DNA of 64,000 bases from NCBI RefSeq assembly GCF_000526495.1, contig NZ_JAGE01000001.1, forward strand, positions 3,472,501 through 3,536,500. Direction: 5' to 3'. A program made the translations under genes and the position numbers. The stretch is from Ruminiclostridium josui JCM 17888 (lineage in GTDB: Bacteria > Bacillota > Clostridia > Acetivibrionales > DSM-1351). The notes under the pieces were generated by a model that ran no database searches, was not told the DNA's origin, and worked only from the letters and a program-made list of their open reading frames with translations. Of this stretch, positions 1 through 64,000 are shown in pieces (positions within the stretch are counted from its first letter, which is position 1; the number at the start of each line of letters is the position of its first letter).

Positions 1-2985
<2,985 letters not shown>

Positions 2986-3235
2986 ACAGGTATCAAAAAA
3001 GTAGAAGGTCTTAAAACTAGACAATGAGAGAGCTTCACATCTTCTTAGAAGAGTAACATTAATCAGTTCTGAAGGTACAAAGTACCTGAGCAAAAATTAA
3101 TAAGTCAGAATCAGATTTTCAGATGCAAGCAATACAAGGCACCGACGAAGCGAGGAACGGAGTTTATGTGGATAAATGAGTACCGGAGCTAGGAAGGTAA
3201 CGAAGTAGTGCGACGCATATTAAAATCTGTGAATT
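2986..3235 (+). other. 23S-5S spacer with a structured segment
   Basis: The spacer is about 250 nt long and holds no gene. CAGATTTT near 3112 is the exact reverse complement of AAAATCTG near 3222. They bracket a purine-rich stretch containing GACGAAGCGAGGAACGGAG (about 3143-3161), so this part probably folds as one domain in the precursor. Its role is unknown; a processing stem is the simplest idea. Confidence 0.5.
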
Positions 3236-3354
3236 TTCTGGTGGAAATGACGAGATGGTCACACCCGTTCCCATACCGAACACGGCAGTTAAGCATCTCA
3301 GTGCCGATAATACTTGGCTGGAGACGGCCCGGGAAAGTAGGTCTCTGCCAGATT
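3236..3354 (+). rRNA. rrf: 5S ribosomal RNA
   Basis: The terminal stem TCTGGTGG...CCAGA, the CCCATACCGAACACGG loop region near 3269 and the final GGGAAAGTAGGTC segment are all present. Length is about 117-119 nt, normal for 5S. It is the last gene of the rRNA operon and is followed at once by an intrinsic terminator. Confidence 0.95.
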
Positions 3355-3360
3355 TATATG

Positions 3361-3394
3361 AAAGCCTCAAGTTCATTGCTTGAGGCTTTGTTTA
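3361..3394 (+). terminator. Terminator of the rRNA operon
   Basis: AAAGCCTCAAG, a 7-nt loop and CTTGAGGCTTT form an 11-bp stem followed by a T-containing tail. It lies directly after 5S rRNA. Confidence 0.85.
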
Positions 3395-3430
3395 TGTGCA
3401 TGTACATGCACGCGACTTTTTGCATATACA

Positions 3431-3463
3431 AGAACCCTCCATGTTATAAAACAGGAGGGTTCT
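3431..3463 (-). terminator. Hairpin ending the dapA-dapB-ACT operon
   Basis: AGAACCCTCC and GGAGGGTTCT form a perfect 10-bp stem with a 13-nt loop just after the stop codon of the ACT-domain gene. The tail is only moderately T-rich, so strength is uncertain. Confidence 0.55.
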
Positions 3464-3476
3464 AAGTTAAAAAACT

Positions 3477-3947
3477 TCACAGATTAAATTCTTTTTTTAT
3501 TGCTCTAATTGCTTTATCAGCATCCTTTTCGTATATTAGATAAGATATATCAACTTCTGAGGTTGTAATTAATTTCAATTCGATTTCATTTTCAGCCATT
3601 AATGAAAATACTTTTGCGGCTACTCCGGGTTTATCTTTCATTCCTTCTCCAAAAACACTAATTTTGGTACTATCTGAGTCTATTTCAATTCGCAGGTTGG
3701 GAACCCTTATTTTAAATGAGTTTAAAATAGCAATTACCTTTATTATATTTTCAGTAGGTATGCTAAAATAAATATTGATTTTCCCTTTATATGGAGGACT
3801 TTGACTAATCATATCAATATTTATTTTTTCTTCTGCAATTTTATTAAAAATTCCCGCAATGAGAACCATATCATTTGGAAGATTATCTACTGCCACTAAT
3901 GCTACATTGTATACTGTACTTATACTTGTAACTGGTAAAATGGACAT
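3477..3947 (-). CDS. Stand-alone ACT-domain protein (aspartate kinase regulatory-domain like)
   Basis: The protein has 156 residues and resembles the two tandem ACT domains at the C-terminus of aspartate kinases, but has no kinase domain. The first ACT unit spans roughly residues 12-75 (NMVLIAGIFNKIAEEKINID type pattern); the second, about 90-150, includes SVFGEGMKDKPGVAAKVFSL. ACT pairs commonly bind amino acids. Its place as last gene after dapA-dapB, behind a lysine riboswitch, suggests it senses lysine or threonine or modulates the separate aspartate kinase at 7810-9174. That role is inferred. The 30-nt gap to dapB supports one transcript. Confidence 0.8.
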   Translation of the reverse strand: MSILPVTSISTVYNVALVAVDNLPNDMVLIAGIFNKIAEEKINIDMISQSPPYKGKINIYFSIPTENIIKVIAILNSFKIRVPNLRIEIDSDSTKISVFGEGMKDKPGVAAKVFSLMAENEIELKLITTSEVDISYLIYEKDADKAIRAIKKEFNL

Positions 3948-3977
3948 AATAATTCCTCCCTAATTTTTAACAATTAA

Positions 3978-4742
3978 TTAATTGCTTTCAGAAATAAGCT
4001 CCGACATTGAATACAGTCCCGGCTTTTTGGATGCAAGAAATATGGAGGCCTTTAATGCACCTACTGCAAATATCTCTTTTGATAAAGCAGTGTGATTAAT
4101 CTCTATAAGTTCATCGTTTCCTGCAAAAATAACAGAGTGATCACCTACAATTGTGCCTCCGCGCACTGCATGTATACCAATCTCCTTCTTACTGCGCTTT
4201 TTTCTTCTTGAATGTCTGTCGTACATATATTCACATTTTTCATCAAGTGAATCATTAATAGCATCTGCTATAGCAAGGGCCGTTCCACTTGGAGCATCTA
4301 TTTTTTGATTATGATGTTTTTCAACTATCTCTATATCAAACTGCCCTTCAAGGACTTTGGCTGCCTTCTTAACCAAATCAATAAGTAAATTTACTCCAAG
4401 TGACATATTAGCAGAGAAAAAAACCGGTATTCTGCTAGCGACAGAAGTTTTTAGTGTTGTAACTTGCTCAGTTGATAAACCTGTAGTAGCCAATACCAGA
4501 GGTAAATGTTTTTCCTGAGCAAACTCTACCAAAGGTGTAAATGCTTTAGGGTTTGAAAAATCTATTATTACATCAACATCTACATTACAGTCTGCTAATG
4601 ATGTAAAAACAGGGTATGGGTTATTTATATTATTATTGATATCAAACCCTGCCGAAATCTTTAATTCAGGAAAATTATCAGAAAGTCTGGTAATAACCTG
4701 ACCCATTTTTCCATTGCACCCACTTAATAGTATATTAATCAT
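3978..4742 (-). CDS. dapB: 4-hydroxy-tetrahydrodipicolinate reductase
   Basis: Second step of the diaminopimelate/lysine branch: NAD(P)H reduction of the DapA product, in the cytoplasm. The dinucleotide-binding loop GCNGKMG sits at residues 8-14. The family signature EKHHNQKIDAPSGTA, with its catalytic histidine and lysine, is near residue 150. I place the start at the ATG at 4742 (254 residues), because an in-frame GTG at 4754 overlaps the likely ribosome site AGGATGTGG. It lies 33 nt after dapA and 30 nt before the ACT gene, so the three form one operon. Confidence 0.95.
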   Translation of the reverse strand: MINILLSGCNGKMGQVITRLSDNFPELKISAGFDINNNINNPYPVFTSLADCNVDVDVIIDFSNPKAFTPLVEFAQEKHLPLVLATTGLSTEQVTTLKTSVASRIPVFFSANMSLGVNLLIDLVKKAAKVLEGQFDIEIVEKHHNQKIDAPSGTALAIADAINDSLDEKCEYMYDRHSRRKKRSKKEIGIHAVRGGTIVGDHSVIFAGNDELIEINHTALSKEIFAVGALKASIFLASKKPGLYSMSELISESN

Positions 4743-4775
4743 TAGTTTTTCCACATCCTATTTAATATTTTTTTG

Positions 4776-5657
4776 TTATGCTAATAAACCATACTTTATA
4801 AGTTCTGTTTTAAGTATCTCCAGATTTTTATCTGACATTTCAACCAATGGCAGTCTGCATCCTCCCACATTCATTCCCATAAGATTCATGGCAGCTTTAA
4901 TTGGTATAGGACTTACTTCACAGAATAATGCCTTAATAAGGTCATTAGCTTTTAATTGTAGTTTTCTACTGCCTTCAACATCACCTGAAAGATACTTTGC
5001 AACAATATCATGTGTATCCTTTGGTGCAATATTGGCTAAAACTGATATAACACCTTTAGCACCCATAGACAAAAATGGCACTATGGCTCCATCCTCTCCA
5101 GAATAAACTGTTATATCATCCCCGCACAGATTAATGATGTCTCCTACCTGAGAAAGATTACATTCTTTTATAGCTACAATATTATCAATCTTTGAGAGAG
5201 CCTGTATAGTTTCAGGAGCTATATTAAGATTAGTTCTTGAGGGAACATTATAAAGTACTACAGGAATTTTTATGCTGTTTGCAACCGTCTTAAAATGTTC
5301 ATATAAACCCTTTTGAGTGGTTTTATTATAATATGGGGTAACTGTGAGGATAGCATCTGCACCAACCTCCTCGGCATATTTACTAAGTGCTACAGCATGA
5401 ACAGTGTGGTTGCTTCCTGTTCCGGCAATAACCGGTATTCTTCCGTTGACCTTTTCAACTGTAAATTTGATTGCAGCCTTATGTTCATCGTCATACATGG
5501 TAGATGCTTCACCTGTTGTACCGCAAATAATAATTGCGTCAGTACCTTCTTTAATCTGATATTCAATTAGTTCCGATAATTTATTGTAGTCAGTACCGTC
5601 ATTTGTAAATGGGGTAATAATTGCTACACCTGAACCAGTAAAAATTGGCTTTTTCAT
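4776..5657 (-). CDS. dapA: 4-hydroxy-tetrahydrodipicolinate synthase
   Basis: Condenses pyruvate with aspartate semialdehyde, the first committed step to diaminopimelate and lysine. GTTGE (residues 46-50), the YYNK segment, YNVPSRT (catalytic tyrosine) and AIKE (Schiff-base lysine) are all visible in a TIM-barrel enzyme of normal length (293 residues). The ATG at 5657 follows AGGGTGG at a good distance; the longer in-frame extension to 5681 lacks such a site. It heads an operon with dapB and an ACT protein and lies behind a lysine riboswitch. Confidence 0.96.
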
Positions 5658-5703
5658 TGTTACCACCCTTTCATAAAACAATAATCAATAATATAATTAA
5701 AAA

Positions 5704-5730
5704 ACGTCGGCAGTTCCGCCGACGTCTGTT
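5704..5730 (-). terminator. Riboswitch expression-platform terminator before dapA
   Basis: On the minus strand ACGTCGGC, a 6-nt loop and GCCGACGT form a perfect 8-bp G+C-rich stem followed by TTTTTT. It lies between the lysine aptamer and dapA, as expected for lysine-dependent transcription termination. Confidence 0.9.
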
Positions 5731-5761
5731 TAACCAATTATAGTAAAATATAATTAAAAAC

Positions 5762-5935
5762 AGATAGCGCTCCACCATTACTCAAATGATGACAGTCACA
5801 AGGCTATTGACCTTGAAACCAGGCATTACATGTTCAGGGTACAGTATTGCCTTCGGCGTCTTTTCCTTTCAGAACAAATCATCAGACCCCAGAATCTTTA
5901 TTGTCCATACTATTAAAAAACGCACCTCTATCTAG
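5762..5935 (-). promoter_or_regulatory. Lysine riboswitch (L box)
   Basis: Read on the minus strand, the leader has the conserved L-box elements in order: AGATAGAGGTGCG, AGTATGG, GAAAGGAAAAGACGCCGAAGG, CTGG, the GACTGTCATC segment, and the closing TGGTGGAGCGCTATCT, which pairs with the start. It is followed by a terminator hairpin and then dapA. Lysine binding should favour the terminator and shut off dapA-dapB-ACT. The aptamer class is established; switching here is inferred from layout. Confidence 0.95.
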
Positions 5936-5952
5936 CATATATTCTTTTATCT

Positions 5953-5982
5953 ATAATAACATCCTGTTATATCAAGTGTCAA
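5953..5982 (-). promoter_or_regulatory. Promoter of the lysine riboswitch/dapA transcript
   Basis: On the minus strand TTGACA is followed after 18 nt by TATTAT. Transcription would begin just before the aptamer. Confidence 0.7.
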
Positions 5983-6062
5983 TTTTTTTACATCTGATTA
6001 TTATATTATATGCGCTATATTTCATTATTGTTACAATTCAGTAAACAAGGGAGGATGTGCTT

Positions 6063-7754
6063 TTGAACTTGTCGAAGTTAGGAAAAAAAGAAAAGTGGGG
6101 GAGTCTAGTACAAATGAAAAAGATGTGCTTATTTTTATGCATTGTAATACTATTTACAATGCTGACCGGTTTCAACAATTTGAATTCATCAGCGGCTGAG
6201 GCAACGACCGTAAAAATAGGTCTGTATTATGGGTCAACAGCTCAGAGTCAGATTAATATCAGTAGTGACAAGGGAGTATTATTCTGTGCGTATGATTCAA
6301 AAACAGGAAAATACAATAATATATATCAAGAGGATTCTGGTCAGACAATTACATTAAGAAAGGACAGCTACTTCATACAAAGTGGAGCAAAGTTCACACC
6401 AGTTGATTTAAATGGAAATCCAACAAGCGGTCCTTACCATATTCAGATTAATGGTACATATAAATCGTATAATGATACAGTTTCATTGATTCAGAGCTAT
6501 AGTACGAAAGGTATAACTGCATATCCTGTTTATACTGATTCAGGTTGGCAGATATGGACAGGTTTTTATGTTAGCAAATCTACAGCCCAAACAGCTGTTA
6601 ATACTGTTAAATCCAAATTAGGAGGAAATACATATACTGTAATTGCTGAAAGTAGTTCAAGAATTTATGGTACTGATCAAAATGGTAAAGTTTTGTTCAT
6701 GTATGCATCTTCAAATAGTCTTTTAAGAGGAAGATCAATATCATCAGCCAATCCAAATACTATAAAAATTGGAACAACTTTGTACCGAGGACAGGTTGAG
6801 CTTAGTAGATTATCTGGTAGTGATATGACAATTATTAATGTACTGCCTTTCGAAGAATATTTATATGGCGTAGTTCCTAATGAAATGCCGGCATATTCAC
6901 ATATTGAAGCATTAAAGGCTCAGGCTGTAGCAGCTAGAACATATTCTTATAAATCAATTAACAAGCATTCAAAATACGGTTTTAATTTGTGTGCAACAAC
7001 CGACTGCCAGGTATATAAGGGCTATAGCTCTGAAAATGCCAATACAAACAAAGCCGTTAATGAAACTCGTGATATGGTTGTAACATATAACGGAGCTCTT
7101 GCTGAAACAGTATTTTCAGCGTCTACAGGTGGCAGAACTGAGGATGCAGTAAATGTTTGGGGGAACAGCGTACCATACCTCAAAAGTGTTGAGGACAAAT
7201 ATGAGTCAGGTAATTCCTATAACTACAATTGGACAATGAAGTTTACGGCGGATGAAATAAGTACAAAACTAAAAAGTTATGGGCTGGGAACCGTAACGGG
7301 AATTGAAATTACCAAGTACTCGGAGGCCAGAAGACCAATTGAGTTAGTTGTTACTGGAACATTGAAGCCTGAAGGTGTTATTATTCCAAAGGACAAATGC
7401 AGGACTTTTCTTAGTCTTCCAAGTCAAATGTATAACATTTCTTCTGATGCCAGTATAAATGTTCAAGTTAATAATAAGATAGAAAATGTTTCCCTGAATC
7501 AGTTAAAGGTAATAACCAAAAATGGAGAAAAAACTTATACTAATCCAAATCAGAAAGTAACTATTATTGGGGCAGGCGGTAAAGAATCCACTGTTTCTGC
7601 AAGTCCTACTGAATATGTTTTCACAGGTAAAGGATGGGGACATGCGGTAGGCATGAGTCAAGAGGGTGCTATGGGTATGGCAAAAGCCGGTTTTACATAT
7701 GAGCAAATTTTGACTCACTATTATACCGGAACTAAAGTTGAGATTAAAAAATAA
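6063..7754 (+). CDS. Secreted SpoIID/LytB-domain protein
   Basis: The product has about 563 residues. An N-terminal membrane segment (KMCLFLCIVILFTMLTGF) resembles a signal peptide. The C-terminal half matches the SpoIID/LytB family: LPFEEYLYGVVPNEMP near residue 262, then ALKAQAVAARTYS and, at the end, GWGHAVGMSQEGAMGMA. SpoIID is a lytic transglycosylase acting on peptidoglycan during sporulation; LytB relatives modulate autolysins. I choose TTG 6063 because AAGGGAGG ends 8 nt before it. The gene stands alone and converges on lysC. The exact role (sporulation or vegetative wall) is not settled by sequence. Confidence 0.85.
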   Translation: MNLSKLGKKEKWGSLVQMKKMCLFLCIVILFTMLTGFNNLNSSAAEATTVKIGLYYGSTAQSQINISSDKGVLFCAYDSKTGKYNNIYQEDSGQTITLRKDSYFIQSGAKFTPVDLNGNPTSGPYHIQINGTYKSYNDTVSLIQSYSTKGITAYPVYTDSGWQIWTGFYVSKSTAQTAVNTVKSKLGGNTYTVIAESSSRIYGTDQNGKVLFMYASSNSLLRGRSISSANPNTIKIGTTLYRGQVELSRLSGSDMTIINVLPFEEYLYGVVPNEMPAYSHIEALKAQAVAARTYSYKSINKHSKYGFNLCATTDCQVYKGYSSENANTNKAVNETRDMVVTYNGALAETVFSASTGGRTEDAVNVWGNSVPYLKSVEDKYESGNSYNYNWTMKFTADEISTKLKSYGLGTVTGIEITKYSEARRPIELVVTGTLKPEGVIIPKDKCRTFLSLPSQMYNISSDASINVQVNNKIENVSLNQLKVITKNGEKTYTNPNQKVTIIGAGGKESTVSASPTEYVFTGKGWGHAVGMSQEGAMGMAKAGFTYEQILTHYYTGTKVEIKK

Positions 7755-7759
7755 GTGAA

Positions 7760-7802
7760 AAATAAAAAGGGATTCATAATAATGAGTCCCTTTTTATTTT
7801 TA
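7760..7802. terminator. Bidirectional terminator between the SpoIID-like gene and lysC
   Basis: AATAAAAAGGGATTC and GAGTCCCTTTTTATTTT are nearly complementary. They give a stem flanked by A-runs on one side and T-runs on the other, serving both convergent genes. Confidence 0.85.
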
Positions 7803-7809
7803 TAATTCA

Positions 7810-9174
7810 TTATTTGTATTTAGTGTTTAGAAAAAATTCATTATAGAGAGAAATAACGGCTTTGTGTGCTTCATTTTCCCTTACAGCAAACATCATTGTT
7901 ATTTCAGATGAACCTTGATTAATCATTTCCAGACTAATGGATGCTTTTGCTAAAGCAGTTGTAGCTCTTGCAGCAGTTCCAACAGTATTTTTCATACCTT
8001 CACCAACGATTATAATCATAGCAAGATTATGGTCAACTGAAACATCATCAACTTTTAATTCATTTTTAATACGGTCAACTATTTTCTGCTCCATACCTTC
8101 TTTGAGTTGGTTTTGTTTTAGTATTACGGATATGTTGTCAATACCTGATGGAGTGTGTTCATATGAAATACCTTCATCTTCAAGAATTTGAAGGAGTTTT
8201 CTTCCAAAACCTACTTCTCGGTTCATCATAAATTTGCTTACATAGATACAGCAAAAACCTGAATCACTTGCTATTCCCACAACATGGTTGGGGGAGTAAT
8301 CTCTGACGAGGGATATTTTTGTTCCTGGAGCAGTAGGATTATTTGTATTTTTTATGCAAACCGGAACACCGGCCATATAAACAGGAACTAGAGTATCTTC
8401 ATGTAATACTGAGAAACCGGCATATGATAATTCTCTCATTTCACGGTATGTCAATTCAGGTACTGCAACCGGATTGTGAACTAATCCTGGGTGAGCTGCA
8501 TATACAGCATCAACATCTGTAAAATTTTCGTATAGATCAGCCTTTAATGCGGCAGCCAAAATAGAACCGGTTATATCTGAACCTCCACGTGGGAAAGTTG
8601 CAACTTTTCCATCTTTAGTGTAACCAAAGAAACCCGGGAAAATAACAATTCCTTCTATACTGTTAATCATTTTAAGGTTTTCATAGGATTCAGGTAAAAC
8701 CTGTGCATTTCCAAACTCATCACTCATGAGTAGTCCGGCTCTTTTAGGTGATACATATTCTGCCTTATTACCTATACTGTTTAAATACGCAGCTACCAAT
8801 TTAGCACTGTTATCTTCTCCGGCAGCTTTCATAGCATCCATGAACATACCGGTGTGAGAAGTGTCAAGCTTAAGTCTTTCTTCCAAATCAGACCTAATCA
8901 TTTTGACTATTTCGTCATCAAGCCCAAGTTCATTTGCTATATCTTTGAACCTTTTAACAACAGCATCAAGTTCAGCTTCTGCTTTACCTGTCTCCAGGTG
9001 CTTTTGTGCGCAAGCAATAAGTAAATCAGTAACCTTGGTATCTGAGCTATCCCTTTTACCAGGGGCAGATACAACAATAACTTTTCTCTCGCTATCAGCA
9101 AGTATGATACTGCATACTTTTTTAATCTGTTCTGCATTAGCTAAAGAGGTTCCTCCAAATTTTGCTACTTTCAT
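7810..9174 (-). CDS. lysC: Aspartate kinase (with C-terminal ACT domains)
   Basis: Phosphorylates aspartate, the entry step to lysine, threonine and methionine. KFGGTS lies at residues 5-10; the family segments FPRGGSDITGS (about 203) and YENFTDVDAVYAAHPG follow. The last 150 residues form two ACT domains for feedback control. The start is ATG 9174 after GGATGGAGG (454 residues); an upstream in-frame ATG at 9192 overlaps that site. It stands apart from dapA-dapB, and I see no riboswitch before it. A second free ACT pair at 3477-3947 may interact with it (inference). Confidence 0.94.
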   Translation of the reverse strand: MKVAKFGGTSLANAEQIKKVCSIILADSERKVIVVSAPGKRDSSDTKVTDLLIACAQKHLETGKAEAELDAVVKRFKDIANELGLDDEIVKMIRSDLEERLKLDTSHTGMFMDAMKAAGEDNSAKLVAAYLNSIGNKAEYVSPKRAGLLMSDEFGNAQVLPESYENLKMINSIEGIVIFPGFFGYTKDGKVATFPRGGSDITGSILAAALKADLYENFTDVDAVYAAHPGLVHNPVAVPELTYREMRELSYAGFSVLHEDTLVPVYMAGVPVCIKNTNNPTAPGTKISLVRDYSPNHVVGIASDSGFCCIYVSKFMMNREVGFGRKLLQILEDEGISYEHTPSGIDNISVILKQNQLKEGMEQKIVDRIKNELKVDDVSVDHNLAMIIIVGEGMKNTVGTAARATTALAKASISLEMINQGSSEITMMFAVRENEAHKAVISLYNEFFLNTKYK

Positions 9175-9438
9175 TTCGAATCCTCCATCCATTTATGTTA
9201 AAAATTTACTCTCAACACACGGGGACTTGTTGTCCCTAAGTAAATATAAGAGCATATGGGACTTCTTACGATTATCTCATAAATTATACAAAAAAAGATT
9301 ATGTATGGCAATAATATTTGTAATATAAACAATTATAATGTATGATATTTATTGGTTTATTTTATGCAGTAAGTCTTATGATTGTTATTTATATTAAACA
9401 GACATAATAAATAGAAGAATAATTGGAGGTTATTATAG

Positions 9439-10461
9439 GTGAACTTGCACGATTTCGATTATTACCTTCCGGAAGAACTTATCGCACAGCATCCCATAGA
9501 AAAAAGGGATATGTCCAGACTTATGGTACTGGATAAGGAAACCGGTGAGATTGAACATAAATTATTCAAGGACATAGTAGATTATCTGGATGAAGGTGAT
9601 TGTCTTGTTCTTAATAATACCAGAGTTATACCTGCAAGACTTTTAGGTGAAAAAGAGGGTACAGGCGGAAAGATAGAATTTGTTTTGCTAAAAAGAGTTG
9701 AAGGAGACAAATGGGAAGTTATTTTAAAACCTGGAAAGAAGGCAAAGCCGGGGAGTCGATTTGTTTTTGGAAACGGTGAACTTAAAGCGGAAATTTTGGA
9801 AGTACTTGATGAAGGAAACAGACTAGTCAGATTCATATATGAGGGTGTATTCGAAGAAATACTGGATAGGGTAGGTATAATGCCCTTGCCACCGTATATT
9901 ACTGAAAAACTTGAAAACCCGGAAAGATATCAAACGGTATATGCCAAGATTAATGGCTCTGCTGCTGCACCAACTGCCGGACTTCATTTTACCAAAGAAC
10001 TTTTAGAATCCTTAGAACGGAAGGGTGTAAGAATAGCCTATGTTATGCTTCATGTGGGCCTAGGTACATTCAGACCTGTAAAAGTTGACGATATAACTCA
10101 ACATAAAATGCACTCAGAATATTATTCTATAAGTAAGGAAACATGTGATATAATAAACGATACACGACAGAAAGGCAAAAAAGTTGTAGCTGTTGGTACT
10201 ACTAGCTGCAGGGTACTTGAAACTGTGGGTAAAAGCGGAAAGATTGAACCTTGTGATGGCTGGACAGATATTTTCATATATCCGGGCTATAAGTTTAAAG
10301 TAGTAGACTGGCTTATTACAAACTTTCATTTGCCTGAATCAACACTTATCATGCTGGTTAGCTCTTTAGCTGGTAGGGATAATGTGATACATGCATACAA
10401 TGTAGCTGTGGAAGAAAAATACAGATTTTTCAGCTTCGGAGATGCAATGTTTATTAAATAA
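9439..10461 (+). CDS. queA: S-adenosylmethionine:tRNA ribosyltransferase-isomerase
   Basis: Transfers and isomerises the ribosyl group of SAM onto 7-aminomethyl-7-deazaguanine in tRNA, making epoxyqueuosine. It has the normal length (340 residues) and starts with the family pattern [24 protein letters not shown] (near residue 177), [10 protein letters not shown] and the late NFHLPESTL motif are visible. The GTG start follows GGAGG by 9 nt. It precedes tgt by 29 nt, forming the usual queuosine operon continuing into yajC. Confidence 0.97.
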
Positions 10462-10466
10462 TTTAA

Positions 10467-11612
<1,146 letters not shown>

Positions 11613-11671
11613 TAATATGGATAATACAGTTTTACTGTGTTAAATAAATTAATTACAGGAGGTTTTAATTA

Positions 11672-11953
11672 ATGGCAGTAGCAGCGTTAGTTCAATTAGT
11701 GTTACCTATGGCTTTAATTCTGGGACTTATGTATGTAATGATTATTCTCCCGCAGAAAAAAAAGGATAAGAAGACCCAGCAAATGCTTAATTCACTTCAG
11801 GTGGGATGGAGTGTTACAACTATCGGAGGTATAGTAGGTAAAATCATAAACATAAAAGACGACGAAATATATATAGAATCCGGTGTTGACAAAAACAAGA
11901 TACTTGTAAAGCGTTGGGCAATTAAAGATGTTGTAAAGCCTGTTGAAGGCTAG
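11672..11953 (+). CDS. yajC: Preprotein translocase subunit YajC
   Basis: A small protein (93 residues) with one N-terminal membrane segment (about residues 8-28), then the family pattern IILPQKKKDKKTQQMLNSL and a small basic/beta domain. YajC associates with SecDF in the membrane. The start follows ACAGGAGG. It lies between tgt and a membrane protein; secD-secF are 3 kb downstream, split from it by the SCIFF cassette. Confidence 0.93.
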   Translation: MAVAALVQLVLPMALILGLMYVMIILPQKKKDKKTQQMLNSLQVGWSVTTIGGIVGKIINIKDDEIYIESGVDKNKILVKRWAIKDVVKPVEG

Positions 11954-12053
11954 TAAGTAAAATTATAATTAATTCTAGCCAACTGTTCTAAGTGGACTAC
12001 CTCAAAAATATGATATACAAAGAACATTTTATATTATATTTTGGAGGTACACT

Positions 12054-12458
12054 ATGGGCATACAGACACCTGGATTTAAAAAAAGCCTGGATGAGCATAT
12101 AAACCTGCTGAGGGTAGTAAAAGGCTTAATAATGGCTTTTCTTATAACGCTTCCGTGTTTTTTAGGGTTTGCATTATTTTTAACATATACGGATTTTCCT
12201 GAAAAACACACCTATATTGCAGTTCTTATTACAACAGTATTGAGTGTACTGGTGGCATCAGCATACTCTACAAAAAATGTTAAGAGTAAAGGTTGGATGA
12301 ACGGCTGTTTTGTTGGAATCCTTTATGTGGTTTTACTTTACATTGCCAGCAGTATTGTTTTCCTTAATTTTAAAGTTGATGTTCAGGTGATATTATCTGT
12401 GGTTATTGGTGCCATTGTGGGTTGTTTGGGTGGCATTTTTGGAATTAATTTAAGATAA
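12054..12458 (+). CDS. Four-helix membrane protein, TIGR04086-like
   Basis: This 134-residue protein is mostly hydrophobic, with four predicted membrane spans at about residues 23-43, 50-68, 80-103 and 110-130. Its position between yajC and the SCIFF peptide gene, together with its size, fits the clostridial family TIGR04086, whose function is not known. The start follows TTGGAGGT. The family call rests on context and topology more than on motifs. Confidence 0.75.
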   Translation: MGIQTPGFKKSLDEHINLLRVVKGLIMAFLITLPCFLGFALFLTYTDFPEKHTYIAVLITTVLSVLVASAYSTKNVKSKGWMNGCFVGILYVVLLYIASSIVFLNFKVDVQVILSVVIGAIVGCLGGIFGINLR

Positions 12459-12539
12459 TGGGTTTTCTAAAAAATGGCTTTTCAAAACTAAATAGATATG
12501 CTATAATCGGCTAAGAAAATTGATGGGGGGGACTACATA

Positions 12540-12680
12540 ATGAAACATATAAAGACTATTAACAATGCTACTCTTAAAAATAGCCTTGCAAAAGGTGGAT
12601 GTGGTGAATGTCAGACTTCATGCCAGTCAGCTTGTAAGACATCATGCACAGTTGCTAATCAAAGCTGCGAAAACAAGTAA
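12540..12680 (+). CDS. scfA: SCIFF six-cysteine peptide precursor
   Basis: A ribosomal peptide of 46 residues. The six cysteines in the second half are at 21, 24, 28, 32, 36 and 43, in the GGCGECQTSC...CKTSC pattern of the SCIFF family (six cysteines in forty-five residues), found nearly throughout Clostridia. The downstream radical SAM enzyme ScfB makes a thioether link in it. The ribosome site GGGGGG precedes the ATG. A TATAAT at 12502-12507 suggests its own promoter (weak -35). The biological role of mature SCIFF is not established. Confidence 0.96.
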   Translation: MKHIKTINNATLKNSLAKGGCGECQTSCQSACKTSCTVANQSCENK

Positions 12681-12730
12681 TAGTTAGATATGCATATTGA
12701 TTAATAATGATATGTATGGATTTATAAATT

Positions 12731-12762
12731 AGTGAAAGGTGAATTTGCACTTTTCACTTTTT
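12731..12762 (+). terminator. Terminator between scfA and scfB
   Basis: AGTGAAAGGTG and CACTTTTCACT form a stem followed by a T-run. It should end most scfA transcripts, giving more peptide than maturase, with read-through feeding scfB. Confidence 0.8.
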
Positions 12763-12818
12763 TAAATGTTCTAATCCGGTGTTATATCCAGGATTTTTAG
12801 CTTTAGGAGGTCACATAA

Positions 12819-14162
12819 ATGATTCACAAGTATACTATGTACGATACAAATATAGTCTTGGACGTAAACAGCGGTGCTGTCCATGTATTTGATGATGCTG
12901 CTTATGATGTAGTAGGTTTATATAAGAATGAAACCAGAGAGCAGATAATTGAATTACTATCCGAAAAATACTCAGGACAGGTTATTGAAGATGCCTATGA
13001 GGAAATAGCCGAACTAGAATCCCAAGGTTTGCTTTTTAGTGAGGATTCATATGCTGAAGCTTTAAATAAGTGGGAAAGAAAGCCGGTAGTAAAGGCTTTA
13101 TGTCTACATATTTGTCATGATTGTAACCTAAGGTGCAAATATTGTTTTGCCTCCACAGGAAGTTTTGGCGGGCATAGAACAATGATGGATCTTGAAACAG
13201 GTAAGAAGGCAATAGATTTCTTGATAGAAAAATCTACAGGCAGACGTAATCTGGAAGTGGACTTTTTCGGCGGTGAGCCGCTGATGAACTTCGACGTGGT
13301 AAAAGGTATTGTTGATTATGCCAGAATCAGAGAAAAAGAATCTGGCAAGAATTTCCGATTTACTATTACTACAAATGCTGTATTACTAAATGATGAAATA
13401 AAAGATTATATTAATAAGAATATGCATAATGTAGTTCTCAGTATTGACGGACGCAAGGAAACCAATGATAACATGAGGCCAAGAGTCGATGGCTCAGGAA
13501 CGTATGACAGAATACTTCCTAAAATCCAGGATATGGCTGAATCAAGAAATCAAGATAACTATTATGTAAGAGGTACTTTTACCAGAGCAAATCTTGATTT
13601 TTCTAAAGATGTACTTCATCTGGCAGATCAGGGCTTCAAGCAGATTTCTATAGAGCCTGTTGTTGCAGCAAAGGATTCAGGTTATGACATCCGTGAACAG
13701 GATCTTCCAAAACTTTTTGAAGAGTATGAAAATCTAGCAAGAGAATATGTAAAAAGAGATAGCGAAAAGCGCGGCTTTAATTTCTTCCATTTTATGATTG
13801 ATTTGCAGCAGGGACCCTGTGTCATCAAGAGACTTGGTGGATGTGGTTCAGGTCATGAATATCTGGCAGTTACGCCGGAAGGGGATTTATATCCTTGTCA
13901 TCAGTTTGTGGGAGATGAAAAGTTTAAAATGGGCAATGTTCATGAAGGTGTATTTAATAGTGATTTTCAGAAGGATTTTCAAAAGTCAAATGTATACACC
14001 AAAAAGGACTGCGCTGAATGTTGGGCAAAATTTTATTGCAGTGGCGGATGTGCTGCTAATGCGTACCAGTTTAATAATGATATTAATATTCCATACAAAA
14101 TTGGTTGCGAGCTTGAGAAAAAGAGAGTTGAATGTGCAATCTGGATAAAAACTCAAGAATAG
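12819..14162 (+). CDS. scfB: SCIFF maturase, radical SAM/SPASM protein
   Basis: Installs a cysteine-threonine thioether bridge in SCIFF. The N-terminal ~85 residues are a peptide-recognition-type domain. CNLRCKYC (near residue 105) is the CxxxCxxC motif binding the radical SAM iron-sulfur cluster, followed by FFGGEPL. The C-terminal SPASM region has GPCVIKRLGGCG, YPCHQF, CAECWAKFYCSGGC and a last CELEKKRVEC, enough cysteines for two auxiliary clusters. Length 447 is typical. It is paired with scfA 138 nt upstream. Confidence 0.96.
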   Translation: MIHKYTMYDTNIVLDVNSGAVHVFDDAAYDVVGLYKNETREQIIELLSEKYSGQVIEDAYEEIAELESQGLLFSEDSYAEALNKWERKPVVKALCLHICHDCNLRCKYCFASTGSFGGHRTMMDLETGKKAIDFLIEKSTGRRNLEVDFFGGEPLMNFDVVKGIVDYARIREKESGKNFRFTITTNAVLLNDEIKDYINKNMHNVVLSIDGRKETNDNMRPRVDGSGTYDRILPKIQDMAESRNQDNYYVRGTFTRANLDFSKDVLHLADQGFKQISIEPVVAAKDSGYDIREQDLPKLFEEYENLAREYVKRDSEKRGFNFFHFMIDLQQGPCVIKRLGGCGSGHEYLAVTPEGDLYPCHQFVGDEKFKMGNVHEGVFNSDFQKDFQKSNVYTKKDCAECWAKFYCSGGCAANAYQFNNDINIPYKIGCELEKKRVECAIWIKTQE

Positions 14163-14173
14163 AGGGATTCATT

Positions 14174-14674
14174 GTGATAAAGGATTTTAACAACATCACA
14201 CCTAAAATCCACGAAACTGCGTTTGTTGCACCGAACAGTACAGTTATTGGAGACGTAGTTTTGGGAGAAAATACAACTATCTGGTACAATGCAGTTTTGA
14301 GAGGAGACATCGATAGTATAGTTGTCGGTGATAATACAAATATACAGGAAGGCTGTATATTACATTGCAAGAAAGGCGTTGAAGTGAGGCTGGGCTCACA
14401 TGTAACAATTGGTCACGGAGCAATTTTACACAGCTGTCGAATAGGTAATAATACACTTGTTGGAATGGGAGCTATTGTACTTGACAGCGCAGAAATTGGA
14501 AATAATTGTCTTGTGGCAGCCGGAAGTGTAGTTACACCAAGGACTAAGATACCTGATGGCTGTCTTGTGGCAGGCAGTCCAGCAGAAGTAAAAAGGACAT
14601 TGTCCGAGCAGGAAATTGCTGAAATAAAATGTAATGCAAATGAGTATATCAATTTATTAAAATACTACAAATAA
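14174..14674 (+). CDS. Gamma carbonic anhydrase family (left-handed beta-helix) protein
   Basis: Left-handed beta-helix built of hexapeptide repeats such as STVIGD, TTIWYN and IGHGAI; a trimeric family that includes gamma carbonic anhydrases and YrdA/PaaY-like proteins. Candidate zinc histidines occur in ILHCKKG and IGHGAILHSC. I place the start at GTG 14174 after AGAGGG (166 residues); the longer frame from 14132 would overlap scfB. It follows scfB by 11 nt and is probably co-transcribed. Catalytic activity cannot be judged from sequence. Confidence 0.88.
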   Translation: MIKDFNNITPKIHETAFVAPNSTVIGDVVLGENTTIWYNAVLRGDIDSIVVGDNTNIQEGCILHCKKGVEVRLGSHVTIGHGAILHSCRIGNNTLVGMGAIVLDSAEIGNNCLVAAGSVVTPRTKIPDGCLVAGSPAEVKRTLSEQEIAEIKCNANEYINLLKYYK

Positions 14675-14691
14675 ATATTTTTCAGCAAAAG

Positions 14692-14725
14692 TGAATATCC
14701 TAAAATCACAGGATATTCATTTTAA
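14692..14725 (+). terminator. Terminator after the carbonic anhydrase-like gene
   Basis: TGAATATCC, a 10-nt loop and GGATATTCA form a 9-bp stem followed by a T-rich tail. Confidence 0.75.
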
Positions 14726-14804
14726 ATTTAATATTTCTTACAAAAAGTGGACAAGACATAATTGCTTAATTTGTAAATTTATGTTTAATATTCAGACTTA
14801 TTTA

Positions 14805-14833
14805 TTGACTAGCTTTTTTGTAAGTTATATAAT
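14805..14833 (+). promoter_or_regulatory. Promoter of secD-secF
   Basis: TTGACT, a 17-nt spacer and a perfect TATAAT lie 38 nt before the secD start. Confidence 0.85.
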
Positions 14834-14871
14834 GGCGTAAGTGGATTATAATTTAAGGGGGAATACTACAA

Positions 14872-16200
14872 ATGAGAGGAAGCAACGCGGTTAAATTTTT
14901 CTCGATATTGCTTATCATCGGAATTTTAACCTGGATAGCAGCTTATGGTTCTATCCTAGGCTTTGAAATACCTGGTGTTAAGAATATTAGAACAGGTATT
15001 GATATTCAGGGAGGCGTGGATGCTAGACTTTATGCAGTAACCAAGGATAACAGCAAGGCAAAAGCTGAAGATTTGGATGCTGCAAGAATTATCATAGGTA
15101 AGAGATTGGATTCTAAAAATATCTTTGATAGAGTTATCACTGTAGATAAGGAAAAGGGATATATCCTTGTACAGATACCTCACAAAAAAGGTGAAGCATT
15201 CGATCCACAGAAGTCAATAGAAGAAATTGGTAAAACCGCATTATTAACCTTCCAAGAGGTTGACGAAAGTAAAAAAGATACAAATGGAAATTATCTTCCA
15301 ACCGACAAGATTATTCTTGAAGGTTCAGATGTAAAGGATGCATCTGCTGAAATTGATGCAGAAAATGGTGGATATTGTGTTGCATTGACACTGACATCAG
15401 AAGGTGGTAAGAAGTTTTCAGAAGCAACAGGAAGACTTATTGGTAAACCTATAGCAATTTTTATGGATAATGAATTGATTAGTGCCCCGAACGTTCAAAC
15501 ACAAATTACAGGTACTTCTGCAAGAATTACTTTAGGTGGTACTGCAGGTGATGAACAGAGGGATGAGGCAAAAAATTTAGCAGGACTCATAAAGTCAGGT
15601 TCATTACCATTTAAGTTAGAGGCTAGGCAGGTAAATAATATAAGTCCTACCCTTGGGTCTAACGCGCTTAATGTAAGTATAAATGCATTTATAGTTGCAC
15701 TTATATTGATTTGTTTATTTATGATATTCTACTATAGATTGCCTGGATTAATAGCAAGTATAGCTTTAGTTCTCCACACAGTATTGGAATTACTTGCATT
15801 GTCTTGGACTCATATAATTGTTACTTTGCCGGGTATAGCTGGTCTCATACTGACAGTAGGTATGGCCGTTGATGCCAACGTTATAATATTTGAAAGAATC
15901 AAGGACGAAATTAAAAACGGAAAAACTCTTCATGCTGCAATTGATGTAGGATTTAAGAGAGCATTCTCAGCTGTGCTTGACTCAAATATAACTACTCTTA
16001 TATCTGCTGTAGTTTTGTGGAAATTTGGTACAGGTCCTATACAGAGTTTTGCATATACTCTGGGAATAGGTGTTGTATTAAGCTTCATAACCGCTGTAAC
16101 CGCTTCCAGAATAATGCTGAAGTCGATACAGGATATAGAAGTTGCAAAACACCATTGGTTATATGGCGTAAGCATGAGAGGAGGAAAAGCAAATGGTTAA
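14872..16200 (+). CDS. secD: Protein translocase subunit SecD
   Basis: Membrane protein using proton motive force to complete SecYEG export. It has one N-terminal span, a large outside domain, then five spans in the C-terminal half. Family segments are present: TGIDIQGGVDARL near residue 42, the late VGMAVDANVIIFERIKDE signature (about 327) and AVLDSNITTL. Length 442 fits the Gram-positive form. It overlaps secF by 8 nt, so the two are translationally coupled, and it has its own strong promoter. Confidence 0.96.
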   Translation: MRGSNAVKFFSILLIIGILTWIAAYGSILGFEIPGVKNIRTGIDIQGGVDARLYAVTKDNSKAKAEDLDAARIIIGKRLDSKNIFDRVITVDKEKGYILVQIPHKKGEAFDPQKSIEEIGKTALLTFQEVDESKKDTNGNYLPTDKIILEGSDVKDASAEIDAENGGYCVALTLTSEGGKKFSEATGRLIGKPIAIFMDNELISAPNVQTQITGTSARITLGGTAGDEQRDEAKNLAGLIKSGSLPFKLEARQVNNISPTLGSNALNVSINAFIVALILICLFMIFYYRLPGLIASIALVLHTVLELLALSWTHIIVTLPGIAGLILTVGMAVDANVIIFERIKDEIKNGKTLHAAIDVGFKRAFSAVLDSNITTLISAVVLWKFGTGPIQSFAYTLGIGVVLSFITAVTASRIMLKSIQDIEVAKHHWLYGVSMRGGKANG

Positions 16201-17173
16201 TTTGTATGCTAAGAGATACTACTTTTTTATACTCTCAGCTATAATCATTTTATCAGGTGTTGTTATGTATCTAGTTGAAGGATTCAATCTTGATATTGAG
16301 TTTGAAGGCGGAACAATAATAGAAATGAGAGCAAATGATAAAATGTTTACTGAGGCAAACACTCAGGAGTTGCAGACTAAAATAGAAGATTTTGTTGAGA
16401 AGACAATAAACAAACCTGCAAAGGTTCAGAAATCAACTTCTTATGATGTAAGCGGCACTAACACTAAAGGGTTTGACATAATAACAATCAGTATAGGAAG
16501 TGAAAATACACTTTCAAACGATGAATTGACTAAGGTTGAAGAAGCAGTTGTAAAAGAATTTAAACTTACTGCGAAAGATCCTGTTGTAAGTGAAGAAAGT
16601 GTTGAACCATTCATAGGTAAGGAAATTATGAATAATGGTTTGAAAGCTGTTGCTATAGCTTTTGTATTAATAGTGTTATATGTTTGGTACAGATTCAAAG
16701 CTATGTCAGGATTATCAGCCGGTGTATTTGCAATTGTTGGTGTATTGCATGACTTATTGATAATGCTTTCTGTATATGTTATTTTCCAGATACCGTTGAA
16801 TGAATCATTTATTGCTGCGATACTTACTGTTGTAGGATACTCAATGAATGATACAGTTATAATCTATGACCGTATTAGAGAAAACAACAGATTACTTAGG
16901 AAAGTACCTCTTCCTGAATTAGTAAACGATAGTATAATTCAGACTTTGAACAGATCAATCAACACAGTTGTTACATCATTAATAGCAATAACAACTGTAT
17001 ATGTATTCGCTAAAATAAATGGAATAAATTCAATGGAACAATTCAGCTTCCCATTGATTGTTGGTATTGCAGCTGGATGTTATTCATCTATCTTTATTGC
17101 AAGTCCATTATACGTAATGTGGAAGGAAAGTCAGAAAAAGAAAAAGGTTTCAGGAAAACCTGCAAAAGCTTAA
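16193..17173 (+). CDS. secF: Protein translocase subunit SecF
   Basis: Partner of SecD in the membrane. The first span is followed by FNLDIEFEGGTIIEM, a short outside domain, and five C-terminal spans with VGYSMNDTVIIYDRIREN (about residue 222) and LNRSINTVVTSL. Length 326 is typical. It ends with a lysine-rich tail. Its start lies inside the end of secD. Confidence 0.96.
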   Translation: MVNLYAKRYYFFILSAIIILSGVVMYLVEGFNLDIEFEGGTIIEMRANDKMFTEANTQELQTKIEDFVEKTINKPAKVQKSTSYDVSGTNTKGFDIITISIGSENTLSNDELTKVEEAVVKEFKLTAKDPVVSEESVEPFIGKEIMNNGLKAVAIAFVLIVLYVWYRFKAMSGLSAGVFAIVGVLHDLLIMLSVYVIFQIPLNESFIAAILTVVGYSMNDTVIIYDRIRENNRLLRKVPLPELVNDSIIQTLNRSINTVVTSLIAITTVYVFAKINGINSMEQFSFPLIVGIAAGCYSSIFIASPLYVMWKESQKKKKVSGKPAKA

Positions 17174-17174
17174 T

Positions 17175-17218
17175 AAAAAAGACTGTTGGACATACAATGT
17201 CTGGCAGTCTTTTTTTTT
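17175..17218 (+). terminator. Terminator of secD-secF
   Basis: AAAAAAGACTGTTGGACAT pairs with ATGTCTGGCAGTCTTTTTT, leaving a T-run of nine. Confidence 0.9.
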
Positions 17219-17290
17219 ATACCGTTATTATAAAAAAAGCGGACCTAGCAAAGGGACCCGCAAAGCGGTTATTATAATATGAGGTGAAAT

Positions 17291-17575
17291 TTAAGCCTTT
17301 TTTTTGATAACAATATCAATTACAAATGCTGCTATAAGGAACTCACACAAAACATAAAAGCTGTTAGTTATAAAAGATGTTGCTGTACTATCAAAAATAA
17401 TGCTATAGCTATTACTCATTCTGTTAATTATAAAAAATACCGTGCCTATTATAATTAAGAAAAGTGTAGCCGGAGTGGCATATTTAATCATCTTTTTGGG
17501 TAAATCAGCCATATTACATATAGCTGAACTTAACATACTAAGCTTGGATTTTTTATCTTTCGGATTACTATTCAT
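17291..17575 (-). CDS. Small two-span membrane protein, unknown
   Basis: Not recognised. The 94-residue product has a polar N-terminus, two hydrophobic segments (about residues 35-52 and 68-90) and ends in IVIKKKA, which suggests both termini face the cytoplasm. The ATG at 17575 follows a strong AGGGGGG ribosome site by 6 nt, the main reason to trust it. It runs opposite to its neighbours secF and the DUF6514-like gene. Confidence 0.7.
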   Translation of the reverse strand: MNSNPKDKKSKLSMLSSAICNMADLPKKMIKYATPATLFLIIIGTVFFIINRMSNSYSIIFDSTATSFITNSFYVLCEFLIAAFVIDIVIKKKA

Positions 17576-17858
17576 ATATTACCCCCCTAAAAATTTGACC
17601 TCTGATGATAAAGTTTTATAAGAACATTCATATACTTGGTTTATAAGGTAAAATGCTTTACGTACAAATAAAATAGTAACACTTAAATTTTAGAACATCA
17701 ATGTTAATAATTGATAACAATCCATTATTCGACAAAACATGCGAGCTATGTAACATTTTTATGTAAAGTTGGTCGAATTAGAATAAAACTTTTGTGTAGT
17801 TTAAAATATACCAATATATTATAATTACCATAAGAAGATGCGAAGGAGGAGAGCGGGA
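17576..17858. other. Divergent intergenic region
   Basis: AT-rich region between the minus-strand membrane protein and the plus-strand DUF6514-like gene. It must hold both promoters. I see no clear sigma-A match with correct spacing and no gene. Confidence 0.4.
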
Positions 17859-18149
17859 ATGAGAGATTATGAAACAAATCTTATTTATTCAAAAAAAGTT
17901 GTTGTCTCCGAAGGGAAAGAAAAGGAGTTATATCTCAAGTACTATCTTATCGCAAGCGAAAAGAATAATTCCACTGCTACATATGGTATACAGGTAATTA
18001 TGGAAAATGATAAGGGAGGATTTGAAAAGGCATTTATTCCAGATGTCCTTCCATCCAAAAGAGGCATAAATAACCTCATTTACTTGCTATACTCGAATTC
18101 AGTTACTCCGGTAAGCGTTTATGATGTTATATATGACTGTATTGCATAA
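17859..18149 (+). CDS. DUF6514-like small protein
   Basis: About 96 residues, soluble, no known catalytic motif. The length, the central YYLIASEKNN...YGIQV strand pattern and the ending YLLYSNSVTPVSVYDVI resemble clostridial DUF6514 proteins of unknown function; I am moderately sure. The start is ATG 17859 after AAGGAGGAGA; an in-frame extension to 17838 would put the ribosome site inside the gene. It is monocistronic and followed by a terminator. Confidence 0.7.
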   Translation: MRDYETNLIYSKKVVVSEGKEKELYLKYYLIASEKNNSTATYGIQVIMENDKGGFEKAFIPDVLPSKRGINNLIYLLYSNSVTPVSVYDVIYDCIA

Positions 18150-18176
18150 ATAACATTTAATTTATTTGGATTATAA

Positions 18177-18206
18177 AGTATGTTCTAACAGAACATGCTT
18201 TTTTTG
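18177..18206 (+). terminator. Terminator after the DUF6514-like gene
   Basis: AGTATGTTCT, a 3-nt loop and AGAACATGCT followed by seven T. Confidence 0.85.
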
Positions 18207-18386
18207 TGTGATTTAAGGCTTTAACCATTGAGTTTGTTATTAAAAATATTATTAAAAAAGAAGGATTATTAATAATAATGTCGAACACATATTAAGTGAT
18301 TTTGGCTAGGTTCAAAATAAATTGCAGCAGATATGTCTATAATATTTGCATATGAGTAAAATAAGTAGATAGGAATATTGAGGATA

Positions 18387-20207
18387 ATGGCAAATTTATT
18401 TCCAGACGACCTTATTGAAGAAATAAGGGTAAGTAATGACATTGTCGATGTTATATCAGAATATGTCAAGCTGGAGAAGAAAGGAAAGAATTTTTTTGGT
18501 AAATGTCCTTTTCATAATGAAAAGACAGCATCATTTTCTGTTGAACCTGTAAAACAGATATTTCATTGTTTTGGATGCGGTAAGGGCGGAAACGTAATAC
18601 ACTTTATTATGTCCATTGAAAATCTGGAATTTCCGGAAGCCTTAAGGCTTCTTGCTGATAGAGCTAAAATTCAGATTCCAGATATGACAGAAGGTGTTCG
18701 TAATGACGAAAAAGCCGTATTAAAAAAGGAGATCTTGGACATAAACCTTGAAGCAGCCAGGTTTTTCAGAGATAACCTTAATAATGAAAAGAATACTCTT
18801 CCAAATTCGTACTTAATGAGCAGGAAGATACAGAAACAAACTGTAGCCAAGTTTGGTATAGGTTATGCGGAGGACAGATATGATACACTTTATAGACACT
18901 TAAAGGATAAAGGTTTTAGTGATTCATCAATTTTTAAAAGTGGGCTTGTTATATATAAGGAAGAAAGTGGGAAAATTTACGATAGATTTAGAGGCAGGAT
19001 TATGTTTCCCATATTTGATATTAGAGGAAATGTAATTGCCTTTGGAGGGAGAATTCTTGATTCGTCTCAGCCAAAATACATGAATTCTCCTGAAACAGAA
19101 GTTTATCAGAAAGGTAAACACTTGTATGCCTTGAATTTTGCTAAAAGTGCTTGTTCTAAACAACTGATTTTAACTGAAGGTTACATGGATGTTATATCAT
19201 TACACCAAAGTGGAATAATAAATTCAGTTGCTCCATTAGGAACAGCATTAACAGAAAATCAAGGCAGACTTTTGAAGAAGTACACAGAAGAAATAGTTCT
19301 TTCCTTTGATTCTGATTCAGCTGGCCAGGCGGCTGCATTCAGAAGCCTTGATTTATTAAACGAAATTGGCTGTAATGTTAGGGTTTTGACAATCCCATCA
19401 GGCAAAGACCCTGATGAGTTTATTAAGGCCCATGGAGTTACAGAGTTTAAACGACTTGTTGATAGATCAAAAGGTTTGATTGATTTTAAGCTTGGTTCAT
19501 TAAAGAAAGAAATAGATACTTCTACAAATGAAGGAAAAGTTAGATTTCTTGATAAAGCAGTACTTATATTGGATAAAATTGACAATAATGTAGAAAAAGA
19601 ACTTTATGTAAAAAAATTATCTGACGAGTTGGGTGTAAGTACACAATCCATTTTATCAGAAATGATAAAGCAGCAAAAGGATACAAGAGTAAGTTTTAAA
19701 AAACAAATACCAACTAATAGTAATTTTAGCCGAAATCAAATACGAAAGAGTACAGCTGTAAAAAATCAGGAAGAACGGTTGGTTAGACTGCAATTAATGC
19801 TGTTGGCAACTATATGTCTCGATAATAGTGTATATTTTAACATTAAAGATATTATTGGTTGGGACAGATTTGAATCGGATGAAATAAAAAGTGCATTCGA
19901 TTTTGCAGCGGAGAGAATTGAAAGTAAGGCAGGGATATTAACGGGTGAAATATTAAATAAACTTTCTCCCGGGACGGCAGAAAGTTTTGCAAATATAGTG
20001 CAGTCACAAAGCATATTTGAGGATAATAAAAAAGCGGCTTTGGATATAATTAGAAAGATAGACCTGTTTGGCTTGGAAGAAAGAAAAAATGAAATAATTG
20101 AGCTTAAAAAGAGAAGTGATCTGACAGAAGGAGATGTTGAATTATTAAATCGGGAATTAAGCAGTATTGTATCGAATATAGCTATAATGAAAAAAAAAGG
20201 TTTGTAA
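18387..20207 (+). CDS. dnaG: DNA primase
   Basis: Makes RNA primers at the replication fork. The CHC2 zinc finger (CPFHNEKTASF...HCFGCGKGG, residues about 38-64) is followed by the RNA polymerase domain with GRIMFPI and the toprim motifs LTEGYMDVIS and LSFDSDSAGQAA (about 265-320). The C-terminal DnaB-binding region follows. Length about 606 is normal. ATG 18387 matches the conserved FPDDLIEEIR start; a TTG at 18378 is possible. It lies 25 nt before rpoD, the classic macromolecular-synthesis pair. Confidence 0.96.
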   Translation: MANLFPDDLIEEIRVSNDIVDVISEYVKLEKKGKNFFGKCPFHNEKTASFSVEPVKQIFHCFGCGKGGNVIHFIMSIENLEFPEALRLLADRAKIQIPDMTEGVRNDEKAVLKKEILDINLEAARFFRDNLNNEKNTLPNSYLMSRKIQKQTVAKFGIGYAEDRYDTLYRHLKDKGFSDSSIFKSGLVIYKEESGKIYDRFRGRIMFPIFDIRGNVIAFGGRILDSSQPKYMNSPETEVYQKGKHLYALNFAKSACSKQLILTEGYMDVISLHQSGIINSVAPLGTALTENQGRLLKKYTEEIVLSFDSDSAGQAAAFRSLDLLNEIGCNVRVLTIPSGKDPDEFIKAHGVTEFKRLVDRSKGLIDFKLGSLKKEIDTSTNEGKVRFLDKAVLILDKIDNNVEKELYVKKLSDELGVSTQSILSEMIKQQKDTRVSFKKQIPTNSNFSRNQIRKSTAVKNQEERLVRLQLMLLATICLDNSVYFNIKDIIGWDRFESDEIKSAFDFAAERIESKAGILTGEILNKLSPGTAESFANIVQSQSIFEDNKKAALDIIRKIDLFGLEERKNEIIELKKRSDLTEGDVELLNRELSSIVSNIAIMKKKGL

Positions 20208-20232
20208 TTGAGCTCGAAAGGAGGGGAAATAA

Positions 20233-21312
20233 GTGAAACATAGTCAGGAAAGTAGAAAGGCATTACTAAAAGAACTAATAGATAGAGGCAAGCAAAAGGG
20301 AATGCTAACCTACAAAGAGATTATGGATGCTTTTGAGGAAATCGAGCTTGAGCCTGAGCACATTGAAAAGATATACGAAACCCTTGAGACAATGGGAGTT
20401 GATGTTGTTGGCGATATGGAAGCTGAAATGGAAGAAATTCAGCTTACAGACGAGGAACTTGATATTAGTATTCCAGAGGGTATAAGTATAGATGACCCTG
20501 TGCGTATGTACCTTAAAGAAATAGGTAAAGTCCCCCTTTTATCAGCAGATGAAGAAATTGATCTTGCTCATAGAATGGAAAATGGTGATATAGAAGCAAA
20601 AAGAAGATTAGCAGAGGCTAACTTAAGGCTTGTTGTTAGTATAGCTAAACGGTATGTTGGTAGAGGAATGCAGTTCCTCGACTTGATTCAGGAAGGTAAT
20701 CTTGGATTGATTAAGGCAGTAGAGAAGTTTGATTATAGAAGAGGTTTCAAATTTAGTACCTATGCCACATGGTGGATTAGACAAGCTATCACAAGGGCAA
20801 TTGCCGACCAGGCAAGGACTATACGTATTCCTGTTCATATGGTTGAAACTATCAATAAATTAATCAGGGTATCAAGGCAATTGCTTCAGGAATTGGGTAG
20901 AGAACCACAACCTGATGAAATTGCAAAAGAAATTGGTATGTCTGTGGACAAGGTTCGTGAAATTATGAAAATTTCTCAAGAGCCGGTATCCTTAGAGACT
21001 CCTATAGGAGAAGAGGAAGACAGCCATTTGGGTGACTTTATTCCAGATGATGATGCTCCTGCACCTGCTGAAGCTGCTGCATTTACTTTGCTTAAAGAAC
21101 AGCTTATTGATGTGCTTGATACTTTAACTGCACGTGAAGAGAAGGTATTGAGACTAAGATTTGGTTTGGATGATGGAAGGGCAAGAACTCTTGAAGAAGT
21201 TGGCAAGGAGTTTAACGTAACCAGAGAGCGTATTCGTCAAATAGAGGCAAAGGCCTTGAGAAAATTAAGACATCCAAGTAGAAGTAAAAAGTTAAAGGAT
21301 TATTTAGACTAA
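20233..21312 (+). CDS. rpoD: Primary sigma factor (sigma-A/RpoD)
   Basis: Housekeeping sigma factor. Region 1.2 ([17 protein letters not shown]) at about residue 95, region 2 with [20 protein letters not shown] and [18 protein letters not shown], region 3, and region 4 ([28 protein letters not shown]) are all present. Length 359 fits Firmicutes. The GTG start follows AGGAGGGG. It is co-transcribed with dnaG. Confidence 0.97.
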
Positions 21313-21318
21313 ACCAGG

Positions 21319-21358
21319 GACCCGCTATCCGATATAAATTCAGGATAGGGGGTTTTTT
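21319..21358 (+). terminator. Terminator of dnaG-rpoD
   Basis: CCCGCTATCC and GGATAGGGGG form a stem with a 12-nt loop, followed by TTTTTT. Confidence 0.85.
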
Positions 21359-21556
21359 GCACTATAATGGCATTATTTAGAAAGTTAAAAATAAAAGCTA
21401 TTATTCGATTGGTTTACTATAAGTTAGAAAAGTGACAATAAACTATTTAAATAGTCTATATATGATTATTTTGGTGTTGACCAGTTTATAGTTCGTAAGT
21501 ATAATAGTGTATGTGCTCGCAAGAGCAAAGCCCTCAAATGAGTGGCATAGAGATAT

Positions 21557-21632
21557 TCCTCAATAGCTCAGTCGGTAGAGCATGCGGCTGTTAACCGCAG
21601 GGTCGTAGGTTCAAGTCCTACTTGAGGAGCCA
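21557..21632 (+). tRNA. tRNA-Asn (GTT)
   Basis: The acceptor stem TCCTCAA pairs with TTGAGGA. The D-arm is GCTCAGTCGGTAGAGC, the anticodon loop CTGTTAA holds GTT, the T-arm is GTAGG TTCAAGT CCTAC, and CCA is encoded. Length 76. Confidence 0.97.
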
Positions 21633-21636
21633 ATTC

Positions 21637-21713
21637 GGGCCTTTAGCTCAGTTGGTTAGAGCAACCGGCTCATAACCGGTTGGTCCGGGGTTCGAGTCCC
21701 TGAAGGCCCACCA
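21637..21713 (+). tRNA. tRNA-Met (CAT), elongator type
   Basis: The acceptor GGGCCTT pairs with AAGGCCC. The anticodon loop CTCATAA holds CAT, the T-loop is TTCGAGT, and CCA is encoded. The first base pair is G-C, so it is not an initiator. A CAT tRNA-Ile read after lysidine modification cannot be excluded from sequence alone. Confidence 0.9.
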
Positions 21714-21714
21714 A

Positions 21715-21751
21715 ATAAAAAGAACACGTCTATACGTGTTCTTTTTATTTT
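21715..21751. terminator. Bidirectional terminator after the tRNAs
   Basis: AAAAAGAACACGT, a short loop and ACGTGTTCTTTTT give a near-perfect stem with A and T runs on both sides. It serves the tRNA pair and the minus-strand small ORF. Confidence 0.88.
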
Positions 21752-21923
21752 ATTTAATTCTGCTAGTATAGTCTGTACTTAACTTTTCGTCCTGTAAATC
21801 AATACTTGTTTTATTTAATGCAGGGTTATTGGGATTAACTCCTAAAATGTCTCTTCCTAAAATAGTACTTGCTATAGGAGCTTCAATATCGTTTACCACG
21901 TTCTTATTCCTAAAAAAGTTCAC
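21750..21923 (-). CDS. Small 57-residue ORF, unknown
   Basis: Not recognised. On the minus strand a GTG at 21923 follows GAGGT at 10 nt and opens a 57-codon frame ending in TAA beside a bidirectional terminator. The product starts VNFFRNKNVVNDIEAP and contains TILGRDILGVNPNNPALN; it is soluble and polar, with no cysteine. A clean ribosome site, a terminator right after the stop and an otherwise empty 330-nt gap support it. The opposite strand here has no gene. Confidence 0.6.
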   Translation of the reverse strand: MNFFRNKNVVNDIEAPIASTILGRDILGVNPNNPALNKTSIDLQDEKLSTDYTSRIK

Positions 21924-22054
21924 AGCAGATACCTCATTTCATATTTTATGCATTGCTTTTAAATCAAACATTGATTATTTATCTTTAGTATGTGTATAAT
22001 TTAATCTGGTAATACAGAAAATGAAGATATTAGTTACAATTTTTGGAGGATGTT

Positions 22055-22747
22055 TTGATTTTAAATTTAAAGGGAAGGCTCAAGTTAATTGCGGATAAAG
22101 TTCCTAAATGTAATGTATTGGCTGACATAGGAACTGATCATGCATATATTCCTATTTATTTGGTTCGAAATGGTGTTTGTAAAAAGGCAATTGCGTCAGA
22201 TATTAAAATAGGTCCTGTGAAGATAGCTAGTAATAATATTTCTTTGTATAAATTATCTGAAAAGATCGAAACAAGACTTGGCAATGGATTGGATACTATA
22301 GAAATTGACGAAGCGGACACAATAATCATTGCCGGAATGGGCGGAACGCTTCTGACGGAGCTTTTAGAGGCCAACAAGCAAAAAGCGGTTAATGCTAATG
22401 CGCTGGTATTACAGCCTATGAATGATCTTCATGTTATACGAAAATGGCTGTATGACAACGCTTTTGAAATATATGATGAAGAAATTGTTGCGGAAGGCCC
22501 TAAAATGTACTGTGTGATTTGTACCAAATTTAATGGAAAGAAAAAGCAATACACTGATTTTGAACTTCATGTGGGACAAAGCCTTATTGAAAAGAAAGAT
22601 CCTTTGCTTGCATCATATTGCAAAATGAAGGTAAAGCAAATTGACAGGGTACTTGAACAATTAGAAGATATGAAAGAAAATGATGTTCTTAAAAGTCAAT
22701 ATATAAGACAAAAAAAAGATTATATAAATTTGATAGAAAAACTTTAA
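22055..22747 (+). CDS. trmK: tRNA (adenine(22)-N1)-methyltransferase
   Basis: Methylates A22 in the D-loop of tRNAs using SAM. ADIGTDHAYIPI near residue 22 is the SAM-binding segment; IIIAGMGGTLLTELL and LVLQPMND match TrmK. The C-terminal ~60 residues form a helical, lysine-rich tail. TTG 22055 follows GGAGG (22044-22048), giving about 230 residues. It lies 25 nt before the Nif3-like gene; this trmK-nif3 pairing after rpoD is common in Firmicutes. Confidence 0.93.
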   Translation: MILNLKGRLKLIADKVPKCNVLADIGTDHAYIPIYLVRNGVCKKAIASDIKIGPVKIASNNISLYKLSEKIETRLGNGLDTIEIDEADTIIIAGMGGTLLTELLEANKQKAVNANALVLQPMNDLHVIRKWLYDNAFEIYDEEIVAEGPKMYCVICTKFNGKKKQYTDFELHVGQSLIEKKDPLLASYCKMKVKQIDRVLEQLEDMKENDVLKSQYIRQKKDYINLIEKL

Positions 22748-22772
22748 ATATATAACTGTAAGGTGAAGAAAA

Positions 22773-23567
22773 ATGAATGTTGGAGATATAATTAATTACT
22801 TAAATGAAATTGCGCCTTGGCAATATGCTGAGGAGTGGGATAGTGTAGGACTGATGGTGGGCAGCAGGAACAGCAATGTATCAAAAATACTTCTTTGTAT
22901 GGATGTAACATCTGACGTGATTTCTGAAGCTGTTGAAAATGGTGCTCAAATGATTCTTTCCCATCACCCTTTTATTTTTTCAAAGCTAAAAGCTATAGAT
23001 ATGGAAAACTTCAAGGGAGAACAGATTGTAAAGCTGATAAAAAGTAATGTAACAGTTGTCAGTGCACATACAAATCTTGATACTGCTCCAGGTGGGGTTA
23101 ATGACACTTTGGCGGAGACATTACACCTGATAAATTGTCATAATTTGAAACCATACATTCCGAAAGGCTCAAATTGTGATTTAGGAATGGGAAAGATAGG
23201 CGAGTTACTGGATTATAAAAGTTTTGATGATTTTGTCAAAGACATTAAGAAAAACTTAGGTATAGAGAATCTCAGGATAATAGGTAAAAAACCTGAAAAG
23301 GTAAAAAATATTGGAGTGTTTTGCGGAAGTTTTGATGGCGATTTAGAGAACTTAAAAAGCCGCAAGGTAGATGTTTTAGTAACAGGTGATATAAAATACC
23401 ATACTGCGCTGGATGCAGCTCAAATGGGCCTTTGTATCGTTGATGCGGGGCATTTTGCAACAGAAAGAATCATTCTCCATAAATTAAAGGATACATTAAA
23501 CAAGAGATTTAAGGAACTTGATATAATTTGTAGTAAAGTGGAAATTGACCCATTTACTTTTGCTTGA
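22773..23567 (+). CDS. Nif3-like dinuclear metal-binding protein
   Basis: Member of the Nif3/YqfO/GTP cyclohydrolase I type 2-like family, which forms hexameric rings with a two-metal site. Metal ligands are seen in LSHHPFIF (two histidines), SAHTNLDTAPGGVND and the late DAGHFATE. Length 264 is the short form without the insert domain of B. subtilis YqfO. The biochemical role of the family is not firmly known. It is downstream of trmK on the same transcript. Confidence 0.92.
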   Translation: MNVGDIINYLNEIAPWQYAEEWDSVGLMVGSRNSNVSKILLCMDVTSDVISEAVENGAQMILSHHPFIFSKLKAIDMENFKGEQIVKLIKSNVTVVSAHTNLDTAPGGVNDTLAETLHLINCHNLKPYIPKGSNCDLGMGKIGELLDYKSFDDFVKDIKKNLGIENLRIIGKKPEKVKNIGVFCGSFDGDLENLKSRKVDVLVTGDIKYHTALDAAQMGLCIVDAGHFATERIILHKLKDTLNKRFKELDIICSKVEIDPFTFA

Positions 23568-23627
23568 CTTATATTACTTCAGCATCTATAATTAATAGTC
23601 CTAAGAGAATTTTAACGTTCTCAATTT

Positions 23628-23979
23628 ATGAGTAAGCCAGATGATCGCAGATACTGCCTGAAAAGGCGTAGATGAGGAAAGTCCGGGCTCCATAGGGCAA
23701 TGGTGCCGGGTAACTCCCGGTGAAGGTGACTTTAAGGAAAGTGCAACAGAGATATACCGCCATATTAGGTTTGCCTTATATGGTAAGGGTGGAAAGGCGA
23801 GGTAAGAGCTCACCAGCGACTTGGCGACTTGTCGGCTATGTAAACCCCACCTGGAGCAACACCGTGGAGGGACGCAATGACTGCCCGTCAGTCCCGGGGA
23901 GGTGGCTTGAGCCATGCAGAAATGTATGGCCTAGATAGATGATCATCAAATACAGAACCCGGCTTATAGGCTTACTCAT
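23628..23979 (+). ncRNA. rnpB: RNase P RNA, type A
   Basis: The catalytic RNA that trims the 5' ends of tRNA precursors. The conserved cores GAGGAAAGTCCGGGCTCCATAGGGCA (positions about 23671-23700) and GGTAAGAGCTCACCAGCGA are present, with TAAACCCCACCTGGAGCAA, GCCTAGATAGATGATCATC and the final ACAGAACCCGGCTTATAG. The termini ATGAGTAAGCC and GGCTTACTCAT pair. The overall layout matches the ancestral type A fold rather than the Bacillus type B. Confidence 0.97.
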
Positions 23980-23986
23980 TAAATTT

Positions 23987-24010
23987 TAGCTCTGAGAAAT
24001 CAGGGCTATT
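23987..24010 (+). terminator. Terminator of rnpB
   Basis: AGCTCTGA-GAAA-TCAGGGCT forms an 8-bp stem with a GNRA-like loop, followed by a moderately T-rich tail. Confidence 0.7.
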
Positions 24011-24079
24011 ATTATGTTCAAAAACGCAATATATGGTATAAACAATACAAGACAATACGACATATTGAGGTTGATAATA

Positions 24080-24157
24080 ATGCAAATTAATAATAAGTAT
24101 GGAATAAAATGGTATAACTGTTGCTATTCGTTGAGTAATATTGGGAAAAGTCGCTAA
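24080..24157 (+). CDS. Possible 25-residue ORF or gene remnant
   Basis: ATG 24080 follows GAGG by about 10 nt and encodes a 25-residue basic peptide ending in NIGKSR. It sits between rnpB and the candidate attachment repeats, so it may be a remnant at the edge of the accessory region. Coding is unproven. Confidence 0.25.
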   Translation: MQINNKYGIKWYNCCYSLSNIGKSR

Positions 24158-24161
24158 AGAT

Positions 24162-24181
24162 TTGCACAAAAATTGCACAAA
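24162..24181 (+). repeat. Tandem TTGCACAAA repeats, possible attachment-site remnant
   Basis: TTGCACAAA occurs twice 11 nt apart (24162-24170 and 24173-24181). They lie just after rnpB, where the sequence changes from core to accessory content. Similar motifs near integrase ends in Firmicutes suggest an attachment-site arm. The partner site is not in this window. Confidence 0.35.
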
Positions 24182-24305
24182 CAGAAAATAAGTGTTTTAG
24201 TAGTATCAAAATAATTATATAATCTATATGGATGCTCTTGGGAAATAATAATTCCAGCATATTTAATACAGTATAAAAAAAGAACAAGGTACAGAGGGTG
24301 ATAAC

Positions 24306-25154
24306 TTGAAGCTATATAAATATTTAATTATTGATGATGCAGTAAAAGATGAACTTCTAAAGCCATACTATAAATATGATGAACCGAAATATTATTTAAA
24401 TAACGAAAAGAATAATAGAATTTATTTTTATGAAAATAAAAAAGATATTGCATTCATGAGTTTCAAATACCAAAACGTTAAAACAGATATCTTTGAAAAT
24501 AAACCTGTGTGGGCTTATGTTATTATTGATAATAATCGTAATATTATAAATGCAATTAGAGAACACAAAAATTGGAGCACTGATAAGGATTATAAGAAAC
24601 CTTTTAAACCAGGTACGGAAACAGGGCGAATTTTAGTAGAAGACATTTCAGATACAAGGGTATATAATTTATTGCCCTCTTGTATAAGAGTAGGTGGTAT
24701 TTTAGGTGCAGGCAACAATGGAAGAAGGGCTCTAACTTTACAACAGTTAATACTTACAACTGTGGCAAATGATTATAAACATAAAGAAAGGAATAGCGTG
24801 CTTTATGAATTAAATAACAGTAACATAAAGATTGAAAAGATTCATCATAGAGCACATACATTTGATAATAGGTTAGGTTATCTAGAACCAATGACTGTTA
24901 GTGCACATAGAAAGGTACATAGTAAATGGGAAAAAGAACAAAATGATGTTAACAGACCTAATAAAGTTGAACTATGGGAAAGCTATAGTAGCTTGCTTTA
25001 TTGTGATTGTGCTGACGAAGATTGCTCAAACTGTAATGCAGTTCTTCGAATAAGTACAGCAGAGCAGTTTAATGAGTTTATCAAACAAATAACAAGTGAT
25101 GAATATATGAAATTACAAAGGAAAATTGTTTCTCCAGCATTTTATAGAAAGTAA
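24306..25154 (+). CDS. Unrecognised protein with an HNH-like His/Asn cluster
   Basis: I do not recognise this 282-residue protein. Near residues 179-205 it has KIHHRAHTFDNRLGY...SAHRKVHSKW, a spacing like the metal/phosphate site of HNH endonucleases. Near 236-248 a CDCADEDCSNC cluster could bind zinc. No membrane segment. The TTG start follows GAGGGTG. It is the first full gene of the accessory region, monocistronic, with a strong terminator. A nuclease role is an inference. Confidence 0.6.
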   Translation: MKLYKYLIIDDAVKDELLKPYYKYDEPKYYLNNEKNNRIYFYENKKDIAFMSFKYQNVKTDIFENKPVWAYVIIDNNRNIINAIREHKNWSTDKDYKKPFKPGTETGRILVEDISDTRVYNLLPSCIRVGGILGAGNNGRRALTLQQLILTTVANDYKHKERNSVLYELNNSNIKIEKIHHRAHTFDNRLGYLEPMTVSAHRKVHSKWEKEQNDVNRPNKVELWESYSSLLYCDCADEDCSNCNAVLRISTAEQFNEFIKQITSDEYMKLQRKIVSPAFYRK

Positions 25155-25176
25155 ATTAATTGTTTAAATAAAGGGA

Positions 25177-25215
25177 GCCTCACTCTGTTTAAAAAAACAG
25201 AGTGAGGCTTATTTC
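25177..25215 (+). terminator. Terminator after the HNH-like gene
   Basis: GCCTCACTCTGTTT and AAACAGAGTGAGGC form a perfect stem, followed by a short T-rich tail. Confidence 0.85.
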
Positions 25216-25325
25216 TGTTATAAGATGAAAAAATTTTTATTAAAAATGAGAACTAACCACTTTACAATATACATTTCAATAAGAAAAAGCATAAACAAAT
25301 TAATTAATGAAAGGGTGTTTATGCT

Positions 25326-26951
25326 ATGAAGAAAATCAAAAAAGCAAATTTGGATAGAACCTATCAAATTAAGGTAGAGGGTGGTACAGTGGGGGTAGAC
25401 ATTGTATCCAATATCACAACGGAAAAGGAGTATTACAGGTTTGTATTTGCAAAAGACGATGGGCGAATATCGGATCCGGTGAGAGTTAGCAGAAACGAAC
25501 TTAACAAAGTGACAATGCTGAGGAATTTAGGGAATGATTGGGATGGTAGTGTAACAGATGCACTTCGTGTTAGTGTTGAAGAAAAATATAAGGAAATTCC
25601 TGTTAAGTATGAGTACTCTGAAGGATATGGATGGCAATGTTATGAGATTGAAGGAACTGGTGAAATTGGTCAGGTATATTTTAATGGTTCTAGCATTGTA
25701 GGTTTATACAAGGAATATCCACTTGCTGACAATGAGTACCATTTAAAAAAGGCTGGTAACCTACAAAATTGTATTGATATCTGCAATAATGTAATGAATG
25801 ACAAAACATATACTCAAATCATACTTGCATCTTCCTTAGCATCGGTGATAGCAGGAGCGTTGAACTTAAAAACAGTTATTATAAACATTGAAGGAAAAAC
25901 GTCTCAAGGAAAGACTACAATCATGATGTTATGTGCTTCCTTTTGGAGTAACAAGGAGGATAAGAACATATCAACATCATGGTATAATACCGATAATGCA
26001 CTTGTAAGCATGCTAAATGGAAATGAAGGAGTGTTATTCATAATTGATGATACATCTAAGGGTGAGCGCAAGGACTATACATCAATAGTCTATGATATCG
26101 AAAATGGTACATCAAAGGGTCGATTAAACAGAATGTTTGAGGTTGATAACCAAGTCTCATGGCATACCATAGTACTTAGTTCTTCTGAGACAAGCCTTTA
26201 TGCAAAATGTGATGAAACGAAGAAAGGGTTGCTACGGAGACTAGTAGAAATCTCAGTTTACCCAGGCGACCTAATTGATAATGTGGAAACAGCGGATGAA
26301 ATTAACAGGGTTATTGATAAGAACTACGGACATATAGGTATGGAATTCGTCAATTATTTATTTAAAGAAGGACTGCATAACAATGAGTTTGAGGGACTTA
26401 GAGAGCTATACAATGAGGAGAAAAGGAAATTGCAGGATAGAGTAGGAGCAGATGGTATTTACAAAGGAATTGCTGAGAAATTGGCAACTATTATGTTGGC
26501 AGCGAAAGTTGCGAAGAACTCAATGGACTTGCAGTTCGACATTGAGGAAATGGAAGATGCAATGATTGAAATTATTAAGATAAATGCTGAGAAATTTAAG
26601 GATTCAATTGGTGATAGGATATCAGTTGAGGACGCTTATGAGGAGTTATGTAAATACGCAAGGGAAAACTGTAGGGCATATGAGCAGCCTGACAAATATA
26701 ATATTCCTGTACATAATTTCAATGAGCAGGCAGCAGCCATGAAATACGCCAACCCAAAAGAACTGAAGATTGAGCTAATGAAAATTGGTGCTGTCAAGTT
26801 TGGGGTAGGTGGATGTGGTTTTGACAGTCAAGGTAGGCCTGAATGGGATAATACAATGAACGTGAAAAAGGTGGAAAATGAAGTAAAACCTTATAAAAAG
26901 GTTATCAGCATTTATAAGAACGTCACATTTGAGGGGGCAAAACTGGCATGA
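25326..26951 (+). CDS. DUF927-family NTPase/helicase-like protein
   Basis: A 541-residue protein with a P-loop GKTSQGKTT near residue 189 and an acidic strand LFIIDDTSKG near 237 that fits Walker B. The upstream segment with WDGS and GWQCYEI and the central ASSLASVIAGALNL match the DUF927 family, found in phages and integrative elements and thought to act as replication-type helicases. The gene overlaps the following methylase by 4 nt (ATGA), so they are translated together. A role in element replication is inferred. Confidence 0.8.
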   Translation: MKKIKKANLDRTYQIKVEGGTVGVDIVSNITTEKEYYRFVFAKDDGRISDPVRVSRNELNKVTMLRNLGNDWDGSVTDALRVSVEEKYKEIPVKYEYSEGYGWQCYEIEGTGEIGQVYFNGSSIVGLYKEYPLADNEYHLKKAGNLQNCIDICNNVMNDKTYTQIILASSLASVIAGALNLKTVIINIEGKTSQGKTTIMMLCASFWSNKEDKNISTSWYNTDNALVSMLNGNEGVLFIIDDTSKGERKDYTSIVYDIENGTSKGRLNRMFEVDNQVSWHTIVLSSSETSLYAKCDETKKGLLRRLVEISVYPGDLIDNVETADEINRVIDKNYGHIGMEFVNYLFKEGLHNNEFEGLRELYNEEKRKLQDRVGADGIYKGIAEKLATIMLAAKVAKNSMDLQFDIEEMEDAMIEIIKINAEKFKDSIGDRISVEDAYEELCKYARENCRAYEQPDKYNIPVHNFNEQAAAMKYANPKELKIELMKIGAVKFGVGGCGFDSQGRPEWDNTMNVKKVENEVKPYKKVISIYKNVTFEGAKLA

Positions 26952-27883
26952 GAAACTTATCCTTGTTCAGTTATTTTGGAGGAAAGAATCGGTTATCTAG
27001 GAGGCTGGCAGATAGGATTAAGTATAAAGAAATTCGAATATTCATTGAAGGGTTTGCTGGAAGTGCTGCTTTATCACTCAATAAACCTAACCATAATCAT
27101 AGGATATGCAATGACCTTAATCCTAAAATCTTTTTAGTGTTACAAGCATTAAGCCGGAAAGATAGCGCAAATGAATTTATTAGATGCATGTTCCAAACGA
27201 AATATAGTCAAGAGTGTTTCAATAAAGCTCAAAATGAATGGGCAAGATACGATGAAGAATTTAATAAGCTAATTCCTGAGATGTTAAAAATGACTGAGTT
27301 TACACCGGAACTGTTTGAAAAGGCAAATAACATGTGGAAGTCAATCATTCATGAAGAAAATGCTGTTGAAATGGCTGTTCATGCCTTAGTCTTGTTAAAG
27401 CAAAGCTACAATGGACTTATGAAACGCTGGCGGGGTATAAAAAATGGTGATGAAGGCTTCAGATATGAGCAACAACTAAATTATCTTCGTGACATTGCAG
27501 AAAAGCTAGAAGGAACTGAAGTATACAACGTCAATACAATAATGCTCATTAATAAGTATAGGGACTGTAAAGATGTTTTCTTTTACTTAGATCCTCCATA
27601 TGAAATGAGAACTAGAGGCAAGAAAAAGACAGAAAGGAAAAGTGACTATGAAATAGAAATGCCGGATGAAATACAGTTAGAGTTTATAAAGGCTGTTAAA
27701 GATGCTAAATGCCCTATTATAATTTCCGGATATAAGCGGAATAACAAGAGCATATATGACAATCTTGTAGATAATGGGCATTGGAAATGTGAAATGTTTG
27801 CTGAAGTTCATAAATCCTCAGCAATAACTAGTGCTGGTACTACAAAGCCGGTAGATGTAGAATTCATTTGGTATAATTTTTAG
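26948..27883 (+). CDS. Dam-type DNA adenine methyltransferase (D12 class)
   Basis: N6-adenine methylase of the alpha/D12 family. FSYFGGKNRLSRRL at residues 7-20 and EGFAGSAAL (about 36-44) are the SAM-binding motifs; FYLDPPYEM near 213-221 is catalytic motif IV. Length 311 is normal. No matching restriction enzyme is adjacent, so it is likely a solitary methylase that marks the element or protects it from host restriction (inference). It is coupled to the DUF927 gene. Confidence 0.9.
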   Translation: MRNLSLFSYFGGKNRLSRRLADRIKYKEIRIFIEGFAGSAALSLNKPNHNHRICNDLNPKIFLVLQALSRKDSANEFIRCMFQTKYSQECFNKAQNEWARYDEEFNKLIPEMLKMTEFTPELFEKANNMWKSIIHEENAVEMAVHALVLLKQSYNGLMKRWRGIKNGDEGFRYEQQLNYLRDIAEKLEGTEVYNVNTIMLINKYRDCKDVFFYLDPPYEMRTRGKKKTERKSDYEIEMPDEIQLEFIKAVKDAKCPIIISGYKRNNKSIYDNLVDNGHWKCEMFAEVHKSSAITSAGTTKPVDVEFIWYNF

Positions 27884-28078
27884 TTACCTGATTACCCGAT
27901 TACCCAACATTTTGAATGATGGTATGAATAAAAGGGAATTGATTTGTCAAATGTTGTACTGAAAAGACTGTTAATTTTATATTATCATTCACAGTCATGG
28001 AATGTACATCAATGAATTAACATTTAAGAAAGGAACAATAAATAAAGAAGTTACTTTTTATGGCATTGATATACATTC

Positions 28079-28273
28079 TTGGATAGCCTTGAGGAAGCTA
28101 TAAGTGTATATCATAATTGTAAAAATGATATGGTATATTTAGCTGTAGACACAAATCTTGATAATAAATGTAAATTCAGGGTTGTTAAAGCTTATGTACT
28201 AGTAAACGAGACAGATATTAGTCTTTCAATTGTTTTAGAAGAAGATAAAGAGTTGATAATATCTGAGAAATAA
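28079..28273 (+). CDS. Small hypothetical ORF
   Basis: A TTG-started 64-residue acidic protein (DSLEEAISVYHN... to ...ELIISEK). No good ribosome site is visible before the TTG, and an overlapping short ATG frame precedes it. Not recognised; coding is uncertain. Confidence 0.4.
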   Translation: MDSLEEAISVYHNCKNDMVYLAVDTNLDNKCKFRVVKAYVLVNETDISLSIVLEEDKELIISEK

Positions 28274-28466
28274 TAAGCTAATTACATAGAGAAATTTGTC
28301 ATTTGCCCCAGCAGAAATGTTGGAGCTTTTTCTTTTTTATAAGCAGGCTATATAATGGTCAAAACTTTGAAGTTATGGTTATAAAAATTCTGTTATGAGT
28401 TAATGGGGTTTTGGGTGGTGTCAAAACCAATAGTCAAAAGGTGTCAGAAGAAGGGAGTGAGAAAAA

Positions 28467-29042
28467 ATGATATATGGATATGCACGAGTATCTACAAGGG
28501 GGCAGGCAACAAAAGGGAACAGTCTGGAGGAACAAGAAAAAAGCTTAAAAGAAGCTGGATGTAGCATTATTTATGAAGATGCTTATACCGGAACAAAGGT
28601 TGATAGACCTAAATTTAATGAGTTAATCAAAATATTGGAGCCCGGAGATATGTTAGTAGTAACTAAATTAGACAGATTTGCAAGAAGCTTGACTCAAGGA
28701 AGTGAGCTGGTAACCGAGCTTATTAAAAGGGGCATAAAGGTTAATATATTAAACATTGGAATGATGGATAATACTCCAGCAAGTAAATTGATAAGAAATA
28801 TATTCTTTTCTTTTGCCGAGTTTGAGCGAGATATGATTGTTGAACGAACTCAAGAAGGGAAGGCAATAGCAAAGGAAAAGGATGGCTTTCATGAAGGTAG
28901 ACCTAAAAAATATACTACTACACAGATTGATATGGCGGTAGGTTTATTGGAGAAGTATTCATATTCTGATGTTGAAAAAATGACTCAGATAAGCAAATCA
29001 ACATTAGTAAGAGCTGTGAGAGAAAGAAGATTAGGACGGTGA
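28467..29042 (+). CDS. Serine recombinase, resolvase/invertase family
   Basis: Small serine recombinase (191 residues). YARVST puts the catalytic serine at residue 9 with Arg7; KLDRFARS supplies Arg70 and Arg73. The E-helix segment ([19 protein letters not shown]) and the GRPKKY linker are present, with a C-terminal helix-turn-helix (about 160-190). The active site looks intact. It probably resolves or inverts element DNA. It is followed 6 nt later by an HNH gene and then a serine-less relative. Confidence 0.93.
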
Positions 29043-29048
29043 TTATAA

Positions 29049-29360
29049 ATGTTCCAACCACTTTTCATACCAGGTACTAATGAAATGATTTGGACATACG
29101 AGCAATATTTGGAAAGCAGGCATTGGCAATGTGTAAGATGGCAGTTTGAACAGCTTTTTCCGAAAGTTTGCTTGCTTTGCGGATGTATATACAATTTGAA
29201 TATACATCACCTCACGTATGAGAGAATTGGAAGGGAGCTCCCAAGTGATTTAGTTTATCTTTGCGCGACATGCCATAAGTCTTGGCATGCTTATCTGAAC
29301 TACAATAGAGCAATTGAGAAAAGTCTTTACAAGCAGCAAAGATACTTTATGAGGTTTTAG
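29049..29360 (+). CDS. Small HNH endonuclease-like protein
   Basis: A 103-residue protein with CLLCGC, NIHHLTYERIGRE and LVYLCATCHKSWH. Two CxxC pairs and the HH...H pattern match zinc-containing HNH nucleases such as those of mobile elements and phages. It is placed between two resolvase-family genes and probably translated with them (6 and 15 nt gaps). Confidence 0.85.
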   Translation: MFQPLFIPGTNEMIWTYEQYLESRHWQCVRWQFEQLFPKVCLLCGCIYNLNIHHLTYERIGRELPSDLVYLCATCHKSWHAYLNYNRAIEKSLYKQQRYFMRF

Positions 29361-29375
29361 GAAGGAGTTGATTAA

Positions 29376-29918
29376 ATGAGGTTTATAGGCTATACAAGAG
29401 GGTTTACTCAACAGGAGCTAAACAGGCAAGCTGAAGTATTGATGACATATACTGATACAGAGTATATAATTTCTGACATAGTGCATAAAGATAAAAATGA
29501 TTGGACTTATCGAAATAGCAGAATAAATAATATAGAAAGTGGTTGTACTCTGGTGGTTGAGTCAATAGTACATATCACTAATGATATTAATGATCTAATA
29601 GACCTGATTGAAATGCTAGATACTAGAGGTATAGGACTGATGGCGTATAATGAGTTTATTGCTACTGCTAGTTCATTTGGTAGGGGGATGGTTGATCTGT
29701 TACGTGGTGCAAAGGGAATTATTGATTCTTATAAGAGAAAAAATATTCCAGTACCCAAAACAAAATCCATGCAAAGAATTCAAAATGGGTTGGAGCAGAT
29801 TGAAAAGAAGTACAAAGCTGCTGTAAAGAAGGAGATACAAGAAATTCCTTTAGATAATAAGGTTATAGCGGGTGTTGCCAGCAATATCAGTTTAGGTGAC
29901 TTTGAAAAGCAAGAATAG
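29376..29918 (+). CDS. Resolvase-fold protein lacking catalytic residues
   Basis: The 180-residue product starts MRFIGYTRGFT, parallel to the YARVST of resolvases, but the nucleophile position is Phe10 and the later arginines are missing (VVESIVHITND in place of LDRFARS). Size and order of secondary-structure-like segments keep the fold. It is therefore probably a non-catalytic paralogue: an accessory subunit, a regulator or a DNA-binding protein. The C-terminal 70 residues are basic and helical. Followed by a terminator. Confidence 0.65.
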   Translation: MRFIGYTRGFTQQELNRQAEVLMTYTDTEYIISDIVHKDKNDWTYRNSRINNIESGCTLVVESIVHITNDINDLIDLIEMLDTRGIGLMAYNEFIATASSFGRGMVDLLRGAKGIIDSYKRKNIPVPKTKSMQRIQNGLEQIEKKYKAAVKKEIQEIPLDNKVIAGVASNISLGDFEKQE

Positions 29919-29971
29919 TATTAGTGTGGATATTTTTAGCTCTAAAAATAAATAAATATAACCATATAAAA

Positions 29972-30014
29972 AATGTGAATGCTTGTTAATCAATAATTCG
30001 AGCATTCTTTTTTT
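29972..30014 (+). terminator. Terminator of the recombinase operon
   Basis: GAATGCT, a 17-nt loop and AGCATTC followed by seven T. Confidence 0.8.
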
Positions 30015-30206
30015 ATGAAATAAACCTGCATTATGTCAATTGAGTTAAATAATAATGGTTGAAGTTTTCAATAGGGTTTTATATTGGTAGGGTGATAAAA
30101 GGGTGTCAAAAAGAGTCACAGCAAGCCAGAGGGGTATTTCAAAAGGTTAAGTAAAGAGGAATTAAAATGGTGAGTCTATTGAAATTTTCAATTAATAGTT
30201 TATGAA

Positions 30207-30331
30207 AGACCAGCTAATTAAAGTCAAGAGTTTTTAAGAAAAAGCTTTATGAATTTTTGAAAACTCCTGACATAGAAAAAATGCATAACAACAAGACCAC
30301 CTTTGCGAAGTAGACATAAAATAGCTGGTCT
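30207..30331. repeat. Nested inverted repeats left of the IS110 element
   Basis: AGACCAGCTA (30207-30216) is perfectly repeated in reverse at 30322-30331. Inside, GTCAAGAGTTTTT (30223-30235) pairs with GAAAACTCCTGAC (30259-30271) with mismatches. The stretch has no gene. It could be a structured RNA, a recombination site or a remnant of another element. Confidence 0.45.
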
Positions 30332-30379
30332 AAAATGAAATACTGATCCTTGAAAACTAAACATCAAGTGCAGGTACTG

Positions 30380-31672
30380 CTAAGCTGCTATATGCTTTGC
30401 TGCTAATATCTGAGCATGTTCCTGAGGACTGCGTAACTGGTACGGTTTTCTGTCCCTTAGAACAGCAAAGATGTAAATGATGATCTTACGCATAACTGCT
30501 CCCAAAGCTACCTTCTTAGGTTTACTCTGGCATTTTTGCTTGTAGAATTCAAGTAATACAGGGTTGCAAGCCTCTTTATTCCGCTTAGTTCGGATATTGG
30601 CAAGAGCAGTTGTAAAAAGAACCCTGCGAAGTAGCCTGGAACCTCTCTTGGACATTTTATTCCGTGTGCCGGTAAATTCTCCGGATTGCATCACAGAGGG
30701 GTCAATGCCAAAGTAAGCAACCAGTTTTCCCGGCTTAGAGAAAGCGGAAAAATCGCCGATTTCTGCTAGAATGGTGGCAGCAGTAAGAAGGCCAATACCT
30801 GGCAGGCTCTGAAAAAGTTCAAGAGTTAATGCTAGCATGGGCATATCCTTTGCCATATCTTCAGCGATCAATAGATGAATGGTTTTTAGGACCTTCGCCA
30901 AGTTATCTTCCAGAGTTCTGATCATGGATATGTAGACACCCAGCATAGCAATGTTCGAGGAATTATGAACAGTCAAAGGCGCAAACTCTCTGGCTTTGGA
31001 GACCAAAAGATTATACTTTGCAGTTGACCACTTAAGGCTTCTGCGAGAATTCTTCTGGATCAGTGCAATCAACTTGTTCCTGTTCGCTTTAAGAATATGC
31101 GCAGGCGTAGGATATTTCTCCAATACTGCAAGAGCAGCCTTTGAAAAGATGTTGGGGAATACATCCTTGAAGTTTAACATGAGTTGGTCAACAATACCCG
31201 TAAGCCTGTTTTTGTAGGCAGTAAGTTCGTCAGAGAGCTTGTAGTACTGTCGGCAAAGACTTCGCAGGCATTCAATATCCTCATCGGGGATATTAGTAGT
31301 TTTAAGCTCCTGAAATCTGTATAGCAGGGCAATTTTCCGGGCATCAGCTTTATCATTTTTCACTTTTCTGATTCCAATATTTTTGATAGAATCAGTCTGG
31401 ATGGGGTTTATGATGGAGACCTCCAATCCAGCTTTACAAAGTGAATGGAAAAGGATTTTGTGATAGTGCCCGGTGGATTCCATGACGACGAAAGGCCTAG
31501 AATCAAAGTCCTTTTCCGTTTTTTTCAGTAATTCAACGACTCTTTCAACGTCAGAACTGGAATCATGGTGGATCTTCATGCGGGCAATCACTTCATTGGA
31601 TGGAGAAAGAATTGCCATCTCACTGAAGAATTTACCTACATCGATTCCTGCAATAGGTCTGAAATTCATCAA
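30380..31672 (-). CDS. IS110-family transposase (DEDD / Transposase_20)
   Basis: A 430-residue transposase. The RuvC-like N-terminal domain shows AGIDVGK, VMESTGHYH and KNDKADARKIA, which give the D-E-D-D residues. The C-terminal Transposase_20 domain has SLPGIGLLTAATILAEIGD (about residue 290) and PSVMQSGEFTG, where the IS110 catalytic serine is expected. The frame is intact, so the element may be active. Targeting by the family uses a non-coding bridge RNA from the flanking region. Confidence 0.93.
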   Translation of the reverse strand: MMNFRPIAGIDVGKFFSEMAILSPSNEVIARMKIHHDSSSDVERVVELLKKTEKDFDSRPFVVMESTGHYHKILFHSLCKAGLEVSIINPIQTDSIKNIGIRKVKNDKADARKIALLYRFQELKTTNIPDEDIECLRSLCRQYYKLSDELTAYKNRLTGIVDQLMLNFKDVFPNIFSKAALAVLEKYPTPAHILKANRNKLIALIQKNSRRSLKWSTAKYNLLVSKAREFAPLTVHNSSNIAMLGVYISMIRTLEDNLAKVLKTIHLLIAEDMAKDMPMLALTLELFQSLPGIGLLTAATILAEIGDFSAFSKPGKLVAYFGIDPSVMQSGEFTGTRNKMSKRGSRLLRRVLFTTALANIRTKRNKEACNPVLLEFYKQKCQSKPKKVALGAVMRKIIIYIFAVLRDRKPYQLRSPQEHAQILAAKHIAA

Positions 31673-31689
31673 AATGCCTCCTTAAAAAA

Positions 31690-31884
31690 TTAATGGACTT
31701 AAAAGCCTCCATTCCTTCTCATGTAAGCAAACAACCTTGCATGTGACACGAGGAACCAGCTAAAAAGCTGGCCTCAACCAGCCAAATCATGTAGACTTAC
31801 CGGAATGGAAAAATACTCTTTCATACGGGTAATCGGCCCGCCAAGGTCCGTCCCAGGAGGTGAAACACACACCTTCCAAGTCCG
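31690..31884 (-). ncRNA. Candidate IS110 bridge RNA
   Basis: This non-coding stretch lies just 5' of the transposase on the same strand. A promoter-like TTGGCC, 18 nt, TATAAT (31891-31920, minus strand) would start a transcript near 31884. It contains a clear hairpin (CCAGCTTTTTAGCTGG, about 31766-31781) and other stem candidates. IS110 elements are known to encode a structured RNA of about 180 nt here with target- and donor-binding loops. The loops are not identified; boundaries are approximate. Confidence 0.5.
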
Positions 31885-31973
31885 GAAGATATTATACATG
31901 ATTGTCAAAGTTCAGGCCAACAAACGCTGGCATAATGGCTAAGATGTGAAGCCGGATGATGTGCTTGATGTTT

Positions 31974-32184
31974 GGAAAAGAATAAAATTTGAAGTGTTAT
32001 GTTAACTATGACTTTTAATGGGTCGAACAGTGGCTTTGGTCACTGATTTAATACAAAATAATTGTACAAGGTGGTGGGATATTTCAATCGAATTTATTTA
32101 AGGTTTTGACAAATAAGTACCAAAACATCATTGATCTGACTAGTTAAAAAAATGAAGGCAATATAAGCGAGGAGGTGAGTCGGT
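31974..32184. other. Gap after IS110
   Basis: About 210 nt with no gene seen. It ends with the strong ribosome site of the next small gene. Confidence 0.3.
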
Positions 32185-32403
32185 GTGGGGAATATTGACT
32201 ATGAGGATTTTGCAAGAAGGCATTTACTTGATGTATTCGGAGATGCAGAAGAAATTGAGAGAATACTGGAAGAGTGCAGGAACGATAATAAGATCCCTAT
32301 TCCCAAAGTACCAGTAATGGATGATACTCAGTTATTTGCGGTAGAAAGCGAAGATGCTGAAACAGACCTTGAAGATGATGATAGAGATTCAGACAGTGAT
32401 TAA
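32185..32403 (+). CDS. Small acidic protein, unknown
   Basis: A 72-residue protein with a highly acidic tail (ESEDAETDLEDDDRDSDSD). The GTG start follows GAGGAGGTG. Not recognised. The acidic tail could mimic DNA or bind a basic partner, but nothing in the sequence proves this. It precedes the third resolvase-like gene by 121 nt. Confidence 0.55.
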   Translation: MGNIDYEDFARRHLLDVFGDAEEIERILEECRNDNKIPIPKVPVMDDTQLFAVESEDAETDLEDDDRDSDSD

Positions 32404-32524
32404 ACTGTTGATACAAAAAGGCTTGAAGGTTAAGTTTAATTGGACAGTCAATCTGCTTTTTATATAAAGGGGTTGCCTGTCCTTAATAATTTATAAGATA
32501 AAAAAGAGAAAGGGGCGCAATAGA

Positions 32525-33118
32525 ATGAGAGTCGGATACATTCGAGGAACGACTGATGAAGTAATTGATAGGCAAAAGGTAGTGTTGCAAAGCATAGGTG
32601 TAGACAAGATTTACATAGATATGCAAATTGGATCAAAGCGGCAAACAGAACTGGAGAAGCTGTTAGTTGAATTAAAACAGGGTGATACATTGGTAGTAGA
32701 GTCATTATACCGCTTAACACGTAGTACACCAGAGCTTATGTCAATGATGGCAAAATTGAATAAAGACGGTATTGAGTTTATCAGTATCAACGGAGGGATG
32801 GACACGACCAAAGATTTGGGCAAGCAGATTATGAAGATGTTCACTACTGAATCTGCTATTGAGCAGGAGTTTCTTAAAAACAGTCAACTCAGAGGAATAC
32901 AGTACGCCAAAGATAATGGAAAATACACTGGCAAGAAAAAAATAAGACCGGACGAAAAGCTTTTTGAAATGGTGTATGCAGGGTGGATAAAGAAAGACGG
33001 TGAAGTTGGTAAGATATCAACCAAAGAGGCTATGAAAATGCTGGGCCTAAAGCCAAATACCTTTTATCGCAGAGTAAAAGAGTATAGGGATAGTGAAATA
33101 ATTGATTATGGCTTATAG
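32525..33118 (+). CDS. Resolvase-like recombinase with Thr at the nucleophile position
   Basis: A 197-residue protein of the serine recombinase family. YIRGTT aligns with YARVST, so Thr9 replaces the catalytic serine, while Arg7, Arg63 and Arg66 (SLYRLTRST) and the E-helix (AIEQEFLKNSQLRGIQYA) remain. A C-terminal helix-turn-helix (KEAMKMLGLKPNTFYRRVKEY) should bind DNA. Either threonine serves as a poor nucleophile, or the protein binds without cutting. The active relative is at 28467-29042. Confidence 0.75.
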   Translation: MRVGYIRGTTDEVIDRQKVVLQSIGVDKIYIDMQIGSKRQTELEKLLVELKQGDTLVVESLYRLTRSTPELMSMMAKLNKDGIEFISINGGMDTTKDLGKQIMKMFTTESAIEQEFLKNSQLRGIQYAKDNGKYTGKKKIRPDEKLFEMVYAGWIKKDGEVGKISTKEAMKMLGLKPNTFYRRVKEYRDSEIIDYGL

Positions 33119-33226
33119 AAACTCTCATAGGGTGTTATAAGGAAACTACGATTTAATGTAAGCGTTTATGAAAATTAAGTGATTACGATGATATTCGTAA
33201 AGAATACACTGGATGGAGGAGATGAA

Positions 33227-35389
33227 ATGAGAAGAGTAACGATGATGATAATACTATTAATATGCATTATTGGGTTGACAGGATGCGACAATGAATTGAA
33301 ATTACAAATAAATACAGACCTTGCATCAAGAGCGGTATTAAACATTGAAAAGGTTAAAGCATTAGTCGATGCAGGTTTACTAGATTCTGCATCTGGAGAT
33401 TTAGTAATCAAAGATATAGAAAAAAGAGTAAAAGCTATACAAGAAGCAACAGATAATTTAGAACAGTTTAAAAAGTATATATCTTGGCATATGAGAGGAA
33501 CAGCTACAAATCAGCACGGAATTACATTTAATACTTTATTATCAGAATATATGAAGTTAGATGAAACATTTAATAACATAAACAACATATCGGGGAATGT
33601 ATCAGAAACGGTAGAGCCGTTTAATATTATCGGAGGAGAGCATAAAGCCAAATTACAAGAGGAACTTAATTATAAAGTGATGGAATTAGAAGTAAGTGGA
33701 AACGTAGCATTAGACGATATTGTAATGCTAATAGGTAACGCAAAAGCAGCAAAAAGCAGTGGTGATACTAATAAAATAGATGCAGCATTTAACGCTTTGA
33801 ACCAATATTTTAAATATAAAGGTAATAAGTTAATTTCTGAACCAATTATTTCTGCTACCAGTCTTGGTGAAATTGAAAATAAACACATAATAATTGATAA
33901 ATATGTAATAGACAATATCCAAACATTATCAAAAGATAATACGTTAGGAAAAGATTTTAGGATTAAAGGTGTTAATGAAATACCCGAAATAGCTGTTAGG
34001 CTTGAGGAGTTTAATCCCGTAGCAATAGATAAATTATTAGGCATAGATGGAGCAGCCGTAGACGAGTACTTAGTACATAATAAGTCAGTATATAAAATGA
34101 GGTATCCAATAAATGTAATAGATTCAATTGCTTTGGACTCGAATGATAAAACTAAATATACAGCAACAAATAAAACTACTGATTACTACATTAATTTAAT
34201 AACTGGGGAAATGACAGATATAAATGGATATCCTCTTATACAAAATGGAGACCAGTTAATAAAAATTGAAGGAGCCGGTTTTCAGGGTGATAAAGGATTC
34301 TCCTCGTTTATGCTGAGTGGAAGCAAAATAGTATTAAGAGATTATTTAGAGTATACGTATATGCCTGGAATAGTAAATGATGAAAAATGGGTAGCACTAG
34401 GAAGAAGGTTGAGGGTTGAAAAATTATCAGGTAACATGGAAAATGTATTTGCAAGCATTTTAGATAAAGATGGCTTTCCAGCTACAGATATTGCTAAAAT
34501 ATACCCAACAGATTTAATGTCTATATTATCCGGTAGTGATGTTATGGATGGATATGATGGTGTTGCCTCAAAATTAGGTACAAGCGATATAACTGAGACT
34601 GAAGATAACGCAGATAGTGAAACTGGTTTGGTGACAGATGAAGAAACGGATAGGGCACTAAAGGCAAATTATTCTGAAAACATACATCCAGTAATGAAAT
34701 TAGGGTGTAATCTCATAGCCACAGACGATAAAGATGCAGGAGAAAACGGTAAAATGGTATTATACGGAATGTGTGTAGATATTAACCCATTCTCTAATGG
34801 GCTATATAAATCTTGGATTGAAGGAGAAGAAACCGAATTTGACAACCTAGGATGGTGGGTGGCATGGTTAGGAAGTAACAGATACAGTTATAAAATAGAT
34901 GCAAATGCTTTAAGGCAGTTCTTGATGGAGAACTACAGTTTTGAAATGATAAGAGAAGGACACATAATAATAAATACAGAAATTATTAGTAAAATACAGA
35001 AGCAATATGACTTAGAAGATAATGAAAACAGGGTAAATAGTGTCAGAACAGCATTTGTAATACTTGGATTTATTCTGATGGCATACGCATTAGTATTAAT
35101 AGCATCTTGGGCATTTGATGTGAATATAGTAACCGGGCCACGGCTAATGTCTACACTGACATTAAATAAGTGGGAGGCAGTACAGGACTCATCGGAATTA
35201 CCTCAAATGGAAGTAGCTGACAAGCTTTATATGACTTTTAGTAAAACTTTGCAAAGTTGTATGATAATAATGGCATTAGGGTTCCTACTCGTGATTGTAG
35301 ATATAGTACAAGTGGTTACAGCACTCATAGATATATTTGGCGGAGTAGGAGATATAATCTATAAAGCCATTTTCGGAGGCAAATATTAA
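33227..35389 (+). CDS. Large lipoprotein with C-terminal membrane segments, unknown
   Basis: Not recognised. Starting at ATG 33227 (after GGAGGAG), the 720-residue product has a lipoprotein signal MMIILLICIIGLTGC, with the lipobox cysteine at about residue 20. A long hydrophilic domain follows, then two membrane spans near residues 628-652 and 682-715. The central part is rich in N, D and K. It would be anchored at both ends with most of its mass outside. Such a surface protein in an integrative element could act in mating contact or exclusion, but that is only a guess. Confidence 0.7.
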   Translation: MRRVTMMIILLICIIGLTGCDNELKLQINTDLASRAVLNIEKVKALVDAGLLDSASGDLVIKDIEKRVKAIQEATDNLEQFKKYISWHMRGTATNQHGITFNTLLSEYMKLDETFNNINNISGNVSETVEPFNIIGGEHKAKLQEELNYKVMELEVSGNVALDDIVMLIGNAKAAKSSGDTNKIDAAFNALNQYFKYKGNKLISEPIISATSLGEIENKHIIIDKYVIDNIQTLSKDNTLGKDFRIKGVNEIPEIAVRLEEFNPVAIDKLLGIDGAAVDEYLVHNKSVYKMRYPINVIDSIALDSNDKTKYTATNKTTDYYINLITGEMTDINGYPLIQNGDQLIKIEGAGFQGDKGFSSFMLSGSKIVLRDYLEYTYMPGIVNDEKWVALGRRLRVEKLSGNMENVFASILDKDGFPATDIAKIYPTDLMSILSGSDVMDGYDGVASKLGTSDITETEDNADSETGLVTDEETDRALKANYSENIHPVMKLGCNLIATDDKDAGENGKMVLYGMCVDINPFSNGLYKSWIEGEETEFDNLGWWVAWLGSNRYSYKIDANALRQFLMENYSFEMIREGHIIINTEIISKIQKQYDLEDNENRVNSVRTAFVILGFILMAYALVLIASWAFDVNIVTGPRLMSTLTLNKWEAVQDSSELPQMEVADKLYMTFSKTLQSCMIIMALGFLLVIVDIVQVVTALIDIFGGVGDIIYKAIFGGKY

Positions 35390-35418
35390 TAAATTTAGCT
35401 TACAATAATAAATCATTA

Positions 35419-35464
35419 TAAAGCTCTCAACTGGTGATATATCACTAATGCGGGAGCTTTCTCT
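35419..35464 (+). terminator. Terminator after the lipoprotein gene
   Basis: AAAGCTC and GAGCTTT bracket an inner perfect palindrome GTGATATATCAC; a short T/C tail follows. Confidence 0.65.
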
Positions 35465-35549
35465 ATTCTATTTCTATTCAATTTAACAAATAATCACAAA
35501 AACAATCAGATATGTATTGTTTTGTATATGATTGTGACTGGAGGTATAC

Positions 35550-36320
35550 ATGATGGAGCTGATGGAAATGACCTATAGCAGACTACTTGAGGAGGAAGAA
35601 AATCCGTTGTCATTATTGAAATGGGAGAAAAGCACGATTAAATATGTATTAGAAAATAAAAACAAAGTTTATCGTGTTATACGATCTTATACTAAAAATA
35701 TGATAAGCGTGAATTCCATGGACATAGAAGATATATACTCGAATTTATTAGAATATCTAGGCAAAGCGAATGACTATGAACACGATATAGTAGGCATACA
35801 TGGCAGTATTGTTTCTCTAGAATCATATGTCTATACAAGTATATTGTTTTGCTGCAAGAGATATAAAAAAGATACTTTTAGGCGTGAAAAAGACATTATA
35901 AAAGATGCTTTTGTAGATGATGACGGCGATTATTATGATATTTTTGATACTATTTCTGACGAAAAGGCACTAGAGCCTTTTGAGGAAGCTGGTTTTGATT
36001 TGAGACATCACCTTAAAAGTATGGAGTGTATTCGTTATAAATATAAACATGACATATTTATGTTTTTATACATAAGGCTACTCACAATGGGGAACTGTGA
36101 CGATACTTTGTACAGGAAAGTGCTGGACGTATTTGGGATATCAAGGAGAGCACTTAATGAATTAGAGAGAGCATTTTCCATCAATGATGAAATACGACAG
36201 TTAATTAAAGCCCTGTCTAGATATAAAGCCGACGAAGCAGCAGGTATATTAGAGAAATATGTTTATAACTCCAAAACAATTAGAAATGCGATAGATGAAA
36301 TTATGCAAGCTAAAACATAA
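35550..36320 (+). CDS. Possible sigma-like or helix-rich DNA-binding protein
   Basis: A 256-residue protein, mostly helical. MDIEDIYSNLLEYLGKAN...LESYVYTSILFCCKRYKKDTFRRE (about residues 56-112) recalls sigma region 2. The later LYRKVLDVFGISRRALNELERAF could be a helix-turn-helix as in region 4. I am not certain; it could be another regulator. The ATG follows GGAGGTATAC. It stands alone before a 1-kb gene-free stretch. Confidence 0.45.
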   Translation: MMELMEMTYSRLLEEEENPLSLLKWEKSTIKYVLENKNKVYRVIRSYTKNMISVNSMDIEDIYSNLLEYLGKANDYEHDIVGIHGSIVSLESYVYTSILFCCKRYKKDTFRREKDIIKDAFVDDDGDYYDIFDTISDEKALEPFEEAGFDLRHHLKSMECIRYKYKHDIFMFLYIRLLTMGNCDDTLYRKVLDVFGISRRALNELERAFSINDEIRQLIKALSRYKADEAAGILEKYVYNSKTIRNAIDEIMQAKT

Positions 36321-37090
36321 GTGTAATACGCTCAATTTAAAATTGTACAGTAAAGAGTATATTATAGTAATAAGACATTCACTCATTCAAATAAAAGCTA
36401 TAGGGCAGTGAGAAGCTGCTAATCAGGATTTTTAAATTCGGCTAGTTGAAGAAACTGCAGCTGTATAAAAATGATGAAAGCTAGTTGAAAAAATACTGGA
36501 GTAGGTTGACAAGGGAATAAGGGTCTATAATGAAATTCTAGCGTTCTGCTTGTACAAATATATAATCAATGGCGGTAATTAGTAAATACGCTATAGTGTT
36601 TATGATGTCCTATTTACAACAATAAAATCGTAAAGACAATATTTATACTATATATTCATATAGAGCTTATGACAATAGAATTCTAGGCTTTATAAATAGT
36701 ATTATTATCAGCACGCTAGCATCAAAAATTAAATATGATTCAGAAAACTAAGACATGGGGCTAAACTTGAAATCCGGACATTAGGAACACATAAGCGTTT
36801 ATGAAATTATGATAAAAATAACACTTAATTGGGCATTGTTTTTATTATATTATAAATATTCTGGTAACATTATGGTTGAGATATGGGAGCAGTCTAGGTA
36901 TATATGGTAAACATGCAATCGTTTAAGAACCTATAAAAAACATAGTACCCAGTAACTATTTTTTGATTTTAGTAACAGTAATGAAAATATGCGATACTAG
37001 TTAAAAAAGGCATAAACAGATGAATATAAGGGAGTGTCGTTAACCTCACTTCCATGGAGCATGCAGAATAAAATTTCCATACCCCCTATA
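36321..37090. other. Gene-free stretch with short repeats
   Basis: About 770 nt, AT-rich, with no plausible gene. GCTAGTTGAA occurs at 36441-36450 and 36480-36489 (39 nt apart). TAAGCGTTTATGAAA near 36791 is also found near 33159 before the lipoprotein gene. The stretch could hold an origin or a control region; no direct proof. Confidence 0.4.
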
Positions 37091-37119
37091 TTGACAAAAA
37101 TCCTAAAATGTGGTAAAAT
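37091..37119 (+). promoter_or_regulatory. Strong promoter of an orphan RNA
   Basis: TTGACA, a 17-nt spacer and TAAAAT. No gene of normal size follows before a terminator at 37223-37252. Confidence 0.85.
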
Positions 37120-37125
37120 AGAAAT

Positions 37126-37252
37126 TGTCCAAGGGGTATAAGGGGGAAAGAGGGTAATGCAGGTCTACACTAGATAACTAATATCGAGTACTAATTCATA
37201 CGATATGTTATTGAAATACTGGTGGGAGCATCAAATGGTGCTTCCATTTTTT
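37126..37252 (+). ncRNA. Candidate small RNA or leader peptide unit
   Basis: A short transcription unit bounded by a consensus promoter and a terminator (TGGGAGCA, 8-nt loop, TGCTTCCA, then TTTTTT). Length about 125 nt. It contains a six-codon frame (ATG at about 37157, MQVYTR) after AAGGGGGAAAGAGGG, so it may be a leader peptide or simply an RNA. It lies just before the promoter of the AbrB gene at the left edge of the defence island. Not recognised. Confidence 0.55.
37223..37252 (+). terminator. Terminator of the orphan RNA
   Basis: An 8-bp stem (one G-U) with an 8-nt loop and six T. Confidence 0.85.
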
Positions 37253-37305
37253 ATTGTGCAAAATGTACTTAGGTGGCATACATATACAGCAAATCTTAAC
37301 ATATA

Positions 37306-37334
37306 TTGACAAATTATTACAGCGGTGATAGAAT
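37306..37334 (+). promoter_or_regulatory. Promoter of the first AbrB-zinc gene
   Basis: TTGACA, 17-nt spacer, TAGAAT, ending 36 nt before the gene's ATG. Confidence 0.8.
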
Positions 37335-37370
37335 ACAACCAGCTGAAAACATATAGAAGTGAGGGATTAC

Positions 37371-37610
37371 ATGAAGGCAGTTGGAGTTGTACGTAAATTG
37401 GATAGTCTTGGCCGTTATGTGTTGCCAAAAGAGTTAAGGAGCAGACTTAACATAGACATAGGGGATTCATTGGAAGTATTTGTAGATGGTAATTCCATCT
37501 TATTAAGAAAGTATGAACCATATTGTATCTTCTGTAATGAGGTTAAAGATGTAAACTACTACAAAGGGAAAAATGTATGTAGCAGGTGCATGGGAGAACT
37601 AAAGGGATAA
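37371..37610 (+). CDS. AbrB/SpoVT-family regulator with C-terminal zinc motif
   Basis: A swapped-hairpin DNA-binding protein of about 79 residues. The N-terminus MKAVGVVRKLDSLGRYVLPKELR is the typical AbrB DNA-binding segment. The C-terminus has CIFC and CSRC, a probable zinc knuckle. ATG 37371 follows GAGGGATTAC. A close paralogue is at 48985-49227; the two flank most of the defence island, so they may control it (inference). Confidence 0.9.
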   Translation: MKAVGVVRKLDSLGRYVLPKELRSRLNIDIGDSLEVFVDGNSILLRKYEPYCIFCNEVKDVNYYKGKNVCSRCMGELKG

Positions 37611-37660
37611 GGTTTATAATGTCGAAAAAAGAGATATGACATAATTACTGTTTTAAAGGG

Positions 37661-38521
37661 ATGAACTCATTGGATAAAAAAGTGTTATACACAACTTCTT
37701 TCGAAGATATTATTGAATCAATATCAAATATATGTGGTTGCAGTGAGAAAGCAATACATAACTTTTTAAAGCAATCAAGACCATATAGAAATACAGCTGA
37801 AAGTGATATTAATATTCATAGATTTTTTAGGTCACTAGGAATAGAGTTTACAGGGAATAACGAGTTATTCGAGGTTATTAAATTTGATTCATGTGTTGTG
37901 TCTCATTTAACTACAAGAATAAATCCACCAAATGAATCAGATATCTATTGTCTTATAGATACTTTGGTGAAACCTACGGACATAAGTAAGTTCTTAGCAA
38001 GCAAGAGCATAACTTTTAAGAAGGAAAAGCAAGGTTTAAATGTTTATTATAATGGTGAGTTAGTAGATTGGAACAACTTTAATTGTTCATCTTCGTACAG
38101 AGCTAGGAAAAGGTTAAGGACTCAAGGAAAATACATAGATAATTGTATAAATGGGTTTTTGTTTAATCATTTATTTTGGGAAGATAGCAATGTTGAGCAT
38201 ATAAAATATTGTCCTGAGATCGTTATTGACATATGTGATGAGCTGAAACGTCGGGATATAATCAGTGAGTGGGAGAAGATATCTACAACTTATGCACTTG
38301 GGTTTATTATGGATGTAGGAGATATTACATTTGATGAATATACACGCTTTAAAACGACTAAATCCAAAATATATTTAATATACAAGTTTATCGTATATTT
38401 TCTTGTACAGATATACCATAATGAGTGGTCAGCAAGGTTGGATAACCCAATAATCAGATTGAAAGACAATAAATCTGTAAGTAAGGAAAATATCTTTGGC
38501 TATTATAAAATAGACAGATAG
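37661..38521 (+). CDS. Unrecognised 286-residue protein at the head of an operon
   Basis: Not recognised. A soluble protein with a mixed pattern; no P-loop or nuclease motif is clear. An early segment (ICGCSEKAIHNFLKQSRPYRN) is helical, and the C-terminal third is hydrophobic-aromatic (IYLIYKFIVYFLVQIYHNEW), which could be a buried helix or a membrane-touching one. The ATG 37661 is close to AAAGGG; TTG 37670 is an alternative. It precedes three tightly packed genes by 21 nt. Confidence 0.6.
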   Translation: MNSLDKKVLYTTSFEDIIESISNICGCSEKAIHNFLKQSRPYRNTAESDINIHRFFRSLGIEFTGNNELFEVIKFDSCVVSHLTTRINPPNESDIYCLIDTLVKPTDISKFLASKSITFKKEKQGLNVYYNGELVDWNNFNCSSSYRARKRLRTQGKYIDNCINGFLFNHLFWEDSNVEHIKYCPEIVIDICDELKRRDIISEWEKISTTYALGFIMDVGDITFDEYTRFKTTKSKIYLIYKFIVYFLVQIYHNEWSARLDNPIIRLKDNKSVSKENIFGYYKIDR

Positions 38522-38542
38522 TATACTTTTAGGGAGTAAAAG

Positions 38543-39088
38543 ATGGCAAATACTAATCAACTGAAATATATTATTGAACCGGAAATGAAACGGATTTTTT
38601 GTGATACATATTGTGCTGAGACTTTGTCATTATCAAATAAGCAGCTTCAATGCATATTTAACGATATGGAGCCGGACCTGGTAGCTGTTAGTTATGAGAA
38701 AGGTATACTGCATATTGGTGAAATAACTAGATCGGGGTTTATGGGTCAGAAAGGTAAAGACTTCCATGTTGGGGCAGTAAAGAAAATATTTGAAGCTTTC
38801 TCCAAGTTTTATTTACTCCGACTTGATAAAGAAGGGGTACTTCAAAGACTAAGAAAATATTACGATATTAGCATTATAAGTGATATCCAGTGTCATTTTA
38901 TAGTCCCAGAAGGATCAAGGTTTATAAAGGCTTTAGGTTATAGGGCTAAGCTATTTGATACTGGGGTTATGAGTTTAGATACCATAAAGCTAGATAAAGA
39001 ATACGAGCTGTTAATGATACAGATTTTAATGAATGCAAAGGATGAAATGGGAAAACAGGGGGGCGTGAGTTTTATTGAGTATAGATGA
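38543..39088 (+). CDS. Unrecognised protein, weak nuclease-like pattern
   Basis: A 181-residue protein. MEPDLVAVSYEKGILHIGEITRSG (about residues 46-69) has the spacing of a PD-(D/E)XK core (Asp, then Glu on a following strand), but the lysine is replaced by Thr, so activity is doubtful. It overlaps the next gene by 14 nt, showing translational coupling. The function is unknown; in an island of defence genes a role against phage is a reasonable guess only. Confidence 0.55.
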   Translation: MANTNQLKYIIEPEMKRIFCDTYCAETLSLSNKQLQCIFNDMEPDLVAVSYEKGILHIGEITRSGFMGQKGKDFHVGAVKKIFEAFSKFYLLRLDKEGVLQRLRKYYDISIISDIQCHFIVPEGSRFIKALGYRAKLFDTGVMSLDTIKLDKEYELLMIQILMNAKDEMGKQGGVSFIEYR

Positions 39089-39863
39089 CCCAATTAAAAG
39101 CGGTAGAGTTAAGAAGGAGAATTTTTTAGGTGCAGTAATTGACCATGAAAGCAAACAGTTCAGGGTTTACACCAATGATATGCTTATAAATAGATACTCG
39201 CGTGACTCGGTGAATGTGGCAAAATCATTTGATAAACTGTGCGGGGCTCAAATGAAGAAAATTAGTGAGTTATACAGTAGATCTATTTATTACATAGGTG
39301 ATGGGTTTGTAAGGGCAGCTAAGAATTCAGATGATGTCGGAGTTGAATGCGGAAAGCTATTGATGAATGCAATGCAAACAATCACTGCAAGCGTAGAACT
39401 ATTGAGAAATGGCTATATTCTCCAGCCAGGTATGTTGCTAAGGTCAATAATTGAGACATTCAGCTTAATATCATATATCTTGCTTGAACCAAATGCTTTC
39501 AATGAGTTTAAGGGCGGAAGAATAGATATAAACAGTACCATTAAATACGGGAAAAAAGTATTACCGCCATTGGGAGAATTTCAAGGGCTATTAAGTAATA
39601 ACTTTGTTCATATTAGCCATCTTCATTCAGAATATAATATTATTACTGTTTATGATGAAATGACAGAGCCACTAGATCTTAACCTTGGCATTATTAAAAA
39701 TGCCGTATGGATGCTTTATGTAATTACTGAGTTGGTTTATTACAACTATTTTGACAAGCACCTATTCTGGGACAAAAAGAACAAATACGAGTATATATTT
39801 AAAGGCAGAGAGGGCGCAGATGCATGGATGAAAGACTTTTTTGATATGGAGGGTTACAAATGA
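39075..39863 (+). CDS. Unrecognised helical protein (DUF5677-like pattern)
   Basis: A 262-residue, largely helical protein. The middle (SVELLRNGYILQPGMLLRSIIETFSLISYILL, about 114-145) resembles the DUF5677-type pattern, in which a helical bundle with R/E/H residues is seen in proteins related to RNA-cutting or toxin-like families. This match is weak. The TTG start lies inside the preceding gene; its end overlaps the next gene by 4 nt. The three genes surely act together. Confidence 0.5.
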   Translation: MSIDDPIKSGRVKKENFLGAVIDHESKQFRVYTNDMLINRYSRDSVNVAKSFDKLCGAQMKKISELYSRSIYYIGDGFVRAAKNSDDVGVECGKLLMNAMQTITASVELLRNGYILQPGMLLRSIIETFSLISYILLEPNAFNEFKGGRIDINSTIKYGKKVLPPLGEFQGLLSNNFVHISHLHSEYNIITVYDEMTEPLDLNLGIIKNAVWMLYVITELVYYNYFDKHLFWDKKNKYEYIFKGREGADAWMKDFFDMEGYK

Positions 39864-40714
39864 ATTTAATACCAAGTCCTGAGGAATTTTATCTTCAAGT
39901 ACCATTGTATAGGACGTATCAAGTAAATGAAGTGGATTTGAATGAAGTATGCAACATAATTTTTTATACCGGAACACTAGATATGTACTGTTCAGGCTGT
40001 AAGAATATAGGAACGTTTAAAAGTCTGGTCAAATCTACAGTAGCATATGCAAATTATATAAATGCTAAAAGTAGTACAGGAAGTTTATCAAGCTTCTCAA
40101 AAGTGGATTCAGAATTTGAAACATTAAACAAAACTAGATACTATAGAGTTAGTTTCTCCTGTACTAGGGAGTGCGGCCAATTGGTTGATTTCTATATACA
40201 AATTTATAATGATAAACTCTCAAAAGTCGGCCAATATCCTTCACTTTATGATTTAAATAAATCAAGTATAAGGCAGTATGAAAAAATATTATCTCCTAAT
40301 TACATTGATGAATTTAATAAGGCAATAAGTCTAGCTTCAAGTGGTATAGGTATTGGATCCTTTGTTTATTTGAGAAGGATATTTGAAAGTCTTATAGAAG
40401 AAGCGCATATTAAAGCAGCTGAAGCAGATAACTGGCAGGAAGATACTTATCAAAAAAGTACGGTAGACCAAAAGATAAATATTATCAAAGAGCATTTACC
40501 GGCATTCCTGGTGGAAAACAGGATAATATACTCGGTTTTAAGTAAAGGTATTCATGAGTTAAGCGAAAAAGAGTGCTTAGATAACTTTGAACCTTTGAAA
40601 CTAGGGATTGAACTCATTCTTGATGAAAGGAAAGAACTCATTGAGAGGAACAGGAAAATTGAAGAAGCTAAAAAGTCAATACAAAAGATACATGAGGGCA
40701 TGAAAGGAAAGTAG
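39860..40714 (+). CDS. Unrecognised protein with HEPN/DUF4145-like C-terminus
   Basis: A 284-residue protein. The N-terminal part has cysteines (YCSGCKNIG, SCTRECG) that could bind zinc. The C-terminal half (SFVYLRRIFESLIEEAH ... SKGIHELSEKECLDNFEPLKLGIELIL) is helical and recalls DUF4145/HEPN-like domains, common in defence and toxin proteins. A coiled, lysine-rich tail ends it. It overlaps the previous gene by ATGA. The HEPN call is a pattern-based inference. Confidence 0.5.
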   Translation: MNLIPSPEEFYLQVPLYRTYQVNEVDLNEVCNIIFYTGTLDMYCSGCKNIGTFKSLVKSTVAYANYINAKSSTGSLSSFSKVDSEFETLNKTRYYRVSFSCTRECGQLVDFYIQIYNDKLSKVGQYPSLYDLNKSSIRQYEKILSPNYIDEFNKAISLASSGIGIGSFVYLRRIFESLIEEAHIKAAEADNWQEDTYQKSTVDQKINIIKEHLPAFLVENRIIYSVLSKGIHELSEKECLDNFEPLKLGIELILDERKELIERNRKIEEAKKSIQKIHEGMKGK

Positions 40715-40744
40715 ACTCTAGTGATATAGATAGGAGCAATAGAT

Positions 40745-41793
40745 ATGCATGAAGAAACCAATTGGATCAATATTGCTACAATGATATTTGAAGGTACAAA
40801 GTGGGATGCTTCGGATGATGAAATAAAGCTTCTCGCCCAAAGATTGCTTGTTTTAGAAGATAGGGGGCTTTCAAAATTAAATAAACGGCTTATGGAAGGT
40901 GGAAAGAAAATATGGGATACATTTGCTGAGCATAACTTTTGTAATGAGCTTATACAACATAACCTTTCCACTACTCCAATTCTGTATGAACAAATGAGTT
41001 GGAAGGCAAAACTCTCAATAGACCTCCCGACTTCGTAATACAGAAAGAAGGCATTACATTTTGGATACAAATGAAGAATCTGTCAGAAACAGAGCGGGAA
41101 AATAGAAGATCAAAGGATATTATGCAGATAAAGAAACTCGCTCAAGACATTAAAGTAAATAAATTCTTCTGGTGCAGTTTGTCGGAGGACTTTAACTCTT
41201 CTGATGTTAATCCATTGGTTGACTACATATCCACTATCGCAGTAGATAGTATTGATAATGAAAAATATTGGTACCCATCACCGGATCACATCAAAGCTGA
41301 GATTACCTTTTGGAAACCCAATAAAACGGTATTTGAGCATCTAACATTAGGGGGTTCTGGTGATAATGAGTTCATAGATGTTACTGGAGAAAGCAGTACC
41401 CAAATAAGAAATAGCTTAAATAATGCGGCTGGAGCATTTGAGTGGGATACAGATAATAAAAATATAAATCTTATTGCTATGGAAATGGGTAATGCCAGCC
41501 ATCACAATATAGATATTGGTGAAGCTGTGTTTGGAACTGAAGAATTTATTTACGGTATAAACAGAGAACAAAGGTGGCATAGAGCAAATAATGGTTTCTT
41601 TGAGGACATTCAATTTAACAAAAAGGTAGCAGGAGTTATAGTTGTAAAACGTAAAGAGCATTCACCTATATGTGAATATACAAAGCTGTTATTTATTAAT
41701 GACAGATTTAAAGATAGAGCAGAGCAGATAGGTTTAATAATGAATTTTGACAAGGTTATCCATTTTAATGATTTGATACAAGATGATAATTGA
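40745..41793 (+). pseudogene. PD-(D/E)XK nuclease-like gene split by a frameshift
   Basis: The frame from ATG 40745 reads to a TAA at 41036-41038. A second frame (open from before 40999) continues as EGKTLNRPPDFVIQ and ITFWIQMK to 41793. Adding one A to the A-run at 40992-40994 joins them as ILYEQNELEGKTLNRPPDFVI, giving one protein of about 349 residues. The PD...(Q)xK pattern is a restriction-like nuclease core. The shift is a real mutation or an assembly error. Neither half alone holds the whole domain. Confidence 0.75.
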
Positions 41794-41853
41794 CATATAA
41801 TTGATAGCAGAGTAAGTACAAGGTGCTATGTTTTATATTAAGGAGTTTGATGC

Positions 41854-42858
41854 ATGCCTGATCTATTATTACATAATAAGCAAATAAATAGTGTATTTCA
41901 GTTGTTGGGTGATAAAGAGAACGATATCTGCTACAGCGTTGCATGGGCATTATCTAAGTGCCCTGAGCTCTTAAAGGAATTCATTAACCAAACAATACAA
42001 GTTACCAAATACGATTCTGAGAATGTAGAAATACGTTTGCAGGAATATAACTCTGATGATGGTGGGTTTACTGATATTGAGATTATCTGTGAGCCTTATT
42101 TTTATATAATAATTGAAGCAAAGCGAGGTTGGGTACTTCCGGGTAAAGAGCAGCTTGAAAAGTATGCCAGCAGACAGAACTTTTTTGATAGTTCAGCCAA
42201 AGTAAAGAAACTCATTGCAATGTCAGAGTGTAGTAAATCCTATGCAGAGCATAACCTACAGGTGAAAAATATAAAAGGTATAGATATAATTCCGGTTTCA
42301 TGGAAAGACGTTTATAAGTATTCAGAAGCAGCTTACAGAAGAAGTAACCATGCTGAAAAGCACCTTTTAATAGAACTACAAACATACTTAGGGGGATTGA
42401 TGACCATGCAGAATAAAGATTCAAACCTAGTATTTGTTGTATCCTTGGGCAGTAGTAAAATTGAAGGTTCGGATCTTACTTGGATAGATGTAGTTGAAAA
42501 GAAGGAAAGATACTTTCACCCAATGGGACAAAATGGGTGGCCTAAAACTCCTCCTAATTATATTGCTTTCAGGTATCACGGCAAATTACAGTCAATTCAT
42601 CATATAGAAGGATATAAAGTTTTAACAGATTTGAGTAGTAGAATTCCAGAGATACCATATGCATCATGGATGGAAACACCTCACTTTCTATACAAGTTGG
42701 GAAAGGGCTTTGCACCAAGCAAGGAAGTAAAAACAGGTAACATTTATCGGAATGGCAGAGTTTGGTGTATGCTAGATACATTGTTTACCTGCGATACAAT
42801 ATCGGATGCTCGTGATGAAACAAAAAGAAGGCAGCAGTTAATTGGGAGCAAAATCTGA
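41854..42858 (+). CDS. PD-(D/E)XK nuclease-like protein
   Basis: A 334-residue protein. GGFTDIEIICEPYFYIIIEAKRG (about residues 68-90) shows the Asp, then E-A-K, of a PD-(D/E)XK nuclease. The remainder has WIDVVEKKERYFHPMGQNGWPKTPPNYIAFRY, typical of uncharacterised nuclease-like proteins in defence loci. The 3' end of this gene is partly duplicated at 49269-49316, beyond the restriction-modification cassette. Probably an antiviral or DNA-processing nuclease (inference). Confidence 0.75.
   Translation: MPDLLLHNKQINSVFQLLGDKENDICYSVAWALSKCPELLKEFINQTIQVTKYDSENVEIRLQEYNSDDGGFTDIEIICEPYFYIIIEAKRGWVLPGKEQLEKYASRQNFFDSSAKVKKLIAMSECSKSYAEHNLQVKNIKGIDIIPVSWKDVYKYSEAAYRRSNHAEKHLLIELQTYLGGLMTMQNKDSNLVFVVSLGSSKIEGSDLTWIDVVEKKERYFHPMGQNGWPKTPPNYIAFRYHGKLQSIHHIEGYKVLTDLSSRIPEIPYASWMETPHFLYKLGKGFAPSKEVKTGNIYRNGRVWCMLDTLFTCDTISDARDETKRRQQLIGSKI
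42783..42837 (+). repeat. Left copy of a direct repeat around the R-M cassette
   Basis: The 55 bp at the end of the nuclease-like gene (GTTTACCTGCGATACAATAT...AGGCAGCAGT) recur at 49269-49316 with one 8-nt deletion and no other change. The repeats frame the XRE-mod-IS3-res-AbrB block. Confidence 0.85.
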
Positions 42859-42984
42859 GAGTTGGAAAATTGCATAGAGGTAACACATATTTAGTACAGT
42901 AAGTATTAGAAGTAATACTTATGGTATTAAAATATGTATTATATAATTGAATTTACGGTTCGTATATGATAGCATTAAGGCATT

Positions 42985-43002
42985 AAGGTTAGTCTAAACC
43001 TT
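42985..43002. promoter_or_regulatory. Palindromic operator before the XRE/controller gene
   Basis: AAGGTT, 6 nt, AACCTT is a perfect inverted repeat that abuts a TATAAT at 43002-43007, just before the XRE gene. It is well placed for autoregulation by the encoded protein (inference). The -35 region is poor, which fits control by a bound regulator. Confidence 0.6.
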
Positions 43003-43021
43003 ATAATCAGGAGGGAGCTTA

Positions 43022-43225
43022 ATGGCATTAAGCTATAATAAATTATGGAAATTATTAATTGATAAGAACATGAACAAGGTGGCTTTAAGAGACCAAACAG
43101 GTATCGGACCATCCACTCTTTCAAAGTTAACGAGAAATAAAAGGGTAAGCATGGAAGTGCTTGAAAAAATCTGCAAGGAATTGGACTGCAACATTGGCGA
43201 TATCGTGGATTATGTTAAAGATTAG
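43022..43225 (+). CDS. XRE-family regulator, controller-like
   Basis: A 67-residue protein made almost wholly of a Cro/C1-type helix-turn-helix (LRDQTGIGPSTLSKLTRNKR, about residues 21-40). It starts after AGGAGGGAG and precedes mod by 21 nt. Small XRE proteins next to methylase genes often act as controller proteins that time expression of restriction and methylation; that role here is inferred. Confidence 0.88.
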   Translation: MALSYNKLWKLLIDKNMNKVALRDQTGIGPSTLSKLTRNKRVSMEVLEKICKELDCNIGDIVDYVKD

Positions 43226-43246
43226 ATAGAATGGGGCGCTTATACG

Positions 43247-44444
43247 ATGGATAATAATTTAAACAGCTTAGAGATGATGAGCAAAGAAGAACTTTTAGAA
43301 TTTGTAAAGAAAATGTTAAACGGTGGTATTACATTATCGTTTAATGGAAAACGCACAGCGCAAGTAATTGAACGTAAGGTAATGCCACGTATTGTTAAGA
43401 TTGATAAAAAGCTTAGCTTCAATGACAATAGTGCTGAAGGAAACAACATTATTATAGATGGTGAAAATCTTCAAGCGATGGTAACACTTTATAAATATAA
43501 AGGACAAATAGATTTAATCGTTACAGATCCGCCCTATAATACCGGAAAAGACTTTAGATATAATGATAAATGGGATACAGATCCGAATGACCCGGATTTA
43601 GGAGAACTTGTAACCCTGGAAGATGGTTCTAGGCATACAAAATGGATGAAATTTATGTTGCCTAGAATTCAAATGATGAAAGCAATGCTAAAACCTAATG
43701 GAGTCTTAGCAATTTGTATTGATGAGCGTGAATTTTTCCATCTTGGCATGTTATTAAATGAAGTTTTTGGAGAAGAAAACAGAATAGGCATAATCAATTG
43801 GCAGAAATCATACTCCCCAAAGAATGATAGCAAACATGTGTCAACGGCGACTGAATATGTGCTAGTTTATGCGAAAGACAAGAACATAGCCAAAACAGCA
43901 TTGCTGCCACGTGATGAAAAGATGAATGAACGTTTCACGAACCCTGATAACGATAATCTAGGAAGATGGGCAGGAAAAGACCCTACAGCAAAACAATTTA
44001 GAAAAAATACAGTTTATGGCATTCAATCTCCTTTTAGTGGATATATACATTATCCTGAAGGAGAATATAGTTTTAATGGAAATGTTCCTGAAGCAACCAA
44101 ACATTGGACTGGTATGAGCAAAACAGAAATGCAATTGGCTTTAGAAGGTTGGGGCTCACCATATGTTCTAAAAAATATAGGTGATGGGCGCGGACAGGCG
44201 TTGGTGCTAAAGGGCTCATCAGTAAGATTACATGACTATGACCCATCTAAAGACCCTGTTGTAGCGGAAGCTAATAAGAAGGCTTTATACATTAAGGAAA
44301 ACTCGTCTTGGCCAAAGCTAATTTTTCTCGATGATAATTCTCGTGGGGTTGGTTTTGGTAGGCCTCGAATCAAAAATCATTTAAAGTTTGTAAAACAAGG
44401 CAAAGTAGCAATGACTTACTGGGCTGATGAGGATTATGATGAAC
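43247..44444 (+). pseudogene. mod: Type III restriction-modification methylase, 5' part
   Basis: N-terminal part of the modification subunit, an N6-adenine methylase of beta order. TDPPYNTG (motif IV) is near residue 93, and the target-recognition region follows. It is interrupted after codon position DYDE by an IS3-family element. Joining base 44444 to base 45720 (one copy of the AAC target duplication) restores DEPFVLESQSWDHEESGH and an uninterrupted 667-residue frame. The frame read into the IS (to 44593) is not natural. Confidence 0.92.
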
Positions 44445-44508
44445 TGACCTTAATCCAGTTTGATGGACACAAGGAATCCCTATATAATAAAAACATGGAG
44501 GGATTCAA

Positions 44509-44802
44509 ATGGCTGAGAGAAAAAAGTTTGATAAAGCATTCAAGGAACAGACCGTTGAAAAAATATTGGCAGGTGAAACAACAGCAAGCTTAATGGCAAA
44601 AGAAATTGGAGTGCACTACTCAACAGTAAGAGACTGGTTAATCGCTTATGAAAAGGATGGTTCAAGTGCCTTTCCAGGCAGTGGTAACCTTAAGCCTGAC
44701 GATGATGAAATAAGAAAATTACGCAGGGAATTAGCTAACCTTAAAGAGGAAAATGAAATATTAAAAAAAGCCGCGGCCTATTTTGCGAAAAATCAGAAAT
44801 AA
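44509..44802 (+). CDS. IS3-family OrfA (helix-turn-helix part)
   Basis: A 97-residue DNA-binding half of the transposase. The helix-turn-helix (SLMAKEIGVHYSTVRDWL, about 25-42) is followed by a leucine-zipper-like coiled coil (LRRELANLKEENEILKKA). The seven A at 44763-44769, in frame A AAA AAA, allow a -1 shift into the orfB frame, making the OrfAB transposase. Confidence 0.92.
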   Translation: MAERKKFDKAFKEQTVEKILAGETTASLMAKEIGVHYSTVRDWLIAYEKDGSSAFPGSGNLKPDDDEIRKLRRELANLKEENEILKKAAAYFAKNQK

Positions 44803-44852
44803 ACAAGTTTAATTTTATCTATAAACACCGCTTCATATTTCGGATTGCAAAG

Positions 44853-45653
44853 ATGTGTCAGGCCCTTCAAGTATCAAGAAGCGGTTATTATGCATATTTT
44901 TCACGTAGCGAAAGTAATCGGAGCAAGTCAAATAGAGAGCTCCTTGAAACTATTAAAGAAATCCATAAAAAGAGTCATGGAATTTATGGTGCTCCTCAGA
45001 TAACAAAGAATCTTCCGGAAAATCAGAAAGCCAGTAAAGGCCGTGTTGCAAGGTTAATGAAGGCAAATGGTATACGTTCCAAAGTGTCAAAGAAATATAA
45101 AGCGACTACGTACTCAAATCATAGTCTTCCTGTGGCAGATAACATTCTTAATAGAGAATTTACTGCCAGTAGACCTAACCAGAAGTGGGTATCAGATATT
45201 ACGTATATTCCTACAAAAGAAGGTTGGCTTTATCTTGCTGGTGTAATGGACCTCTATGGACGTAGGCTTGTAGGATGGGCTATGGCGAACCATATGAGAA
45301 CGGAGTTGGTATCTGCTGCTCTGAATCAAGCAATTGGAAGAACCGGTGCTAAAGAAGGATTAATAATTCATTCTGACCGGGGAATTCAATACGCCAGTAA
45401 TGACTATCAAAATCTGCTAAAAAGATATGGATTTGTATGCAGTATGAGCAGAAAGGGCAATTGTTATGATAATGCCCCTATGGAATCTTTTTGGGGCAAA
45501 CTTAAAATGGAATGGCTAAATGATTATAATTTTGAGACCAGAGCTGAGGCTAAAAAGGCTGTTTTTGAATACATAGAACTGTTTTATAACCGTAAAAGGA
45601 CTCATTCAGCAAATGGATATATTCCCCCATTCGTGCTGAAGGAAATATCATAG
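44853..45653 (+). CDS. IS3-family OrfB (DDE integrase part)
   Basis: The 266-residue catalytic half. WVSDITYIP gives the first Asp (about residue 112), IIHSDRGIQYAS the second and NAPMESFWGKLKMEW the Glu of an rve-type DDE domain; FYNRKRTHSANGYIPP is the family's typical end. Its frame is open upstream to the A-run in orfA, so the active protein is probably the -1 frameshift fusion. Confidence 0.94.
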   Translation: MCQALQVSRSGYYAYFSRSESNRSKSNRELLETIKEIHKKSHGIYGAPQITKNLPENQKASKGRVARLMKANGIRSKVSKKYKATTYSNHSLPVADNILNREFTASRPNQKWVSDITYIPTKEGWLYLAGVMDLYGRRLVGWAMANHMRTELVSAALNQAIGRTGAKEGLIIHSDRGIQYASNDYQNLLKRYGFVCSMSRKGNCYDNAPMESFWGKLKMEWLNDYNFETRAEAKKAVFEYIELFYNRKRTHSANGYIPPFVLKEIS

Positions 45654-45719
45654 ATATTGTAAGAATTAATGAGATAAATAGTGATTCTTGCTGTCTATTT
45701 TATTGAGGCAAGGTCAAAC

Positions 45720-46525
45720 CATTTGTCCTTGAGTCACAATCATGGGATCACGAAGAGTCAGGACATAGCCAGACAGGACTTACCGAATTAGACTCAATAT
45801 TAGGGAAAGGACATAATTTTGAAACTGTTAAGCCTCTAAAATTGATTAAAAAAATTATACAACTATGGTGTCCTCCAAGCGGTATTGTACTAGACCCATT
45901 TGCTGGATCAGGAACAACTGGGCATGCTGTACTTGAATTGAACGACGAACTGGGAGCCGAAAGAACCTTTATTCTCATTGAAAAAGGCGAAGAAGAAGAT
46001 AAATATGCTCGGACTTTGACAAGAGAACGTGTTAAAAGGGCCATCACAGGTGAAAGAGTCAATAAAGATGGAGCAGTCGAGAAACTAGAAGATGGGCTAC
46101 CTGGCGGTTTTGCATATTGGGTCTTGGATAAAAAAGTTGACGCTAAAGCTATTCTTGAAATGAAACGCGAGGAACTTATAGATGTCATTACAACATCGCA
46201 CTGGGAAGATGATAAGAGGAAGGCTACTAGTGTTATTGAAAGGATAAACAAAGATTACAAGTATTTAGTTGGTAAAAACATTCTGAATGAAGGCTTCTTC
46301 ATTATTTGGAACGGTAAAGATTCAGTTGGTGAATTAAACCAAGGTACCTATATGGACCTATTAGCGGAGGCAAAGAAAGAGGGTGTCAATACACCATTCC
46401 ATGTGTATGCTAGATACCAAGTTTACCAGACACCTAAAGTAAGATTTTATCAAATACCTGATAAAGTACTTATGCATCTTGGCCTCAATGAAAATAGTGA
46501 TAGATATAATAATGAGGAGGACTAA
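45720..46525 (+). pseudogene. mod: Type III restriction-modification methylase, 3' part
   Basis: Continuation of mod after the IS. The frame reads FVLESQSWDHEESGHSQTG... and holds the SAM-binding motif I LDPFAGSGTTGHAVLEL (about 45890-45940), needed for activity. An internal ATG at 45842 could start a fragment, but without motif IV it would be inactive. Two nt separate its stop from res. Confidence 0.9.
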
Positions 46526-46527
46526 CA

Positions 46528-48822
46528 GTGGAGCTTATAAAATTTCAGATAAATGCATCAGAGATGATTGCGACTAGACTTGCTGATTATTTAAAAGAAC
46601 CTTTAATGAGGACGAAAGATGAAATAATACCTTTTTATCAAAACCTATCATCAATAACGGGTTCCGGGAAAACACTTATTCTTGCAGACTGTATTGAACA
46701 GATACGTGCGTATTTGAGCACACAGCCTGTAGTGCTTTGGTTATCAAAAGGCAAAGTTGTTGTTAGTCAAACTTTGGAGAACCTTTCTAGCGGAAAGTAT
46801 GCGGAGAATATTCCTAATTACGATGTTAAGCCACTACTGGATTGTAAGGAAAGAGACTTGCAGGATGATAAGAGGGGCCTAATACTAATAGCTACTGTAG
46901 GAAAGATAAATCAGAAGGATAAAGAGGAAGGCGACAGGCGAGTTTTTCAAACGGGTTTTGATAATGCCGACAGCTCGTTATGGGATATGCTAAAAAAGAG
47001 AAAATCATTCACAGGTGTAAAAAGAGACTTAATAATAGTTTATGATGAAGGACATAATTTATCTGACCAGCAAACACAGATTTTACTTGATTTATCTCCT
47101 ACAGCCTTAATTGCAGCAAGCGCCACAACTAAGGTGCCAAAAGCATTAGAGTGGTATATTGCTCGATTAAAGAATGAAAAGGGTTTTAAGGATAAGGATC
47201 TGGTTGTTGCTGTAAGTAATAAAGAAGTTGTTGATAGTGGTCTTATTAAAAAGCATATATCTTTAGGTGGTTATTTAACTCCTATGGAATTGGCAATAAA
47301 TAACCTGCTAGATGACATGAGGGAAACTGAAGAAGCAACTAAAAAATATGATTGCAGGTTTTTACCAAAGGCTATATATGTGAGTGATACAAACATGTTG
47401 CTTGCTACTTCTGAGGTTGATAATCCATTAGTGCCTTTTAATGAAAGACGAGCAAGACCAATTAAGATATGGAAACACCTTGTTGAACAAGGTGTTCCTC
47501 CGGAAGAAATTGCAGTATACTGTAATTTGAAGTTTGACAAGAGATTTCCTAAGCCAGACAACTTTAATTTGTTTAGTGGTGGAGACAACGATTATGAAGA
47601 GTTCACAAAAGGTAACTATAGGCACATAATATTTAACCAATCACTTCAAGAAGGTTGGGATGACCCTGCCTGTTATTTTGCTTATATTGATAAGGACATG
47701 GGTTCAAGTACCCAGGTGACTCAGGTCATTGGTAGGGTTTTAAGGCAGCCCAATGTAACTCACTATCCTGATGATAAGTTGAATATGGCTAGCTTTTACA
47801 TAAAAACTGATGAAAAAGACGTTTTTAAATCAATATTAGATGAAGTTAGGAGAACATTATCTATAGATATTCCTGAAATTTCAATATCTTATCATATTGG
47901 CGGCGGTAAAAATAAGGTGAAACCAACTGAAGTGGCAAGACATGAAGTTGAGGTGCCTGATATCGCTATTGTATCAGATAGGGCTATGGCAGAGATTAAG
48001 AATGTCATTGATAAGATGATTGATTATTCAAAGGATGATACAAATACTGTTGGTGAAGGCAGCACTATTAAAGTTATTACTGACATTGGATCTAATGAAG
48101 ATGGACGGGAGGTTACAACAGTAACAACGCATAGTAATAAGGTTACAGTGAGATGGATTTTTAAAAGAGAGCTTGATAAGTTAGCCAAAAATGCAATAAC
48201 TATCTGTGATATATCTGCACCTAAATTTGATGCACTTGTTGAATATAGCAGCAATGCGGCATCTTATGTTAAAGAAGAAGCTGCAAAAATTGCTGAAATA
48301 TATAGACAGAATTCAATTATTATGCAAAATCCACTTGATACAGTTCCGGTGGGGGAAATCATCATTAGTGATGAAAGCGTAGAATTTAAAAACTCTGTTC
48401 ATGCACGGTATAGCGACTTCAACGCCTTTGAATTAGATTTTGCAAAGGAGCTAGATAAAACAGGTTTAGTATGGATGAGGAATCCTAAAAATGGCATATT
48501 GAAAATAAAATTATTAGATGGAAAAGGTACTGATAATTTTAACCCTGACTTTATAGTTTGGACAGACAACACAGTTTACGCTCTTGATACAAAAGGAGAC
48601 CACTTAATTCATACAGACAGTGTTCGGAAGCTATTCTATCTTGAAAAGGCATGTGATGGGAAGGATTTAGTCATTAAGCTTATAAGTGAGAAAAAATATA
48701 ATGTTCATGGTCAAGTAATAGACCAAAATGGATATACTGTATGGCAGCTAAAACAAGGACAAATATCACCAATGACATGTTCAACTATTAAAGAAGCAGT
48801 AAATATATGCGTATCAAACTAA
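46528..48822 (+). CDS. res: Type III restriction enzyme subunit (helicase-nuclease)
   Basis: The restriction subunit that moves on DNA using ATP and cuts. The 764-residue protein has SSITGSGKT (Walker A, about residue 45-53), VYDEGHNLS (DEGH, Walker B), ASATT (motif III), the motif VI region TQVIGRVLRQP and a C-terminal nuclease FNPDFIVWTDNTVYALDTKGD (PD-(D/E)XK). The GTG start follows GAGGAGG, 2 nt after mod. With mod broken, Res should be inactive, since type III Res needs Mod for recognition; this avoids self-cutting. Confidence 0.94.
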   Translation: MELIKFQINASEMIATRLADYLKEPLMRTKDEIIPFYQNLSSITGSGKTLILADCIEQIRAYLSTQPVVLWLSKGKVVVSQTLENLSSGKYAENIPNYDVKPLLDCKERDLQDDKRGLILIATVGKINQKDKEEGDRRVFQTGFDNADSSLWDMLKKRKSFTGVKRDLIIVYDEGHNLSDQQTQILLDLSPTALIAASATTKVPKALEWYIARLKNEKGFKDKDLVVAVSNKEVVDSGLIKKHISLGGYLTPMELAINNLLDDMRETEEATKKYDCRFLPKAIYVSDTNMLLATSEVDNPLVPFNERRARPIKIWKHLVEQGVPPEEIAVYCNLKFDKRFPKPDNFNLFSGGDNDYEEFTKGNYRHIIFNQSLQEGWDDPACYFAYIDKDMGSSTQVTQVIGRVLRQPNVTHYPDDKLNMASFYIKTDEKDVFKSILDEVRRTLSIDIPEISISYHIGGGKNKVKPTEVARHEVEVPDIAIVSDRAMAEIKNVIDKMIDYSKDDTNTVGEGSTIKVITDIGSNEDGREVTTVTTHSNKVTVRWIFKRELDKLAKNAITICDISAPKFDALVEYSSNAASYVKEEAAKIAEIYRQNSIIMQNPLDTVPVGEIIISDESVEFKNSVHARYSDFNAFELDFAKELDKTGLVWMRNPKNGILKIKLLDGKGTDNFNPDFIVWTDNTVYALDTKGDHLIHTDSVRKLFYLEKACDGKDLVIKLISEKKYNVHGQVIDQNGYTVWQLKQGQISPMTCSTIKEAVNICVSN

Positions 48823-48848
48823 GGAACGGTGCTAGTGTTAATAGTTCA

Positions 48849-48893
48849 GAGTCGAGTGTTAGTTTTATTGACTAATATTCGACTCTTTTTTAT
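48849..48893 (+). terminator. Terminator of the R-M cassette
   Basis: GAGTCGAGTGTTAGT pairs with ACTAATATTCGACTC, followed by TTTTTT. Confidence 0.88.
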
Positions 48894-48921
48894 ATCATTA
48901 AATAAATTCCTGCAAAAACAG

Positions 48922-48950
48922 TTGTCATATTTAGGAAAATAATATACAAT
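48922..48950 (+). promoter_or_regulatory. Promoter of the second AbrB-zinc gene
   Basis: TTGTCA, a 17-nt spacer, TACAAT, 34 nt before the ATG. Confidence 0.75.
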
Positions 48951-48984
48951 TTAAACAAAGTATATTTTAGGGATAGTTTCTAAA

Positions 48985-49227
48985 ATGAAAGCTACAGGCA
49001 TTGTTAGAAAAGTAGATGAGCTAGGCAGGGTTGTATTACCAATTGAACTAAGGCGTGGAATTGCTGTAGATCATGGTGACGCTTTAGAAATAGGTGTTAA
49101 TGCTAATGAGATTATTCTGAAAAAGTATGTACCACGATGCGTATTTTGCCAAGAGTCAGATAATGTTAAGGAACAATTAGGTAAAAACATTTGTGCAAGC
49201 TGTCTAAAGGACATCAATACCTTGTAA
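48985..49227 (+). CDS. AbrB/SpoVT-family regulator with C-terminal zinc motif
   Basis: An 80-residue paralogue of the protein at 37371-37610. MKATGIVRKVDELGRVVLPIELR is the DNA-binding arm; CVFC and CASC form the zinc knuckle. It has its own promoter after the R-M terminator. It may regulate the R-M block or the AIPR gene downstream (inference). Confidence 0.92.
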   Translation: MKATGIVRKVDELGRVVLPIELRRGIAVDHGDALEIGVNANEIILKKYVPRCVFCQESDNVKEQLGKNICASCLKDINTL

Positions 49228-49268
49228 TTGATTTACACTAAGAGAGAAAGTAAAAACAGGGACACATA

Positions 49269-49316
49269 GTTTACCTGCGATACAATATCGGAATGAAACA
49301 AAAAGAAGGCAGCAGT
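49269..49316 (+). repeat. Right copy of the direct repeat around the R-M cassette
   Basis: Matches 42783-42837 apart from an 8-nt deletion. It lies outside any gene here, so it is a fragment of the nuclease-like gene's 3' end left beyond the cassette. Confidence 0.85.
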
Positions 49317-49427
49317 GCAATAAAGAGATTTTTCGCATATAGTAAAATTGACGGAAAATAGGTGGTATAATTTAACTAGAATACCAGTGGGCATTTATAG
49401 AAACATTGAAAATGTGGAGGGGTCAGC

Positions 49428-51432
49428 ATGAATTATGAGCCAATAATAAATGCAAGGTTTAAAAAAATTCGTAAACAACTTTAATATTATTGAATCAGCA
49501 GATGGAGTAGCTTTTGAGAAGTTTGTAAACAGCAATATTTTAATGTCGCATCAACCTGACATTTTTACTGGGGATGCAGAAATGCTAGATATCATTACAG
49601 TTGGTGGACATAACGATATGGGGATTGATGGGTTAGCAATTAAAGTAAATGGGCTATTTGTTAAGAATATTGATGATGTTGAGGACATAGTAAAAAGGTT
49701 TAGAAAGGCAAATATAGAAATCATATTTATACAATCAAAGTATAAAGCTTTCTTCGACAAAGGTGAGTTTAATAATTTTATTGCGGGGGTACGTGACTTT
49801 CTTAATGATATTCAATTGCAGCCAATGAATGAAAAGATTAAAAGTATGCTAGAAATAAAGGATTATATACTTAGTGATGACATTATCATAATGTGGGAAA
49901 AAAATCCGGCTATAAGGTTATATTATGTAACCATGGGGAAGTGGAATGAAAGTCCTCACCAACTAGGTTTAGCCAAGCAATTTGAAAATGATATTATGGA
50001 AAGGAATACGTTTGAGCTATTGGGAATTCACTTTATTGATAGCGAACTTCTAAAAAAGATATGCGATTCAAATGAAAATAAGTTTGAGATAGCATTAAAC
50101 ACAATTGATACTATGCCACTACCTTTTGTAGAAGATGTTGATAATTCATGTATCGCATTATGTAATGGTAGTGAATATTTAAAACTTCTTACATCTGATG
50201 ATGGGCTCATAAGAAAAACATTGTTTGATGATAATGTCAGAGATTATCAAGGAGATACAGGAATAAATAATGAGATGGAATCTACAATTTTTGCAGATCC
50301 GAATAAATTTGTTTTGTTAAACAATGGATTAACAATAGTTTGTGATGAATATACAACTAGTAACAGAAAAATTATTGTAAAAAACCCACAGGTAGTAAAT
50401 GGTTGTCAAACAAGCCATGTATTATTTGACGCAAATCGAAAAGGTTATAATATAGATAATGTAGCACTAACAATAAAGTTTATAGCAACTAAAAAGCTTG
50501 ATATAACAAATCAAATAGTTAGGGGCACTAACAGACAAAACATAGTTTACGATGTGGCTTTTGAGACAACAAAACAATTCCATAAGGATCTTGAAGAATT
50601 CTTTAACGATTATAGTATTAGCAATGTCAAATTATATTATGAACGCCGAGCAAGGCAATATCAACATAATCCAATGATTAAGCAAAACCAAAAAACTAAT
50701 ATGCGAGCAATAATCCAAGGATTTGTAGGTATGTTTTTATGTAATCCAGAAGTTGCACATAGACATGAATCTAGGCTCATTACCGAGTACCAGAATAAGG
50801 TGTTCTTGGATAATCATTCAAAATTACCATATTACATTACAGCACTTACATATTATAACCTTGAAGATTTATATTTGAAGAATAAATTGGACAAAAAGCT
50901 ATTTTATGCATACAAACATCATTTGGCTATGATATTTAGAGAGGTAGTAGCTGGACAATGTCCCGATATTAATGCAACTAAAGCTATTGATGATTATTGT
51001 AGTGTAATTCAGGAAACATTAAAGTCTGAATATAAAACAGAAATCAATTTTATAAAAGCAGTAGAGATATTTAGTGATTGCAGAAAAGTATGGATAAATG
51101 AATATCAAAGAAGCCAATTCGGTATTAAAGATAATGCAGACTTTACAAAACTCTTGTTAAAATATATTGGAAGCAGGAGTAATACTAATTATACAGAATT
51201 AAAAGAAGACGAAAACTATAGATATACTGGATATGTATTAAATACGATAAAAGACCGGTTTGGAAATGACTGTGGTTTTATTAGTAGGTTGCCAAATAAT
51301 ATATTCTTTCATGCTAATTCAAACAGGGGTTTAAACTTCAACCAATTAAAAGGGAAACGTGTTACATATAAAGTCAATGTAAATCCAAAAGATGGTAGAC
51401 TTTTAGCTGTTGATGTTGAGTTAGCAGGGTAG
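49428..51432 (+). CDS. AIPR-family (abortive infection) protein, N-terminus frameshifted
   Basis: A member of the AIPR family linked to abortive phage infection. VKNPQVVNGCQTSHVLF and VRGTNRQN are the family's core; the N-terminal part GIDGLAIKVNG...IEIIFIQSKYK looks like a PD-(D/E)XK fold. The best start is ATG 49428 after GGAGGGG, but its frame stops after 18 codons. An A7 tract at 49461-49467 has one A too many; removing it joins MNYEPIINARFKK to FVNNFNIIES. The long frame as it stands runs from 49450 (660 residues). Confidence 0.85.
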
Positions 51433-51493
51433 CGAAAAAGAAGAGGCTATCTGTAAATGAATATTACTGGAATACGATATTATTTTTATTATA

Positions 51494-51529
51494 AAGCCTT
51501 AGTATCTAGTCTATGATATTAAGGCTTAA
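51494..51529. terminator. Hairpin between AIPR and SEC-C genes
   Basis: AAGCCTTAGTATC and GATATTAAGGCTT pair with an 8-nt loop; the tail is AT-rich but not a T-run. Confidence 0.5.
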
Positions 51530-51562
51530 TATTAAAATTATAACGGATGATGGGGGTTAGGA

Positions 51563-52393
51563 ATGAGTAAGATAGGAAGGAATGATCCTTGCCCATGCGG
51601 CAGTGGTAAGAAATATAAGCATTGTTGTATAGGGAAAGAACTACCGGAGTTTAATGAGGCTGATAATACAGACCTCTTTAATATAAGTGGTTACGGGTCG
51701 GAAGTTTATGAAAAATCTGAATTGGATAAATTCAGCAGGTTCTATATTGAAACCACGGCAGATGAAAAGTTTGAAGTAAGAAAAGTTGTCGATGGATACA
51801 TTGTTAAAGATATAATTCCGCCAGTTAATACTATGTTGGCTAAGGACTATAAAACGATTGAGTTTAATGATATTCAGCGTCAAAAGCTATTGAAGCATAA
51901 CCCAAACTACGAGCAAATAGATATTGGAAGGCACAATTATTTTGCTGGAATTGTTGAGGGTGGGCATTTCGGTTGGGAGAGAGCAGATGGGGATACAAGT
52001 TCAAGAGGGAAAATAAGTAAGCTGTTTATACGTCAAGCTCTTGGTAATTACATATTGAATGTAAACCTGTTTCCTCCAAAAGCTGAGTACAAATCTGTTG
52101 ATGATTTTATACAGACTGGATTTTCAATATATACCCAAACGAGCAAACTTGATTTTACCAGTAAGGATGGAAAGTTATTCTTTGAGGATAATCAGGTATT
52201 TGCAGTGTTATCCCTTTATGATAAAGATTCTCTAAGCATTGATGACATGTTTAGTCAATCTCCAACAGAATATAACGTTTGCTTCGATGTTGTAATTGGG
52301 AAACCAATATTCATTTTAAAGGTTCAGGGTGAGGGACTTAAGATATCAGTCATTAATGAAAAAGTCATAGATATAACAAGTTTAAAAGTATAA
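51563..52393 (+). CDS. SEC-C motif protein
   Basis: A 276-residue protein opening with the SEC-C zinc motif GRNDPCPCGSGKKYKHCC (residues 5-22), as at the C-terminus of SecA and on many other proteins. The rest is not recognised; it has mixed strands and helices and no catalytic motif I can name. It starts an apparent three-gene operon with a nuclease-like and a coiled-coil protein (gaps 16 nt and overlap 4 nt). SEC-C may bring it to ribosomes or nucleic acid (inference). Confidence 0.8.
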   Translation: MSKIGRNDPCPCGSGKKYKHCCIGKELPEFNEADNTDLFNISGYGSEVYEKSELDKFSRFYIETTADEKFEVRKVVDGYIVKDIIPPVNTMLAKDYKTIEFNDIQRQKLLKHNPNYEQIDIGRHNYFAGIVEGGHFGWERADGDTSSRGKISKLFIRQALGNYILNVNLFPPKAEYKSVDDFIQTGFSIYTQTSKLDFTSKDGKLFFEDNQVFAVLSLYDKDSLSIDDMFSQSPTEYNVCFDVVIGKPIFILKVQGEGLKISVINEKVIDITSLKV

Positions 52394-52409
52394 TGAAGGT
52401 GTTTCTGAG

Positions 52410-52988
52410 ATGGAAAACATTCAGTTTAAAATAGATAGGGTGTTGAAGGACTTCTGGATCAACGTCTTACCAAAAGAATATAACAACGATAATCTTTTGA
52501 AAGAGGATTCCTTAAAGTGCCTCATGTACTATCACCTGAGGACACATTTAAGTGATGCCTGGCTGAACCGGCACAGAATAAGAATATATCCAGAGTTTAT
52601 TCTAACACCGGGAAAGAGAGCGGATATAGCTATAGTTCAATTAATTCCTGCAGCACAAAGAGCAGACAAACATTTGTCGAATTGTGTAGAAAAAGTGTCG
52701 GCAATCATAGAGCTTAAATATAAATCAGCTGATGTAGCTGATGATTTCTATGCAGATGTTAAAAAACTGCATGACTACTCCAAGTTGTTCCCTGACAGTC
52801 AACTATATGCAGGGTTTATTCATGAAGAACGTTACAATGATGCAAACTGTTCATGGTTTGATGGCAGACAAACCAGTAAATGGGCAAAAGGTAGAGTTGC
52901 AGAAATGCTGGGGTACTGGGATGAAGCAACTGACAGCTTCACCACTAAGGTAATAGCATACAATGAAAATAAGGAGGCTGCTATATGA
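52410..52988 (+). CDS. PD-(D/E)XK nuclease-like protein
   Basis: A 192-residue protein with GKRADIAIVQL (Asp) and SAIIELKYKS (E-x-K), about residues 68-110, the core of a PD-(D/E)XK nuclease. HLRTHLSDAWL before it fits the family's leading helix. It overlaps the next gene by ATGA. Probably the effector of the operon, but its target is unknown. Confidence 0.75.
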   Translation: MENIQFKIDRVLKDFWINVLPKEYNNDNLLKEDSLKCLMYYHLRTHLSDAWLNRHRIRIYPEFILTPGKRADIAIVQLIPAAQRADKHLSNCVEKVSAIIELKYKSADVADDFYADVKKLHDYSKLFPDSQLYAGFIHEERYNDANCSWFDGRQTSKWAKGRVAEMLGYWDEATDSFTTKVIAYNENKEAAI

Positions 52989-53593
52989 GTAATGAGGACA
53001 TATTAAAGGGTTTAGGTACTGGAGAAGGTAGAATACAGGACATGTTAAAGGATTCAAGTGCTGGAGGGTGTAGAATACAGGATATGCTGAATGATTCAAG
53101 TCTTAAGTCTGCTGCGGAGATGTTAAAGGCAAATAGCCCAAGTTTACAGGATCAATTACAAGATATAGCATCAAAGAATCATGAGTATGTATATATGCCG
53201 GAAATAAAAACACCGGATTTCAGTTCAGCTCTTGCAAGCATTCATAAAAAGAATCAGGAGCGAGAGGAAAGAGAGATAATTAGGACTGAAAACTCTTCAA
53301 AATCCGTTTCATTACAAGAAGAACTAGTTAAGCAACAAAAAGAAATGATAGATATTTTAAAGACTAGAATAGATGCAGCAAACCATACTTTAGACTTATT
53401 ATTAAATTCATTAGGCGCAAACGCACAAAAGACTCAGGAGGAATTAATTGAAAATGGGAGACTCCTTGGGGAATTAAGAGTTCTATTAGAAACAGATAAA
53501 AACGGTAATTCTATCAGGTCGTTCTTTAAAGATCATACAATAGAAGGTTTATCATTAGTGGCTCAGCTTTTAAGTATGATACTTTCTAAATAA
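52985..53593 (+). CDS. Coiled-coil protein with N-terminal RIQDML repeats
   Basis: A 202-residue protein. Two repeats, GRIQDMLKDSS and CRIQDMLNDSS, start it; the DNA is repeated too (about 53027-53062 and 53065-53101). A long coiled coil (LQEELVKQQKEMIDILKTRIDAANHTLDLLLNSL) fills residues 105-165. The last 18 residues are hydrophobic and amphipathic. Not recognised. It may link or anchor the nuclease encoded just before it. Confidence 0.65.
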   Translation: MSNEDILKGLGTGEGRIQDMLKDSSAGGCRIQDMLNDSSLKSAAEMLKANSPSLQDQLQDIASKNHEYVYMPEIKTPDFSSALASIHKKNQEREEREIIRTENSSKSVSLQEELVKQQKEMIDILKTRIDAANHTLDLLLNSLGANAQKTQEELIENGRLLGELRVLLETDKNGNSIRSFFKDHTIEGLSLVAQLLSMILSK

Positions 53594-53742
53594 AATACGA
53601 ACGTTTATAAGTGAATCAGTTTCCAGCTGCACCTTGTGGCTGGTTTCTTATTATGTTAAGGTAAATCAATTTATTGAGAATACAACCTATACAAATGACA
53701 GTATTGCTGGGTTTGAGTAAAGTTTATTGATAGAAATTTTTG

Positions 53743-53771
53743 TTGTCAATTTTGAAAAATTCCGATATAAT
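53743..53771 (+). promoter_or_regulatory. Promoter of a second orphan RNA
   Basis: TTGTCA, a 17-nt spacer, perfect TATAAT. Confidence 0.82.
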
Positions 53772-53777
53772 TTTGAT

Positions 53778-53935
53778 GTGAAAGTGTTGGAAATAGTGGA
53801 TTTCAGAGACGTTTGAAGAAAATTGAAGTCACTGGGGCAGTATAGCAAATCAATAATCTAAGCATTAAAGATTGAAAAGTCATATAGTGAAAAATGAGGG
53901 TTGCTTATTAATTTAAGCAGCCCTCCTGTATTTTT
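53778..53935 (+). ncRNA. Candidate small RNA
   Basis: A transcript of about 150 nt between a strong promoter (53743-53771) and a terminator (53896-53935). There is no frame with a ribosome site: the only early frame (GTG 53778, 12 codons) lacks one. It lies between the defence operon and the DUF4314 operon. Not recognised; a control RNA is the natural guess. Confidence 0.55.
53896..53935 (+). terminator. Terminator of the second orphan RNA
   Basis: GAGGGTTGCTT, 8-nt loop, AAGCAGCCCTC (one G-U), followed by a T-rich tail. Confidence 0.82.
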
Positions 53936-53989
53936 ATGGAATGTTTAGAGTACCGGGTAAAAAGCGTTAGGTGAAGGAGGGATAACAGG

Positions 53990-54253
53990 ATGGGAGTTGA
54001 TATGTTAAGAATGGATTCACAATCTCGAGCTGCAATTATTGATAAATTGAAACGGGAATATCCTATAGGAACTCGAGTAGAACTTATAAAAATGGATGAC
54101 CCTTATCCCTATAGGAAAATGCCTGTGGGGTTACAAGGAACAGTGACAGGTATAGATGATATTGGGACAATCTTTGTAGCTTGGAATAATGGCAGTACTT
54201 TAGGTGTTGTCTATGGTGAAGATAAGATAAGAAAGGTAGAGAATCATGTTTAG
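53990..54253 (+). CDS. DUF4314-family protein
   Basis: An 87-residue protein. YPIGTRVELIKMDDPYPYRKMPVGLQGTV followed by GIDDIGTIFVAWNNGSTLGVVYGEDK is the DUF4314 pattern, a small beta-barrel-like domain frequent in integrative elements and phages of Firmicutes. Function unknown. Starts after AAGGAGGG; overlaps the following gene by 8 nt. Confidence 0.9.
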   Translation: MGVDMLRMDSQSRAAIIDKLKREYPIGTRVELIKMDDPYPYRKMPVGLQGTVTGIDDIGTIFVAWNNGSTLGVVYGEDKIRKVENHV

Positions 54254-54518
54254 TTTAGGCAGAATTGTTTATACGCAGGGGGTAGCTGCTAAGATAGAAG
54301 ATCAGACACTAACAAAACTTGATTTGCTGCAATTAATATTCAGGCACAAATCCGGTGACTGGGGTAATCTATGTCAGGAAGATAAAGATACCAATAGTTA
54401 TGCTGTGAAACATAATGAAAGGATTTTTTCATCGTACATTATAAACGGCATAAAGCTCTATGTAATTACTGAATGGGATAGAAGCATTACAACAGTGTTG
54501 CTACCTCAGGAGTATTAG
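54246..54518 (+). CDS. Small protein common in mobile elements, unknown
   Basis: A 90-residue protein (FSLGRIVYTQGVAAKIED ... HKSGDWGNLCQEDKDTNSYAVKHNERIFSSY ... ITEWDRSITTVLLPQEY). I recall very similar small proteins in Firmicutes ICEs and plasmids, but not a proven function. It is coupled to the DUF4314 gene by overlap. Confidence 0.8.
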   Translation: MFSLGRIVYTQGVAAKIEDQTLTKLDLLQLIFRHKSGDWGNLCQEDKDTNSYAVKHNERIFSSYIINGIKLYVITEWDRSITTVLLPQEY

Positions 54519-54539
54519 CTAAAGGCAGGTGAACATTAA

Positions 54540-54953
54540 GTGAACGACAATAAGGACGCTGAAGATATTCTATTTGAGGAGCTAGAAGGTTCAAAAGAAA
54601 TTGTCAACATCATTAGAGTTGAAGAAGAATTATTATGTAAAGGAACTCTAGTTTGTGAGGAATCACGTATTGAAAACAAGTCTTTTGAAGAAGAGCTTGA
54701 TTGTGAGGCAGAGATTGATATCTACATTATTAAAAGCATTGTAAATGATGTAGATACAGTACAGTTACTTAATGAAATTATATGTAATATTCAGGCATGT
54801 TTTACCGGAAATCATTCAAGTATTACTACTTCCACCTTACAAGACATTGAGTTTAACGCCATAAACAATAGATTATATTTGACAACTTTAAATTCTATAT
54901 ATGTATTCAAGGTTAATGAATGGTTATTAAGCGCATTTCCCACAAAAACATAG
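54540..54953 (+). CDS. Acidic hypothetical protein
   Basis: A 137-residue acidic protein (many E and D in the first 60 residues), soluble. Not recognised. GTG start after AGGTG. In the same operon as the DUF4314 gene. Confidence 0.6.
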   Translation: MNDNKDAEDILFEELEGSKEIVNIIRVEEELLCKGTLVCEESRIENKSFEEELDCEAEIDIYIIKSIVNDVDTVQLLNEIICNIQACFTGNHSSITTSTLQDIEFNAINNRLYLTTLNSIYVFKVNEWLLSAFPTKT

Positions 54954-54976
54954 AAGAAGGGAGGTATCGGTCAGAT

Positions 54977-55672
54977 ATGGTAAATTTCAAGGAACTTGAT
55001 AGGATTGAGCTTTCCATAAATGAGCTGTTCAGGCTCTTTGACTGGCGTGATAAAAATAAAGCACTGGTAAATAACTATAAACAGGTCATTCCAGAGGGCA
55101 TAGTTGAAGTTAAAGGTGGCATGACCATTTATTTTAAGTTCCTTAATGAAACTATAACTGTTTATGAAGCATACACTGAGGGGCAAACTGTTTGTAAGCT
55201 TAAAACAGAGCGTTTAGGCGGGCACTATAGGGTCTTAGAGAGCTGGATTAATCAAGAGATGGTTACGGCTTTCAAAATTTTTGATACTAGCTTTGATGAA
55301 TTGGATCTTATAGCTGATACCTGTACAACAATCTCCTCAGTGATGACCTATTTGGAGCATTTCAAAAGTGAAGTCATAATCAGGCAACAACCAATTTCTA
55401 TGACTAATACTCAGAGACGAAAGGCCATATGGCATAATAAGCAAAATAATGTAGCTAAGCTTATAAAGCTTCAACGAACAATATATAAGATTCCTGATGG
55501 TGCCAGGCATACCAATCCTGATAAACTTCCAAGACAAAAGCATACAGATAGTTGGGGAGTTCGTGGACATCAAAGACATTTAAGGGATGGCAAAGTAGTA
55601 TGGGTTAAGCCATATACAAAAGGGAATGGAGCGGTTAAGAAACATAAGATTTACAAAATTGATGACATATAA
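54977..55672 (+). CDS. Hypothetical mobile-element protein with basic C-terminus
   Basis: A protein of about 231 residues. The C-terminal segment GVRGHQRHLRDGKVVWVKPYTKGN resembles ends of phage and ICE proteins of unknown role; it is basic and may bind nucleic acid. I place the start at ATG 54977 after GGGAGG; a longer in-frame start at 54920 overlaps the previous gene. Followed by a hairpin terminator. Confidence 0.65.
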   Translation: MVNFKELDRIELSINELFRLFDWRDKNKALVNNYKQVIPEGIVEVKGGMTIYFKFLNETITVYEAYTEGQTVCKLKTERLGGHYRVLESWINQEMVTAFKIFDTSFDELDLIADTCTTISSVMTYLEHFKSEVIIRQQPISMTNTQRRKAIWHNKQNNVAKLIKLQRTIYKIPDGARHTNPDKLPRQKHTDSWGVRGHQRHLRDGKVVWVKPYTKGNGAVKKHKIYKIDDI

Positions 55673-55676
55673 ATAG

Positions 55677-55720
55677 CTGAACCACAAGCGAAAACTTGTG
55701 ATTCAGCTATATTTTTAAGG
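55677..55720 (+). terminator. Terminator after the DUF4314 operon
   Basis: GCTGAACCACAAG, short loop, CTTGTGATTCAGC, then a T-rich tail. Confidence 0.8.
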
Positions 55721-55833
55721 TCATAGATATTCAACTGTAATAAAATAAGCATCCTATTGTGAGGTTGATATCGAGATATGGAGGTGATATAAGCAGCAAT
55801 TGTAAAATGTTAGGAAGAAAGGAGGAGGTGTGG

Positions 55834-55998
55834 TTGAGCCATCCGCAATGGTGCGGTAAAGCATGTGGCGAATGTACAAGCAGCTGTTTACTTGACGAAT
55901 CAATACCCTGTTCACCCGATTGTGAAGGGTTAAATCAAGTAACAGGAGAACCGGACTCAATTTATTGTAAGAGTTGTGAGGCAATTACAGGTAAGTAA
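55834..55998 (+). CDS. Small cysteine-rich protein
   Basis: A protein of about 54 residues with nine cysteines (CGKACGECTSSC, CSPDCEGL, YCKSCEA), a probable zinc- or cluster-binding fold. TTG 55834 follows GGAGGAGG; an in-frame start at 55759 is less likely. Similar cysteine-rich small proteins occur in ICEs. Function unknown. Confidence 0.65.
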   Translation: MSHPQWCGKACGECTSSCLLDESIPCSPDCEGLNQVTGEPDSIYCKSCEAITGK

Positions 55999-56026
55999 AA
56001 AAATAAGCGTTAGGGAGGTCGTATCT

Positions 56027-56686
56027 ATGATACAGACAAATAAAGTTGTACCGTTGATGAAAGAACTAATATATCACATTCATGCTGAGGATTCAGATAA
56101 TATTTCTATGCTCAAGGCGGTTGTAAAGGTGCAAAAGGTAATGTTGGATGCAGCGGCAGATATGCTTGAGAGTAAGGCTTATAATGACTGTAATATTTAT
56201 TTACTACAGGATATGATAAAGTATAATGCAGTTATTTTAAAAGCATACAATTTACTATTTGACACAATGAAGATTACAAATATCAGCAACGAGGAAAAGG
56301 ACACCATATTAAGCATGATTGCGGACATGAATGATATTGATGATGGAAATGAAATTGTAGAGTTACTCAATGAATTTTATGGAATGCACCAGCAAGAGCC
56401 AGCGGAAACAGTACAAACTATTGATGAAATGGTAGAAGAGTTTGCCGAGGCAATATCAAAGATACAAATACCTGATGATATGTTGGTAAATGACGTTCCT
56501 GAAGGAGAAGTAACCTCAAGTGAGCCTCAGGCTGAAAATGTTCAAGTTGATGAAACTGTTATTGATGAAAGTAAGACAGCTGTTGAAAATTGTGGAGCAT
56601 CGGAAGAAGCTGAATCAAGCGAAATACCTAAGGACTCTAAGTCAGCCAAGAAATCAACAGGAAAAAACCGATCAACAAAGAAATAA
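56027..56686 (+). CDS. Hypothetical protein with acidic middle and lysine-rich tail
   Basis: About 219 residues from ATG 56027 (after AGGGAGG). The first half is helical (LKAVVKVQKVMLDAAADMLESKAY); the second half is low-complexity and acidic, ending SAKKSTGKNRSTKK, which could bind DNA. Not recognised. It follows the cysteine-rich gene. Confidence 0.6.
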   Translation: MIQTNKVVPLMKELIYHIHAEDSDNISMLKAVVKVQKVMLDAAADMLESKAYNDCNIYLLQDMIKYNAVILKAYNLLFDTMKITNISNEEKDTILSMIADMNDIDDGNEIVELLNEFYGMHQQEPAETVQTIDEMVEEFAEAISKIQIPDDMLVNDVPEGEVTSSEPQAENVQVDETVIDESKTAVENCGASEEAESSEIPKDSKSAKKSTGKNRSTKK

Positions 56687-56699
56687 GGCTTGCATTCAT

Positions 56700-56735
56700 T
56701 GAAAAAGGCTCTTTGTTTACCGGAGCCTTTTTCTT
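56700..56735 (+). terminator. Terminator after the lysine-tailed protein
   Basis: AAAAAGGCTC, loop with TTTGTTTACC, GGAGCCTTTTTC. Confidence 0.8.
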
Positions 56736-57108
56736 ATGGGGAAACCCATATTAATTAGGGAATTTACAGGAATTAATCTTTTAATATCATTGTATTAGCA
56801 GCATTATTTATTTTAGTAATTTAGCAGGTGTTCAAAAGATAAAAGCAGTTATTAAGCAGAGATAAGTTACCATCATGTTGAACTATTTGAAGGCTAAAGT
56901 TGATAAGTTAATGAATGTAAGCTATTTTTCTAACTACATATATGAAAAATAGGGGTAGCAGTTGATTAAAAAAGCTATAGCAGTTAATATGGATTTTTAA
57001 TTTCAAAATAAAAAATAGTATGATGGGATTGAAATAAATGGTTTATATACCGATATAAGTATGTGGAGGACTTGTAATAAAATAGTTCTTATAGTTAAAG
57101 GAGGGAGC
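56736..57108. other. AT-rich gap
   Basis: About 370 nt with no gene seen. A 16-codon in-frame extension of the next gene (from 57061) has no ribosome site and is not counted. Confidence 0.35.
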
Positions 57109-57510
57109 ATGGATAATATAAGATCATATAAAAGGGGTTTAGATTTCCCCAATGAAGGGTTTATACAAGATTCTATTGAAAAATATTTCATTAAATTGGG
57201 GTATAAGCAGCTAAATGAAAAGTTTTCTGACTTTGCATGTGTCAATTCAAACACTGAAGAAAAATGGATTATAGAAGCAAAGGGAAAGACAAAAGCAATA
57301 GGCCTAGATTTTAGAACATGTTTAGGTCAGCTAATTCAAAGAATGGATTCTAGAGATACCCATTATGGAATTGCAGTACCAAATCTTACTCAATATATCA
57401 ATCAATGCAGAATGGTAAAACGATGGATACGTAATGAATTAAATTTATACTGGTTATTTGTAGATAAATACGGAAATGTGGAAGTGTTTGAACCTGACAA
57501 AGAACTTTAA
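57109..57510 (+). CDS. Small PD-(D/E)XK nuclease-like protein
   Basis: A protein of about 133 residues from ATG 57109 (after AAAGGAGGGAG). FSDFACVN (Asp) and KWIIEAKGKT (E-A-K), about residues 42-65, are a PD-(D/E)XK core; YGIAVPNL follows. The 5' end of a second copy is found as a remnant at 59288-59372. Possibly a nuclease of the element or its defence set. Confidence 0.72.
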   Translation: MDNIRSYKRGLDFPNEGFIQDSIEKYFIKLGYKQLNEKFSDFACVNSNTEEKWIIEAKGKTKAIGLDFRTCLGQLIQRMDSRDTHYGIAVPNLTQYINQCRMVKRWIRNELNLYWLFVDKYGNVEVFEPDKEL

Positions 57511-57560
57511 TATAGTATAACCAGCAACCTCGATTGGTAGATAGGTAAAAGATTGGCTCT

Positions 57561-57580
57561 GTGAGTGGTTTAACACTCAC
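57561..57580. repeat. Perfect inverted repeat
   Basis: GTGAGTG, 6 nt, CACTCAC between convergent genes. There is no T-run; it could be a weak terminator or a protein site. Confidence 0.45.
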
Positions 57581-57606
57581 AGGAGGCAGTTAATTTGAGG
57601 ATAATA

Positions 57607-57948
57607 CTATTTTGGTTCTTGTTCACTAATCAGAAGTTCAATAAATTTAGAAATCAGGCGGACATTTTTATCATTGCATTTTGCAAGTAACCTCGCAATA
57701 TTGTCATTTATGTACTCTCTGGAAGAGTAGGTAAAGACGCTGTCTACAAGTAAAAAGTCAGGTGTAACATCAAGAGCATTACAGATTTTAACCAGTGTTT
57801 CAAGACTGGGTATCGAATGATTGCGCTCAATGTTACTAATATAATTGTTTGATAAGCCTGTAATCTCTGCAAGCTGTTCCTGTGTTAGACATTTATTTTC
57901 ACGTGCATTTTTAATTCTAACTCCAAGCATTTTATAATCTATATTCAT
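57607..57948 (-). CDS. XRE-family transcriptional regulator
   Basis: A protein of about 113 residues from ATG 57948. The helix-turn-helix (LTQEQLAEITGLSNNYISNIERN, about residues 21-43) is of the Cro/C1 type with a following helical domain. It is transcribed away from an SLH-domain gene. A perfect 16-bp palindrome lies between the two, the probable operator of this protein. Confidence 0.9.
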   Translation of the reverse strand: MNIDYKMLGVRIKNARENKCLTQEQLAEITGLSNNYISNIERNHSIPSLETLVKICNALDVTPDFLLVDSVFTYSSREYINDNIARLLAKCNDKNVRLISKFIELLISEQEPK

Positions 57949-58001
57949 TATCATCACCGAATAAACTTTATCAATTATTGCTTGAAGGATAAACAAACTG
58001 T

Positions 58002-58017
58002 AAGTGTAATTACACTT
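58002..58017. promoter_or_regulatory. 16-bp palindromic operator
   Basis: AAGTGTAATTACACTT is a perfect palindrome. It overlaps the first bases of the -35 box of the SLH gene (58016-58021) and lies 54 nt upstream of the XRE start. A bound regulator would block that promoter (inference). Confidence 0.7.
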
Positions 58018-58044
58018 GAGGTTAGAATCAACTTTTTATATAAT
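58016..58044 (+). promoter_or_regulatory. Promoter of the SLH-domain gene
   Basis: TTGAGG, a 17-nt spacer, TATAAT, 60 nt before the ATG. Confidence 0.8.
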
Positions 58045-58104
58045 AGAAATAAATTTTGGAAAGAAATTCTATAGGTTTATATCCTTATCGGTGGAGGGGA
58101 AAAA

Positions 58105-59253
58105 ATGAGTCAATGGTATATAAGGGTTGCAAAAGTTACAAAAATTCTTATGGCTATATTAATATGTTTGATTACATTAGTACAGGTGAATGTAGCTGAT
58201 GCTGAGGAGCTTACACAAGATTTCAGTGATGTTAAAAAGACTGACTGGTTCTACGGTCATGTAATGGATGCACGTAGGGCAGGTTTAGTAGAGGGAACAG
58301 GAAACAACATGTATAAACCTAACGAAGATATCACATATGCACAGTATCTCACGATTATATCAAGGATACTGGACGAGACAGTAGACAGCAAACCGGTATC
58401 AAATCCTTGGTATGCTAAGTTCATTGACTCAGCAAGAGGTTTAGGGGCTCTTGATAAAAATGAGAACGTGAACGCGGTAATAGCGATACCCAGAGAAATG
58501 ATGATTAAGTACACCTGTAAAGCGTTAGGTATTGAGCCTTACACAGGAAATGAAATAATATTCAACGATGTAAAACCTGAAGATGCAGCTTACCTTAATG
58601 CGGCATATCATGAGTATTTAACAGAAGGCACAAAGGTATTGGGAAAAGACAAGAGAAACTTTGGTTTTGGTGAAACTGCAACACGCGCCCAGCTCGCTGC
58701 TATGGCACTTCGCATCAAAGAGTATCATGAAAACCCAGTGGCTTATAAGGAAAAAGCAGCTCAGGAAAGAAAAGCAGCAGAAGCAAACTGGCAAAAGGCA
58801 GAGGATGCTAAAAAGGCACAATATTCAATAAAATCTACTGATATCCAAGGCAAGATGGTGAGCGCTGAAAAATCAAGAATATTCATTGAAGAAGCCTTAA
58901 AAGGCATAAAAGTGAACTCGGATATGTCAGTAACAGTTACTATTCCAGATATTCTTCCGGAAGGTTGGGTATGGAGAATAAGAGTCGGGTGCACAGAAAA
59001 GGACGGAAGTTGGGGAACACTTATTACTACTAGTGATATAGTGGTAGGGCAAACAATAACAGTTAAACCATACACAGCAGCATCCAACATCAAAGAGTAT
59101 ACAGTAAAAATAGAGTTTGATAACGGTATAAGCACCGCATTCAAAGGTGGTGTAGGGTCTGGAATGTACATTTCTAAAGACTTGATAAAAGGTGGGAAAT
59201 ACGTCTACGTATACGGAAAAGGCTTCACAGAGAGACCAAGCTACAATCCCTAG
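58105..59253 (+). CDS. Secreted SLH-domain protein
   Basis: A 382-residue protein with a signal peptide (ILMAILICLITLVQVNVADA, cut near residue 33). Two or three SLH units follow: FSDVKKTDWFYGHVMDARRAGLVEGTGNNMYKPNEDITYAQY and FNDVKPEDAAYLNAAYHEY...FGFGETATRAQLAAMA. SLH units bind wall polysaccharides. The rest is lysine-rich linker and a beta-type domain. It is divergent from an XRE gene and probably under its control. Confidence 0.88.
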   Translation: MSQWYIRVAKVTKILMAILICLITLVQVNVADAEELTQDFSDVKKTDWFYGHVMDARRAGLVEGTGNNMYKPNEDITYAQYLTIISRILDETVDSKPVSNPWYAKFIDSARGLGALDKNENVNAVIAIPREMMIKYTCKALGIEPYTGNEIIFNDVKPEDAAYLNAAYHEYLTEGTKVLGKDKRNFGFGETATRAQLAAMALRIKEYHENPVAYKEKAAQERKAAEANWQKAEDAKKAQYSIKSTDIQGKMVSAEKSRIFIEEALKGIKVNSDMSVTVTIPDILPEGWVWRIRVGCTEKDGSWGTLITTSDIVVGQTITVKPYTAASNIKEYTVKIEFDNGISTAFKGGVGSGMYISKDLIKGGKYVYVYGKGFTERPSYNP

Positions 59254-59287
59254 TCTAAAGATTGAACAATAGAGTATAAATGTATAC

Positions 59288-59372
59288 AAAAGGGGTTTAG
59301 ATTACCCCAATGAAGGGTTTATACAAGATTCTATTGAAAAACACTTTTTTCAATTGGGATATAATACAAAAT
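59288..59372 (+). pseudogene. Remnant of a second PD-(D/E)XK gene
   Basis: The first 54 nt match 57130-57183 with one change; translation continues KRGLDYPNEGFIQDSIEKHFFQLGYN and then stops resembling it. There is no start codon or ribosome site. It is a truncated paralogue, giving direct repeats around the XRE-SLH pair. Confidence 0.8.
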
Positions 59373-59406
59373 TTACTAAAAAAACAATCAAAAGGGTGGG
59401 AAATCA

Positions 59407-60945
59407 ATGAAAAAATCTTTATTATCACTTGTATTAGCACTGGTAATGGTTGTGAGTCTATGCAGTACGGCTTTCGCTTATGAGAATATAGGTATAGACA
59501 GCAGCTTAAGCCCAGAAGGCAGGGCTACTTTAAAATATCCCGAGGTATATTACAAGGTAGCTAATAGAATCTATAATGACTACATGGCGGGAAAGACTAC
59601 AACAGAAATATGGCTCAAGGGTGTGGAATTTAAAGCAATTCAATCAAATGGTGACGACTATGTAAATACTATACTATCAAGGTTAGACGGTACAGTAGCG
59701 GATTTGACCGTCACAAAAGATGGAAATATCACTAAGATAAAAGCCGTGACACGCACGATGAAAGACTATATCAATTCAGACAAGTTAAATGAGGCATTAG
59801 ACAAGCTGATAGCAGAAACAGACAAGTTCAGTAACATAAAAGATAAACTTGGTTACATTAATGATAAAATTGCTAAAGAGTGTGAATACGACAGAAGTGT
59901 TCTAGGTCAAACGGCTGAAGATGTATTAATAAATAAAGCGGCTGTATGTGGTGGATTTGCTAACTTTGTACATGAGGTATGCAAGCGGTTGGGTGTGAAA
60001 GAGTCACCCATAATGACCAAAGATGGATATCATATATTCAACATAGTACATGTGGATGGTAAATGGCAAGTGTGGGATTTAACATATTCTGTATCACTTA
60101 AAGCAAATCACGGTAAGCAGGTACTTTATCATGCGGAGCCGAGGGCAGACGGAGAGTGGGACATGGTAAAGGGACCTGGAGAAAGACAATATTTCTTAAT
60201 GGAAATAGGCACACCAAGATATGCAAAATACATTAAGGATATTGGAACGACAGATTATGACTTCGGTCTATCAGAAGCTTTTAAGTCTATCAAATATCCG
60301 GGAGAGGGCAAATTAGACTTGTCACTAACAGGTTTAGAGGTACCCGTTACTTCAAGTGGAGAAACACCTAAACCAACAGAACAGCCTAAACCGACTCCAA
60401 CTCCTACACCTGATAACAGTGGGGTAATATCCATAGTAGTAGACGAGAACGGTAACCTTGTTATAGTTGACCCTAATAAACCGAAAGAAACACCTAAACA
60501 AACACCTCCTGCAAATGTAAAAGCTAAGCCTACAAAGTCAAGTGTTGTAATAGACGGTAAAAAAGTAGCTTTTGAGGCATATAATATCAATGGTAATAAC
60601 TATTTCAAATTGAGAGACATAGCAGCGGCTATAAACGGAACCAAAAAGAATTTTGAAGTGCAATGGGATGGCGCAAATAACGCTATACAGATAACTAAGA
60701 ACAAGAAATACACTGTGACCGGTGGTGAACTTGCAGTAGCTCAAAATCCAACTGAAAAGGACGCAAAGCTAACTACATCTAAGATATATGTAAATGGCAA
60801 GCTGGTTAATTTTACTGCTTATAATATAAACGGTAATAATTACTTTAAATTAAGGGATGTAGCAGCAGAAATTAATTTTGGTGTCTTATGGGATGGAGCA
60901 GCTAACACTATAAGGGTGGATACAAAGGTAGATTACACGGAGTAA
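59407..60945 (+). CDS. Secreted transglutaminase-like protein with two stalk domains
   Basis: A 512-residue protein with a signal peptide (LLSLVLALVMVVSLCSTAFA). The transglutaminase-like core has Cys in KAAVCGGFANFVHEVCKRLG (about residue 182), His in DGYHIFNIVHV and Asp in WQVWDLTYS. A Pro/Thr-rich linker (TPKPTEQPKPTPTPTPD) leads to two copies of a copper-amine-oxidase-N-like (stalk) domain with YNINGNNYFKLRD. Peptidase or cross-linking at the cell surface is plausible. Preceded by GGGTGGG. Confidence 0.88.
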   Translation: MKKSLLSLVLALVMVVSLCSTAFAYENIGIDSSLSPEGRATLKYPEVYYKVANRIYNDYMAGKTTTEIWLKGVEFKAIQSNGDDYVNTILSRLDGTVADLTVTKDGNITKIKAVTRTMKDYINSDKLNEALDKLIAETDKFSNIKDKLGYINDKIAKECEYDRSVLGQTAEDVLINKAAVCGGFANFVHEVCKRLGVKESPIMTKDGYHIFNIVHVDGKWQVWDLTYSVSLKANHGKQVLYHAEPRADGEWDMVKGPGERQYFLMEIGTPRYAKYIKDIGTTDYDFGLSEAFKSIKYPGEGKLDLSLTGLEVPVTSSGETPKPTEQPKPTPTPTPDNSGVISIVVDENGNLVIVDPNKPKETPKQTPPANVKAKPTKSSVVIDGKKVAFEAYNINGNNYFKLRDIAAAINGTKKNFEVQWDGANNAIQITKNKKYTVTGGELAVAQNPTEKDAKLTTSKIYVNGKLVNFTAYNINGNNYFKLRDVAAEINFGVLWDGAANTIRVDTKVDYTE

Positions 60946-61327
60946 AAAGCATTCAAATAGTTTTCAGGTCAAAAACTACAAGTGAAGATACCAATAGATA
61001 ATTAAACGGTAATCTGGCGGGTATAAAATGAATTTAATATTTTCTAATAAGTTACAACATTTAAAATGTGTTGTAGCTTTTTTTATTGCTTTTTAAGCCT
61101 AAAAAGTTACATATTATTTAATAATTATTAGATGTGAAATAAGGGGTTAATGGAACAAGTGATACAGTAGGAAAATAAAAACTGGCTTTAAAAGCAGGAG
61201 CTGTTAAGTTTTTAGTAAAGACAGGTATGCAATATGAGTAATGCATTACTGAATAATATCAGTAGGGAAGATCAGTAGCAATGCACGGCTATTTATACAT
61301 GAATAGCTGGTTTAGGGGGTGGGTAGC
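60946..61327. other. Gap with one terminator
   Basis: A hairpin at 61053-61085 (CTACAACA-type stem) followed by seven T ends the transglutaminase-like gene. No other gene is seen in the gap. Confidence 0.5.
61053..61088 (+). terminator. Terminator after the transglutaminase-like gene
   Basis: ACAACATTT, AAAATGTGTTGT and a following TTTTTTT. Confidence 0.8.
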
Positions 61328-64000
61328 TTGAGTCAAGAGTATAGAATGAATATAGCTGAGCAAAAAGCACAGTTAATAAACGGTTTATCAGGTTCCCAAG
61401 CTAGTGCAAGGCGGTTGAAATATAATATGTACTTAAGGTATGGAGATATTGCTCAGGCTATATACTCTGACCGTTCAAAAGAAGGACTTATTAGAGGAAA
61501 TCCGGAGGCATTTATTGTTCTTGCTGATGACACTATAAGTAAATGGGCTTTTATAAATAAAATTCGGTGTGAAGATTTTAAAGCTGCTGAGGTAATATAT
61601 CCGGAACTAAAGAGATTATTTACAAATCTGCAAGAATTACAAAAGGGCATGTCAAAATTAGAAGAATGGACAGGAAAAAGAAAAAGAGATGTATCCTATG
61701 AAGAGTTTGTGCGTGGTTTATCCTCTTTCAAGGCTGACAGCATTATACCTCTATTAGATGATATGGAAAAAATTGATGAGGATATTGACTTAGAAATAGA
61801 GGACACCGGATATTTTGTTGAAAACGAGGAAATTGATAATGAACAGCCTATAAATAAAGAAATGGAACATGGAATTGGTGTAAAAAACGTAAACAGTATT
61901 GATTATGTAACACTAAATAGGCAAATTGCAGAAGCAGAAGCTGATCTAACCAGTGGTCAGTTGGATGCAGAATCAGAGCAAGCTGTAAGAATACTTATAA
62001 ATGAGCTGAAACAGTTTAAAGATGAAGAATTATCCGGCACAAAAGAGACACTGGAAGTTAAGGATGAATACGCCGGAGGTAGGACTGAAAGCATAAATAT
62101 ATTAAGAGAAATTGGAGCGAGTTTTGAGTTTACAAGGAGGGAAATTAAGGCACTAGAAAAGGCATTTGCTTCTGTAAACTACAATATCAAGGAAGATGAA
62201 GAATTTGCACTGACAAATTTTGTTGCAGTTCGTAGAGCAGATTTTTCAGCTACATTCATATTTTCTACTTTAGGGTTAATAAAAAGCAAACGGAAATTAA
62301 TAAGGGATGTATTCCTAGCACATACTGGCTATGATTCCTTCGGTGAAATTGATAATGCTCCTTATAACAGGCAAGATTGGTGGGCTATAGAATGTATCAC
62401 AAAAAACAAGAAGTTTACAGTGGCCGAGTGGCCTGGAACAGCTTTACCTGAATATAAAGACTTAGGAAACCTTAAGAAAATATGGGTTGGTTCATCGCTT
62501 CGTGAGAAGCATCTAACAATGGACTGGCTGGACGCTCAGAACTCCTTTAACCTTATAGGCGGTAAGTCACGTTCGGGTAAAACTTGTCTATCACATTCAC
62601 TGTTAATACAGGGTATATGTGGTGGTGTATTACCTACCTTCTTAGACTGGAAACCAGAAGGTTCTGACCTATATAAAGAGTTGGGATTCTTTGCAGTACA
62701 GAGAGATGCAAGAGCTTGGTTACCTCAGGGTATGCAACAAGGACTTCACCTGCTGAACATATTGGACGCATTAGCTTGGTTAAAGTCAATGAGTTTTGTA
62801 TGGAGCAACAGGGAAATAGCAGGTAAGAGGGACTTTGATAAGAATAAGTTGGCAACTCCTGACGACCCTAGCTTACTTTTCGTATTTGACGAGATAGCAG
62901 CCTTCATAGGTACTGTAGGCAGTATAAGAATAGGTAAGAAAAGTGAAAAGGATATGACACCCCAGGAAAAGGCAATAAAGACAGTAACTGATTTTGCTGA
63001 ATCTACCTTTAAGGGATTAAACGCCTGCTTAGCAGCTTGTGCAACATACGGTGTAAAGTTTATGGGTATCACTCAGGACATAATGATGTCTGATACAGTA
63101 TGGAGTGACAAAGCATGGGGCGGAGACGAAGGTAAGAACTTCAGAAAGAAAATGTTAAATACATTCTGGGGTCGTGGTACCGTTCGTGGAATAGATTGTC
63201 CTATCACTGAACAAAAAGAAAGGTCATACGTTAATATGGGTATGGGCCGTTTTGGTTTTGAACAGAACGGTGTAGGAACAACCTTTAGAGCATTAAGAAT
63301 AGACAACTCAGAGAACCCAAGCTTCCCTGGAATGGACGCTAAAGCAGTATTAACAAATTGTTTGAACGCAGTAGGAAAAGGTTTACCTGAGAATAGGTAC
63401 TCCTACTTCTCAGCTTTGTTGAATTCTGTGAAGAGTACTCCGGAGTTCCAAGCGATAATCGCAGCTGTGCATAAAGGATTCTGCGGTGTAGGCACTGGAG
63501 AAATTGAGAACAAATACAACTCTGGTACATTTGTAAATGAGTTTAATTCATATGAAGATAAAAAAGCTCCTGCTGAGAATAAATCATCATATAAAATTGC
63601 AAACATCAAGCCTGATACAGGAAGTACAATGTTTAATGATTTACAAGCGAAAAGAATAGTTAATGATAAACAATTGGAGATAGAAAGAAAAGCAAGGGAA
63701 GCATTTGAAAGTTCTATAGAAATGCAAAAGGTTGATGGTAAGACAGGTGTAAATGTAAAGGACACCAGTAATTTAGGTGATATGTCAGATGAAGAAATAA
63801 TGAAGGCTATTAATGACACAGCAATGGGTATTGAGGATATTTATCCTGTAATAGTAGAGAATAATAATCAGCCTGCAACAAGCATGAAAGGTGTAAATGG
63901 CAGATTAAGTATACTTGACACAACAAAAATAAATAACTATTCAAAGCTGAATAATGAGAATAGCATTGATTGTCGCAATGCTGGAGCAGGCTCCTTGTCA
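61328..64000 (+). CDS. FtsK/TraD-type coupling ATPase, 3' end outside window
   Basis: The frame from TTG 61328 (after GGGGGTGGG) is open to the window edge: 891 codons, no stop. LIGGKSRSGKTCLSHSLL (about residue 410) is Walker A; PSLLFVFDEIAAFIG (about 515) is Walker B; GRGTVRG and TTFRALRIDN follow, as in FtsK/HerA/TraD ATPases. The first ~380 residues are helical with acidic parts and no membrane span. A DNA pump in conjugation is likely; a type IV coupling protein would suit an ICE. Confidence 0.8.
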   Translation, partial: MSQEYRMNIAEQKAQLINGLSGSQASARRLKYNMYLRYGDIAQAIYSDRSKEGLIRGNPEAFIVLADDTISKWAFINKIRCEDFKAAEVIYPELKRLFTNLQELQKGMSKLEEWTGKRKRDVSYEEFVRGLSSFKADSIIPLLDDMEKIDEDIDLEIEDTGYFVENEEIDNEQPINKEMEHGIGVKNVNSIDYVTLNRQIAEAEADLTSGQLDAESEQAVRILINELKQFKDEELSGTKETLEVKDEYAGGRTESINILREIGASFEFTRREIKALEKAFASVNYNIKEDEEFALTNFVAVRRADFSATFIFSTLGLIKSKRKLIRDVFLAHTGYDSFGEIDNAPYNRQDWWAIECITKNKKFTVAEWPGTALPEYKDLGNLKKIWVGSSLREKHLTMDWLDAQNSFNLIGGKSRSGKTCLSHSLLIQGICGGVLPTFLDWKPEGSDLYKELGFFAVQRDARAWLPQGMQQGLHLLNILDALAWLKSMSFVWSNREIAGKRDFDKNKLATPDDPSLLFVFDEIAAFIGTVGSIRIGKKSEKDMTPQEKAIKTVTDFAESTFKGLNACLAACATYGVKFMGITQDIMMSDTVWSDKAWGGDEGKNFRKKMLNTFWGRGTVRGIDCPITEQKERSYVNMGMGRFGFEQNGVGTTFRALRIDNSENPSFPGMDAKAVLTNCLNAVGKGLPENRYSYFSALLNSVKSTPEFQAIIAAVHKGFCGVGTGEIENKYNSGTFVNEFNSYEDKKAPAENKSSYKIANIKPDTGSTMFNDLQAKRIVNDKQLEIERKAREAFESSIEMQKVDGKTGVNVKDTSNLGDMSDEEIMKAINDTAMGIEDIYPVIVENNNQPATSMKGVNGRLSILDTTKINNYSKLNNENSIDCRNAGAGSLS

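What the first reader, a model, noticed from the sequence alone, without database searches (positions are those of the whole stretch)
37661..40714. Unrecognised overlapping gene operon inside a defence island
Four genes, with the last three overlapping by 14 and 4 nt, sit between an AbrB regulator and nuclease-like genes. One has a broken PD-(D/E)XK-like pattern, one a helical DUF5677-like body, one a cysteine-containing N-terminus with a HEPN/DUF4145-like end. Overlaps imply fixed stoichiometry. This is my best candidate for an undescribed defence system.
Basis: inference. Interest (0 to 1): 0.75.

Follow-up and report, generated by a model that had tools for sequence, protein, structure and literature searches.

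The report
Modular defence genes, not one system
Four overlapping bacterial genes that looked like one new virus-defence system seem to be separately travelling genes, but the last one belongs to an unnamed family that repeatedly sits inside known virus-defence operons and in phage genomes, so it is probably a stand-alone helper in virus defence.

Summary
The genes and overlaps are real: A 37661-38521, B 38543-39088, C 39075-39863, D 39860-40714 (B/C 14 nt, C/D 4 nt). They are not a conserved four-gene system in what was searched. D relatives were found at 34 places (28 viral contigs, 1 plasmid, 5 genomes), A at 4, B at 2, C at 1; no place held two of the four, within flanks that were sometimes short.

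The valuable part is D: zinc-ribbon-like N-terminus plus helical bundle (AlphaFold2 pLDDT 88), PHROG 25239 (unknown function) in 30 of 30 members scanned. It sits directly upstream of pglZ in three BREX-I loci (after pglX in the two uncut ones), between hsdM and hsdS of a type I R-M operon, near a type II R-M pair, and as a lone gene in many phage contigs. It is probably an accessory or guard effector of modification-based defences, working like BxaP or PrrC. It is HEPN-like at most: 0 of 30 carry the catalytic R of R-x4-6-H.

A has two tandem relatives behind an ABC-3C system in the same genus. C is DUF5677-like. B keeps PD...GEIT in all copies, but its fold could not be modelled.

The parts
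37091..37119 (+). promoter-like site upstream of AbrB (TTGACA-17-TAAAAT, TG before the second hexamer); a second lies at 37306-37334
   Evidence: 11 of 12 matches each; the total number of sites in the region is not above shuffles (32 found, mean 35.5)
37359..37610 (+). AbrB/MazE-type regulator, likely first gene of the transcription unit
   Evidence: PF04014 E 9.7e-12; TIGR01439; 50 nt before A
37661..38521 (+). gene A, 286 aa, no known family; H82, L98, L102, F119, D160, N164, G165, P185, E186, Y211 invariant in 6 family rows
   Evidence: relatives L010, L049, L076, L077
38543..39088 (+). gene B, 181 aa, PD...GEITxSG signature, possible variant PD-(D/E)XK fold (not shown)
   Evidence: structure prediction failed, pLDDT 38
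39075..39863 (+). gene C, 262 aa, DUF5677-like, TTG start, overlaps B by 14 nt
   Evidence: PF18928 20.7 bits (cut-off 27.1); relative L016 28.5 bits
39860..40714 (+). gene D, 284 aa, PHROG 25239; zinc-ribbon-like part (about 39-126) and helical bundle (146-282); overlaps C by 4 nt
   Evidence: contexts
40745..41793 (+). gene E, two ORFs in different frames (40745-41038 and 40999-41793); PPDF...QMK reads like a nuclease motif (recalled pattern)
   Evidence: no convincing family; pieces searched apart; the larger piece has no plasmid match
41854..42858 (+). gene F, 334 aa, PDDEXK_4-like; stands in other company on the three plasmids read
   Evidence: PF14281 E 0.0047, 17.3 bits (cut-off 22.3)

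Best explanation
The stretch is a run of separately acquired defence-island genes behind one AbrB-controlled start, lying upstream of a type III restriction-modification locus; it is not one conserved system. Its best-defined member, D, is a single-gene accessory found in phage contigs, BREX-I, type I R-M and near type II R-M. Most likely mechanism (inferred): D is a latent effector that rides beside modification-based systems. Its zinc ribbon senses a phage product or the state of the partner complex, and its HEPN-like bundle, with the conserved R172, R173, E176, Y224, S228, H232, E236, then stops growth or acts on RNA when the first-line system is overcome, as PrrC does for type I R-M and BxaP probably does beside BREX-III. 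Shown here: the family, a confident fold model, conserved residues and contexts. Inferred: movement, sensing, trigger and chemistry.
For: D relatives lie between pglX and pglZ in L013 and L043, with BrxC and BrxL around them; a D cut by the contig start lies directly before pglZ in L079; D lies between hsdM and hsdS, followed by hsdR, in L078. D precedes a type II methylase plus nuclease in L015, and a candidate PDC-S35 gene (also TIR-like) plus a methylase in L046. Of the 5 genomes other than the window's own with a D, 4 have it inside or near an R-M or BREX locus; the fifth (G259) is cut by a contig end. Among 62 nearest neighbours of the 34 D places, 3 are PglZ and 2 PglX (25 of 163 matching families were shown). 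In 13 of 28 viral contigs D is on the strand opposite to both neighbours, as lysogeny cargo often is (last clause recalled). No joint occurrence of A, B, C, D. Gene F also stands without A-E on the 3 plasmids read, of 7 with a match.
Against: In most of the 34 places (phage contigs) I recognised no defence system beside D, and phage-borne methylases are common, so part of the association could be incidental; no far-neighbour or random-gene control was run. In the window D is separated from mod by E, F and a regulator. The type I R-M relative (L078) is the most remote one (E 3.3e-11), was not in the 30-row alignment, and departs from it: R173 is K, G230-I231 is V-V, C239 is A, while R172, E176, S228 and H232 are kept. 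L023, the viral row nearest to the window copy in the tree, lacks the CxxC. HEPN membership fails on the catalytic R and is weak by fold. A, B and C have so few known relatives, sought partly with single sequences or two-row profiles, that a rare four-gene unit in unsampled genomes cannot be excluded.
Confidence: 0.6

Rival explanations
1. A, B, C and D together form a rare, undescribed multi-gene anti-phage system, translated in coupled fashion.
For: Tight spacing and overlaps; all four lie in a defence island; the locus is absent from the 10 other genomes of the family searched by DNA, as mobile systems often are.
Against: No fetched place holds two of the four: 34 D places, 4 A, 2 B, 1 C. 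Overlaps are common in the window.
Confidence: 0.15
2. The four genes are neutral cargo of a mobile element (regulators, remnants) without a defence role.
For: E is frame-broken and mod is split, so the island looks decaying; one of the two B relatives is broken; I recognised no defence system beside the A relative in L010, and the C relative in L016 lies beside a Fic gene, with a TIR gene about 5 kb away.
Against: D, and A in L077, recur at defence loci; the 30 aligned D proteins keep 13 or more residues unchanged, and one of the 34 D places (L048) looks frame-split while L014, L037 and L079 are cut by contig ends.
Confidence: 0.15
3. D is a regulator or assembly factor of BREX/R-M (for example holding PglZ, PglX or HsdM) and not an effector.
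For: Placement directly before pglZ in 3 loci and between hsdM and hsdS in 1; no catalytic HEPN arginine.
Against: Most relatives are in phage contigs where no such partner was recognised.
Confidence: 0.25

Closest known systems
[quoted passage not shown] section 10 and passages read)
   Same: Single gene inserted in a BREX operon (between pglXI and brxHII in type 3), relatives in phages inside type I R-M, DUF4145/HEPN part, likely abortive protection
   Different: BxaP has DUF4145 at the N-terminus and a weak HEAT-like C-terminal hit; D has a zinc-ribbon-like N-terminus and its helical bundle at the C-terminus, sits in type I BREX, and matches no DUF4145 model. BxaP's sequence was not at hand
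Tha (S. aureus prophage HEPN RNase, PMC11087260; abstract, outline and passages read)
   Same: About 300 aa, carried by prophages, unknown N-terminal part plus C-terminal helical effector domain
   Different: No sequence similarity to D (best E 1.0); Tha has the R-x4-H motif, D does not
Stand-alone HEPN backup effectors of BREX/BR systems (PMC12839542; passages read)
   Same: Small helical gene in or beside the BREX operon, proposed suicide backup
   Different: The passages read name no zinc-ribbon protein without the catalytic R; whether D proteins are among the HEPN genes of their supplementary tables could not be checked
HEPN-T PaREP1/8 (2q00), listed as lacking R with H conserved in PMC3710099 (passages and section 13 read)
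   Same: H kept and R missing; Foldseek TM (target) 0.53 over 122 columns
   Different: Not significant (E 0.96, rank 50); no zinc ribbon named in the passage
PrrC and PARIS (named in a passage of PMC10799925; details recalled)
   Same: Latent toxin beside R-M or BREX, released when phage inhibits the first-line system
   Different: Both carry ATPase parts (recalled); none was recognised in D
PHROG 25239
   Same: All 30 D proteins scanned match
   Different: Function unknown; no paper found with that name

Membership tests
HEPN superfamily (gene D) | R-x4-6-H catalytic motif | tested here: not met
   0 of 30 aligned proteins have R at -1 to -7 of the invariant H232; the remote L078 relative has none there either (sequence)
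HEPN superfamily (gene D) | HEPN helical bundle fold | tested here: inconclusive
   helical bundle 146-282; no significant PDB match, HEPN protein 2q00 at E 0.96, TM (target) 0.53
DUF4145 (gene D) | match to PF13643 above cut-off | tested here: not met
   0 of 30 members at E 0.1; hhalign against 11 DUF4145 domains gives probability 0.4%
PHROG 25239 (gene D) | profile match | tested here: met
   30 of 30 members; window protein E 3.5e-10
BxaP-like BREX/RM accessory (gene D) | single gene inserted within BREX or R-M operons | tested here: met
   4 of 34 places: L013, L043, L079 (cut), L078; not so in the window itself
BxaP-like BREX/RM accessory (gene D) | sequence relation to BxaP and phage protection | not testable with these tools
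   no BxaP sequence at hand; needs a plating experiment
DUF5677 (gene C) | match to PF18928 above cut-off | tested here: inconclusive
   window C 20.7 bits, below 27.1; its 28%-identical relative in L016 28.5 bits, above
PD-(D/E)XK nuclease (gene B) | PD ... (D/E)-x-K in the conserved fold core | tested here: inconclusive
   PD...E-I-T in all 3 sequences, K not in the usual place; AlphaFold2 pLDDT 38
Conserved multi-gene defence system A-B-C-D | co-occurrence of the genes in other genomes | tested here: not met
   no place among 34 D, 4 A, 2 B, 1 C holds two of them

The most novel reading that the evidence does not exclude
D is a member of an undescribed family of guards of modification-based defence: one small zinc-ribbon protein with a non-canonical HEPN-like active site (R-R-x-x-E plus S-x-G-I-H-x-L-x-E) that plugs interchangeably into BREX-I, type I, II and III R-M and prophages, and fires when a phage disables the methyltransferase or PglZ complex.
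Probability: 0.25. Interest if true: 0.7.

Novelty: new variant of a known kind. Interest (0 to 1): 0.45.

Why it matters
A family with no function (PHROG 25239) gets a testable role: an accessory shared by BREX, R-M and phages. If it guards the methylase complexes, it would link systems that are usually studied apart and show a HEPN-like fold working without its usual arginine. It also warns that overlapping genes in a defence island need not be one system.

Tried and rejected
One four-gene system: rejected for lack of any joint occurrence. D as a DUF4145 member: rejected. D related to Tha: rejected. C and D as sister HEPN proteins: hhalign aligns LLRSIIE with YLRRIFE, but probability is 1.4%, so it stays an idea. 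A matching LOG-family proteins in G442 and G371 (E 1.9e-4 and 7.5e-4; the LOG label is my reading of the ORFs): judged chance, because the match covers only the C-terminal third; a 36-residue hit in G444 was not followed. Fold of B: AlphaFold2 failed. Viral scans for B and C, genome scans with D and B as single proteins, phage-record searches for D, B and C and plasmid searches for A and B found nothing. Foldseek against viral models: nothing significant. No near/far control for the neighbour scan was possible with the remaining family searches (one search used the last).

Full report
What is there. On the + strand: an AbrB-type regulator (37359-37610), then A (286 aa), B (181 aa), C (262 aa), D (284 aa), then E (two ORFs in different frames), F (PDDEXK_4-like), a small HTH gene, a type III mod gene (43247 onwards, remainder at 45842-46525) split by what I read as an IS3-type element, res and an AIPR gene (the IS label and the mod remainder are my reading of the ORFs, not a family search). 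B and C overlap by 14 nt and C and D by 4 nt, as reported. Two good promoter-like sites lie before AbrB and the next + strand site of equal score before F, which fits one unit AbrB-A-B-C-D(-E), although such sites are no more frequent here than in shuffles. Overlaps are not special: 9 of 47 same-strand neighbour pairs in the window overlap by a crude call, which also counts the frame-broken E.

Is it one system? Relatives were sought one gene at a time. D: 3 of 298 other genomes of the phylum sample and, with a 30-row profile, 3 of 330 other genomes of the class sample; together five different genomes. To these add 1 of 72,556 plasmid records, none in 50,697 phage records and 28 viral contigs: 34 places. 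A: one convincing relative of three hits in 195 other class genomes, three convincing of four hits in 320 with a profile (the samples overlap, G395 is in both), one viral contig, no plasmid: 4 places, one with two copies. B: 1 of 147 and 1 broken copy in 228, no plasmid. C: none in 147 nor 228, one plasmid. Scanning these places with A, B, C and D as single-sequence queries found no place with two of them. The flanks were about 6-8 kb at best, less where contigs end (L079 holds only 3 kb, L014 is one-sided). The locus is also absent, as DNA, from the 10 other genomes of the family. So the four genes are better seen as separate modules that met here. F fits the same pattern on the three of its seven matching plasmid records that were read.

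What D is. All 30 D proteins scanned match PHROG 25239, of unknown function; 2 also match phrog_1305 ('DNA binding protein', best E 1.1e-4) and 1 phrog_23116. None matches a Pfam family below E 0.01, and PADLOC gives one weak DndD hit. AlphaFold2 on 28 sequences gives pLDDT 88: a beta-rich N-terminal part and a helical bundle at 146-282. C44 and C47 are kept in 29 of 30 and C101 in 30 of 30; the fourth likely ligand is His107 in 28 of 30, and in the window protein a Cys four residues after C101 is the likely substitute. The exception without CxxC is L023, which the tree places next to the window copy. Y170, R172, R173, E176, P214, Y224, S228, G230, I231, H232, L234, E236 and C239 are unchanged in 30 of 30. 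The remote relative in L078 was found later and is not among the 30; it keeps R172, E176, S228 and H232 but has K for R173, V-V for G230-I231 and A for C239. The best-looking HEPN comparison, 2q00, is not significant. The HEPN R-x4-6-H arginine is absent in 30 of 30. PMC3710099 lists HEPN families lacking R with H kept, among them PaREP1/8 (2q00) and c2405, so absence of R does not rule out the fold, but membership is not shown.

Where D sits. In L013 (G069) and L043 (viral contig) D lies between pglX and pglZ, with brxC before and brxL after. In L079 (G523) a D cut by the contig start is followed directly by pglZ, 48% and 66% identical to the other two. In L078 (G546) D lies between hsdM and hsdS, followed by hsdR. 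In L015 (G056) it lies about 360 nt upstream of a type II methylase and nuclease pair; in L046 (viral contig) it precedes PDC-S35, which also matches TIR models, and a methylase. On the Pelagovum plasmid it follows the replication gene, and the next gene on the other side is annotated super-infection exclusion protein B. In 13 of 28 viral contigs it is on the strand opposite to both immediate neighbours, the usual look of lysogeny cargo (recalled). In a 30-row tree the two BREX copies included there group with three viral-contig copies (100/99), and the window copy falls weakly with L021 and L023 (81/83), so the gene seems to move between these settings. An unselected scan of the 62 nearest neighbours of the 34 places found PglZ 3 times and PglX twice (only 25 of 163 matching families are shown). 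No distant-neighbour control was run; the neighbours were picked by eye.

How it may work. BxaP, with a DUF4145 part, inserted in type 3 BREX and with relatives inside phage type I R-M, protects alone and probably by an abortive route (PMC10799925). HEPN genes inside Pgl/BREX operons were proposed as suicide backups (PMC3710099 section 13; PMC12839542 passages). Tha shows a prophage HEPN gene guarding lysogens (PMC11087260) but is not related to D by sequence. D repeats the placement of the first two and the size of the last. I therefore propose a latent effector next to modification-based defence, with the zinc ribbon as sensor; sensing and chemistry are inference.

The other genes. A: six family rows keep H82, D160, N164-G165, P185-E186 and Y211, among others. 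In G489, of the same genus, two overlapping A relatives follow an ABC-3C set (SMEK-CTD10, MC6, DUF2326 ATPase), so A too can be a defence-locus gene; its other three places gave no such neighbour that I recognised. B: PD...GEITxSG is kept in all three known copies, one broken and lying behind a methylase, NurA-like, HerA-like, methylase cluster (these labels are my reading of the sequences, not a family search). C: DUF5677 by way of its plasmid relative.

Novelty. Searches for the PHROG name, for DUF5677 (one unrelated paper, listing only), for DUF4145 with HEPN and defence, for BREX with pglX, pglZ and HEPN, for BREX with zinc ribbon, accessory, prophage and pglZ and for HEPN with prophage, zinc ribbon, anti-phage and R-M showed no description of D as such in the titles, abstracts and passages I saw. 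Supplementary tables could not be read and the library lacks most subscription journals, so D may be listed elsewhere.

Noticed in passing
window 43247-46525: The type III mod gene is split by what reads as an IS3-type element (ORFs 44509-44802 and 44853-45653), so the neighbouring R-M locus is interrupted as it stands.
   Followed up: partly
window 40745-41793: Gene E consists of two ORFs in different frames overlapping by 40 nt: frame-broken or frameshifted.
   Followed up: no
window 42775-42838 and 49261-49316: A stretch of about 60 bp near the 3' end of gene F recurs (84%) upstream of the AIPR gene.
   Followed up: no
window 23629-23982: The mobile-looking region starts after the RNase P RNA gene, a possible insertion point.
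   Followed up: no
L077 7973-9734: Two overlapping A-family genes directly after an ABC-3C system in a genome of the same genus.
   Followed up: partly
L013 2982-7333: pglX is in two pieces (814 and 357 aa) with a 270-aa, probably membrane, protein gene between them.
   Followed up: no
L010 7845-8909: A 354-aa gene with weak RecT-like similarity (E 0.0043, below cut-off) directly precedes the A relative.
   Followed up: no
L055 1740-9392: A broken B relative sits at the end of a methylase, NurA-like, HerA-like, methylase cluster (labels by reading).
   Followed up: partly
L080 (own genome, C1:1034064-1034540): The genome has another, stronger DUF5677 protein (E 2.6e-23) far from the window.
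   Followed up: no
L046 5950-8809: In a viral contig the D relative is followed by a PDC-S35 candidate defence gene (also TIR-like) and a DNA methylase.
   Followed up: partly
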